DNA of 37,451 nucleotides from a bacterium. Lineage in GTDB: Bacteria; Patescibacteriota; Minisyncoccia; Phycocordibacterales; UBA9973. A program made the position numbers and the translations under genes. Positions 1 through 37,451 of this stretch are shown one piece after another. Position 1 is the first letter of the stretch. Every line of letters begins with the position of its first letter. The notes below the pieces were generated by a model, which worked only from the letters and a program-made list of their open reading frames with translations, was not told the DNA's origin and did no database searches. The DNA is taken from assembly GCA_027484965.1 (NCBI GenBank), contig JAIXRY010000016.1:1-37451 (forward strand), given 5' to 3'.

Positions 1-119
1 GAGCAGATTGCTGCTCACTGGTCAAGCCTTCTTTTAAAATAAGACCTAACTTTTTTCTGCTTTTAGCAATTTTCTCATCCCTTGAAATAGTTCTTTCTGC
101 TGCATAGCCTTCAAATTCA
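1..119. repeat. Terminal direct repeat, left copy (circular overlap)
   Basis: The first 119 bases are identical to bases 37333-37451. The reading frame of the tape measure gene runs without a break through the join, so this is an overlap of a circular (or circularly permuted) molecule rather than a biological repeat. The length 119 equals one of the default k-mer sizes of the MEGAHIT assembler, which fits an assembly overlap; that origin is inference. Confidence 0.95.
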
Positions 120-1666
120 TTTATAGGCTGCATAAGCTTGGCTATTTGTTCAGCTTGCTTTTGAATCACAATTTTCTTTAATAGGGATTGGTTTACCTTT
201 TCAAGCGAAGCACTTAAATCCCTATTGTTTACAGTATCTGCATTTACTTCTTTGAGGTAACCAGGGTATTTCTCCTTTAACTCATTGATAAGCTTTACAC
301 GTTCCTTTTGGTCTAGATTAACATCGTAAAGTCTTTGCTCCAGAACTAATAAAGAAACCTGCTCTTCTTCCATTGCAAGCCTTTCTTGCTCTAGTTTTTT
401 TGCTAAATCAATCTTTACCCAATCATCTAAAAGGTCAACTACATTTTCAATCCATCCTGAAACCTTAGAGTTAGAAAAGGCAGCTAAAACACCTTTTGAT
501 ATTCTTTCTAGTTTGGCTGCAAGGGTATCGTTTTTAGTATTGAATTCATTTAAAATTGAATCTTGGTTTTTCAATGAATCAGTTGCTAAATCAACCTTTT
601 CTTTAAGCATTTGAGTACTGGTACCTAGTTTCATAAAAACTTCAGAAGCACTACCACCTGATAATTCTAAATCTTGCAAAATCGTACCAAGCATTGTAGT
701 TGAAGCCTTAGATTTACTAGCACCTTCAATAACCTTTAAAAATGCACCATACAAGTCTGTATTTACCATTTCGGTAAATTCTTTTAATGGTACATTTGCG
801 AGGTTTGCAAAGCTTTTTGTGTCAGTGGTCATTTTCTGTAACATTTTTACTGTTGCAGTTCCACCCCTTTCTGCTGTGATTCCTAGTTCTTCCATCGTTG
901 CAGAAAGACCTAGTATTTGACCTGCTGTTAATCCCATTGGGCTAGCCACCCCACCAATTCTATTTGCAAAATCGCTTACAATAGGGGCTGTAGCTTGACC
1001 AGCTGCACTAAGTTCATTAATTGCATTTCCAAGCTTTAAAAAATCAACACCTACATCATTGCTTTTTAGATCTTTAATTGAATTTCTTAGCCCTCCTAGG
1101 GTTTTGGTCATATCTTGAATATTACCAAACTCATCGCCTAGTGCAACAAACAACTTATCAAAAGCAGCAACGGCACCAAGTAAGGAATCTTTTTCTATAC
1201 CTAATTGACCAAGAGCTGCTGCAAGCTCACGTAATTCTTGGGTGCTGGTACGTGTATCAATTAAAGAAAGTTGCTCATTAAATCTTTTTACCTCACTAGC
1301 GCTCATGCCAGTAGTTTTTCTGATATCCGCAAGGCTATCAGAAAGCTTGGCATTTTTAGAAATCAGGTTAGAAATCTGGCTTGTAATAAACTCAAAGCCG
1401 AAGGCTGCGATAGCTACCGCACCAAACGCTTTCAGTTCTTTAGAAATAGAACTGAAAAGCCCTTTGGTAGGCTTTAGCCGTGCGTTTAGCTTATCAATCT
1501 CAGATGTAACTTGCTGTAATTTTTTTGATTTTTGAGCAAACTCTGCTGTGGTAGGCTCTAGCCTTGCCAGCTCATTGCGCAACTGTGAAGCCGATAGTTT
1601 TAGATCGCGAAGCGATTTATTAGCTAAGGAACCATTTATAAAAACATCAACACTAGCCTTTGCCAT
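1..1666 (-). CDS. Tail tape measure protein, N-terminal part (runs off the window start)
   Basis: This long minus-strand open frame starts at ATG 1666 (MAKASVDVFINGSLANKS) and is open to base 1. It was missed by the ORF track because it has no stop in the window start; it continues in frame at 37332 and stops at 35543, giving one protein of 1151 residues over the circle. The N-terminal part has the features of TP901-type phage tape measure proteins: a charged coiled-coil start, a hydrophobic stretch (AFGAVAIAAFGFEF), then a helical region with 'LRELAAALGQLGIEKDSLLGAV' and 'GLTAGQILGLSATMEELGI' style motifs. Tape measure proteins fill the tail tube and set its length; at about 0.15 nm per residue the tail would be roughly 170 nm. 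The start overlaps the end of the upstream gp10-like gene by 14 nt, which suggests translational coupling. Confidence 0.93.
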   Translation of the reverse strand, partial: MAKASVDVFINGSLANKSLRDLKLSASQLRNELARLEPTTAEFAQKSKKLQQVTSEIDKLNARLKPTKGLFSSISKELKAFGAVAIAAFGFEFITSQISNLISKNAKLSDSLADIRKTTGMSASEVKRFNEQLSLIDTRTSTQELRELAAALGQLGIEKDSLLGAVAAFDKLFVALGDEFGNIQDMTKTLGGLRNSIKDLKSNDVGVDFLKLGNAINELSAAGQATAPIVSDFANRIGGVASPMGLTAGQILGLSATMEELGITAERGGTATVKMLQKMTTDTKSFANLANVPLKEFTEMVNTDLYGAFLKVIEGASKSKASTTMLGTILQDLELSGGSASEVFMKLGTSTQMLKEKVDLATDSLKNQDSILNEFNTKNDTLAAKLERISKGVLAAFSNSKVSGWIENVVDLLDDWVKIDLAKKLEQERLAMEEEQVSLLVLEQRLYDVNLDQKERVKLINELKEKYPGYLKEVNADTVNNRDLSASLEKVNQSLLKKIVIQKQAEQIAKLMQPINEFEGYAAERTISRDEKIAKSRKKLGLILKEGLTSEQQSA

Positions 1667-2099
1667 CTTTAGTTTCGATTCCAACTTTGACTGAAGACTC
1701 TGCAAACTTGGAAAATGCTTTTTCTACGATATTCTTCAGTGCTTCAATATTAGTACTGAGAACAGGTCTAACGAAGGGACGTTCTTTTCTGCCTTCTTTG
1801 CCAAAACCTTTGAATTTAGCGGTACCAGATTTAACCATTGGGCGAGGATAGCCACGCCCTACACCATACTCCATAAATATGCCCTTGGGAGGCATAGCAA
1901 AGCGAATCTTCTTAGGTATTCCATAGAAGTTTTCAACCTTAAAAGTGATGTTTTCACTTGTAGGGGTAAACTTCCTATCCTTTGTTCGGTCTTGGCTTGC
2001 CTTGGCCGCACCTGCTGCGATTTTTGCACGCACTTGCCTTGCCCAAGAATTTACATCCTTGTTAAACTGGGCAAGTGCTACGGCATCAAAATCGCTCAT
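1653..2099 (-). CDS. HK97 gp10-like tail completion / head-tail joining protein
   Basis: The protein has 148 residues: a basic amphipathic N-terminal helix (VNSWARQVRAKIAAGAAKAS), a central segment with GIFMEYGVGRGYPRP, and the 'ERPFVRPVL' motif near the C-terminus, followed by a helix. The pairing of a G-(V/A)-G..-P segment with 'RPFVRPAL' is typical of HK97 gp10-like proteins, which sit at the head-tail interface of siphophages. It lies between a tail-terminator-sized gene and the tape measure, the normal place for this family. It overlaps the tape measure start by 14 nt and follows the upstream gene after 3 nt. Identification is by motif and position, not by a database search. Confidence 0.7.
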   Translation of the reverse strand: MSDFDAVALAQFNKDVNSWARQVRAKIAAGAAKASQDRTKDRKFTPTSENITFKVENFYGIPKKIRFAMPPKGIFMEYGVGRGYPRPMVKSGTAKFKGFGKEGRKERPFVRPVLSTNIEALKNIVEKAFSKFAESSVKVGIETKDGKG

Positions 2100-2102
2100 A
2101 GA

Positions 2103-2597
2103 TTAAGAAAGGTAATCAGCAGGATTAACTGTAAGGTTAATACTGTTTACAAAGTTAAAAGTGATGGTGTAACCAATCAGGTCATTTCTAATTTCTTGAA
2201 CTTCCCCTTCCCATTCTTTACCAGTAAAAAAAGTGGCAAAGCCACCTGGTTTACTGGCTTCTGCTTTTAGAGCTGCTACAACCTTTAAAGCGATAGGCTT
2301 TAAAGTGTCCACCAGGTTTACCAATTCGTCTGGATTCTTTGGCGAATGTGCTTGCACAATCGAAAAAGAACCACGAATTACTTCTTGATTAGAGCTTGCA
2401 TTCTTTCCATCGCCTTCAGATGAGAAAGGAAAAAGCACTAAGCAAGGGCTAGAAAACAGATCCTTGAAATTTCTTCGGGCATCAGGTAATGCACCATCAA
2501 TATAAAAGAGAAAACGTGGCTGTTCGGGTGTGTGAGCTATGCTCGCTAAACGAGCTGCTAAGTTTTCAAACCAAGATTTGTAACTACTGTAATTCAT
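2103..2597 (-). CDS. Putative tail terminator / neck protein
   Basis: A 164-residue protein without a recognisable catalytic motif. It contains the helix LVDTLKPIALKVVAALKAEA and a C-terminal beta-rich part ending in TFNFVNSINLTVNPADYLS. Size and position directly before the gp10-like gene fit a tail terminator or minor neck protein of a long-tailed phage. Its start ATG overlaps the stop of the upstream gene (2597). Assignment is by synteny only. Confidence 0.5.
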   Translation of the reverse strand: MNYSSYKSWFENLAARLASIAHTPEQPRFLFYIDGALPDARRNFKDLFSSPCLVLFPFSSEGDGKNASSNQEVIRGSFSIVQAHSPKNPDELVNLVDTLKPIALKVVAALKAEASKPGGFATFFTGKEWEGEVQEIRNDLIGYTITFNFVNSINLTVNPADYLS

Positions 2598-3424
2598 TAT
2601 TTTCTACCCCTCCTGTTTTGCTTTTCTATTTCCTGTGCCCTTTTTTCGGCGTTTTTTTGCCTTTCAGTAAGGTTGAACACAACTTTACTTACTGATTCGC
2701 TTTCGATGGCTTTGTACTTTGTAAGATCCTCGCCAGCCATAAAGTGAATAATCTTGTACCATTCCTGTAGTGAAACTAAACCAGGGTTAATGTTTTCCGC
2801 TTCACCGCTTTTGCTTTTGTTAAACAATCCCTTATTAGACTTAATCAAGCGATTGCGAAACCTAGAAAAATAGCTTAGGCATTCAAGCAAGTAGCCAAGG
2901 CGAACTTGCTGAATATCATATTCACTGTTAGCCGTGTACATAGTCTTGAAAAGACTTTGTAAGTCGGCTAATTTACCGTGTTTAAGATACTGAAGGTAGT
3001 CGCTTTCTGATTTAATGTAGCTTTCAAAACTTTGAAAGGTGCATTCAAACAGCACTACTTTTTTCTTGCCACCTACTTTAATAGGTACCTCAAAAGAGCG
3101 CAAGTAGTTAGTAATTCCCTTGTCCTGATTTACAAAGTTATCTGCAACATCAGACAAAGCGGCAACCGCTTGTAAAGCATCGGTGCCGTAAAACATCCAT
3201 CTGGTTAACCGTTTAAAAAGCAGTGTAAACAAAAAGTTTACACCCTTTTTTTCGTTGGCTTTGGTTAATAAGAATATTAACTTTTTGCGAACGTAAGGCA
3301 CCACCCGCAAATGAATAATTTCGTTTGCGGTGGCTATTTCTTGATGAGAAAGTTCCTCCCAAGAAGTAGCAAAAGGTACCTTTCTTTTAAGGCCCCAAAA
3401 GTTGAAAAGCAAATAACTATTCAT
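2597..3424 (-). CDS. Hypothetical tail-region protein
   Basis: A 275-residue, mainly helical, basic protein with no motif I recognise. It sits between the spanin-like gene and the tail terminator-like gene, with one-base start/stop overlaps on both sides, so it is clearly part of the late operon. The C-terminus is a charged helix (NLTERQKNAEKRAQEIEKQ) followed by NRRGRK. The position is where tail assembly chaperones often lie, but there is no sign of a slippery site or a frameshift product, so I do not assign that role. Confidence 0.6.
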   Translation of the reverse strand: MNSYLLFNFWGLKRKVPFATSWEELSHQEIATANEIIHLRVVPYVRKKLIFLLTKANEKKGVNFLFTLLFKRLTRWMFYGTDALQAVAALSDVADNFVNQDKGITNYLRSFEVPIKVGGKKKVVLFECTFQSFESYIKSESDYLQYLKHGKLADLQSLFKTMYTANSEYDIQQVRLGYLLECLSYFSRFRNRLIKSNKGLFNKSKSGEAENINPGLVSLQEWYKIIHFMAGEDLTKYKAIESESVSKVVFNLTERQKNAEKRAQEIEKQNRRGRK

Positions 3425-4032
3425 TATTTCAACTGAAGGGAGATGCCTACAACTGGAGCCTTGTAAACGATATCATAACCTGCAAGGATAGCTGCCCTGT
3501 GCTTAGATTGGTAAAGTAGGTATGGTGACATACCGCTTTTACCTATCGGCATCAGGTGCAGCAACAAGCCAGCGTGAAGGCTTCCTGATGGTGGTACCTT
3601 CACTTTTTCAGTGATGGTAACCACCGAAGATTTTGTAAACAATTTATAATCTAACTTTCGACCAACGAGCTTGCAAAAGCGAAGAGTGTCGTAAGTATTC
3701 AGCTCTAGTAAAGTATCACGGTAGCGCGTGTAAAACACCGCTTCTGTGAGATACTGTTTAACAAAAGAAGCCGAATCAGCAGCTTGTATGATCGTATCGT
3801 GTACTTGCTTTTTGGGCAAGGTAATTGGTTTAGAATAAACCAATTGAGGCACCAGTTTAGGCACCTCTTTTACAATAGTATCGTAAATGGTATCAGTTTT
3901 TACGGTTCGTTCTACAACCTCACCAATCCCTGCAGGTTCCTCATTTTTCTGAGTAGTTGAACATCCTTTACCTAAAAAGAATGCCAATAGGATAGCTAGA
4001 ATAGCTATCAGAATGATATTTAACTTGCTCAT
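3424..4032 (-). CDS. Membrane-anchored periplasmic protein, possible spanin-like lysis protein
   Basis: The 202-residue protein starts with one transmembrane anchor (IILIAILAILLAFFLGKGC) and then has a periplasmic part rich in 'DTIYDTIV' and 'VHDTII' segments. Such anchors with DTI-type stretches are common in lysis or envelope proteins of Bacteroidota phages. The gene overlaps the end of the endolysin by 4 nt and is the last gene of the holin-endolysin block, the place where Rz-type spanins are found. The cysteine after the anchor is not in a good lipobox, because lysine is at -2. The spanin role is inference from topology and position. Confidence 0.5.
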   Translation of the reverse strand: MSKLNIILIAILAILLAFFLGKGCSTTQKNEEPAGIGEVVERTVKTDTIYDTIVKEVPKLVPQLVYSKPITLPKKQVHDTIIQAADSASFVKQYLTEAVFYTRYRDTLLELNTYDTLRFCKLVGRKLDYKLFTKSSVVTITEKVKVPPSGSLHAGLLLHLMPIGKSGMSPYLLYQSKHRAAILAGYDIVYKAPVVGISLQLK

Positions 4033-4559
4033 ATATAGCGTGAAATTTTATAAATTGTTTTTTTTGGTCGGCGTTTACGATAAACGCCATCGCCTTCACG
4101 GCTCCCTGCTTGGTTCGTGTTGCCTTCAACGGTAACATAGAACCTTTCATTTTCACTGTGTATAAAGCCAACGTGACCGATTCGGTTTAAGTTGGTGTAA
4201 AACAACCCGAACACATCGCCACGCTGAAAGCTGTAATCGGTACCTTGTCCACGAGTGTAAACAGTGTGGATATTCCTAAAAAGTGCAGGGGAGTAAGCAT
4301 TTTTAGGATTCGGAATACCGCAATGGGTAAAAGTCCAGCACACGAAAGCAGCGCACCAAGGTTGCCCTTTTGGCATCTTGGTAACTGCTAAGTAAGCTTC
4401 AACTGCTTTACCGTCGTTTCTACCAGAAGCTTCACGAACGTGAAGCTGTGATAGGTAAGTTTTTTGTACACAATCTTGCTTATCCTGCTTTATAGCAAGG
4501 TTTTGAGCGCAAGCAAGAAAGCTGCTAAATAGCAGAAGAAAAAGAAACAGAAGGCGCAT
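4029..4559 (-). CDS. Secreted CHAP-domain endolysin
   Basis: This 176-residue protein is a cysteine amidase/peptidase that would cut peptidoglycan. A signal peptide covers residues 1-18, with a signal peptidase I site after A-C-A before Q19. The CHAP fold is shown by the nucleophile in QPWCAAF (Cys69), the histidine in RIGHVGF (His129) and the third polar residue in VEGNTN (Glu145/Asn147). The signal peptide means it is exported by Sec, so the holin need only trigger or complete lysis. The start is chosen at 4559 because it gives the complete signal peptide. It overlaps the preceding holin-like gene by 70 nt, an unusually long overlap. Confidence 0.88.
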   Translation of the reverse strand: MRLLFLFLLLFSSFLACAQNLAIKQDKQDCVQKTYLSQLHVREASGRNDGKAVEAYLAVTKMPKGQPWCAAFVCWTFTHCGIPNPKNAYSPALFRNIHTVYTRGQGTDYSFQRGDVFGLFYTNLNRIGHVGFIHSENERFYVTVEGNTNQAGSREGDGVYRKRRPKKTIYKISRYI

Positions 4560-4843
4560 AGTTTTTGAATTGAGGTTAATTGGTGAACAGTAAATATTTC
4601 TTCATCAAAGCAAGACTGCCAGAATTCATAGAGAAAAGGGAAGTTTACTTTAATACCTATGAATACAACCACATTAGCTACAAGCACCACCACAATAGCG
4701 TAGGCGATAGCCTGTAAAATAGAAGGATCGAAGCTTGCTGTAGTTGGATCAAACCAACGAAGCAAGATTGGCGAAAGAAAGAAGATTGCTAAGGCAATCG
4801 GTAAGCCTAATAATTCAGGCCATTGTTTTAGAAACTTTATCAT
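4490..4843 (-). CDS. Holin-like membrane protein
   Basis: The 117-residue protein has three hydrophobic segments: LLGLPIALAIFFLSPILL, ILQAIAYAIVVVLVANVVVFIGI and LCAFCFFFFCYLAAFLLAL. It has a short charged N-terminus. It directly precedes, and overlaps by 70 nt, the secreted endolysin, which is typical for a holin. No family name can be given from sequence alone. Its start overlaps the stop of the upstream coiled-coil membrane gene by 4 nt. Confidence 0.7.
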   Translation of the reverse strand: MIKFLKQWPELLGLPIALAIFFLSPILLRWFDPTTASFDPSILQAIAYAIVVVLVANVVVFIGIKVNFPFLYEFWQSCFDEEIFTVHQLTSIQKLCAFCFFFFCYLAAFLLALKTLL

Positions 4844-5130
4844 TTTTCTAGCTTGGTTACACGATTATTAAGGCTTTCAAATTGGGTATTGATGGTTTTT
4901 AGGTGCATATCAAGCACCTCTTTTGTTACCATTTTTTCAATCTGTTTAGAAAGATCATCTTGCTTAAGCTGGATAGACTGAACATCTTTTTGAAGCAATA
5001 CAATCTTTTCATTGTTGGCATTTATAGACGTTCCCACCCAAATAAGCAAGGCGATAACGATAGATTGTAAAATCGGTATTACCGATTTTTGCAAGCTTGA
5101 TGAAATTGGAGCGTTAGGGTTTTCAGACAT
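4840..5130 (-). CDS. Small membrane protein with coiled coil (accessory holin-like)
   Basis: The protein has 96 residues. One transmembrane segment (VIPILQSIVIALLIWVGTSI) is followed by about 60 residues of predicted coiled coil, with heptad-like pattern EKIVLLQKDVQSIQLKQDDL. This topology resembles XhlA-type accessory holins, although XhlA has the segment at the C-terminus. It stands first in the lysis block and overlaps the holin-like gene by 4 nt. Confidence 0.6.
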   Translation of the reverse strand: MSENPNAPISSSLQKSVIPILQSIVIALLIWVGTSINANNEKIVLLQKDVQSIQLKQDDLSKQIEKMVTKEVLDMHLKTINTQFESLNNRVTKLEK

Positions 5131-5133
5131 TTT

Positions 5134-6075
5134 TTATAGTGCTACTGTTCCTCTTGATGGCGAAAATGGCATGCTCTCTGCGCTTGTTGTAGGGACAGCA
5201 AGCCCAAGATCTTCGGCATTATCTTTTAGCAACTTTTCAAGCTTAAAGCGGCTGCTCTCAGCTGCCTTGCTTAAAGCGGCAACGGTGTTGCCAATCATAT
5301 TTAGATCTCCCTGCCTACGTGGTGAAGCCATTAGGCTTTCGCTGAATGGATAAATGAAAACACCCATTTCGCCAACCTTTACAGGAAGCTCTAAAAGTCC
5401 AGAAGCGGTAGAAAATAAAGCTAGATAGCTGCAAGCATGATACTTCACCATTTTCTTTACTGAAGTATCAGAATCAGGTAATTCTAGCAACTCATTATAA
5501 AGTGCATTTCCAAGCCATTCATTGATAGCCATTTCGTGGCGTTCAATGATAGGCTGCAATGCAAAGAAAGAAAGCATAGATCCTGAAAGGCTATGGTATC
5601 TTTCAAAATTAGCAAGCAAGGGTAACAAGCTTTGCTTGGGAGCAAACGAAGTGAAGCTTTCACTGTTCAAGTAAAGGTGCGAAAGCACCGATTCTAAGGC
5701 GTTGAAACCAGTATTGCGCAATTCTTCGCGCAATGCGTTCAACCTAGAATCAGAAGCGGACTTTTCCGATTCTGAACTTGTAACAGTGATACCACCTTGC
5801 GAAATCATTACCGATTGCCCTTGAATCAGGTCAGAAAAACAAATGTTGCCAATTGCCAATTGGCAAAGTGAAAGCAACTCCTCGAATTTTTCGAACTGTT
5901 CAGTTTCAGGATCTGGTTCAGCTGCGTAGGCTCTGATTTCTGAAAGCAAATCAGAACCTAATAAGCGGCCAAGGTATTTAACCTCGCAAGCATTAATATT
6001 TATTGTGTGGTTAGCTGGATCAAAAGAATCTGCAACGGGTACCACCTTTTTAAAATCGCCATCTCTGAAAATCAT
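5134..6075 (-). CDS. Putative head-tail connector protein (DUF6712-like)
   Basis: A 313-residue protein located 11 nt after the portal gene. The middle part contains a helical region with SLLPLLANFERYHSLSGSM and FFALQPIIERHEMAINEWLG, which resembles the DUF6712 proteins common in Bacteroidota phages downstream of the portal. I infer a role in the head-tail connector. It is followed by the lysis cassette instead of by tail-completion genes, so the head-tail module is interrupted here. The family name is from memory of the pattern and was not searched. Confidence 0.55.
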   Translation of the reverse strand: MIFRDGDFKKVVPVADSFDPANHTININACEVKYLGRLLGSDLLSEIRAYAAEPDPETEQFEKFEELLSLCQLAIGNICFSDLIQGQSVMISQGGITVTSSESEKSASDSRLNALREELRNTGFNALESVLSHLYLNSESFTSFAPKQSLLPLLANFERYHSLSGSMLSFFALQPIIERHEMAINEWLGNALYNELLELPDSDTSVKKMVKYHACSYLALFSTASGLLELPVKVGEMGVFIYPFSESLMASPRRQGDLNMIGNTVAALSKAAESSRFKLEKLLKDNAEDLGLAVPTTSAESMPFSPSRGTVAL

Positions 6076-6086
6076 ATTTCTAGGTG

Positions 6087-7391
6087 TTAAAGTCGTTCTG
6101 AAGGTTTTATATTATCGGTAGTAACTACCTGCTCACGGTGAAGCCAGAAACGAGCTTTCCAACCGTTGTATTTTGCCACAAAGTCCAAGACCTCGCAAAT
6201 AGATTCAGCGATTGGTGTCATCGATATTTGCAAAATATTGATGGCGACTCGCTTATCTGAACCGCTTCCCGTGCTGTTGTTGTTCTTCCCTGGTATCGTT
6301 CCCATAATCGTAGGATCTACGCCAGTAGCCATAAGCAAGTGGGTACTTGCTTCTTGGCTATCTTCAATATACTTACCGTCAATTTTGGCTTTGTCTAGCA
6401 ATTCAATTTTCCAATCATTGAATTCTTTACCCAAGTGTTGATCATAGGAAAATTCTGTAAAAATGGTTGAGCCACTTTTTTCAACACCAGTCAAGCTATC
6501 GGCAAGCTTTTTATAAAACTCCTCTTTTTTAGCCTGTTTTTGTTCTGGAGTTTTATCAGTCCAATCTTGAAAAGCAGATTGCCAATAACCTGAAGGCACT
6601 TTAATGTGATACTTTACATCAAACTGATTTTCTAAAGCAGCAACCTTAAAGTTTGGAATAAGCTGCGCAAGCTTTAACCAGTTGTTTCTAAGTACCGGTT
6701 GCCAAAACGGTTCTTGGTACAACTCACTTCCTGGTGTATCATCGTGAAGCGGATAGATATACCTAAATCCATCGTTGCGAAGGCGAAGGGATTCGGCACT
6801 TTTAAAGTACGGATCAATAGCAGGGTATTTAATAACCCTTGAATCAGTTACCGAAGTAACATTTGCCCAATCAGCATTCAAGTAAACATAGTTGTACCTA
6901 CCTGTTTTTTCGTCTTGCTTGGACCATCTGCAATTCTTTGCAGATTGTACGGCAAGGCTTACAATTTTGCTACGATCTGGCGAAAGCACGATTTCAACAA
7001 AAGCATTGCCCAGAATAATCAAGTCCCCAGCAGCTTCAGCAATGTACCTGCGAATATTACTATCTTCTAAAAAGGTGTTTATTTCCTCGTTATCCTCACA
7101 TTCATACAAATAGTTGCCACTTTTCTCTCTGGTTCTTTTGCCATAGCATAAACCATTAGCGATTAAGAAATCCCTTTTTTTACCTAAAGCAGCGCTTAAA
7201 ACATCGTTACTTTTTACTGCTGCAATAACTGACTGCGGATAAAGATTATCCGCATCGTACCAAGGGGCGATTTCGCCAGTAGTTTCAGGCTTTTTGAACG
7301 CAGTATTTGGAGCTTGTTTGGCAACATCCTTAAAGCCTTTAGTTGCCGAATAAACACCAATTTGAGCATCGTCGCTTATTAATAATTCCAT
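6087..7391 (-). CDS. Phage portal protein
   Basis: The 434-residue protein begins with a portal-type entry region (IAPWYDADNLYPQSVIAAVKSN) and continues with DLIILGNAFVEIVLS, in which the 'G.A..E.' motif is typical of portals. Near the C-terminus is ASTHLLMATGVDPTIMGT, then a flexible N/G/S loop and INILQISMTPIAESICEVLD, the long wing/clip helices. The portal forms the dodecameric DNA gate of the capsid and docks the terminase. The start is immediately after the stop of the upstream small gene. Length is close to that of other siphophage portals. Confidence 0.88.
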   Translation of the reverse strand: MELLISDDAQIGVYSATKGFKDVAKQAPNTAFKKPETTGEIAPWYDADNLYPQSVIAAVKSNDVLSAALGKKRDFLIANGLCYGKRTREKSGNYLYECEDNEEINTFLEDSNIRRYIAEAAGDLIILGNAFVEIVLSPDRSKIVSLAVQSAKNCRWSKQDEKTGRYNYVYLNADWANVTSVTDSRVIKYPAIDPYFKSAESLRLRNDGFRYIYPLHDDTPGSELYQEPFWQPVLRNNWLKLAQLIPNFKVAALENQFDVKYHIKVPSGYWQSAFQDWTDKTPEQKQAKKEEFYKKLADSLTGVEKSGSTIFTEFSYDQHLGKEFNDWKIELLDKAKIDGKYIEDSQEASTHLLMATGVDPTIMGTIPGKNNNSTGSGSDKRVAINILQISMTPIAESICEVLDFVAKYNGWKARFWLHREQVVTTDNIKPSERL

Positions 7392-7724
7392 TTATAGCAG
7401 TACGGTTTTACCGTTAAAAGAAGTTATCAAGTGAATTTTAACTTTTCTGATCTCGCCACTTTCTAGGAATAGAATGTTGCGAGTTCTATTTATTGAGTGG
7501 TTCGGGGCTTTGATAGATTTATTAGCAATGCCTTGTCCACCTTTTTCAATTTTTACGAAGCTGTTAAGCTTACCGCTGTTTTTTGCAAGGATTCCTTTTT
7601 TGCACTCAATCACTTCACCTTTAAGGGTAACCCAACGAATCTGAAAAGGCACTGCCTTCCCCTCATCGTCGTATCGTTCCATTTCCTTTAAAGCAGCCTT
7701 AAGGCTGATTGCACCCTTTGCCAT
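7392..7724 (-). CDS. Small conserved-looking protein before the portal
   Basis: I place the start at the internal ATG 7724, giving 110 residues that begin MAKGAISLKAALKEMERYDDEG. The first 31 residues of the ORF-track version are hydrophobic and low quality, and a TGTCCCTT element lies 32 nt upstream of 7724. The protein is basic with beta-rich character (PFQIRWVTLKGEV), possibly a small SH3-like barrel; no function can be named. The stop abuts the portal start. It is the first gene of the portal segment, after the oppositely oriented moron genes. Confidence 0.6.
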   Translation of the reverse strand: MAKGAISLKAALKEMERYDDEGKAVPFQIRWVTLKGEVIECKKGILAKNSGKLNSFVKIEKGGQGIANKSIKAPNHSINRTRNILFLESGEIRKVKIHLITSFNGKTVLL

Positions 7725-7755
7725 ACTCAAACATCGGAACGATAGAAAAAATAAA

Positions 7756-7764
7756 AAGGGACAA
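7756..7764 (-). promoter_or_regulatory. TGTCCCTT element before the portal segment
   Basis: On the minus strand TTGTCCCTT lies 32 nt before ATG 7724. The same element lies 32 nt before the protease gene and 9 and 29 nt before the gene at 20276. Proposed as a late-gene control signal; see findings. Confidence 0.35.
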
Positions 7765-7798
7765 TTGGTACAAGAAAAAGTAAAAAGCAATACCTTTG
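7765..7798 (+). promoter_or_regulatory. Candidate Bacteroidota promoter for the plus-strand moron genes
   Basis: TTG at 7765-7767 is followed after 23 nt by TACCTTTG (7791-7798), a full match to TAnnTTTG. The spacer is at the long end of the known range. It points to the plus-strand genes at 7929 and 8421. Confidence 0.45.
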
Positions 7799-7928
7799 AG
7801 CCAAGGTAAGCCACCACCTTTAACGGAGTAAAACGACCATACTACTGAAATGGACTCAAACAACACTAAGGCACCAACTGCCCACACTTTTTTAGTACAT
7901 CAACCCATCACCTTTACCGTTTACAGAA

Positions 7929-8261
7929 ATGAAAGGCTACTTGCTAGTATCAAGCGAGCTGGATGTTCCACGCTATTTGCTGAACCAACGCCCTTACCCA
8001 ATTTTAGAGTTTGGAAAAACAGGACTAGACGAAAATCTTAAGCCAGTATACGGGTACCGTGTTATTTCCTGTTTTCAAAAGCCAGATCTTTCAAACGAGA
8101 TTATGCAGCGAAGCTTTGAAAAGATTTTGCAGAAGGCAAGAATCGGATTCAGAGCGGAGCTAATCACTTACTACAGAGATTCAAGTTTGTTTGCCTTGGA
8201 TCTAGTAAAGCTTATGCCATTTATAGACAGTGAACAAATAGAACATCTGGCAAAGTATTGA
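7929..8261 (+). CDS. Hypothetical moron protein
   Basis: A 110-residue protein on the plus strand inside a minus-strand late region. The sequence is mixed alpha/beta (KPVYGYRVISCFQKPDLS, KARIGFRAELITYY) with no motif I recognise and no membrane segment. Reverse orientation, a candidate promoter at 7765-7798 and a hairpin after the stop mark it as independently expressed, as expected for a lysogenic-conversion or superinfection gene. Function unknown. Confidence 0.55.
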   Translation: MKGYLLVSSELDVPRYLLNQRPYPILEFGKTGLDENLKPVYGYRVISCFQKPDLSNEIMQRSFEKILQKARIGFRAELITYYRDSSLFALDLVKLMPFIDSEQIEHLAKY

Positions 8262-8326
8262 GCAAAAGGTTTAGAGTAAACTGCACATTTGGCAGGTTCG
8301 TTCTAAAACCTTTTTTACATAATCAA

Positions 8327-8357
8327 TGTAAAACAAGACAATATGCCTTGTTTTACA
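8327..8357. repeat. 11-bp perfect inverted repeat
   Basis: TGTAAAACAAG (8327-8337) pairs perfectly with CTTGTTTTACA (8347-8357) across a 9-nt loop, 65 nt after the stop at 8261. It may be a terminator of the 7929 gene or an operator for the 8421 gene. Confidence 0.6.
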
Positions 8358-8420
8358 GTTTCGTTTGGTTGGTATTCTTTTTGAATCTAAGTATTTGTCT
8401 TAAACAAAAAAAGAAAAGAT

Positions 8421-8957
8421 ATGAATACCTACCCTGGACAAAGGCCAAAACCAGATTTCTATAAATCTAAAGTAGAAGAAATCAACAACTTCATTGCTTC
8501 ACTAACAAAAAAAGATCTTGTCAATATTGATGATATGATCAAAAAAGTAAGCGATGATTTTTTGTTTAAGCATGTAACTATAGATTTCGAAAGCATAAAT
8601 TTTGAAACTAAAAGTTCTGAGATGCAAGATGAATCGAATGGGCAAATCTTTCCTGCTATTTACCTAAAGTTTAAAATACTAGGAAGCGGAGAGTTTTATT
8701 ATTTTAACAATTACCTTTCAGGAAAGTCAAATTTGTTTGATTGGGATCCTCAAGGAGTTGTTTTTGATGTAACCCTAACCAAACCATCTATAGAGGAAGG
8801 CCTGCTTTTAAAGTACATTTCAGAAGTTTACGAAAGCATCAACACCAGAGTTCGAGGTTTTAATGATCTTCTGGATCAGCAAAACGGTTCAATTCTAGCA
8901 ATCGCTAAAGAAGGGATAGAGCTTAAGAAAAATATTTTTGATTCACTCCCACAATAG
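8421..8957 (+). CDS. Hypothetical moron protein
   Basis: A 178-residue acidic soluble protein with a helical N-terminus (KVEEINNFIASLTKKDLVNIDDMIKKVSD), a beta-rich centre and a C-terminal helix. I recognise no family. It lies alone between an 11-bp inverted repeat upstream and the bidirectional terminator downstream, and a weak TTTG-N22-AGTATTTG promoter-like pair lies in front. It is convergent with the minus-strand moron pair. The start was chosen at the first ATG after the AAAAAAAGAAAAGAT leader. Confidence 0.6.
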   Translation: MNTYPGQRPKPDFYKSKVEEINNFIASLTKKDLVNIDDMIKKVSDDFLFKHVTIDFESINFETKSSEMQDESNGQIFPAIYLKFKILGSGEFYYFNNYLSGKSNLFDWDPQGVVFDVTLTKPSIEEGLLLKYISEVYESINTRVRGFNDLLDQQNGSILAIAKEGIELKKNIFDSLPQ

Positions 8958-8965
8958 TTAGTTCA

Positions 8966-8989
8966 AAAAAAGCCCCTAAAGGGGCTTTT
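8966..8989. terminator. Bidirectional intrinsic terminator
   Basis: AGCCCC/GGGGCT with a TAAA loop (8971-8986) is flanked by an A-run on the left and a T-run on the right, so it can act on both strands. It separates the convergent genes ending at 8957 and 8988; the second stop lies within its T-run. Confidence 0.88.
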
Positions 8990-9257
8990 ATATTTTAGTG
9001 CCTTTACTATCAATGATAATATCAAGTTGCTGAATCACAGAAAGAAGCTCATCCTTAGTTTTTGCCTTACTTCCTTGATTAGATAAGTATCTAACTTTCT
9101 GCTCAACTATATCCTTTTTTCTTAATTGATATAAGGCGTTTTTTACATAATCTTTCCTGATAAAATCACTGTAACCAAGCACGAATTTAAAAAAATCACC
9201 CACTTGAGCAAAAATTGCCCAAGTGATAACTTTTATAAACCTATAGGTATTTTTCAT
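8988..9257 (-). CDS. Hypothetical small moron protein
   Basis: An 89-residue basic protein with a moderately hydrophobic N-terminal part (FIKVITWAIFAQVGDFFKFVLGY) that may contact the membrane, then a charged helical C-terminus (KTKDELLSVIQQLDIIIDSKG). It follows the 370-residue gene after 4 nt, so the two form a two-gene unit that ends at the bidirectional terminator. No family recognised; a partner or regulator of the larger protein is possible. Confidence 0.55.
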   Translation of the reverse strand: MKNTYRFIKVITWAIFAQVGDFFKFVLGYSDFIRKDYVKNALYQLRKKDIVEQKVRYLSNQGSKAKTKDELLSVIQQLDIIIDSKGTKI

Positions 9258-9261
9258 TTAA

Positions 9262-10374
9262 CTAGATTCTTTGATTATGCCGTAACACTAAATCTGATAT
9301 TTCCCTGTTTACTATTTGCATTTGCTCATACTGACCAGTATCTGCTAATCTTAACATCAGCTTAGATTTTTCGGCAATAGCAAGTTCTAAACCTTGATCA
9401 CGTTGTTGAACCCTTTCTTGAGGCTCAATTCTAGCTAGTTGATTATCTAGATTGCTCTCCAAAGGTAAGAAAGTTTTTATCTCTTTATCTTGGTGGCTTT
9501 TTCTTAAGTAGTAAATAATTTTAAAGAAAGCAGTATAAAGTTTTGCTGAGACATCAACCGTGTTTGCGATCACAGTTGAAAGATCAACTAAAAACGATAT
9601 TACACCTTCTGAATTTATGTTAGATTCGGTGAAAGCTTTTTTTCTAAAGACATTCATTTCATCTAAGCCGTATAAGGTACTGTAGCTTAGAATATCATCA
9701 ATAAATTCTTGGAAACCATCAGCACTTATTCTTTCAACATTTACAACCAATAGAGATAAGTTTAGGATGTTACCCTTTTTGTGGATTGGAAATGCCAACC
9801 TTTCAAGGTGTTTCTTTTCATCCTTAAGAAGATTTAAGGTTTTTCTATACTTGAACAGATTTTGAAGCTTAATAGGCAGATGCTCCCTTGCAATATGTTT
9901 AACCTTCCAATCAACATTAATGCGTTTTAGGTATTCACATTTATCCTCTTTGTCAAGATTAGTTTCCTCATAAACTAAAGAGGAGACTACGCCAACAGAA
10001 AAAGTATAAGAAGCTCCGTCTGGAATTATGACAAGATCACCAATAGAAACATCTGTTATAAAAGTCTCTAGTAATGAAGCTATATACTCGATTTCTCTTT
10101 TAGATCCATTGAAATTAGTGCTTAATTCAGCAACTAGTTTTCTTTTACTATAGTTTTCAGAACCCATCACAGCCTTTAAAAAAGGCAGCGTAAATTGATT
10201 GTGTCCAACTGCGATAAATCCAAAATCTACAAAATCATTGTAATGCTTTCCTACTGTTGTTCTAACAAAGTAGGACTTAGAATTGCTATCTATTTCATCA
10301 ATAGAATCAGAAAGAGAGTATAGTGCATTGTAGAACGGTAGATTTTCGGAAAAATGATTTACTAATTCAGGCAT
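9262..10374 (-). CDS. Moron protein with PUA/EVE-like N-terminal module, possible defence protein
   Basis: The 370-residue protein has an N-terminal region (about 35-175) with the order FVRTTVGKHYNDFVDFGFIAVG, then GDLVIIPDGASYTFSVGVV, then INVDWKVKHIAREHLPIKLQ and KTLNLLK. This order (binary 'GD.V..P' strand, 'G.V' strand, 'V.W' strand, 'R..L....' and a final 'T...' strand) resembles the PUA/EVE-like module at the N-terminus of Mrr-type and related restriction or defence proteins. The rest (about 200-320) has no nuclease motif I can see but includes hydrophobic helices, and the C-terminus is charged and helical. It has its own promoter-like sequence and shares a terminator with the 89-residue gene. 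Defence or superinfection exclusion is inference. Confidence 0.6.
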   Translation of the reverse strand: MPELVNHFSENLPFYNALYSLSDSIDEIDSNSKSYFVRTTVGKHYNDFVDFGFIAVGHNQFTLPFLKAVMGSENYSKRKLVAELSTNFNGSKREIEYIASLLETFITDVSIGDLVIIPDGASYTFSVGVVSSLVYEETNLDKEDKCEYLKRINVDWKVKHIAREHLPIKLQNLFKYRKTLNLLKDEKKHLERLAFPIHKKGNILNLSLLVVNVERISADGFQEFIDDILSYSTLYGLDEMNVFRKKAFTESNINSEGVISFLVDLSTVIANTVDVSAKLYTAFFKIIYYLRKSHQDKEIKTFLPLESNLDNQLARIEPQERVQQRDQGLELAIAEKSKLMLRLADTGQYEQMQIVNREISDLVLRHNQRI

Positions 10375-10415
10375 AGTGTGTGTGTTTTCATTGCAATTAA
10401 CTATAAAGAAAATTA

Positions 10416-10448
10416 CAAATGCAAGATATGCAAGAAGTTAAAAACAAA
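10416..10448 (-). promoter_or_regulatory. Candidate promoter for the moron pair
   Basis: On the minus strand TTTG (10445-10448) is followed after 21 nt by TGCATTTG (10416-10423), one mismatch from TAnnTTTG. It lies about 45 nt before ATG 10374. Confidence 0.4.
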
Positions 10449-10554
10449 TAAACCCTTTCAAAATTGCAAGCCAAACCGAAGCTTGCAACATTTGAAACGC
10501 CAAGCAAAGGCACCTTTTTAATTCAGTGCCTTGCCTTTGCCCTTCAGGTTCTTT

Positions 10555-10578
10555 GCTACTTTCTTCCAAGAAAGTAGC
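10555..10578. repeat. 11-bp perfect inverted repeat
   Basis: GCTACTTTCTT (10555-10565) and AAGAAAGTAGC (10568-10578) pair with a 2-nt loop. Similar sequences are dispersed in many bacterial genomes. It may strengthen the adjacent terminator. Confidence 0.6.
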
Positions 10579-10611
10579 CAAAAAAAAGCCTACCCTTTAG
10601 CGGATAGGCTT
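10579..10611 (-). terminator. Intrinsic terminator after the ArdC-like gene
   Basis: On the minus strand AAGCCTATCC pairs with GGGTAGGCTT around a short loop and is followed by a run of eight or more T. It lies 20 nt after the stop at 10632. The rest of the 10375-10631 gap holds further short inverted repeats (TTGCAAGC/GCTTGCAA; AAGGCAC/GTGCCTT) but no gene. Confidence 0.8.
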
Positions 10612-10631
10612 ATTTATTGGTGTGTACTGGT

Positions 10632-10961
10632 CTAGCTTACTTGCTTCTGGCTAAATAGATAAGCAAGGGGGAAAAACTCATATTCTTTGAAATCGTCACT
10701 ATTTGCAAGTGGCTTTTCTTTGTCTTTGCCTTTTCGAGGTCTGCCCCAGAACAAAAGGGCTTTTTCTCCTTTCTTCACTTGCTTACCCATTTCTTTCCAG
10801 CCTTGGTAAGTATTAAATTCGAAATGCCCCTGCTCTGCATATACAGCTTTTAAAGCTTCGTTTACGCTTCCTAGTTCGTTGTGTAAATCCCTTTTTTTAA
10901 CCTGCTTAGAAAGTTGAATAAGAAATTTCTTATTCTCTATATACTGCGGTGAATTAGCCAT
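10632..10961 (-). CDS. ArdC-N-like ssDNA-binding protein (putative anti-restriction)
   Basis: A 109-residue protein from ATG 10961 (MANSPQYIENKK). The segment FNTYQGWKEMGKQVKKGEKALLFWGRP followed by FFPLAYLFSQKQV matches the pattern of the N-terminal ssDNA-binding domain of ArdC anti-restriction proteins ('T..QW...G..V.KGEK...V.W' and a late 'P.A..F...QV'). The metalloprotease-like C-terminal domain of full ArdC is absent; the protein ends after the binding domain. I chose the second ATG because it overlaps the stop of the SymE-like gene by 8 nt, a coupled arrangement. It could protect incoming DNA or simply bind ssDNA in replication; the first is favoured by the family. Confidence 0.65.
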   Translation of the reverse strand: MANSPQYIENKKFLIQLSKQVKKRDLHNELGSVNEALKAVYAEQGHFEFNTYQGWKEMGKQVKKGEKALLFWGRPRKGKDKEKPLANSDDFKEYEFFPLAYLFSQKQVS

Positions 10962-11157
10962 TTGCAACCTCCTTTCTTATTACAATTTCATTATTTAGGA
11001 ACTGTATTTGAACACGGTCACCAGGGCTAAAGCCTGCGTTTTCTAGCTGCCTACCCTCTAACAAAAGGATAGGCAAGGCAACATATTTAGAAAGGAATAA
11101 GAAAGTTTTAGATTTACGGGCTACCATCTTGCGCCCTACTTTTCTGCTCGTTACCAT
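10954..11157 (-). CDS. SymE/AbrB-like small protein
   Basis: A 67-residue basic protein. The C-terminal part, LPILLLEGRQLENAGFSPGDRVQIQFLNNEIVIRK, fits the SymE family pattern 'P.L.L.G.WLE.AGF..G..V.V.....L.I', an AbrB-fold domain known from SOS-induced type I toxins. The tryptophan before LE is replaced by Gln. The start is set by the TAATG overlap with the preceding gene, and the next gene (ArdC-N-like) overlaps its end. Whether it acts as toxin, RNA-binding or DNA-binding protein cannot be told here. Confidence 0.65.
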   Translation of the reverse strand: MVTSRKVGRKMVARKSKTFLFLSKYVALPILLLEGRQLENAGFSPGDRVQIQFLNNEIVIRKEVANG

Positions 11158-11501
11158 TAGATAGAAAAATTGGCTATTTGCTCGTTTAACAGGTCTAATT
11201 TGGTAGTGCTGATATCCGCAAGGTATTCAGAAAGCAACTTTATAAGTGCCTCATTAGTAAGCGAAAATTCAATGCTTCTAAAGCCTGAATTAAAAGTAAC
11301 TCTTAATGCCTCTTTTTCCTGACCTGCTGTTATTTCGTCTACTCTATCATTGTAAGCCTTTACATCATCAACAAGCTTTGATAGGTTAGCCTTTTGCCTC
11401 ATTAGGCTTTGAAGCTTAAAAAATTGTTGTTCTTTTTCAGCTAATAAACTGGCTGCGGTTGGTGTTGCATCTTTGGCAACTGCTAATTTAAGATTTCCCA
11501 T
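11157..11501 (-). CDS. Hypothetical coiled-coil protein
   Basis: A 114-residue protein with a long helical first half (SLLAEKEQQFFKLQSLMRQKANLSKLVDDVKAYNDRVDEI) and a short beta/helix C-terminal part. No family recognised. It is the first gene of a coupled three-gene unit with the SymE-like and ArdC-N-like genes, ended by the terminator at 10579, so it may belong functionally to them. Confidence 0.6.
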   Translation of the reverse strand: MGNLKLAVAKDATPTAASLLAEKEQQFFKLQSLMRQKANLSKLVDDVKAYNDRVDEITAGQEKEALRVTFNSGFRSIEFSLTNEALIKLLSEYLADISTTKLDLLNEQIANFSI

Positions 11502-11918
11502 TTTTATTTATGGTTGTTTTACCCCGTCTTAGGTGGTGGCTTACCTTACTTTCGTTACACTAAGTTACAAACATAATAGCCTGAAAACAAGTAATTTAAC
11601 AAAAATATTACTGTTTATTTGTCTGATTTTCAGCGTTTTAAGCTGACAAACTGACACAATAAACAAGTAATAGCACACAAAAAATGCCGCCTCGCCCTAT
11701 CGTTTGCAGCAATTGCAGGGGTTAGGGGGTTGGATATATGAGCGGATGCCCCTCTCTCGCTTTCACAATTAAGCATAGGAAAGCCCCATTGCAAGCAATG
11801 AGGCTTTAATAGCCAAAGGCTTTAAACGCCTTATACGGCGTTTATGAAAGCCGAACCCGTCCCCTAGTGGCGTAGGCTTGGAAGTTGGAAACTACAAGCT
11901 GAGCCGCTAGCGTTTACA
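11502..11918. other. 417-bp intergenic region with hairpins and a candidate promoter
   Basis: No convincing gene. On the minus strand TATGTTTG (11568-11575) matches TAnnTTTG and lies 67 nt before ATG 11501; a good -33 box is not clear. Two tandem hairpins follow further upstream: AAAGCC-CATTG/CAATG-GGCTTT (11780-11807) and TAAACGCC/GGCGTTTA (11823-11844), the latter enclosed by GGCTTT/AAAGCC. The first may end transcription from the terminase side. A G-rich run GGGGTTAGGGGG lies at about 11716. Confidence 0.6.
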
Positions 11919-12044
11919 TTACTGCAATTGCAATAAGTATTTGAATAGCAATTCCATGAAGCCCTTTAGGGTTTCATTGATGATACATTCAACGTAAGGA
12001 TTAGGGTTTTTAGTTTTGGTTTTACGCTTGTTGCGTTTAGCCAT
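11919..12044 (-). CDS. Possible 41-residue basic peptide
   Basis: From ATG 12044 the frame codes for MAKRNKRKTKTKNPNPYVEC and a hydrophobic-helical C-terminus. It is shorter than the 73-residue ORF-track version, whose first 32 residues overlap hairpins. Highly basic start and position after the terminase make it plausible but not certain. Confidence 0.3.
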   Translation of the reverse strand: MAKRNKRKTKTKNPNPYVECIINETLKGFMELLFKYLLQLQ

Positions 12045-12110
12045 TGTAAAAAAAGTTTTGCTGCCACTATTGGGCGAAGGTGCTGGATGACAAAAGCAAT
12101 CCAGTGGTTG

Positions 12111-12139
12111 AAGTGTACTGCAGGTATTGCAGCACTTCA
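12111..12139. repeat. Imperfect hairpin downstream of terminase
   Basis: GAAGTG-TA-CTGCA pairs with TGCAG-CACTTC over a 5-nt loop. A second small stem, CTGGAT/ATCCAG, lies just beside it at about 12083-12104. Confidence 0.5.
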
Positions 12140-12148
12140 CAAAGGTAA

Positions 12149-12177
12149 GTAGGTAATTGCAAATTGCAATTACCTAC
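12149..12177. repeat. 29-bp near-perfect palindrome at the end of terL
   Basis: GTAGGTAATTGCAA (12149-12162) is the exact reverse complement of 12164-12177, with a single base between. It overlaps the terL stop codon. It may be an mRNA 3'-end stem or a protein-binding site. Confidence 0.75.
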
Positions 12178-13819
12178 CCATAAATACAGGCTCGCTTACC
12201 TCTGTGCTACCAATCATTAAGTTTGCCATTTTAGCTACTAGAATAGTATCAGCGGCATCGGAGAAGTGAGTAGTACTTCTTTGGTCTACTTCCTTGTGTT
12301 CATCTCCTTTATCTTTACCAACGCCCTTATTGGTTTCTTTTATCTTGGCATTTTCCATTGAAGTAATAAGCCAATGGCAATTATTGCGGTTAAAACGTGG
12401 CAATGGATCAGAATACCCATCACCTTTAAGGATATTGTTCCAAAGCTCATATCTATCTGACTGCCTAGGTGTTTGACCTATGTAAACTGAGTTAACACGC
12501 CATCCATACTTACGGAATGCCTCTTCTACTGAATCTTTATAAGTGCTTGTTATGTTAGCATAAGCAGCCTTTGCAGTGTGGTCGTAATAGAAGTTAACCA
12601 CTTTAGTAGGGTAAGTATCATAGTAGTTACAGAACAATTGTACAACATCTTGAATAAGACCTGGGTGAGTACGGTAAAAGCAATTCAGAAAGCGAAGCTC
12701 TCTGTACTTGCCTTGGCCAAGGTGTTCTTGTGCTACAACTATTGTATTAATTGAACCACCATAATCGCAAGCAATATCAAGTGCTTTAGATTTGTTTACA
12801 TCGGCATCGTGTTTCCAATTAATGTTTGCAGCTTGACTGAAGTCATAACCCATTGCATCTAAGAAGCTGTTATCATTCATCGAATAGTAGTGCTTATCAG
12901 GCTCCAGCATTGGATAAAAGTCTAGTCCGCCAGTGTTAAGCCTTTGGTTTAATACTGAAGTTTGGTAAGCCATTGGGCTCATATCACGTTTCCAACGCCT
13001 TAGCGTTGCTTCTCCAAGTACTTCAATGTTATCGTAAGAACTGAACTCAGAATAGTAAAAAGTTTTACCTCTAAGTTCACGAAGCATTTTATTAAGCTTT
13101 AGTATATCAATTTGGGCTAAACGCTGCTTAGTAGTGTTTAGCTTGGGTATTTCACCTTGTAAATACATAACCTGTAAAGCTATCTTCCTAATTAAGGCAA
13201 CAAGCTTTACATCCATTTTTTTTTCGTTTGCAAGCAGCCACATACCTTCTTTAGTTGTAGGCATATCAGAAGTAAACAAGCCACCTTGATACTTGGGATT
13301 GCCCTCAAAATGTTGCCTATTACCACGAATAGAAGGGAGAAACTCATCGTCTAGTTTCTTAAGCTTTAGGAATTTAGCCTCATCACCATAATACCAATCC
13401 ACTGAAATACCATTACTACTACCAGGGCGGTCTTGAGAAACCAAGTATATACCAGATCCATTGTACCAAGAAATGTAATATTTAGGATCTATTGGCGTAG
13501 TGTAGGCCTTAGGAAATTTAAACTTCTTAAGTGGCTTTCTTCCAATAAAGAAGTGAACATCACGAACGAAGCCCATTGCCTCCCATTGTGCAACTAATGG
13601 TGGCAAAGTTCTAGTAAGTAGTTGGGAAAAAGTTGCGCCAACTATTGCGCCATTACTACGAGGCATTTCAAGTATACAGCTTAAACAATGCTCAACACCA
13701 GGACCAGTAGTTTTACCGGTACCACGTCCCCAAATACAAGTTGCGGTATGCGGCTTTATTAGGCTGTATTCGTATTGAGCACGATTAAGAGTAATTATTT
13801 TATGTTCATTACTGCTCAT
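12170..13819 (-). CDS. terL: Terminase large subunit
   Basis: The 549-residue packaging motor has a Walker A motif (GRGTGKT, residues 31-37), a Walker B-type segment ending in DEA (SVDWYYGDEAKF, about 138-149), and a C-terminal RNase H-like nuclease with acidic positions in LDIACDYGG, FYYDHTAKA and HFSDAADTI. These are the ATPase and the DNA-cutting halves of large terminases. It overlaps the preceding gene by 11 nt and forms one unit with the two small genes before it. A circularly permuted, headful-type genome would fit the assembled circle but cannot be proved here. Confidence 0.95.
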   Translation of the reverse strand: MSSNEHKIITLNRAQYEYSLIKPHTATCIWGRGTGKTTGPGVEHCLSCILEMPRSNGAIVGATFSQLLTRTLPPLVAQWEAMGFVRDVHFFIGRKPLKKFKFPKAYTTPIDPKYYISWYNGSGIYLVSQDRPGSSNGISVDWYYGDEAKFLKLKKLDDEFLPSIRGNRQHFEGNPKYQGGLFTSDMPTTKEGMWLLANEKKMDVKLVALIRKIALQVMYLQGEIPKLNTTKQRLAQIDILKLNKMLRELRGKTFYYSEFSSYDNIEVLGEATLRRWKRDMSPMAYQTSVLNQRLNTGGLDFYPMLEPDKHYYSMNDNSFLDAMGYDFSQAANINWKHDADVNKSKALDIACDYGGSINTIVVAQEHLGQGKYRELRFLNCFYRTHPGLIQDVVQLFCNYYDTYPTKVVNFYYDHTAKAAYANITSTYKDSVEEAFRKYGWRVNSVYIGQTPRQSDRYELWNNILKGDGYSDPLPRFNRNNCHWLITSMENAKIKETNKGVGKDKGDEHKEVDQRSTTHFSDAADTILVAKMANLMIGSTEVSEPVFMGR

Positions 13820-14378
13820 CCTGTTTCAATAGCTTAGTTTTCATTTCCTCAAATTCAACTGTTATAGCTTCTAATTCAGAAGGCAAATAATCTTGCACAT
13901 TAGCAGAAGCCATAGGCGCCATTACAATTACTGGAGTAACTAAAGCAGTTTGTTCTACATCTGGTCTGTCTGCTCTAGTAAGCTTCATAATAGCCATTGC
14001 AACTTCTTTAATTTCGATTGGATCCTTATTTTGCTTTGCTAGTTCCATTGCATAACAAAGATCATCGTAGAGCTTATTTCTGCTAAATGCTGCAAGTGCA
14101 GAACTGCTGCTAAAAACAAGCATACAGTCACGGATTAGCCTTTTTATCATAATATCCTTTTTATCGGATAAATCAGGCACATTTTTCTTTATTGCACTTA
14201 TGGCTTTTGGTCCACCTCCAAACCTATTAACATAAGGATTAATCAAGTTTAATAGTTCAAGTCTAGCCTGCAGGTATGCAGGCAGTTCTTCACTTGTAGG
14301 GTGATCAACATAGTTTGCAAGCCTTTCTAAAGTTTCAGCATCGTTAGGACGTCCAGCACCCCTTTTTAAATTACTCAT
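13809..14378 (-). CDS. Terminase-associated protein, possible small subunit
   Basis: A 189-residue protein starting with a basic, proline/arginine-rich stretch (LKRGAGRPNDAETLERLANY) and continuing with helices (KKDIMIKRLIRDCMLVFSSS). It lies between a helix-turn-helix gene and terL with overlaps on both sides (8 and 11 nt). Either this protein or the 93-residue one upstream could be the small terminase; this one has the larger oligomer-like helical part, the other the clear DNA-binding motif. Confidence 0.5.
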   Translation of the reverse strand: MSNLKRGAGRPNDAETLERLANYVDHPTSEELPAYLQARLELLNLINPYVNRFGGGPKAISAIKKNVPDLSDKKDIMIKRLIRDCMLVFSSSSALAAFSRNKLYDDLCYAMELAKQNKDPIEIKEVAMAIMKLTRADRPDVEQTALVTPVIVMAPMASANVQDYLPSELEAITVEFEEMKTKLLKQDEQ

Positions 14379-14652
14379 CTAAATCTTGCTTCTTTTTAAT
14401 CCAGTTTAATAAAGTGTTTTGAGCGGGTACTGAACCACGGAAAGCATTCTTCTGGATGCTTTCCCTAAGCCTTACCTCTGTTAAGGCTCTGCCCTTAGCA
14501 AATGCCCTATAAATAGGGCTTTGCGTATTTTTTAATTCTGTTTTTAGATCCGCTTCTGACCAATCGAAAATCAAGGCTATATCTTGAATTGAAAGATATA
14601 GGCCAGCATACTTTTCAAGGTCTGCAAGCTGATTAGCTGTACAGGTTTTCAT
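14371..14652 (-). CDS. Helix-turn-helix protein, putative small terminase subunit
   Basis: A 93-residue protein with the helix-turn-helix-like segment LYLSIQDIALIFDWSEADLKTEL and then AFAKGRALTEVRLRESIQKNAFRGSVPAQNTLLNWIKKK. The pattern 'A...G....E..LR..I...A..GS..A...LL..' is typical of small terminase N-terminal regions in Bacteroidota phages. It overlaps both neighbours (20 nt with the PLD-like gene and 8 nt with the next). Confidence 0.65.
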   Translation of the reverse strand: MKTCTANQLADLEKYAGLYLSIQDIALIFDWSEADLKTELKNTQSPIYRAFAKGRALTEVRLRESIQKNAFRGSVPAQNTLLNWIKKKQDLDE

Positions 14653-15223
14653 TTATCTTAGTAAGGAGTTGTTCTTCGTAAAAATCGGCAATTGCAGTAT
14701 CTACGAAAAGACAACCGCTTTCTAACCTATGCGCTGCGGTTAGGTTGTGGCTACCTACATAAGTAACTGAACGGGTTTTACTTCTCATTACCAATATTTT
14801 GGCGTGACAATTGGCATAGCCAAGTGTTGCGAATTCAGTAATGAATTGAGCAACTTTAGGCTTGCGAATTGGAAAGCGCGCATCAATCAATAAAGCGAAG
14901 CTATTGATGAGGCCGCTTTCGATATAATCCCGAATAGCCCTTAAAGGCTGTTCAGAAATTGAATAGGTGCTAGCGATTACATCGCTTGCGCCATCCACTT
15001 CCACGAAAGCAAGTAGCAACTCATGTAAAGAAAAACGACCTACAGTAGTGAAGGGCAATAGCCCTTCGTGTGTAGGTAGTTTTTCAATGAGCTGCTTTGC
15101 TTGTTGCTTTCGGATATCGGCTTCACCTCCTGAAAAAGACAAGGAACCGATTAAGGAAGTAACGGAATCGTTACTTTCCTCATCGGCTCCAAGTGTCGCC
15201 AAATCATTAGCGTTGAAAAGCAT
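14633..15223 (-). CDS. Phospholipase D-like (HKD) domain protein
   Basis: The 196-residue protein has one HKD-like half-site near its C-terminus: CHAKILVM followed by YVGSHNLTAAH. The H-x-K and G-S-x-N-L-T elements match PLD superfamily nucleases/phosphotransferases, but the aspartate normally six residues after the histidine motif is not evident. A single half-site would need to dimerise, as in Nuc-type endonucleases. It lies between the tail tube segment and terminase genes and overlaps the latter by 20 nt, so it is likely a late, virion- or packaging-related protein. No signal peptide. Confidence 0.7.
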   Translation of the reverse strand: MLFNANDLATLGADEESNDSVTSLIGSLSFSGGEADIRKQQAKQLIEKLPTHEGLLPFTTVGRFSLHELLLAFVEVDGASDVIASTYSISEQPLRAIRDYIESGLINSFALLIDARFPIRKPKVAQFITEFATLGYANCHAKILVMRSKTRSVTYVGSHNLTAAHRLESGCLFVDTAIADFYEEQLLTKINENLYS

Positions 15224-15230
15224 GAACTTT

Positions 15231-15977
15231 TTACTTTAAGTCACGTTTTTCAACCTCTGCTTGCAAGGCATCAAGTTTAGATTGCCATTCTGTAAGCTTG
15301 TCTTGATCCTTAGGATCTTTCTTATATTTTGAAACTGAACCACGTGCAGTTGCTCTTTTCTTAAGCAATTCCACATCGCTTAATGCAGCTACATCTAAAG
15401 CACCTTCTTTTTTTTCGTCTGATTCTTTAGGAATAGCATTGTTTGCCTTGGCAAATTCAATGTTATTCCAGTGCACCTGCATTTTTTCAGAGAATGCGGC
15501 ATCTATTGATACTGCAAGCTCTGCAAGTCTTGCTGAGCTTTCCCCACTTTCAAGGGAATTAGCAAGGTCCACCATAATAGCATGGTCGGCACCAGATTCT
15601 TTATAAATAGCCTTCCAGCTCTCACTTTCGGCTTTAATGTAGGCTTTTACCTCATCGCTAAGTTCTTTTGGTGCACTTGCACCACCTTCGCCAGAATTAT
15701 CAGATTGCTTACCTTGGCCAGTAGTTGGCGTGGTATCTGCATTTTTAGGTGAACCACTAGGTTCAGCCTTAGGATCAATTTCAGGGATAGCGATATCGTT
15801 ATCTTTTAAAAGCTTTTCGAGCTTATAATTTACATCGTCGTGCTTACGCCTACGCTGCAGGTACTGCAGGTAGGTTTTGTTCTTGTAATACTTGGCATAG
15901 AGTTGAATACCCTCGTCAATATCACGCTTTGATTCGGGAAGCGTTAAATAGGCTTTTACGTCTGAAAATTTTTCCAT
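15231..15977 (-). CDS. Hypothetical acidic structural-region protein
   Basis: A 248-residue protein. The N-terminal 65 residues are basic and helical (YLQYLQRRRKHDDVNYKLEKLLK); a low-complexity linker of G, S, P and T follows at about 70-105; the C-terminal half is helical and charged (DVELLKKRATARGSVSKYKK). It follows the tail tube gene, with a terminator-like hairpin between. No family recognised. A scaffold- or chaperone-like role would fit the composition, but this is speculation. Confidence 0.55.
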   Translation of the reverse strand: MEKFSDVKAYLTLPESKRDIDEGIQLYAKYYKNKTYLQYLQRRRKHDDVNYKLEKLLKDNDIAIPEIDPKAEPSGSPKNADTTPTTGQGKQSDNSGEGGASAPKELSDEVKAYIKAESESWKAIYKESGADHAIMVDLANSLESGESSARLAELAVSIDAAFSEKMQVHWNNIEFAKANNAIPKESDEKKEGALDVAALSDVELLKKRATARGSVSKYKKDPKDQDKLTEWQSKLDALQAEVEKRDLK

Positions 15978-16033
15978 TGGTAGATTATTGTAGTTGCGTT
16001 GGCATTTACCTAAGTGATTAGGTTACAATGATA

Positions 16034-16053
16034 TTTACTGCAATTGCAGTAAA
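16034..16053. repeat. 20-bp perfect palindrome
   Basis: TTTACTGCAATTGCAGTAAA is a perfect palindrome, 57 nt before the start at 15977. Related TGCAATTGCA cores occur at 11921-11932 and in the palindrome at 12149-12177. Likely a protein-binding site or a stem. Confidence 0.7.
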
Positions 16054-16084
16054 AAGGGACAGCCCTCGCAAGGCGAAGGCTGTC
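16051..16084 (-). terminator. Intrinsic terminator after the tail tube gene
   Basis: On the minus strand GACAGCC pairs with GGCTGTC, with an inner CGC/GCG stem, and is followed by CCTTTTT. It lies 47 nt after the stop at 16131. The TGTCCCTT motif is part of its tail. Confidence 0.7.
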
Positions 16085-16130
16085 AATGTTCAAATACACA
16101 CACTATTTAAAACAATTCTCTAAGTTTAAC

Positions 16131-16718
16131 CTATTGGAAAAGGTCGGTTCTTTCTACTGCTGCCCCAGCACCTACAGGATTTTCCATAAAGGCGCCTTCA
16201 AACACTGGAGAAGCTGCACTACCTACAGACTCAAAACTGAAGGTAAAGCTTTTATCATCACCACGAGCGGCACCGCTGCCACCGCTAGAATCTACCAATT
16301 GAGCAGGGAAGCTACTTGTACCAAACATACGAATTTGACCATCTCTATCCCTTACAAAGAAGATATAGCTGCCATTTTTGATTTTGGAAATAAAGCCCAA
16401 TGCTTCCTTGGTATTACCAGGGATAGCGAACTCCAGCATATTTTCAACGCCTTTGCTTTTGTTGCCACCAACAGTTTTAGTATCAAGCTTAACTGTTTCA
16501 GGAATCGCTTTAATCTTGGTGAATACCTTGCCTTCTTTAGTTACAGCATCTGCCGTTATAGTAGCAAGGTTAGCAATGCTTCCAACGCCTAAAGGATCGC
16601 CTAAAACAGGTACTGGAACCGTTTCAAGATCAGCAACCGCAATGATTACGATGTTTACATCGTTACCGGGAGTGTTATTCCCAGCATCGTCTAAAATAAT
16701 ATCAATTAACTCTGCCAT
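16131..16718 (-). CDS. Putative major tail tube protein
   Basis: A 195-residue beta-rich protein without signal peptide. The C-terminal half (GKIKNGSYIFFVRDRDGQIRMFGT-like stretch, then a G/S/A-rich linker and DKSFTFSFESVGSAASPVFEG) looks like the tube proteins of Bacteroidota siphophages, which carry a 'G....RMFGT...PA' turn and a 'F.F.S...PAP.F.G' strand. It directly follows the capsid gene, separated by a strong hairpin. Its distance from the other tail genes is unusual. Assignment by pattern and context. Confidence 0.65.
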   Translation of the reverse strand: MAELIDIILDDAGNNTPGNDVNIVIIAVADLETVPVPVLGDPLGVGSIANLATITADAVTKEGKVFTKIKAIPETVKLDTKTVGGNKSKGVENMLEFAIPGNTKEALGFISKIKNGSYIFFVRDRDGQIRMFGTSSFPAQLVDSSGGSGAARGDDKSFTFSFESVGSAASPVFEGAFMENPVGAGAAVERTDLFQ

Positions 16719-16735
16719 AGAATTTTAAAGGTTGA

Positions 16736-16768
16736 AATGAGTTGTTAAGCGATGCTTAACAACTCATT
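16736..16768. repeat. 15-bp perfect hairpin between capsid and tail tube genes
   Basis: AATGAGTTGTTAAGC (16736-16750) pairs perfectly with 16754-16768 over a 3-nt loop. No T-run follows on the minus strand. It probably stabilises, processes or attenuates the capsid mRNA. Confidence 0.8.
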
Positions 16769-16788
16769 AGTTTAAATTGTGGATTAGG

Positions 16789-17763
16789 CTACGCAGGGAA
16801 ATACTTTACAGTATCAGCACCGAAGCCAGCATTAACGCCAGCGCCTTCGTTAACACGAACGAATACAAATTCGTGAATACCAAAACCAATACCTTCGGTA
16901 AAGTCCCAGAACATCTTAACAGTGTAATCTTGAACTTGCGCCATGTAACGACCTGCTGTGTTATAAGGCATAATCAAGTTATCCTTGATAGTAGCAAAAA
17001 GGGTACGTGTACCCGTTAAGCAATCAAGTGGGTACAACTTCATATTTGTAGGGAAAACGGTTACATCGTCCTTACTGTAATCCACCATTGTACCTTCTTC
17101 AGCTCGCTTAAGAATCATGTATTCTTGATACGTTTGGTGATCGCAGAAGATTTGACACATAGGAGCTGCCAACTTAGGAATTGCTAATGCAAACTGATTT
17201 ACTACATCAAAAGCATTGGAGCTAGTAATAGCAGGTGTAGGTACCTTATACATTCTACCACCAGCACCAACGCCAGCGGTCATTTGTGTAACAATACCAT
17301 CTAAGTTACTAACAGCAGTAGTTCCAACTGCATTGTAAACGCCTTTACCAATGTAGATAAGATCACGTTCTTGCACCACCTTTTGAGCAATCAAATTAGC
17401 TACCTCAGTAACGATTTGCTGTTCGTTAGGAGCCTTGGTATCGTCGTTTTTAGCAGCTAAATAAGTGCCACGGAAATCATCGACAGTAAACGGAAAGTTT
17501 ACCTTAATTGGGCGAACAGGAATAGGTTGAGGCTTAATAAGCAAATCGCCTTTTGCTCCCCAAGTTGATGTAAACGGAGCGGTAAGCTCTGTTAACAACA
17601 TGTTACTTGGAATGTAGGCGTTGATAATACCAGGTACCTTTTTTGCAAAACGCAAAATAGAGTACTGGTTGTCAGTCGTTAAAACGGCTGACTTAAGTTT
17701 TAGTTCAACCGTACTTTTCGTTTTGTTGAACGCTGCTGCAATGTCGGTTACGTCTAAAGCCAT
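16789..17763 (-). CDS. Major capsid protein
   Basis: A 324-residue protein placed 20 nt after the S49 protease/scaffold gene, the standard slot for the major capsid protein. The sequence has a helical N-terminal region, a central VNFPFTVDDFRGTYLAAK stretch resembling an E-loop/spine entry, PAITSSNAFDVVNQFALAIP and an extended beta-rich C-terminal part. The long upstream protease/scaffold and the isolated stem after the gene support high expression as a structural protein. The fold is presumably HK97-like; I cannot confirm this without structure prediction. Confidence 0.78.
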   Translation of the reverse strand: MALDVTDIAAAFNKTKSTVELKLKSAVLTTDNQYSILRFAKKVPGIINAYIPSNMLLTELTAPFTSTWGAKGDLLIKPQPIPVRPIKVNFPFTVDDFRGTYLAAKNDDTKAPNEQQIVTEVANLIAQKVVQERDLIYIGKGVYNAVGTTAVSNLDGIVTQMTAGVGAGGRMYKVPTPAITSSNAFDVVNQFALAIPKLAAPMCQIFCDHQTYQEYMILKRAEEGTMVDYSKDDVTVFPTNMKLYPLDCLTGTRTLFATIKDNLIMPYNTAGRYMAQVQDYTVKMFWDFTEGIGFGIHEFVFVRVNEGAGVNAGFGADTVKYFPA

Positions 17764-17783
17764 AGCTTGTAATTATTAAAAGT

Positions 17784-18158
17784 TTAGTTGATCTCAGATG
17801 CAAAAGCTGCAAACGCATTTTCTGAAGTTTCAGCTCCAGAACCATTAGGGTTGCCTTGCAAATCGGTAGGCTTACCTTCAATTACTGACTTTGCAGTAGC
17901 AAGCTCTTTTGATAATGCCACTAAAGCAGAATCGCTACTTGCTTTTTCAGCCTTTAAGCTTTCCAATTCAGCTTTTAAGGCGGTTTCACTTGCTATTTTG
18001 GCGTTAAGTTGCGCTTGCAACTCTTCACCTTTCTTGTTAGCATCTGCCAACATTTCGGCTGTTATCTCCGTTTCGCCATTGGCATCAGCTGCGGAGCTTT
18101 TGCCAGATAAAAACGATAGAAATCCCCAACCTTGAACTTTGCTATTTGGGAGCTTCAT
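17784..18158 (-). CDS. Possible separately translated scaffold protein (nested)
   Basis: ATG 18158 lies in frame within the protease gene, exactly between the peptidase domain and the coiled coil. It would give a 124-residue protein starting MKLPNSKVQGWGFL, comparable to Nu3 nested in lambda C. The start has no clear Shine-Dalgarno, which is normal for this group, so this remains a suggestion. Confidence 0.4.
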   Translation of the reverse strand: MKLPNSKVQGWGFLSFLSGKSSAADANGETEITAEMLADANKKGEELQAQLNAKIASETALKAELESLKAEKASSDSALVALSKELATAKSVIEGKPTDLQGNPNGSGAETSENAFAAFASEIN

Positions 18159-19112
18159 TGTATTACTGTTTGATTGATTGCTTTTAGATAATTCAGATTT
18201 AGTTCCACGAACGAAATCAATGGCATCCTGAAGGGTGCCGATTTCGTCCACTAAACCTACTTCTATGGCATCTTGGGCCATAAAGATTCTGCCGGTAAAA
18301 ACAGGCTGATCCGCTGTTTGCGGTCTTACTGTTTTTACGTGGTTAATAAACTGCTGTGCATGTGGTTTAAGAATACTTTGCTTCATAAGATCCGTATTAC
18401 CAGCTTCTAAAGCATTATACTCCTCATTCTTCTGTGTACTTTGAGGAGCGTAAACCGTTACACGTTTTAACCCTGTTTTTTCCTGATAGCCACGGCTATC
18501 GGTATAGGTCATCATAGTGCCAATGCTTCCAACTAAGGCAGTAGCGTTTGAGGCAAATACCCGATTAGTAGAAACACCTGAATAAAGTGCTGCGCTTGCC
18601 ATTAATCCATTAGCAAAAGCCGCTGAAGGCTTTTGCAAATTGGAAATTATCTTAGCGAAGTTATCCAAGCCATCTACTGAACCACCAGGGCTATCAATAT
18701 CAAGAACAAAGCCTTTTACATTAGGCTCTGTATCTAATTGCATTAAAATCTCACCTATACTTTGAGTTCCAAGTGCACCGCAAAAATCATCTTTAATCAT
18801 TACGCCAGAAATAGGCACAACTATTACGCTGTTAGGCGTGATGTTGTTGGTATTGAGCATACCAGAAAATTCATAGTTAGCATTGCGCTGGTACCAATAG
18901 GTTACTTTTCCATCAGGTGCCACAGCATACGGCATTGCCGTATTTTGGGAAGGCGAAGTACTTAGAATTTTATCAGTTACATTATTGAAGTAGTCACTAA
19001 TCAGGTTGTGAAACTGATTAGCTGAATTTTCTTCAATGCACCAAGCACCAGATAGCAGCTTGTGGAGCTGCGTAATATTCAAAGGCACTAATTGATAAAC
19101 ATCTTTTTTCAC
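17784..19112 (-). CDS. Prohead protease (S49/SppA-like) fused to scaffold domain
   Basis: Of 442 residues, about 90-300 form a ClpP/SppA-type S49 serine peptidase: VIVVPISGVMI, FVLDIDSPGGSVDG, the nucleophile in LMASAALYSG (Ser173), LVGSIGTMM and the probable base Lys216 in TGLKRVTVYAP. About 319-442 are a coiled-coil, Glu/Lys/Ala-rich scaffold (KAELESLKAEKASSDSALVALSKEL). Such proteins process the prohead and carry the scaffold in cis. An internal ATG allows separate scaffold synthesis. It is preceded by a terminator and by a TGTCCCTT element 32 nt before the ATG, so late expression may start here. Confidence 0.9.
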   Translation of the reverse strand: MKKDVYQLVPLNITQLHKLLSGAWCIEENSANQFHNLISDYFNNVTDKILSTSPSQNTAMPYAVAPDGKVTYWYQRNANYEFSGMLNTNNITPNSVIVVPISGVMIKDDFCGALGTQSIGEILMQLDTEPNVKGFVLDIDSPGGSVDGLDNFAKIISNLQKPSAAFANGLMASAALYSGVSTNRVFASNATALVGSIGTMMTYTDSRGYQEKTGLKRVTVYAPQSTQKNEEYNALEAGNTDLMKQSILKPHAQQFINHVKTVRPQTADQPVFTGRIFMAQDAIEVGLVDEIGTLQDAIDFVRGTKSELSKSNQSNSNTMKLPNSKVQGWGFLSFLSGKSSAADANGETEITAEMLADANKKGEELQAQLNAKIASETALKAELESLKAEKASSDSALVALSKELATAKSVIEGKPTDLQGNPNGSGAETSENAFAAFASEIN

Positions 19113-19143
19113 GCTGCAACTAACAGCCGTTTAAAACAAGAAA

Positions 19144-19155
19144 AAGGGACAAAAA
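19144..19155 (-). promoter_or_regulatory. TGTCCCTT element before the protease gene
   Basis: TTTTTGTCCCTT on the minus strand lies 32 nt before ATG 19112, the same spacing as before the gene at 7724. Proposed late-control element. Confidence 0.35.
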
Positions 19156-19175
19156 AAGCCCCTCAAACGAGGGGC
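19151..19175 (-). terminator. Intrinsic terminator before the protease gene
   Basis: On the minus strand GCCCCTC pairs with GAGGGGC around a 4-nt loop and is followed by seven T. It separates the 19210 gene from the capsid operon, so the operon needs its own promoter or antitermination. No good TAnnTTTG box lies between it and ATG 19112. Confidence 0.88.
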
Positions 19176-19209
19176 GAAGGTTACTGAGAGAGAGAAAATT
19201 AAGCAGTTA

Positions 19210-19578
19210 CTATTGTATTTGTGGCAAAACCAAGTCCTTGTTACGGCTTTGCACCAATCGGAACATTGCCGATTCGTGTTCCACAATACCAGCACCTAGA
19301 ATAATATCAATCTGATTGATAATATTAAATGAGCGTTCAACATCGTGGCTACTGATGGCATTATCCTTGGCCAATACAAACAAGCCAGCACGGCAATCTG
19401 TGCAAGCTTGCATCACCTCAATAGGTGAGTAAGTAGTGGCAAGGAAATCAATTACTTTTTCTTGGATGGATTTGTAAACAGGATTGTTTACATCGTTTTG
19501 TGCTTCTCTGAACAAATCTAAGTTGATAGGTTCAATAAACTTTGAAGCGGTGTTGTTCGTGTCGTTTCTCGTTGACAT
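19210..19578 (-). CDS. Hypothetical protein upstream of the capsid operon
   Basis: I place the start at ATG 19578 (MSTRNDTNNTASKFIEPINL), giving 122 residues. The longer ORF-track start at 19650 lies inside a structured non-coding segment. The protein is helical and acidic with VIDFLATTYSPIEVMQACTDC and FNIINQIDIILGAG; no family recognised. It ends before a strong terminator, so it closes the transcription unit of the middle genes. Confidence 0.55.
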   Translation of the reverse strand: MSTRNDTNNTASKFIEPINLDLFREAQNDVNNPVYKSIQEKVIDFLATTYSPIEVMQACTDCRAGLFVLAKDNAISSHDVERSFNIINQIDIILGAGIVEHESAMFRLVQSRNKDLVLPQIQ

Positions 19579-19666
19579 TTTTTTGGATGTTTTAAATAAA
19601 GCCCTTACTGGTCGAGAAACGACACGACGGAGGTTTAGACGGACTTGCACCGTCCCTGTAAGGGCT
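19558..19666 (-). ncRNA. Candidate structured leader RNA
   Basis: On the minus strand AGCCCTTAC (19658-19666) pairs with GTAAGGGCT (19600-19608) and encloses the small hairpin GACGG/CCGTC. A 14-bp inverted repeat, CGAGAAACGACACG (19613-19626) with 19558-19571, could form an alternative stem that would include the start codon region of the 19578 gene. The arrangement suggests attenuation or start-site sequestration. It belongs to no RNA family I recognise. Confidence 0.45.
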
Positions 19667-19760
19667 ATTTCTTTAATACCAGAAAATCTTTGGGATTTTC
19701 GTCGTAATCATTTCTCGAATGGCAATTACCTTAAAAACAAGTTAGCTTCCAAACCTTTTT

Positions 19761-20276
19761 TTAATCGACAAGTATAAATTTTTCAGCAGGCACCAACATT
19801 TTCTGTTGAATGGTGAAGTTAAGCACTCTGGTACCTTTAGCAGGTCCTTCACCGGTAAGCACCTGAAAAGACAGTGTACCAAAGCAATCAGCTTCGGCAA
19901 TCATATAAGCAAGCTCATTGTATGGTTTCGCCATACACCAGCAACCTTCATTTTGAATATTTCCAAGCAGCACAATAAGCTCATCGGTAGGCGCTGGAAT
20001 TTCCCCTTGAATGGTATGCATCCAATAAGTACCATTCTCATCGGTAACAGGTTCAATACTTAAACCACAATTAAAGTTTGGGCAGTGCATAGCAAGCCAA
20101 GGCAAACTATAATCAATTATAGTTTGCGCACTTTCTCCAGAATTAGATGGATTGTAAGCAAAATTTGAATTCAATGGATAATTTCCATATTGTTCAAAAT
20201 TGCGAGGGGTAATATAAAGTTCTACAATACCTGGTATTGAATCTTCATATTGTTTTTCAACTTCGATTAGGGGCAT
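19761..20276 (-). CDS. Hypothetical protein (middle/late region)
   Basis: A 171-residue acidic, beta-rich protein (GIVELYITPRNFEQYGNYP; C-terminal RVLNFTIQQKMLVPAEKFILVD) with four cysteines but no clear metal pattern. No family recognised. Two copies of the GTTTTGTCCCTT element stand 9 and 29 nt before its ATG, suggesting control with the late genes. About 110 nt follow before the structured segment of the next gene. Confidence 0.55.
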   Translation of the reverse strand: MPLIEVEKQYEDSIPGIVELYITPRNFEQYGNYPLNSNFAYNPSNSGESAQTIIDYSLPWLAMHCPNFNCGLSIEPVTDENGTYWMHTIQGEIPAPTDELIVLLGNIQNEGCWCMAKPYNELAYMIAEADCFGTLSFQVLTGEGPAKGTRVLNFTIQQKMLVPAEKFILVD

Positions 20277-20284
20277 AGCTGCAA

Positions 20285-20316
20285 AAGGGACAAAACTCAG
20301 AATTAAGGGACAAAAC
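20285..20316 (-). repeat. Tandem GTTTTGTCCCTT elements
   Basis: Two identical 12-bp copies (20285-20296 and 20305-20316) spaced exactly 20 bp lie in the 47-bp gap before ATG 20276. The 20-bp period is close to two helical turns, as for a dimeric binding protein. Confidence 0.7.
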
Positions 20317-20323
20317 GCACATT

Positions 20324-20785
20324 TTATAATTTAAATCCGTGGCGTTGCCAATGCTTTTTTAAAGCATCGAATTTTATGTAAACTTCTTCAGGATCGTACT
20401 TAGCTAGAAAGCTGTAAATAGTGTTGTGCTGTTCACCAGTCAAAGGATAGTGTACATTCATGTACAACATAAATTCTTCCTTGAACATTTCTTCCACCTG
20501 ATTATTAAATTCCCTTATTGCTATTTCTTTCATAAACGTGCTACCATTCCTCAAAAAGAAGGTATCAGTAAAAAAGAATTCCAATTCACAAGGGTATTTA
20601 CCTACTACATCCTGAATAGACTTGTTGCTGCGATTAGTTTTCATCGCAGCCAAAAGGTGGGAGCAAATACTATTCTTATTGCTTACGATAAGCGGCTTTT
20701 CGTCTGGCTTAAGTCTATTCTTTATATAGATATAAGCAGTACGCTTTAAGGGTACCTTAATAGGTATTAGGTTACTTGAATTCAT
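20324..20785 (-). CDS. Hypothetical basic protein
   Basis: A 153-residue protein, basic in its first third (IKVPLKRTAYIYIKNRLKPDEKP) and helical at the C-terminus (EEVYIKFDALKKHWQRHGFKL). No motif recognised. Its ATG is preceded by AAGTCGCCAAACT, the same 13-nt leader as the primase gene. It follows the 20814 gene closely. Confidence 0.6.
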   Translation of the reverse strand: MNSSNLIPIKVPLKRTAYIYIKNRLKPDEKPLIVSNKNSICSHLLAAMKTNRSNKSIQDVVGKYPCELEFFFTDTFFLRNGSTFMKEIAIREFNNQVEEMFKEEFMLYMNVHYPLTGEQHNTIYSFLAKYDPEEVYIKFDALKKHWQRHGFKL

Positions 20786-20798
20786 AGTTTGGCGACTT
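20783..20798 (-). promoter_or_regulatory. AAGTCGCCA element at the start of the 20785 gene
   Basis: AAGTCGCCAAACTATG on the minus strand, identical to the sequence at the primase start (24488-24503). Confidence 0.5.
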
Positions 20799-20813
20799 AG
20801 AACTCAAATATAA

Positions 20814-21101
20814 CTATTTAAGAGCTTCAGTAACCTTTGTAAAGAAATCAGCTACATTTTTTAAAGCCTTCATATACTCCGCTTCGTTGGTTTCTGCGTA
20901 AGCAGAAAGCAAATGCAGGAATTGCTGATCAGAAATACGGTCACGGGTTACAGTGTAGTTATATCCAATACTGCCATCACCAAGCGTGTATTTATCAATA
21001 CAAACGTAAACTTGCTGATAATCAGATAGAACCTTAACGAACTGCGAACCAAATAGAGGGGTTTCGCGCTTGAAATAAACAGGGAATTTGTGATTTTTCA
21101 T
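20814..21101 (-). CDS. Hypothetical protein next to the origin
   Basis: I set the start at ATG 21101 (MKNHKFPVYFKRETP), giving 95 residues. The first 18 residues of the ORF-track version lie in the repeat array and are mirrored by a spurious plus-strand ORF. The protein is beta-rich then helical (QQVYVCIDKYTLGDGSIGYNYTVTRD; YMKALKNVADFFTKVTEAL). No family recognised. Its closeness to the repeats would fit a replication accessory protein, but there is no motif to support this. Confidence 0.55.
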   Translation of the reverse strand: MKNHKFPVYFKRETPLFGSQFVKVLSDYQQVYVCIDKYTLGDGSIGYNYTVTRDRISDQQFLHLLSAYAETNEAEYMKALKNVADFFTKVTEALK

Positions 21102-21129
21102 AAGCGTATTGGGAATATGCGTTTTAGGG

Positions 21130-21351
21130 TTCTGACACTTCTGACGTTCTGACAACCTATGGTTATCAGATAGTTACGTGTCAGAACTTGGATTTTTTTG
21201 TCAGAAGTGTCAGAACTCCAAATTTTCTTTGGAGTTCTGACAACTTCTGACACTTCTGCCACCTTTACTACTGTATTTATTTACTTTTTTTATTTATTTA
21301 CTTAATTATTAGATAGTTACAAATCTTGTCAGAACGTCAGAAGTGTCAGAA
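21130..21351. other. Candidate replication origin: TGTCAGAA iteron array with 26-bp inverted repeat and AT-rich tract
   Basis: Nine exact and three one-mismatch copies of TGTCAGAA (both orientations) fill 222 bp. The outermost three on each side form a perfect 26-bp inverted repeat (21130-21155 and 21326-21351, reading TTCTGACACTTCTGACGTTC...). In the centre TGTCAGAACTCCAAA (21208-21222) pairs perfectly with 21228-21242, and with one bulge the stem continues to about 24 bp. AGATAGTTAC occurs twice (21168, 21311). An AT-rich tract (about 21262-21315) lies between centre and right arm. It follows the primase-helicase gene, the arrangement expected for iterons bound by a P4-alpha-like initiator. 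Confidence 0.75.
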
Positions 21352-21390
21352 GCCGATTTTGAGAAATTTGAAACGTTTTTTTATTTTGGT

Positions 21391-21424
21391 AAAAAAGAGT
21401 GAGTTAATCAATCAATTAACTCAC
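21391..21424 (-). terminator. Terminator of the early operon
   Basis: On the minus strand GTGAGTTAAT pairs with ATTAACTCAC (10 bp, 6-nt loop) and is followed by CTCTTTTTT. It lies 25 nt after the primase stop. Confidence 0.8.
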
Positions 21425-21439
21425 CTATCTAATAGCCTC

Positions 21440-21461
21440 AATGCCTTTTTAAAAAGGCATT
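21440..21461. repeat. 22-bp perfect palindrome over the primase stop
   Basis: AATGCCTTTTTAAAAAGGCATT contains the stop codon at 21449. Part of the 3' end of the early mRNA. Confidence 0.7.
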
Positions 21462-24400
21462 GGAGCTTCTGCTGTATCTACATTATCCGCAGTAGTAACA
21501 GAAGAATCAAAAATCTGATCTTCTAACATTGCATCAGAGGAACCCTTATTGTAGCTAACAACTGCTTTAATATCTACATCAAGCTCATTAAGGTCGAATA
21601 GGTAACCACTGGTTCTTTCTGGCCCAAATCGAACAGCAGAAACAGGTCTAACAAAGGCTTTACTAAGTTTTAGTTTATCTAGTATGGTTTGCTTAGGCAA
21701 ACCGATAGTTCCAAACATATTTCGGTGAATACCTAAATACTCATTGTGTATTTCGTTATACCGAACATAGATTTCGTTGCCTTTAATTATGTAGTGAAGC
21801 CCTTCTCTGATTTGTTTATTGGCAATTCCTGTATTGATACAATTCCAGAAGTTAGTAGTTTCTGAAACTGTGTGCATTTTTTTGGATTGATTGAGGCAAG
21901 AAACCTTAGCATAATCCCTAAACTGTCTAAGAGTAAAAGGGAATTGTAATTCCTTAGAAACAATCTTAAAAATGGCATCTAGAACAGCTACGTTGTTTAC
22001 CATTCTATCTGTGAGTTCAATTCCCTTAAATTCTTCTTTAAGCTCTCTGCTAGAATCTTTAAAAACATCTCTGAACTGTTCTTCAACTGCATTTCTAAGA
22101 TCAAGTAATTGGCACGTAACCGAAGTAATGTTAGCTTGTTGGAATTCTTGCATTAGCAAGAAGTTATCCCTTACTTCTTGGGTTCGCTCGTTTTTATTTA
22201 ATTCAAGCACAATCAACCTTTGAAGTAATGGATTATCGGTAGGATAATCATTACCGGTAACCATTACACCAGATGATATAGGTACGGTTTCCGTACCATA
22301 AGAAGAGTCTTTATTTGCCCTTTTGTAACCAAACCGATCCCATAAGCCTTTCAGCATATTGACTGTTTTATCGTTACCATTACGGAATTCTTCAAGACAA
22401 ATAACCAAGTTCTTAAACTGAGCCATCTCCCTTATTTTGGCTTTATCCGTGTTGGCATCACTGGATAAGTGCAAAGGATCCTGAGGCGTTCCAAACAAAA
22501 ATTGATTGGAACGTATCAGTTCACCTTTTCCAGATCCACCTTCACCATAGAGAAATAGCAAAGGGAAAAAGTTGTACTTGGCAAAAATGATATCAGAGAA
22601 TAAGCAGCTGATAGCAAATAGCATTGCAATCATTCCAGGATCACCGAAAACTTTATTGTGCATTGCTGCCCATTGCTTGAATTCAATGTTTCTAGCTTCA
22701 TACCTCAACTTCTTTTCATTATTGAAAAGCCCTGGATTGTTGTGGTATGATTTATTCCCCGCGGGAATGTAATAAGCACTATCCTTGATTTTAATAATCC
22801 CTTTTTCATCTGTAGGCAAGAATTGCTTATCCATATAAATGCCGTTGCAGAAGGCAAAAAAGCCATCGGCATTTTGCCCAAGTACATCTACTTGGCTACA
22901 GGATAATTCTTGCGCAAATAGTTTGGCTTTAATTCTTTGATGGTCTACAGCTGTACCCATAAAAAGGAAGTTTCCAGCACCTTCAACTAATTCTTTAAAG
23001 CTACCAAAGTTGGTAAGCGTTTTAGTTTCGGCATCAATCGTTTTAACCTTCCCTTTTATGTTGCGTAGCTCCAGCAATCTTCTTGCTGTTTTTCCACTTT
23101 CAATGTGGTAAAGTACCTTCATTGTAAAGTTGGAAAAGTGCTTACGAATAAATTTTTCACCTTTTAACTCAATCTTCCAATACTGATGATTGTATTCAAA
23201 GAATCCATATTCATCTAAATCATCTTTAGGATTGTAATCCTGATTGTAAGCACCTTTTGGAATCCATTCATGTCTACGAGATTCAAGGTCCTCATCGTCG
23301 TCAGAATCAGGTTCTGATACATACCTTTCTCTTTTTTTGGTAGGTTCCTTTGGTACAGGCTTTGGAGGTGTATTTAATGCCCAAGCTGGTAAGAACCTTT
23401 TAATTGTTACTGCAGAATTGTTTGGTTCTAGGATAGAACCAAAACCACTAGGCAGTTCAATTAAAGGTCTAAGGCCTTCAATGATATAATCTGCAAGGTC
23501 AGATTTATCAATCCGATCTTGCAAAAGGTCAATAAGGTGAACATTGGCATTTAATTCTTCCAAAAGAATAAATGCCTTTGGAACCTTTGGGTGGTACTTG
23601 TTGCCCTTGGCATTATACTTTTTACTATCCAATTCAACGGGTACCAACCTTTCAGGATCAGCATCACAAAGAATTAAGATAGGTGGACCATTTAAAATAC
23701 CAGAGCGAAGAAATTCATTTTTCTGAGCTCCGTTTTGTCCACGGCTTGCAATCCAGTTGTATTGAGGATAGAAAAAACTAGCAAGAATTGCTGTTTTTTC
23801 AGATTCTACCACAACAGTAAGCGATTTGTTAACATCGAATAGATGTTCACCAAATAAGCAGAACTGGTAAACTTCACCAGGGTTTCTGCCGGTTATAGAT
23901 CTAGGAAAAAAATCCTTATCCCTTTTTCCGTTAGAACCATATAGAACAGATTTTCTATTGTAAAGCTTGCCATCTCTATCAACAAATAAGAAGCAAGTCC
24001 AAAGCCTATTTTCTTTGTCCAGATAACCACCAACATTCCATTTTTCGAGGTGCTCCGCTGTAACGCCAAGCTGCAAAGCGAAATTATGAAAAGGTGTGTT
24101 ACTGATGCGCATAGCATCAGTAGCAACTTTAGGACTTGGCCACAAGACTACAGTCTTGGGCATAGGCACCTTTTCAATATTGAGCGGTGCCAAGTTGCTG
24201 AATTCAGCAGCTTGCTTTAAAGCTTCTTTAAAGTCGCAATTGTTCGCCTTGGCTATAAAATCAATAGCGTTTAAATTTTCGTTACCATCTGCAAAATCCT
24301 TATAATACCAAGTACCAGAACTAGCTTGAAACAAGTTAGAACTGGCATTTTTCTCATCCCGAAAAACGGACTTGAACAAAGTCCCTTTTCGGTACGGGTT

Positions 24401-24490
24401 AGGCAAGTGAGGGATAAGGCGGTAAAATATATCTAGGCCACCATCGGTGGCTCTTAGGATTTCTTCTTTATCAAGGTTATTAACACTCAT
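21449..24490 (-). CDS. TOPRIM primase / SF3-type helicase replication protein
   Basis: A 1013-residue protein. Residues about 25-100 resemble the DnaG N-terminal zinc domain (FRDEKNASSNLF, TWYYKDFADGNENLNAIDF) but have lost the zinc cysteines. A TOPRIM domain lies at about 224-285, with VVVESEKTAIL (Glu229/231) and ILILCDADPE (Asp276, Asp278). An acidic linker (about 375-405) leads to a helicase: Walker A GEGGSGKGE (649-657), Walker B LVICLEEF (694-702), a sensor segment VMVTGNDYP and an arginine in LLQRLIVLEL. It would prime and unwind phage DNA, like P4 alpha; no phage polymerase is present, so host polymerase is needed. ATG 24490 is preceded by AAGTCGCCAAACT. Confidence 0.9.
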   Translation of the reverse strand: MSVNNLDKEEILRATDGGLDIFYRLIPHLPNPYRKGTLFKSVFRDEKNASSNLFQASSGTWYYKDFADGNENLNAIDFIAKANNCDFKEALKQAAEFSNLAPLNIEKVPMPKTVVLWPSPKVATDAMRISNTPFHNFALQLGVTAEHLEKWNVGGYLDKENRLWTCFLFVDRDGKLYNRKSVLYGSNGKRDKDFFPRSITGRNPGEVYQFCLFGEHLFDVNKSLTVVVESEKTAILASFFYPQYNWIASRGQNGAQKNEFLRSGILNGPPILILCDADPERLVPVELDSKKYNAKGNKYHPKVPKAFILLEELNANVHLIDLLQDRIDKSDLADYIIEGLRPLIELPSGFGSILEPNNSAVTIKRFLPAWALNTPPKPVPKEPTKKRERYVSEPDSDDDEDLESRRHEWIPKGAYNQDYNPKDDLDEYGFFEYNHQYWKIELKGEKFIRKHFSNFTMKVLYHIESGKTARRLLELRNIKGKVKTIDAETKTLTNFGSFKELVEGAGNFLFMGTAVDHQRIKAKLFAQELSCSQVDVLGQNADGFFAFCNGIYMDKQFLPTDEKGIIKIKDSAYYIPAGNKSYHNNPGLFNNEKKLRYEARNIEFKQWAAMHNKVFGDPGMIAMLFAISCLFSDIIFAKYNFFPLLFLYGEGGSGKGELIRSNQFLFGTPQDPLHLSSDANTDKAKIREMAQFKNLVICLEEFRNGNDKTVNMLKGLWDRFGYKRANKDSSYGTETVPISSGVMVTGNDYPTDNPLLQRLIVLELNKNERTQEVRDNFLLMQEFQQANITSVTCQLLDLRNAVEEQFRDVFKDSSRELKEEFKGIELTDRMVNNVAVLDAIFKIVSKELQFPFTLRQFRDYAKVSCLNQSKKMHTVSETTNFWNCINTGIANKQIREGLHYIIKGNEIYVRYNEIHNEYLGIHRNMFGTIGLPKQTILDKLKLSKAFVRPVSAVRFGPERTSGYLFDLNELDVDIKAVVSYNKGSSDAMLEDQIFDSSVTTADNVDTAEAPMPF

Positions 24491-24503
24491 AGTTTGGCGA
24501 CTT
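24488..24503 (-). promoter_or_regulatory. AAGTCGCCA element at the primase start
   Basis: AAGTCGCCAAACTATG on the minus strand; the ATG is the primase start. Same 16-mer as at 20783-20798. Confidence 0.5.
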
Positions 24504-24559
24504 TAAGGGCATGCAGTTTAGGTAGTAAATCAAAAAAAGTAAGGGAAGTAAAAAGTGGC

Positions 24560-25540
24560 TTAAATAGGCAGTTTATCAACTCTCATACGTTTGAATTCTT
24601 TAAAAGAAAGTGGCTCGCCATTTTCTTTAAGAATCACTTTCCAATTATCGCCTTGAGCGATTTCTGGTTCATTAATTTGAGCGGTATAGATTTCAAACAA
24701 CTGCTTTAAACTCTGTTCACGTTCAAAGTCTTGCTGCTCGCCTTCTTTAGCTTTCAGTTTGGTAAAGGCAGTGCAAGTGCCTTTACCATTAATTTCAACC
24801 CATTCTTTAGGGTAGTTTTCATCACCAGGTTCAAAGGAAAATGAAGCCAATAGAATATCACAATCATGGTTTACATTCTTCTGGCAATTGTCACAGAAAT
24901 GAGCAATAAAGCTCATTCCTTCTGTTCCGTTGCTTGGGCAGTAAGGTATTGGTTTAGATACAGAAACATCTTTATTCAATTTATTTAAAGGTGTTTTATA
25001 TCCCAGTCGGGCAGGGTGCTTAGGTTCGCCTTTTTTTGTGAGCTCTCCCAAGTGATATAATTCATCTGTTGGTAAGCTCTCTAATAACTTAACCTTACTT
25101 GCTTTTAAAACTGTATGCTTTAAAGCCAAATCTCCCCAGCAAAATATAACCTTAGAAATAGTTCGTACTTCAAACAAATGCTTAATTGTTGCAAGGTTTA
25201 TACCTTCAACAACTGGATCTACTTCGGTTGGTAAATCGTTGGGATTTGTAGCCCTAAAAGGGTACAAATTCATAAGTAACCAACCGCTACCAGGGCTAAC
25301 TTTCTGAGTAAACCGTTTAATCTTCTTAACGGTCATATCGTTTAATTCAAGGTCGGCAGTGCTTGGATTGGCACCAATCCAAAGCACATTATCAGACTTT
25401 GGATTAACACCAATCCAAAGAAGGTTATCGCTATAATCGTTTGGTTGCCCAAGTAAGAAGCGGTACTTATTTTCTGAATCAGTTGAACAAATCCTTGTGT
25501 TTTCACCGATTATATTCTTGGCGTGTTTAATCAGTTCCAT
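24560..25540 (-). CDS. DUF1643 protein with C-terminal zinc-finger-like extension
   Basis: A 326-residue protein. Residues 20-180 fit DUF1643: YRFLLG, the core motif LWIGANPSTADLELNDMT (53-70), GWLLMNLYPFRATNP and VIFCWGDLAL. The core strand is duplicated: SDNLLWIGVNPK precedes SDNVLWIGANPS, a 12-residue tandem repeat. Residues 200-270 hold a Cys cluster (Cys201, Cys216, Cys219, Cys227) followed by YPKEWVEINGKGTCTAF, a small domain otherwise seen alone in phages. The biochemical function of DUF1643 is not known to me. It lies 5 nt after the zinc-ribbon gene in the early operon. Confidence 0.75.
   Translation of the reverse strand: MELIKHAKNIIGENTRICSTDSENKYRFLLGQPNDYSDNLLWIGVNPKSDNVLWIGANPSTADLELNDMTVKKIKRFTQKVSPGSGWLLMNLYPFRATNPNDLPTEVDPVVEGINLATIKHLFEVRTISKVIFCWGDLALKHTVLKASKVKLLESLPTDELYHLGELTKKGEPKHPARLGYKTPLNKLNKDVSVSKPIPYCPSNGTEGMSFIAHFCDNCQKNVNHDCDILLASFSFEPGDENYPKEWVEINGKGTCTAFTKLKAKEGEQQDFEREQSLKQLFEIYTAQINEPEIAQGDNWKVILKENGEPLSFKEFKRMRVDKLPI
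25361..25432 (-). repeat. 36-bp tandem duplication in the DUF1643 gene
   Basis: Units 25361-25396 and 25397-25432 are about 72 % identical and encode SDNVLWIGANPS and SDNLLWIGVNPK. The insertion keeps the frame. Confidence 0.75.
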
Positions 25541-25545
25541 AGGAT

Positions 25546-25761
25546 TTAAGCTAATGGCTTTTTGTTTAGTTTTAATGTTGAGTACCTTACATATACAATT
25601 CTTTCTGCTTGATACTCCATTTCACAACTTTTACATTCAGTATTAATAGTGTCATCTAATCCAACAAAAGGAAGTTCATAAGCATCATTATCTTTAAATC
25701 CGCAATACGGACAAGTAAGATAAAGAGTTCGAGTAGTATTAATTGGTTTAGGATTTTTCAT
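25546..25761 (-). CDS. Small zinc-ribbon protein
   Basis: A 71-residue protein from ATG 25761 (an earlier ATG at 25779 is also possible). Two CxxC knuckles, CPYCG and CKSCE, are about 30 residues apart and suggest one zinc ribbon. The surrounding strands (RTLYLTCPYCGFKDND, AERIVYVRY) support this. Small zinc ribbons of this kind occur in many phage early regions, with unknown targets. Overlaps the preceding gene by 14 nt. Confidence 0.65.
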   Translation of the reverse strand: MKNPKPINTTRTLYLTCPYCGFKDNDAYELPFVGLDDTINTECKSCEMEYQAERIVYVRYSTLKLNKKPLA

Positions 25762-26029
25762 TGATTGCAAGCTTTTCAAGTTCTAAATCAATTACATCGT
25801 CAGTTCTACCTTGATCAAATTCTATTTTAAAGTATGAACCCTTTAGTGTTTTGTAATTTTGCATGTTTTCGGACAAGCAATAATTCTCTACTTCCAAAAT
25901 ACCATCAATGAAATTGATACGGTTTAAATGGTTGGAAAGGGAGTTGATTGCTTTTTCAGCTGATTCAGCTTCAATCTCTAATTCACAAATCATAGGAATT
26001 GAGATTGTTACGTTGATTGGGTATTTCAT
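25748..26029 (-). CDS. Hypothetical early protein
   Basis: A 93-residue protein from ATG 26029 (MKYPINVTISIPMICELEIEAESAEKAI), 1 nt after the stop of the previous gene. The 'V.I.....LE.EAESAEEA' start is a common beta-alpha pattern of small phage proteins. No function can be named. Confidence 0.6.
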   Translation of the reverse strand: MKYPINVTISIPMICELEIEAESAEKAINSLSNHLNRINFIDGILEVENYCLSENMQNYKTLKGSYFKIEFDQGRTDDVIDLELEKLAINEKS

Positions 26030-26030
26030 A

Positions 26031-26633
26031 TTAGGATAGTGTGCTTTTAGATAACTCAATTGCCTTTTTAAGGGATTCTATATCACCAATTTCAACTCCG
26101 TTTCTGCAACAGAAATCAAGACTGCCACCAAGCTCTAAAGCACGGTCTTCTGTAATTTCTTCAACATCATCAGGTGCCTTATTACTTGGCTCGTGATGGC
26201 ATTTTGCAATAAACCCGTTATCGTCTTTAGTAAATCCAAAGAAGGGCTGTAATAAAAATCCTAGGTCAAAAAATCTAATATCATTGATATCGACATCTAA
26301 CTCAAAAGGAAAATGAAGCTGGTGCTTCTTTTTGGACTTAAACTCCCAGACTGTTGCATTTACGGAGTTAGAAAGCTTTTTGCTAATCTTAAACAGTTTT
26401 TCATCCATCGGATTTTCAGAAACAAAACCGTAAAATTTCTTGCTGAAATGTACTCTACTAGAATTGTAGCAGTGATAAACAGCTTGCTTTACTCCAAACT
26501 CATCGCATTTTGAAAGAAAATGCTCATCTGCTTTAAGCCATTTCTCAAAGAAAGAAATGAGCTTATTATAAGTTTCAGTTCCTTTTTTTACGTGCCATAA
26601 ATATGGCTTAACCTGGAATTTTTTTGTTGCCAT
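26031..26633 (-). CDS. Hypothetical early protein
   Basis: A 200-residue soluble protein with an N-terminal basic part (KKFQVKPYLWHVKKGTETYNKLISFFEKW), a middle aromatic-rich segment (FDLGFLLQPFFGFTKDDNG) and an acidic C-terminus. No family recognised. It is first in a run with the two genes after it; a 57-nt gap separates it from the PP-loop gene. The ATG is preceded by ACACACACA, similar to the leader of the 10374 gene. Confidence 0.6.
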   Translation of the reverse strand: MATKKFQVKPYLWHVKKGTETYNKLISFFEKWLKADEHFLSKCDEFGVKQAVYHCYNSSRVHFSKKFYGFVSENPMDEKLFKISKKLSNSVNATVWEFKSKKKHQLHFPFELDVDINDIRFFDLGFLLQPFFGFTKDDNGFIAKCHHEPSNKAPDDVEEITEDRALELGGSLDFCCRNGVEIGDIESLKKAIELSKSTLS

Positions 26634-26690
26634 TGTGTGTGTAGTTCAGTAAGGCTGTCCACCCTTTAAGGTTATGATTGTGTGTTAGAG

Positions 26691-27497
26691 TTATTCACAG
26701 ATGTTATAGATAGAAGTACAAGTGCTTTCATCTAGCTCAAACATTTTAATTTGGTCGGGTTTTGTAATGTGTTTAACTACTTCTTTAATTGAAGCAATTT
26801 TTTTACTTGGGATATAGTTAGGACCGCAAAAGGTTCTACCTATTTCAATCTCCATTTGGGCTATTTTTTCAATAATCTCAGGATAACTTAATGATATCCT
26901 TTTTATCTCTCCTTGATTACAGAATACACAAGGAAAGCAACCAACTCTTTTAAATCCTTTCTTGTATAAAGGATTAGGTTTTATATTATGCTTTTTATGT
27001 ATAATAAAAACCTCATCAGCAGTAAGTTCAAAAATAGGTCGAAACACAAAAGCGGTATTTCCTGCTTTTAACCATGCTCTAGTATCTTTAATTCTGTAGG
27101 CACCTTTCTCTAAACCAAAGTAATCAGCAAATACATTAAGCTTTGACCTTGCTCTGCTTTCATCCTTCCTTATACCTTGATAAATTTTGAATTCACCAGA
27201 TTGGGCTAAAAGCCAATCTACAAAAGGCTTGATTTTTAATTCACTTGTACAAAAGCGAGCATTAAGACTGGGAAAGCGTTTCTTTTTTCTTGCTAAATCG
27301 TAAAAGCCTAATTCAGGATAAAGCCTCGTTATTTTAATGTTTAAAGCGGTTTCCAGATACTCTAAATACTCGTAAGTTTCTTTTGCTTCATTACCTGTAT
27401 CACAAAACACCGCTGTAAACTCAACTCCTTGTGACCATAACAATATGGCAATAGCACTGCTATCTTTACCACCAGATATTTGAACAATCTTTCTCAT
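26691..27497 (-). CDS. PAPS reductase-like PP-loop protein with Cys cluster
   Basis: A 268-residue adenine-nucleotide alpha-hydrolase fold protein. The PP-loop motif SGGKDSS is at residues 7-13 (VQISGGKDSSA), followed by FTAVFCDTGNE, the usual second strand. Cysteines in ARFCTSELKI and GCFPCVFCNQGE form a C...CxxCxxC set like that of DndC- and TtcA-type enzymes that carry Fe-S clusters; canonical sulfate-assimilation reductases have a different C-terminus. I place the start at ATG 27497 because it gives an ATGA overlap with the preceding gene. Phage copies may act in base modification or sulfur metabolism; the substrate is unknown. Confidence 0.82.
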   Translation of the reverse strand: MRKIVQISGGKDSSAIAILLWSQGVEFTAVFCDTGNEAKETYEYLEYLETALNIKITRLYPELGFYDLARKKKRFPSLNARFCTSELKIKPFVDWLLAQSGEFKIYQGIRKDESRARSKLNVFADYFGLEKGAYRIKDTRAWLKAGNTAFVFRPIFELTADEVFIIHKKHNIKPNPLYKKGFKRVGCFPCVFCNQGEIKRISLSYPEIIEKIAQMEIEIGRTFCGPNYIPSKKIASIKEVVKHITKPDQIKMFELDESTCTSIYNICE

Positions 27498-27799
27498 TCT
27501 TGCCCCTCCCACTTATCTAAAAGTTCAAAAATCAGAAGGGTAATTATTGGCGCAGGAGGCGTATTAGCCTCAAAAGCCAATTGGTAAGAAGTATCAGGAA
27601 AAAGCGGCTCAAAGCTGCTTTGGTGCTTTTCCACTGCGATAACTTTGGCATAGCCAAGTTTATCGCCATCCTTGTTTCTAAGCTCTACCATATCATGAAT
27701 TTGATAGGATAGTTTTAGGCTATGTGCACATTTGAAATAGAAACCAATGTCCCAAAGCTTTCTTTCAGCATCGTTCAGTTTTACAACTTTATAAGCCAT
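27494..27799 (-). CDS. Hypothetical early protein, possibly SH3/ASCH-like
   Basis: A 101-residue protein with DMVELRNKDGDKLGYAKVIAVEKHQ, a strand-turn pattern ('V.......G.A.V..V') that resembles ASCH/PUA-like barrels. The ORF overlaps the 40-residue membrane gene by 11 nt and the PP-loop gene by 4 nt. Link to modified nucleic acid is speculative. Confidence 0.55.
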   Translation of the reverse strand: MAYKVVKLNDAERKLWDIGFYFKCAHSLKLSYQIHDMVELRNKDGDKLGYAKVIAVEKHQSSFEPLFPDTSYQLAFEANTPPAPIITLLIFELLDKWEGQE

Positions 27800-27911
27800 T
27801 GCGCCCCCCTTTCTTCCTTAAATCCCACTCCAGAACGGCAACTGAAACGATTAAAACAAACAATCCCCAAAGGCAAATTGCCAAAACACCATAGAATAGT
27901 TGGCTATTCAT
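27789..27911 (-). CDS. 40-residue single-pass membrane peptide (not in the ORF track)
   Basis: From ATG 27911 the frame reads MNSQLFYGVLAICLWGLFVL and continues IVSVAVLEWDLRKKGGRNGL, then stop. One hydrophobic helix of about 20 residues is followed by a basic tail (positive-inside, N-out or a small anchor). It overlaps the upstream stop by 8 nt and the downstream start by 11 nt, filling exactly what would otherwise be the only large gap in this operon. Function unknown. Confidence 0.65.
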   Translation of the reverse strand: MNSQLFYGVLAICLWGLFVLIVSVAVLEWDLRKKGGRNGL

Positions 27912-28278
27912 TTGGCACCTCCTTTACACGTTCTTGAAGTGGAAGCATTATAAAAACGCCACCTTTTTGAATAAGGAAGTTTAATACTGCTGTGGCATTA
28001 CTATTCTGTGCATTAGCAGATATTTCAATACTTGGGATTCCAGAAGTAAATTCAGGAACTTGATTTAAACAGTTTCTAAGTTTAAAACTGCTTGAAGTCC
28101 TTAATTCTTCAATATGAATTATAAAACTTCTCCAAGTGAAAGCTAAAGTTTCAAAGCTTTCATGTAGGTGCCTTAATTCATAGTGGTAAGTATTTAATTG
28201 CCAATCTGAACTATTAGCATATTGCAAAAATTCATCGAAGCTTTTTATTGGCCTGTAGTTCGGAATTATATTATCCAT
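27904..28278 (-). CDS. Hypothetical early protein
   Basis: A 124-residue protein from ATG 28278 (MDNIIPNYRPIKSFDEFLQYA), chosen because it overlaps the previous stop by 8 nt only. The sequence is helical in the first half with aromatic/His residues (YHYELRHLHESFETLAFTW). No family recognised. Confidence 0.6.
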   Translation of the reverse strand: MDNIIPNYRPIKSFDEFLQYANSSDWQLNTYHYELRHLHESFETLAFTWRSFIIHIEELRTSSSFKLRNCLNQVPEFTSGIPSIEISANAQNSNATAVLNFLIQKGGVFIMLPLQERVKEVPNE

Positions 28279-28816
28279 TTTGCAGCACCTCCATAATTTC
28301 TTCTGGCAAAACTCCATTTCGGGTTATTACAGTGTATGTAATTACCGATACTGTTGGATTGGCTTTAAAAGGCATTTTAATCTCACCTTTAGCATTAATT
28401 TTATCCCAAAGCGATATATAGCTTTCCCTTGCTGTAGCACAAGATTTATTAGGGAATAGGTAGTTTTTGAAACTGCCATTCTCTAACCTTAAAACACCTT
28501 CTCTAATCGCATCGTATTCACTAATGAGGTCTAATTTTTCTTGACGAACCTCAGTAACCAATAGGTAAATACGAGCATGCTCGTTACGCATATATCTACC
28601 GGTAGGAATATACTTCCATTCGGTATCTTGACTTTCTCGAAATTGACCAATATACTTAAAAGCATCACCGTGAACTGCCTTGTAATAAGGTTCGTGCTGC
28701 CTAACTATATCTCCAACTTCCAATTTAGTATCAAGCCTACGGGTTTGATCTTTTATGCCTTGATAATTGGCAAGTGCCATATCTGCACTAAAATTCAGGC
28801 GCTTAATTTTTTTCAT
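28271..28816 (-). CDS. ASCH/PUA-like domain protein
   Basis: A 181-residue protein with the typical phage ASCH pattern: N-terminal IKDQTRRLDTKLEVGDIVRQHEPYY, then ARIYLLVTEVRQEKLDLISEYDAIREGV, where 'I.E.DA..EG' is a hallmark, and a Trp in ISLWDKINAKG. ASCH/PUA-like domains bind modified bases or RNA. It is the second gene of the early operon. The target is not known. Confidence 0.75.
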   Translation of the reverse strand: MKKIKRLNFSADMALANYQGIKDQTRRLDTKLEVGDIVRQHEPYYKAVHGDAFKYIGQFRESQDTEWKYIPTGRYMRNEHARIYLLVTEVRQEKLDLISEYDAIREGVLRLENGSFKNYLFPNKSCATARESYISLWDKINAKGEIKMPFKANPTVSVITYTVITRNGVLPEEIMEVLQNG

Positions 28817-28880
28817 AAGACAAACGAAGGGTTAAGGCTTATGAAAATAAGCCTAAGTTGAAACTGTATTTTGTTGGGGA

Positions 28881-29219
28881 TTAAGGGTTTATAATCTCTG
28901 AACGGTCGTTTACAACTAAGTAGTTGTTTTTTGGATTATAGTCCAAAACAGTTAAGGGCTCGCTTTCCTTTAAAATCCGTGTTTTATTATCTGCATAAAT
29001 AAACGGATTGATAAAGTTTCCAGAACTGATAGTTTCTTGGGCTAAATCAGTATCGTCATCTGGAAAAGGAAATACTTCACTTCTTAAAAAGGCTCCATCG
29101 TGCTTGTGCCTTAAAAAGGTTTCAAGTAAATATTTTCGCCCTGTAGCATTTTCTGCAACTATGGCTGTAGGCTCAAGTTTTTGAAATAGGTATCTGTATT
29201 CAGATGTATTTATAATCAT
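28881..29219 (-). CDS. Hypothetical first early gene
   Basis: A 112-residue acidic protein (FPFPDDDTDLAQETISSGNF). The start ATG 29219 overlaps the AAGTCGCCA element. No family recognised. A small stem-loop (28835-28854, AGGCTTAT/ATAAGCCT with a 4-nt loop) lies in the gap to the next gene. Confidence 0.55.
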   Translation of the reverse strand: MIINTSEYRYLFQKLEPTAIVAENATGRKYLLETFLRHKHDGAFLRSEVFPFPDDDTDLAQETISSGNFINPFIYADNKTRILKESEPLTVLDYNPKNNYLVVNDRSEIINP

Positions 29220-29235
29220 GGCGACTTAGGGGTGA
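29219..29235 (-). promoter_or_regulatory. TCACCCCTAAGTCGCCA element at the first early gene
   Basis: Seventeen bases identical to 29374-29390, with the start codon of the 29219 gene beginning at its last base. Confidence 0.5.
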
Positions 29236-29254
29236 ATGTGTGTAAGGTTTTAAA

Positions 29255-29286
29255 AGAAAGGGCTTGAATAATCAGAGGCCCTTTCT
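29255..29286 (-). terminator. Terminator or attenuator between Cro-like and early genes
   Basis: AGAAAGGGC (29255-29263) pairs with GCCCTTTCT (29278-29286); on the minus strand a TTTT run follows. It stands between the early promoter and the early operon, so readthrough or antitermination may be a control point. A third AAGTCGCCA copy lies just upstream at 29292-29300. Confidence 0.65.
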
Positions 29287-29373
29287 GCTGCTGGCGACTT
29301 CGGGAAGTTTTTATTATAACTATTAGGAAATAAGTATATCAATACCTAATTTTGCAATAGTTACTTTTATGTC

Positions 29374-29390
29374 TGGCGACTTAGGGGTGA
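29374..29390 (-). promoter_or_regulatory. TCACCCCTAAGTCGCCA element, upstream copy
   Basis: Same 17-mer as at 29219-29235, but not followed by a start codon; it lies just after the Cro-like gene and a hairpin (AGCCGTGAC/GTTACGGCT). Confidence 0.5.
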
Positions 29391-29422
29391 CTAAAGAGCC
29401 GTGACTTTAAATAGTTACGGCT

Positions 29423-29644
29423 TTATTTTTTACAGATTGTTTCAATGATAGTTGTAAGTTCAACATCGCTAGTATTGCCGTTTAATACATTATCAATCAG
29501 CTTTATACCGCTAGGATTATTAAACTTAGGAAATAGAGTTATAATCTTTTCTCTTAAACCTTTAGGATAAGGTTTACAAGCCAGAACTCTATTTTTAAAG
29601 TGCTGGGTTGGTGTTTCTCGCTTGGTTTCTATTGTTGCTATCAT
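29423..29644 (-). CDS. Cro-like small regulator
   Basis: A 73-residue basic protein with KPYPKGLREKIITLFPKFNNPSGIKLIDNVLNGNTSDVELTTIIETI. The 'LPKG....I...FP........I.NV.NG...D..L...IE.I' layout is that of small Bacteroidota HTH regulators of phage origin. It is the first product of the leftward promoter and is opposed to the CI-like repressor, so it is likely the lytic regulator. Confidence 0.65.
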   Translation of the reverse strand: MIATIETKRETPTQHFKNRVLACKPYPKGLREKIITLFPKFNNPSGIKLIDNVLNGNTSDVELTTIIETICKK

Positions 29645-29652
29645 AAAATAAC

Positions 29653-29683
29653 TTGTTTTCTAAGTATTAACCACTTACTTTTG
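29653..29683 (+). promoter_or_regulatory. Candidate rightward promoter for the repressor
   Basis: TTG (29653-29655), a 20-nt spacer and TACTTTTG (29676-29683), an exact TAnnTTTG match. It would give an 80-nt leader before ATG 29771. Confidence 0.6.
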
Positions 29684-29750
29684 ATGTGTAATTCATACTT
29701 GAATACAAACGTAGTTGTTAACAAGTTAAAAACCAAACATAAACCACTTA
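29669..29750. repeat. AACCACTTA direct repeats flanking the promoters
   Basis: Exact 9-bp copies at 29669-29677 and 29742-29750, 73 bp apart (about seven helical turns). One overlaps the -7 box of the rightward promoter, the other lies just upstream of the -33 box of the leftward one. Confidence 0.55.
29706..29737 (-). promoter_or_regulatory. Candidate leftward lytic promoter with operator
   Basis: On the minus strand TTTG (29734-29737), a 20-nt spacer and TACGTTTG (29706-29713). The palindrome TTGTTAACAA (29715-29724) sits in the spacer and is a candidate operator. Confidence 0.7.
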
Positions 29751-29770
29751 AAAATCAACATTTTTAAAAA

Positions 29771-30226
29771 ATGAATGCAGAACAGCGTGTAAATCTGATG
29801 TTTATCCAGTCAGGAATGACCAAAAAAGAATGGTCTAGTATAATTGGGATTCACGAAAACAACATAATAGCTATTATTAAGGGAAGGAAAAACGCTACAC
29901 CTGCTATTATGAAGAAAATAGCTGAAGCTTCTCCAGAATATAACCCTGATTGGGTAATTCGAGGGCTTGGCGCTATGCTTACCGATGGCACTCCAGAGCC
30001 TTCGGTTGCAAATTCGGTTGCACAAAATGAACCTGAAAACGAGGCTATAAGTGTTAAAATGCTTGATTTTGTAATGAAGGAAAATGCTTATTTAAAGGCT
30101 AAACTAGACGAGGCACTCGCTATTATAGGTAATCAAGCAAGATTATCGGGAAAGCTTAACCTGCAACCGAATGCTGGTTATGCTAAAGAAGTAAAGTTCA
30201 TTCCTGAACTTGCTTCGGTTGCATAA
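29771..30226 (+). CDS. CI-like repressor (XRE-type HTH)
   Basis: A 151-residue protein. Residues 1-70 are a helix-turn-helix domain (FIQSGMTKKEWSSIIGIHENNIIAIIKGRKNATPAIMKKIAE) followed by NPDWVIRGLGAML, the usual end of phage repressor DNA-binding domains. The rest is a linker and a short coiled coil (FVMKENAYLKAKLDEALAII), probably for dimerisation. There is no S24 peptidase domain, so RecA-driven self-cleavage is not expected. The segment coding SVANSVA and the terminal SVA stop contain integrase-arm-like repeats. Confidence 0.8.
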   Translation: MNAEQRVNLMFIQSGMTKKEWSSIIGIHENNIIAIIKGRKNATPAIMKKIAEASPEYNPDWVIRGLGAMLTDGTPEPSVANSVAQNEPENEAISVKMLDFVMKENAYLKAKLDEALAIIGNQARLSGKLNLQPNAGYAKEVKFIPELASVA

Positions 30227-30239
30227 TCGGTTGCAGTAG

Positions 30240-30265
30240 GCTTTAAAATGCCAATATTTTAAAGC
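30240..30265. repeat. 10-bp perfect hairpin after the repressor
   Basis: GCTTTAAAAT pairs with ATTTTAAAGC over a 6-nt loop, 13 nt after the repressor stop. No T-run follows; it may bend or mark the P arm, or end the mRNA. Confidence 0.6.
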
Positions 30266-30269
30266 TAAC

Positions 30270-30332
30270 CAGCTGAATACCAATAATTTGTTCGATTCCC
30301 GTACGGGCTACAAAACACTAGGTATTTAGCTG
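30270..30332. repeat. 12-bp inverted repeat symmetric about the att core
   Basis: CAGCTGAATACC (30270-30281) and GGTATTTAGCTG (30321-30332) pair with one mismatch. The centre (30301) almost equals that of the palindrome CCCGTACGGG in the core. Confidence 0.6.
30290..30315 (+). other. attP core: 3' end of a tRNA gene
   Basis: TTCGATTCCCGTACGGGCTA reads as tRNA T-loop (TTCGATT), 3' T-stem (CCCGT), 3' acceptor strand (ACGGGCT) and discriminator A. The 5' T-stem is not complementary (AATTTG), so this is only the part restored on integration. The host tRNA should start with AGCCCGT; I cannot name its amino acid. The core lies 100 nt before the integrase gene. Confidence 0.78.
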
Positions 30333-30356
30333 AAATACAACAGGTTACGACAAAAC

Positions 30357-30378
30357 AGAGGCATTAGCCTCTTTTTTT
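30357..30378 (+). terminator. Intrinsic terminator between attP and integrase
   Basis: AGAGGC pairs with GCCTCT around ATTA, followed by six or more T. It prevents repressor transcripts from reading into the integrase gene in the circular form. Confidence 0.85.
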
Positions 30379-30414
30379 ATGCAACCGAATTTTCAACCCT
30401 TTACTACCTCGTAA

Positions 30415-31572
30415 ATGAAAGTTCTTTTTTGGCAGCGCAAGAATGCTGCAAATTCAAAGGGCTATGCTCCTTTATACGTTAGGCTTACTTTATCAGGTGA
30501 GCGATTAGAATGGTCCACTGAAATTTCATGCCCAATCAGCCATTGGCAGCCAAAGCAGCAACGCTGCAAGGGCAATAATGGCGAAGCGATTAGTATCAAT
30601 CAGCAATTAGAAACAATAAAAGCAAGGCTTTTATTGGCTGAAACGAAAATAAAACTAGAAAACGGTGTAATAAGTTTGGCAGAAATTCGCAAGAATTACG
30701 AGTACAAGCAGGAAAAAAGCCACAGTTACCAAAAGCTTTGTAGTGAATTTATAAGAATAAGGTCAGAAAGTGGGCTTTTTGCGCCAAATACAGAGCGAAG
30801 CGTTAAAGTAAGAATTGGTATGTTTTTAAACTTCTTAGCAAGCCAAGGAATTACGAATTTGAGAGTACCGAATTTAAAAACAGAAATGCTCTACCAGTTT
30901 CAAGACTGGTGCGATAAGCAAGAATATAGCCTAGTAGTAACTACTAGAGCTATCAGGCAAATCAGTTGTGTTCTAAGATTCTGCAAGGATCGTGGAATAA
31001 TAAACACCATACCAGAACTCAATTATAGGCCAAGAAAGATTTCAGGCAAGGAAATAATCTTCCTTACTGAAGATCAGATCCAGCGATTTAGCAACTTAGA
31101 AGTTGCAACGCTGGATGAGCAAAAGGCAAAGGATCTATTCCTTTGGCAAGTGTACACTGGTATGGCATACCAGGATGCACAAAACTTTAAGGTAGCCAAC
31201 ATTAAATATTTTAAGGAAAAGAAAGCAATTCTAATGCAGCGTCAAAAAACGTCAGAAACGTTTTTTGTTCCACTTTTCAAGCAAGCGGAAGACTTGTTGC
31301 TAAAGTGGAACAATTCTCTTCCACGCCTTACAAATCAAGGCTTTAATAGGATTTTAAAGCGATTAGGTAAGCGAATAGGTTTTGAAGGTAGCCTTACTAC
31401 GCACGTAGCTAGGAAAACTGCTGCAACCTATTGGATAAACAACGGAGTTGATTATAAAATTGTAAGCAGATTGTTAGGCCATAAAAATAGCCTCGTTACA
31501 GAGGCTATATATGCGAAAATCAGTGTTGAAACTATACTGAAAGAAACGGAGCATCTTAATAAGGCAGCATAA
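30415..31572 (+). CDS. int: Tyrosine integrase (Bacteroidota type)
   Basis: A 385-residue recombinase. Residues 1-90 form the arm-binding domain of Bacteroidota integrases (VRLTLSGERLEWSTEISCPISHWQ), about 105-205 the SAM-like core-binding domain, and 215-385 the catalytic domain with H330xxR333 (THVARKT), His356 (LLGHKN) and the nucleophile Tyr366 (EAIYAKI). The box I arginine is Ala251 (YTGMAYQDA), as the corresponding residue is substituted in IntDOT-like enzymes. It would join attP to a host tRNA gene. The 3' end overlaps the convergent tail gene by 17 nt. Confidence 0.93.
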   Translation: MKVLFWQRKNAANSKGYAPLYVRLTLSGERLEWSTEISCPISHWQPKQQRCKGNNGEAISINQQLETIKARLLLAETKIKLENGVISLAEIRKNYEYKQEKSHSYQKLCSEFIRIRSESGLFAPNTERSVKVRIGMFLNFLASQGITNLRVPNLKTEMLYQFQDWCDKQEYSLVVTTRAIRQISCVLRFCKDRGIINTIPELNYRPRKISGKEIIFLTEDQIQRFSNLEVATLDEQKAKDLFLWQVYTGMAYQDAQNFKVANIKYFKEKKAILMQRQKTSETFFVPLFKQAEDLLLKWNNSLPRLTNQGFNRILKRLGKRIGFEGSLTTHVARKTAATYWINNGVDYKIVSRLLGHKNSLVTEAIYAKISVETILKETEHLNKAA

Positions 31573-34006
31573 ATAACTCAACCTTGGCCACATCCCTAAT
31601 TGGAAGTTCAATGTTGAACTTACGAATTAGGAAGTACCTATTTTCATAGCTAATCAGTCTATCCATTTTTACAAGGGTAAGGTCACCGATTGAAAGCAAA
31701 GCTTCAACGGTTACAATCTTACCCTTGTCTAATAAATTGAGGTACTCAGTGCCCAACTGCTTTACAATACCTTTTTCAGGATCATAATTCATTTGAAAGG
31801 CACTATCATAAGTACCGTCTGGGTACAAGTTATCAGAAGAACCAAAATTATATTCACCTCCAATACTATCTTCTGCAACCCCATTTTTAAACAGAAAACG
31901 AACTGCAAAGTCGTTCTTTTGGTTAAAGAACTCGCTGTAAAGCGGTTGTTTAACAAAAGGCACACGCCAAGTTTTGGCGGTGGGTGCTGAAGGAAAATCA
32001 GCACTATAAACAGTATCTACACCATCGTACATAAAGGTGCTGGAGGCACCTAGAGAATACTCATTTTTCGCCTCGTCAATTTCTATTGGTAAGAAATTGA
32101 GAGGACCAGGAATCCATTGAACTGTATTATCTTCCATGAGAGCATGGGTATAAAAACGGTTAAGGGAAGTAACCAAAGCATAAGAACCAATGCGCGCTTC
32201 TGTGTCCAAGTCAGCAACTTCAGCTACTGGATCAAGTAAAAACTCTTTATCAATATTCGGCACGAACTCACTTGTGAGCTCGTCAGAATCATCGAATGCA
32301 AAAGCAACCTTAAACCCTTCTTGGGTTGGTTGCTTAACGTTTACTATGCGCATTATTTTACCGTTCCAATCCCAAGCGTTAGCTTTGGCCTCATCGGTAA
32401 ATAAGGTTTTTAAGGGCCATATTTTGGCACTTGTCAAAGTTGGATGAAAATCCACGTATAAGAAAAAGAACTTCCTGATAGCATTCAGGAATTCTTCAAC
32501 AGAAATATTAGGCAGTTTACTTGCCAAGGCAATAGAAACTGCTGATCTATAAGTGTTGCTATTGTTTTGCGCAAGGGGCATCTCATCCAAAACAGGGTTA
32601 TAAAGTACTACCTTGCTTAGGTCTGAAAATCCAATTCCCAGGGCATCTTGAAGGTTAAAAACATTTTTACTTAAATCAATCCCTAAGTATTCAAATTGCT
32701 TATTAAGCAAATTGATAAGTCTAGGAAATCCAGAAGTATAAACGGTATCTAGAATACCGTTATAGTTTACATATCCCCTGTAAGGCTCAAAAAAGAAATC
32801 AGGGAAATTCTCGTTATCAATCCCAGCAGGATTGTAAACAGGGAAATAAGCCAAATCTGGATTATCTAATTCAGGGATTAGACCAACGGGCAAAATTTCA
32901 GTTAGTCTATCATTTGAAGCTTCAAAATAAGACTGTGAACCCGCTCTTATTCTATAGGTAGGATCATAACCTTCTCCACTCTCACCAACAATGCTATCTT
33001 CAGAAGATAAATTTAAACTAGCACCATTGTAAGTGGTTTCTGAACCAAAAATAAAGTTATTAAAACTGTTTAAAATGTTAACCTTCCTACCGTTTGTTTC
33101 AAGTTCAAATAGTATAATCCAAGCAACGCCATTCTTAAAGAATGGTATTGCTACAAGGTCACAAACTGAAACTAAGGTAGGATCTAGATAATACTGGCTT
33201 CCATCCATAGCAGTTTCAAAAGCAGAAGCGGAAACATCCGCTGCACTAAAGCCCAAGAATTCAGCTTGAGCGGAATTGGAAATAGTAATATTTCCATTAA
33301 TCAAAGCCTTGTACCAATAAAAGTTGGTATCACCAGGCTCTTCATAGGTTTTGTAAAACTTGCCTAATTCATGCTCAAAAGTTCTTGGATCATCAACAAA
33401 AGGAATATCAACCCTATAATTAATCCTTCTGCACAAGTCGGCAAACATATTATAGCCTTGATCGTTCCAATTTTGCTTTACAGTTAGGTAATAAGTATTG
33501 GCACTATTTTCACCAACTCCGTATTTTAATTCAAACCCATACAATCCTTCATATTGAATATTGGGTATAAAAGTAAAAGGAGGAATGTTAATTGGAGGAA
33601 CAGCATAAAACCACATTGAACTTCTTAGCCCAAAATCGTAATCAATTCGAACCCCATTAACTAGATTAATCTTTTCTTGCAACTTATCAGCCAAGGCGCT
33701 GGCAGCAAGTTGGAATGTGCATTTAATGCTCGTTCTACTTGACTCCAGTACCTTTAATTTTCCTTTCCAACTGAGTGCACCCGCTATTAGCAAAGTGGCA
33801 TCTAATGCCTCTTTGCGAGCGGTTGCTTCTAGAGTAAAAGGAAAATTGAGGGCTGATAAGTTTTCGTAAGTTGCGGGTACCTCGAATGGTAGTGTGAAGT
33901 TTGCAGTAATCAATTCATCCGTGAATAGATTGCTGTTAAGTTCAACTGAAAGGCTATCATCCACGATGATAGTCTTAGAATTAGCAAGTAGGATAATTTC
34001 GATCAT
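31556..34006 (-). CDS. Large tail protein (probable distal tail / hub component)
   Basis: I place the start at ATG 34006 (MIEIILLANSKTIIVDDSLSVEL), giving 816 residues. The N-terminal part (FTLPFEVPATYENLSALNFPF, then LSWKGKLKVLESSRTSIKCTFQLA) has the pattern of large Bacteroidota phage tail proteins, in which 'LPF..P.T..N....NFP' is recurrent. The rest is long and beta-rich. It is the last gene of the late operon, so it may include the host-contact function. It overlaps the previous tail gene by 26 nt and converges on the integrase. Confidence 0.65.
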   Translation of the reverse strand: MIEIILLANSKTIIVDDSLSVELNSNLFTDELITANFTLPFEVPATYENLSALNFPFTLEATARKEALDATLLIAGALSWKGKLKVLESSRTSIKCTFQLAASALADKLQEKINLVNGVRIDYDFGLRSSMWFYAVPPINIPPFTFIPNIQYEGLYGFELKYGVGENSANTYYLTVKQNWNDQGYNMFADLCRRINYRVDIPFVDDPRTFEHELGKFYKTYEEPGDTNFYWYKALINGNITISNSAQAEFLGFSAADVSASAFETAMDGSQYYLDPTLVSVCDLVAIPFFKNGVAWIILFELETNGRKVNILNSFNNFIFGSETTYNGASLNLSSEDSIVGESGEGYDPTYRIRAGSQSYFEASNDRLTEILPVGLIPELDNPDLAYFPVYNPAGIDNENFPDFFFEPYRGYVNYNGILDTVYTSGFPRLINLLNKQFEYLGIDLSKNVFNLQDALGIGFSDLSKVVLYNPVLDEMPLAQNNSNTYRSAVSIALASKLPNISVEEFLNAIRKFFFLYVDFHPTLTSAKIWPLKTLFTDEAKANAWDWNGKIMRIVNVKQPTQEGFKVAFAFDDSDELTSEFVPNIDKEFLLDPVAEVADLDTEARIGSYALVTSLNRFYTHALMEDNTVQWIPGPLNFLPIEIDEAKNEYSLGASSTFMYDGVDTVYSADFPSAPTAKTWRVPFVKQPLYSEFFNQKNDFAVRFLFKNGVAEDSIGGEYNFGSSDNLYPDGTYDSAFQMNYDPEKGIVKQLGTEYLNLLDKGKIVTVEALLSIGDLTLVKMDRLISYENRYFLIRKFNIELPIRDVAKVELFMLPY

Positions 34007-35543
34007 ATAAAGCGTTGTTGTCGGCAAACTTGAAAGTAAACTTGATAAACATTAAGCCGTTAGGCTCGTCAGCGTTTTTAGAGCTTGCGCTAGTAATAAA
34101 AATTCTTCTACGCCTAAATAATATCAATTTAGAAGCAAGAATTTTCCTATAGAAAGGAAGCTGAACGCTGTTAAAATAACCTGTTGAACCTTCAAAATCT
34201 TGCGTAAAATTGAATTGATTAGTTATAGGAAAAATCCTTTGTTCGAGTCCAACGCCAATCGTTTGAGGCTTCTCCAAAATAGCAGTCTTGGTTTCAAATT
34301 CAAAGCCACCATTGAATTTTAATTCAATAGGTAATTCAGAAAAACCACCAAGGCCGTCTTCATAAATAAAGCCATCAAACGGCTCATTATTGAAGTAGTA
34401 ACTAACACCGTTGAACTTACGGCAGATAAATGAATCAGAGTAAGGATAAACATTGTTATCATCAAACTTAGCTATAACACTAAATTTTTTACCTAGAATA
34501 TCATTAAATGGCAATGCAGCTTCAGCAATATTTTGCTGAAAATACATAAAGTAAAAAGGTAGCTTTCGTATTTCAGTGTTAAATGCATCAAACAGCGAAT
34601 AATTAAAATTTGTATTCTGGATTGCCTTGTTACCTGATTGATCTAAAACTTCAAACATTAAGCTTTCTTCATTTCCATTTTCAAATACAAAAGTTGTGGT
34701 AAGATTGTCTTTAAAAGACTTTTCATATTGATTGCCCATATTAGTAAAAAGGCAAGCACCTTTTCTTAAAGAGCCAATCCAACCTTCTTCATTAGGGTAA
34801 GGAAAAATAGATCCTATCAAAGCTTGGTACCAAGTATGTTGCTGCAAGCAGTTTACAGAATACATTAAATCAGAATTGTAAACTTCTGATTCATCAGCAT
34901 TGGAAACTGAATATTTCCAAACTGCAGGGATTACCATCATTGCTTTATCAATTTGCTGAACTTCCTGAAGGTCGTTATAAGGAGTTCTTTCAATTTGTTG
35001 AATAACTTGATCAACACGAAGCTTGATTTGAAAGGCTCTGCCCGTTAAATCGCCACCATCTATAACAAAAGGCATTGTTTCAAACTCACCGATAAGCGTA
35101 TCGTTGAAAGTTTGACCATTATAAATATCAAATTTAGATTGAAAAATCTTCACTATAAATTTTTCATTGTTGTACACATTTTGAAGAATGTTACATTCTG
35201 AAAGCGCAGCCCAAATAGCAGGTTTAGAAAATACAACTATTACAATTCTTATATTACCAAAATCACTTGAATAGGTAAATTCATTGTAATAAATTCCATC
35301 AACTGGGTTTCTAAATTCCAAAAGAAAGGTAGCTTGATTTACTTGAATTAGTCTAAACCCATTTGATAAAGAGTTGATCATGCTAGTAACGATACTAGCA
35401 TCTTGGCTCTGGGTATCAAACTCAATGCTTAAGGTTTTGCGAGCTGCCAAACCATCAAAAGCAAACAAGTAACTTGGTTCGCTTACAGTGCCAATGTTTA
35501 GTACATTAAAAGGCTGATAATTACTTGTTATAATTGGTTGCAT
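33981..35543 (-). CDS. Tail protein after the tape measure
   Basis: A 520-residue beta-rich protein. Position directly after the tape measure (start/stop overlap at 35543) is that of distal tail (Dit) proteins. The opening (NVLNIGTVSEPSYLFAFDGL) and repeated strands (FLLEFRNPVDGIYYNEFTYSSDFGNI) fit a structural beta-sandwich, but no Dit motif is certain. Longer than usual Dit proteins, so extra carbohydrate- or receptor-binding domains are possible. Confidence 0.6.
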   Translation of the reverse strand: MQPIITSNYQPFNVLNIGTVSEPSYLFAFDGLAARKTLSIEFDTQSQDASIVTSMINSLSNGFRLIQVNQATFLLEFRNPVDGIYYNEFTYSSDFGNIRIVIVVFSKPAIWAALSECNILQNVYNNEKFIVKIFQSKFDIYNGQTFNDTLIGEFETMPFVIDGGDLTGRAFQIKLRVDQVIQQIERTPYNDLQEVQQIDKAMMVIPAVWKYSVSNADESEVYNSDLMYSVNCLQQHTWYQALIGSIFPYPNEEGWIGSLRKGACLFTNMGNQYEKSFKDNLTTTFVFENGNEESLMFEVLDQSGNKAIQNTNFNYSLFDAFNTEIRKLPFYFMYFQQNIAEAALPFNDILGKKFSVIAKFDDNNVYPYSDSFICRKFNGVSYYFNNEPFDGFIYEDGLGGFSELPIELKFNGGFEFETKTAILEKPQTIGVGLEQRIFPITNQFNFTQDFEGSTGYFNSVQLPFYRKILASKLILFRRRRIFITSASSKNADEPNGLMFIKFTFKFADNNALYDRNYPTC

Positions 35544-37451
35544 TACGATGTGCCGAAAATTCTAGGGTTAACACGATTATTTGTAACAGGAATACCAGAA
35601 GGATAACGAGCATCTAAAGCATCGTCTAGGAACTTGGCTTGCGTTTGATACGAAAGAACTAACGCTTTTTCGCGTGGGTTCTGAAGTAGCATCTTAATAG
35701 CTTGTAGCTCTGTTAAAATAGCTAAGTCAAGGCTAGAAGTATTCAGCCTTGGTGGCATTTTCACTGTGCTACCACCATCGGCAAAAGCCGCCATTTTTGA
35801 GCTGCTTTTTCTACCAGTTCTGAAAGCTTCAATCATTCTTACAGAATCCGCTACTAGCGGTTCTGAAAGCAAATAGTTAGGCACAATATATTCGGCACCT
35901 TTTTCGCCTACTAGGGCGTAGTAAGGTTTAGAAACTACACCACCATCTGCAATACTGCCACCAGTTTGAGCAATACCAGGTATTGCCTTGGTGGCACCAC
36001 CAAGTGCAAATGCTGGTGGCTCGGGTGGTGCTTGGCTATCAATTAAAGCCAATTGGCTACCAGTAGTAATAGCAGCCAAAGCGATACCAATTACAGGCGT
36101 GAATTTGATACTTAGATCCATGGCTAGAAGAGCGCCTTTAATTAAGGCCTCAATTCTTGCCATCTGCTGCCTTTTCTCAAATAGAGCCACCTCCATTTGA
36201 TACTGTTTTAAGGCATACTCCTTTTCAATACGATCCTTTTCAGAATTATACTTTTCCTCAGTGATAGTCTTGGCATCAAGGCTATCTTTGAGGTGTTTTA
36301 ATTCAGCATTTTTTACCCTTTTCAACTCATTCATAGAGTTGTTATAATCAGCTTGTTGTTGGTTTGCGATAGCATCCAACATCATAAAAAACACGTTTGC
36401 AATATCATTTGCAGCCTGTACGGCTGCCTCTACCTCAGCTTGGTAGGTGTTTTCAGCCTGATTTTTAACATCTGCATAATATTCATTGGTAAGGTTTGCT
36501 TTATCCCTTAAAAAATTCTCATGCAGAATTTTTTGTTGCTCTACATCGTCTTTTGCAGCCTCCAAACGAATAGCATATTCGGTTGTAAGCTGTTTCATTC
36601 TGCCCTTAAAAAGGTCAGCTTCAGCGGCATTGTATTCTTGCGCGGTAGTGGCTTGCGCCTTTCTTCTCTCAGCTGTAGCCACTTCCAAAGCAGCCTCATT
36701 AGCAAGTTCTGTACTTAGTTCTTGTAAAAGTTCTTGCTGCCTTTCAGCGTGGTAGCCTTTTTCATCGGCTGCTATTTCCTCAAGCTTGCGCTTGTACTTT
36801 TGCATAGCTTCACTTTCAACCATAGAAAGCAGCTTTCTATCGCTTATACGCCTACGAGCTTCTTCAACCTCCCTGTCTGCTACGGTTGCAGCTTGCGCCC
36901 GTTCACGGTCGTATTTATCAACAATAGAGGCATTATATTCATCAACTGCCCTATCTTCAATAGCCCGAATTTCATCCAAGTATTTTTCATTACGTTTCTT
37001 GGCTTCTTTTAATGCCTTAGCTTCTGCTTTAGCCTTTTTTGAAGCTGCTTTATCATCGCCAAGTGATTTGTATTCTTTGGTTTCTCCGCTTGCTTTCTTA
37101 GGTCCAGAAGCTACATTTTCCTGCATCCCAAAGGCTTTTTGAAAATCAGCTTCATAGGTTTTCATTTGCTCTAAAGCTGCTTTTAAATCACCATTTCTAA
37201 GGTCTTGCGCTCTTTTAGCCCAATTACCAATTACAAATTGGTCTTGATCAAGGCTCGCTAACAATCTTTTTCTTTCAATCTCTAATTCTTCATTATCAGT
37301 AAACTGCTTATTTCTTAATTGCTCAATCAATTGAGCAGATTGCTGCTCACTGGTCAAGCCTTCTTTTAAAATAAGACCTAACTTTTTTCTGCTTTTAGCA
37401 ATTTTCTCATCCCTTGAAATAGTTCTTTCTGCTGCATAGCCTTCAAATTCA
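35543..37451 (-). CDS. Tail tape measure protein, C-terminal part (continues at window base 1666-1)
   Basis: The ORF track starts this at 37357 from a TTG, but the frame is open through 37451 and continues into the 1-1666 segment, so the TTG is not a real start. Long coiled coils (AELKHLKDSLDAKTITEEKYNSEKDRI) are followed by two membrane-like stretches (MDLSIKFTPVIGIALAAITTGSQLALI) and the typical tape-measure C-terminus FALGGATK ... GGVVSKPYYALVGEKGAEYIVP. The last 119 bases (37333-37451) duplicate the window start. The stop overlaps the next tail gene start by one base. Confidence 0.93.
   Translation of the reverse strand, partial: EFEGYAAERTISRDEKIAKSRKKLGLILKEGLTSEQQSAQLIEQLRNKQFTDNEELEIERKRLLASLDQDQFVIGNWAKRAQDLRNGDLKAALEQMKTYEADFQKAFGMQENVASGPKKASGETKEYKSLGDDKAASKKAKAEAKALKEAKKRNEKYLDEIRAIEDRAVDEYNASIVDKYDRERAQAATVADREVEEARRRISDRKLLSMVESEAMQKYKRKLEEIAADEKGYHAERQQELLQELSTELANEAALEVATAERRKAQATTAQEYNAAEADLFKGRMKQLTTEYAIRLEAAKDDVEQQKILHENFLRDKANLTNEYYADVKNQAENTYQAEVEAAVQAANDIANVFFMMLDAIANQQQADYNNSMNELKRVKNAELKHLKDSLDAKTITEEKYNSEKDRIEKEYALKQYQMEVALFEKRQQMARIEALIKGALLAMDLSIKFTPVIGIALAAITTGSQLALIDSQAPPEPPAFALGGATKAIPGIAQTGGSIADGGVVSKPYYALVGEKGAEYIVPNYLLSEPLVADSVRMIEAFRTGRKSSSKMAAFADGGSTVKMPPRLNTSSLDLAILTELQAIKMLLQNPREKALVLSYQTQAKFLDDALDARYPSGIPVTNNRVNPRIFGTS
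37333..37451. repeat. Terminal direct repeat, right copy
   Basis: Identical to bases 1-119; see the left copy. Unique genome length is 37,332 bp. Confidence 0.95.

Follow-up and report, generated by a model that had tools for sequence, protein, structure and literature searches.

Predicted integrase arm-type sites of a lambda-type attP extend into an upstream HTH regulator gene in a putative Bacteroidota-type temperate phage

The integrases of CTnDOT and NBU1, which are conjugative elements and not phages, are tyrosine recombinases of Bacteroidota (Bacteroides) that use several arm sites. The target used by NBU1 is a tRNA 3' end (PMC10865867). In the attP of the Cluster K mycobacteriophage CrimD, pairs of putative 11-bp arm sites are followed by a core, a terminator, an inverted pair and int, and the attP of Pixie has six predicted arm sites in mixed orientation (PMC3203893). 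The repressor ORF of phage BPs contains the attachment core, and its protein product is truncated upon integration (PMC4557955). At KplE1 intS, the int promoter overlaps attL and is repressed by Int (PMC2951348).

We analyzed one stretch of DNA, a contig of 37,451 nucleotides (here, the window), around its integrase gene. We consider it highly probable that positions 30001-30401 form the lambda-type attP of a Bacteroidota-type temperate phage, that the left arm runs into the upstream HTH gene, and that this overlap is tolerated. An integrase with an arm-binding domain adjoins the site, and a repeated arm-type motif lies on either side of the core, as expected of a lambda-type attP.

As in CrimD, pairs of predicted arm sites of about 11 bp flank the core upstream of int, and a terminator-like stem-loop lies between the core and the right arm. 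The window differs from the Cluster K phages CrimD and Pixie in host phylum and in motifs, and the excerpted account of Cluster K attP regions makes no mention of an overlap with the repressor gene, which the window does have (PMC3203893). The window resembles BPs in that the putative repressor gene, the predicted attP and int are adjacent and point in one direction, with attP overlapping the repressor ORF. Unlike in BPs, the core begins at 30290, 64 bp past the stop codon of an ORF that ends at 30226, and integration would leave the protein unchanged; integration-dependent immunity of the BPs type was rejected on this position of the core outside the ORF. The window is like KplE1 in the overlap between an attachment region linked to a tRNA and an expression signal of the recombination module, although the sequence overlapped in the window is coding DNA of the upstream HTH gene, and a right-arm int promoter is only presumed. 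Several predicted arm sites are shared, by description, with CTnDOT and NBU1, and a putative tRNA-end target with NBU1. The Duneviridae phages (Flavobacterium 6H and laban6-1; Cellulophaga Ingeline) have a similar module order, with a small regulator-type gene upstream followed by left arm, tRNA-end core, hairpin, arm pair and int, as well as convergent late genes and a left arm that reaches the upstream ORF, but their motifs are others (TGACAC and CCCACAAA), they have fewer left-arm sites, and their primase and integrase are only distantly related to those of the window.

Features of the predicted attP region in the window, followed by the corresponding layout in related loci. In the layout rows, starts of arm copies, core, hairpin and int are counted from the final base of the stop codon of the upstream gene, and (-) marks inverted copies.
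Feature or locus	Position	Strand	Remark
HTH regulator gene, putative lysogeny repressor	29771..30226	+	151 aa; HTH domain matches
Distal left arm site 1	30001..30010	+	exact TTCGGTTGCA; inside HTH ORF
Distal left arm site 2	30013..30022	+	exact; 12-bp period; inside HTH ORF
Inverted left arm site	30162..30171	-	exact; inside HTH ORF; encodes LQPN
Proximal left arm site	30214..30223	+	exact; last three sense codons of HTH ORF (SVA)
Proximal left arm site	30226..30235	+	ATCGGTTGCA, one mismatch; first base is last base of TAA stop
Perfect AT-rich inverted repeat	30240..30265	.	GCTTTAAAAT-gccaat-ATTTTAAAGC; between the HTH stop codon and the core
attP core, tRNA 3' end from T-loop onward	30290..30313	+	GTTCGATTCCCGTACGGGCTACAA; 24-nt identity to L023
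Intrinsic-terminator-like hairpin and T tract	30357..30379	+	stem 30357-30372; between core and right arm
Right arm site	30380..30389	-	exact motif match
Degenerate second right arm site	30392..30401	-	AAGGGTTGAA, 6/10; 12-bp period; within inverted repeat
Tyrosine integrase (int)	30415..31572	+	N-terminal arm-DNA-binding domain; Pfam and PHROG matches
Layout, window	-224, -212, -64(-), -11, +1, core +64, hairpin +131, +154(-), int +189
Layout, Mea-Yong924-1	+7, +18, hairpin +137, +193, +204, int +237
Layout, 6H	-10, core +45, hairpin +90, +186, +198, +217(-)
Layout, laban6-1	-14(-), -2, core +42, hairpin +95, +194, +206, +225(-)
Layout, Ingeline_1	-34, core +26, hairpin +75, +181, +193
Layout, L055 and L059	-41, core +24, hairpin +60, three copies from +170
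Layout, L064	+11, core +76
Layout, L090	+98, core +166
Layout, L049	+29, +40, core +80

The ends of the contig share a 119-bp direct repeat (1-119 and 37333-37451), which makes a closed circle of 37,332 bp probable. On the plus strand the HTH gene is followed by the core, the terminator-like hairpin and the integrase gene, and the large genes converge on int. The integrase matched Phage_integrase (6e-17) and Arm-DNA-bind_5 (1e-10), both over the Pfam cut-offs, as well as the PHROG integrase family (1e-34), and its matches among phages were in Bacteroides and Phocaeicola phages. The primase matched Flavobacterium, Cellulophaga and Porphyromonas phages and the Microcystis phage Mea-Yong924, with 43% identity to Mea-Yong924-1 and 24-30% identity over about 55-60% to 6H, laban6-1 and Ingeline. 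The 16S sequence of the bin that holds the contig (L007) is Patescibacteria-like, judged by eye, and the contig is probably a Bacteroidota-type temperate phage mis-assigned to that bin. A search of genome contigs gave one weak locus, in a Bacillota MAG, and the viral contig set held no close relatives of the HTH protein, the integrase or the primase.

The preliminary description had counted six copies of a 10-mer within 389 bp. Six is the number of the 9-mer TCGGTTGCA, all of whose copies lie in 30002-30388 with none elsewhere in the contig, whereas the full 10-mer TTCGGTTGCA is exact in five and has one mismatch in the sixth (ATCGGTTGCA). The layout of two tandem pairs with a 12-bp period and two inverted singles was borne out by the motif positions, except that the right-hand inverted copy, alone as an exact match, is accompanied by a degenerate partner, again with a 12-bp period (30403-30380 reads taAAGGGTTGAAaaTTCGGTTGCA on the reverse strand). 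The SVANSVA pair does lie in coding sequence, as had been proposed, but four copies and not two are wholly inside the repressor ORF, and of the two copies said to span its stop codon (TAA, 30224-30226), the first ends before the TAA and the second overlaps it by a single base. The expected rarity of the 10-mer also held, with no further copy outside 30001-30389 in the 796-kb assembly; since the phage contig seems mis-binned, this count describes the Patescibacteria-like bin and not the true host. When we simulated 300 random 37-kb genomes with the dinucleotide make-up of the phage and scored 9-mers with at least three G/C, the maximum for any 9-mer was four copies per ~400 bp, reached in 3 of the 300, compared with six here. 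The cluster, the Arm-DNA-bind_5 integrase, the tRNA-end core and the geometry of relatives agree in making the proposed integrase arm-type sites very likely, with binding itself a prediction.

The HTH gene product matched HTH_19 (E = 5e-5) and HTH_3 (E = 4e-4), both short of Pfam's curated cut-off, and a PHROG transcriptional repressor family (3.5e-5); its putative role as the lysogeny repressor is suggested by domain and position only. AlphaFold prediction from the single sequence gave a mean pLDDT of 39.9. Arm-site DNA encodes both the SVANSVA segment and the C-terminal SVA of this protein. TCG accounts for 4.6% of the phage's serine codons, yet it is chosen at all three SVA tripeptides (TCG-GTT-GCA), and the probability of TCGGTTGCA given SVA is 0.0067 at each of the three sites. 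At the inverted site starting at 30162, the codons CTG-CAA-CCG-AAT have a probability of 0.0018 given the amino acids. This use of rare codons points to selection on the DNA at the sites within the ORF, in agreement with the earlier suggestion that the repressor's protein sequence is bound by DNA-level needs, here at the SVA and LQPN sites.

The core is identical over 24 nt to a stretch that completes a tRNA-like T-arm and acceptor 3' strand in L023; we therefore interpret it as the 3' end of a tRNA gene, a usual target of integrases of this kind. Neither the remainder of the bin nor 240 genomes of the bin's phylum contained the core sequence, and the window itself gave no ARAGORN tRNA and no Rfam match. 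L023 (positions 1-60 carry the match) is a viral contig unrelated to the window, with a serine recombinase gene and the shared tRNA 3' end at its edge; this type of tRNA end may serve as a target for different mobile elements. The inverted repeat at 30240-30265 has 10-bp arms and a 6-bp spacer, is unique in the window and folds with its flanks at -11.1 kcal/mol, and the fold of the terminator-like hairpin has -9.3 kcal/mol (z = -5.0).

Related phages have a common order with other motifs: an upstream gene, a left arm, a core resembling a tRNA 3' end, a hairpin, tandem arm copies with an 11-12-bp period, and int. We found this order in 6H, laban6-1, Ingeline_1, Mea-Yong924-1, L049, L055, L059, L064 and L090, some of which are IMG/VR contigs. 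The aligned integrases of these relatives are only 18-19% identical to that of the window (TGMAYQD in the window aligns with TGLRVSD in laban6-1), so the comparison rests on architecture. Relatives likewise have hairpins at the equivalent place, in the stretch from core to right arm; those of laban6-1, 6H, Ingeline and L055 were overlooked by the terminator scan and revealed by folding. In L055, L059, L064 and L090 the HTH match of the upstream protein exceeds the Pfam cut-off; in 6H and laban6-1 it is weak, and none was found in Mea-Yong, Ingeline and L049, where "regulator gene" denotes position only. A second distal pair, lying 200 bp further out, is missing from every relative examined, which makes the role of the sites at 30001 and 30013 less certain than that of the others.

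We also surveyed 54 related integrase loci, all with sufficient upstream sequence, for at least three copies of a 9-mer that included a tandem pair spaced 10-14 bp. Thirteen of the 54 had such repeats, compared with 1 of 1080 shuffles; the thirteen are not independent cases, since eight of them have the motif GTTTCCCCA in common. This motif, or TGTTTCCCC, is shared by L055, L059, L060, L064, L073, L081, L090 and L092, where three copies stand in tandem ahead of int and a further one lies about 210 bp upstream; the upstream ORFs of these contigs differ, with an HTH or a HIRAN domain where Pfam matched. In 6H (L027), laban6-1 (L029) and Ingeline_1 (L028), the right arm pair falls within the annotated or open 5' end of int, where it reads as a peptide repeat (DTLFDTL in laban6-1, PQIDPQI in Ingeline). 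The start of int may have been set too early, or arm sites may be coding there as well.

Across the window and its relatives, the distance from arm to core is stable at about 40-75 bp, and in the GTTTCCCCA group it is 65-68 bp whatever the position of the upstream stop codon, which ranges from 41 bp past the arm start to 98 bp ahead of it. The arm therefore holds its place relative to the core, and it is the upstream gene whose end shifts. The left arm overlaps the upstream ORF in the window, 6H, laban6-1, Ingeline, L055 and L059 and lies wholly downstream of it in L064, L090, L049 and Mea-Yong. It had been proposed that the repressor and the P arm are one piece of DNA. As a rule this is not supported, given that sliding stop codon, but part of the left arm is indeed coding DNA of the HTH regulator gene under a constraint at the DNA level, as codon use indicates. 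The overlap looks like an optional compaction, common but not required, of which the window is an extreme case; the arrangement is real and mostly ordinary, given the same compact layout in related phages.

An effect of integrase binding on repressor transcription, as raised in the preliminary description, is possible. A functional coupling of the two elements is possible but unlikely. Repressor transcription running across the P arm would, in the lysogen, block assembly of the excisive intasome, Int bound within the ORF would block repressor transcription, excision and repressor expression would be mutually exclusive, and integration would in addition separate the repressor mRNA from the downstream hairpin. 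Four sites wholly within the ORF, kept through rare codons, would fit this reading, as would the recurrence of the overlap in laban6-1, 6H, Ingeline, L055 and L059 and the repression of an overlapping promoter by KplE1 Int at arm sites (PMC2951348). However, the fully downstream arms of L064, L090, L049 and Mea-Yong indicate that overlap is not needed, and the KplE1 precedent concerns an int promoter and not a coding region. Somewhat more doubtful is a two-way switch, in which repressor transcription through the P arm would prevent excision and Int at the four in-ORF sites would stall repressor transcription; if it were true, one stretch of DNA would couple excision to loss of repression.

That the repeats are instead operators through which the HTH protein regulates its own gene is very unlikely. 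The HTH gene does adjoin them, but the sites are non-palindromic, lie at the 3' end of the gene and beyond the core instead of at the promoter (there are no TCGGTTGCA sites in 29645-29770, on the promoter side), and flank the core and the int start just as other motifs do in relatives. Least probable of all is that the in-ORF copies merely encode a repeated SVA tripeptide or arose by chance with no role in recombination: 12-base-period TCGGTTGCA pairs do occur in repetitive viral coding sequence (the tandem pattern was found in 14 contigs of the viral set and, among the matches listed, in coding sequence with no visible integrase link), but here there are copies outside the ORF and inverted copies, rare codons are used, and such a cluster appeared in none of the simulated genomes.

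Under the reading that we prefer, a lambda-type attP whose overlap with the HTH gene is tolerated, the predicted order would be a left arm of two tandem pairs and one inverted site, a core at about 30290-30313, the hairpin, the right arm pair and the start of int. The N-terminal domain of the integrase would bind the TTCGGTTGCA sites and the catalytic domain would act on the core in lambda fashion. The left arm may overlap the 3' half of the HTH gene because the module is compact, and this would be tolerated, not required, with rare codons spelling the sites in the middle of the protein and at its end. Integration would leave the HTH gene and the left arm at one end of the prophage and int at the other, behind the restored tRNA, the hairpin and the right arm.

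For a group of Bacteroidota temperate phages that has received little study, the analysis predicts arm sites and an attP; arm motifs change completely here and geometry stays. It also indicates that recombination sites can be accommodated at the end of a regulator ORF, where they are read as protein sequence. Cultivable relatives such as 6H, laban6-1 and Ingeline thus make it possible to test for interference between transcription and recombination.
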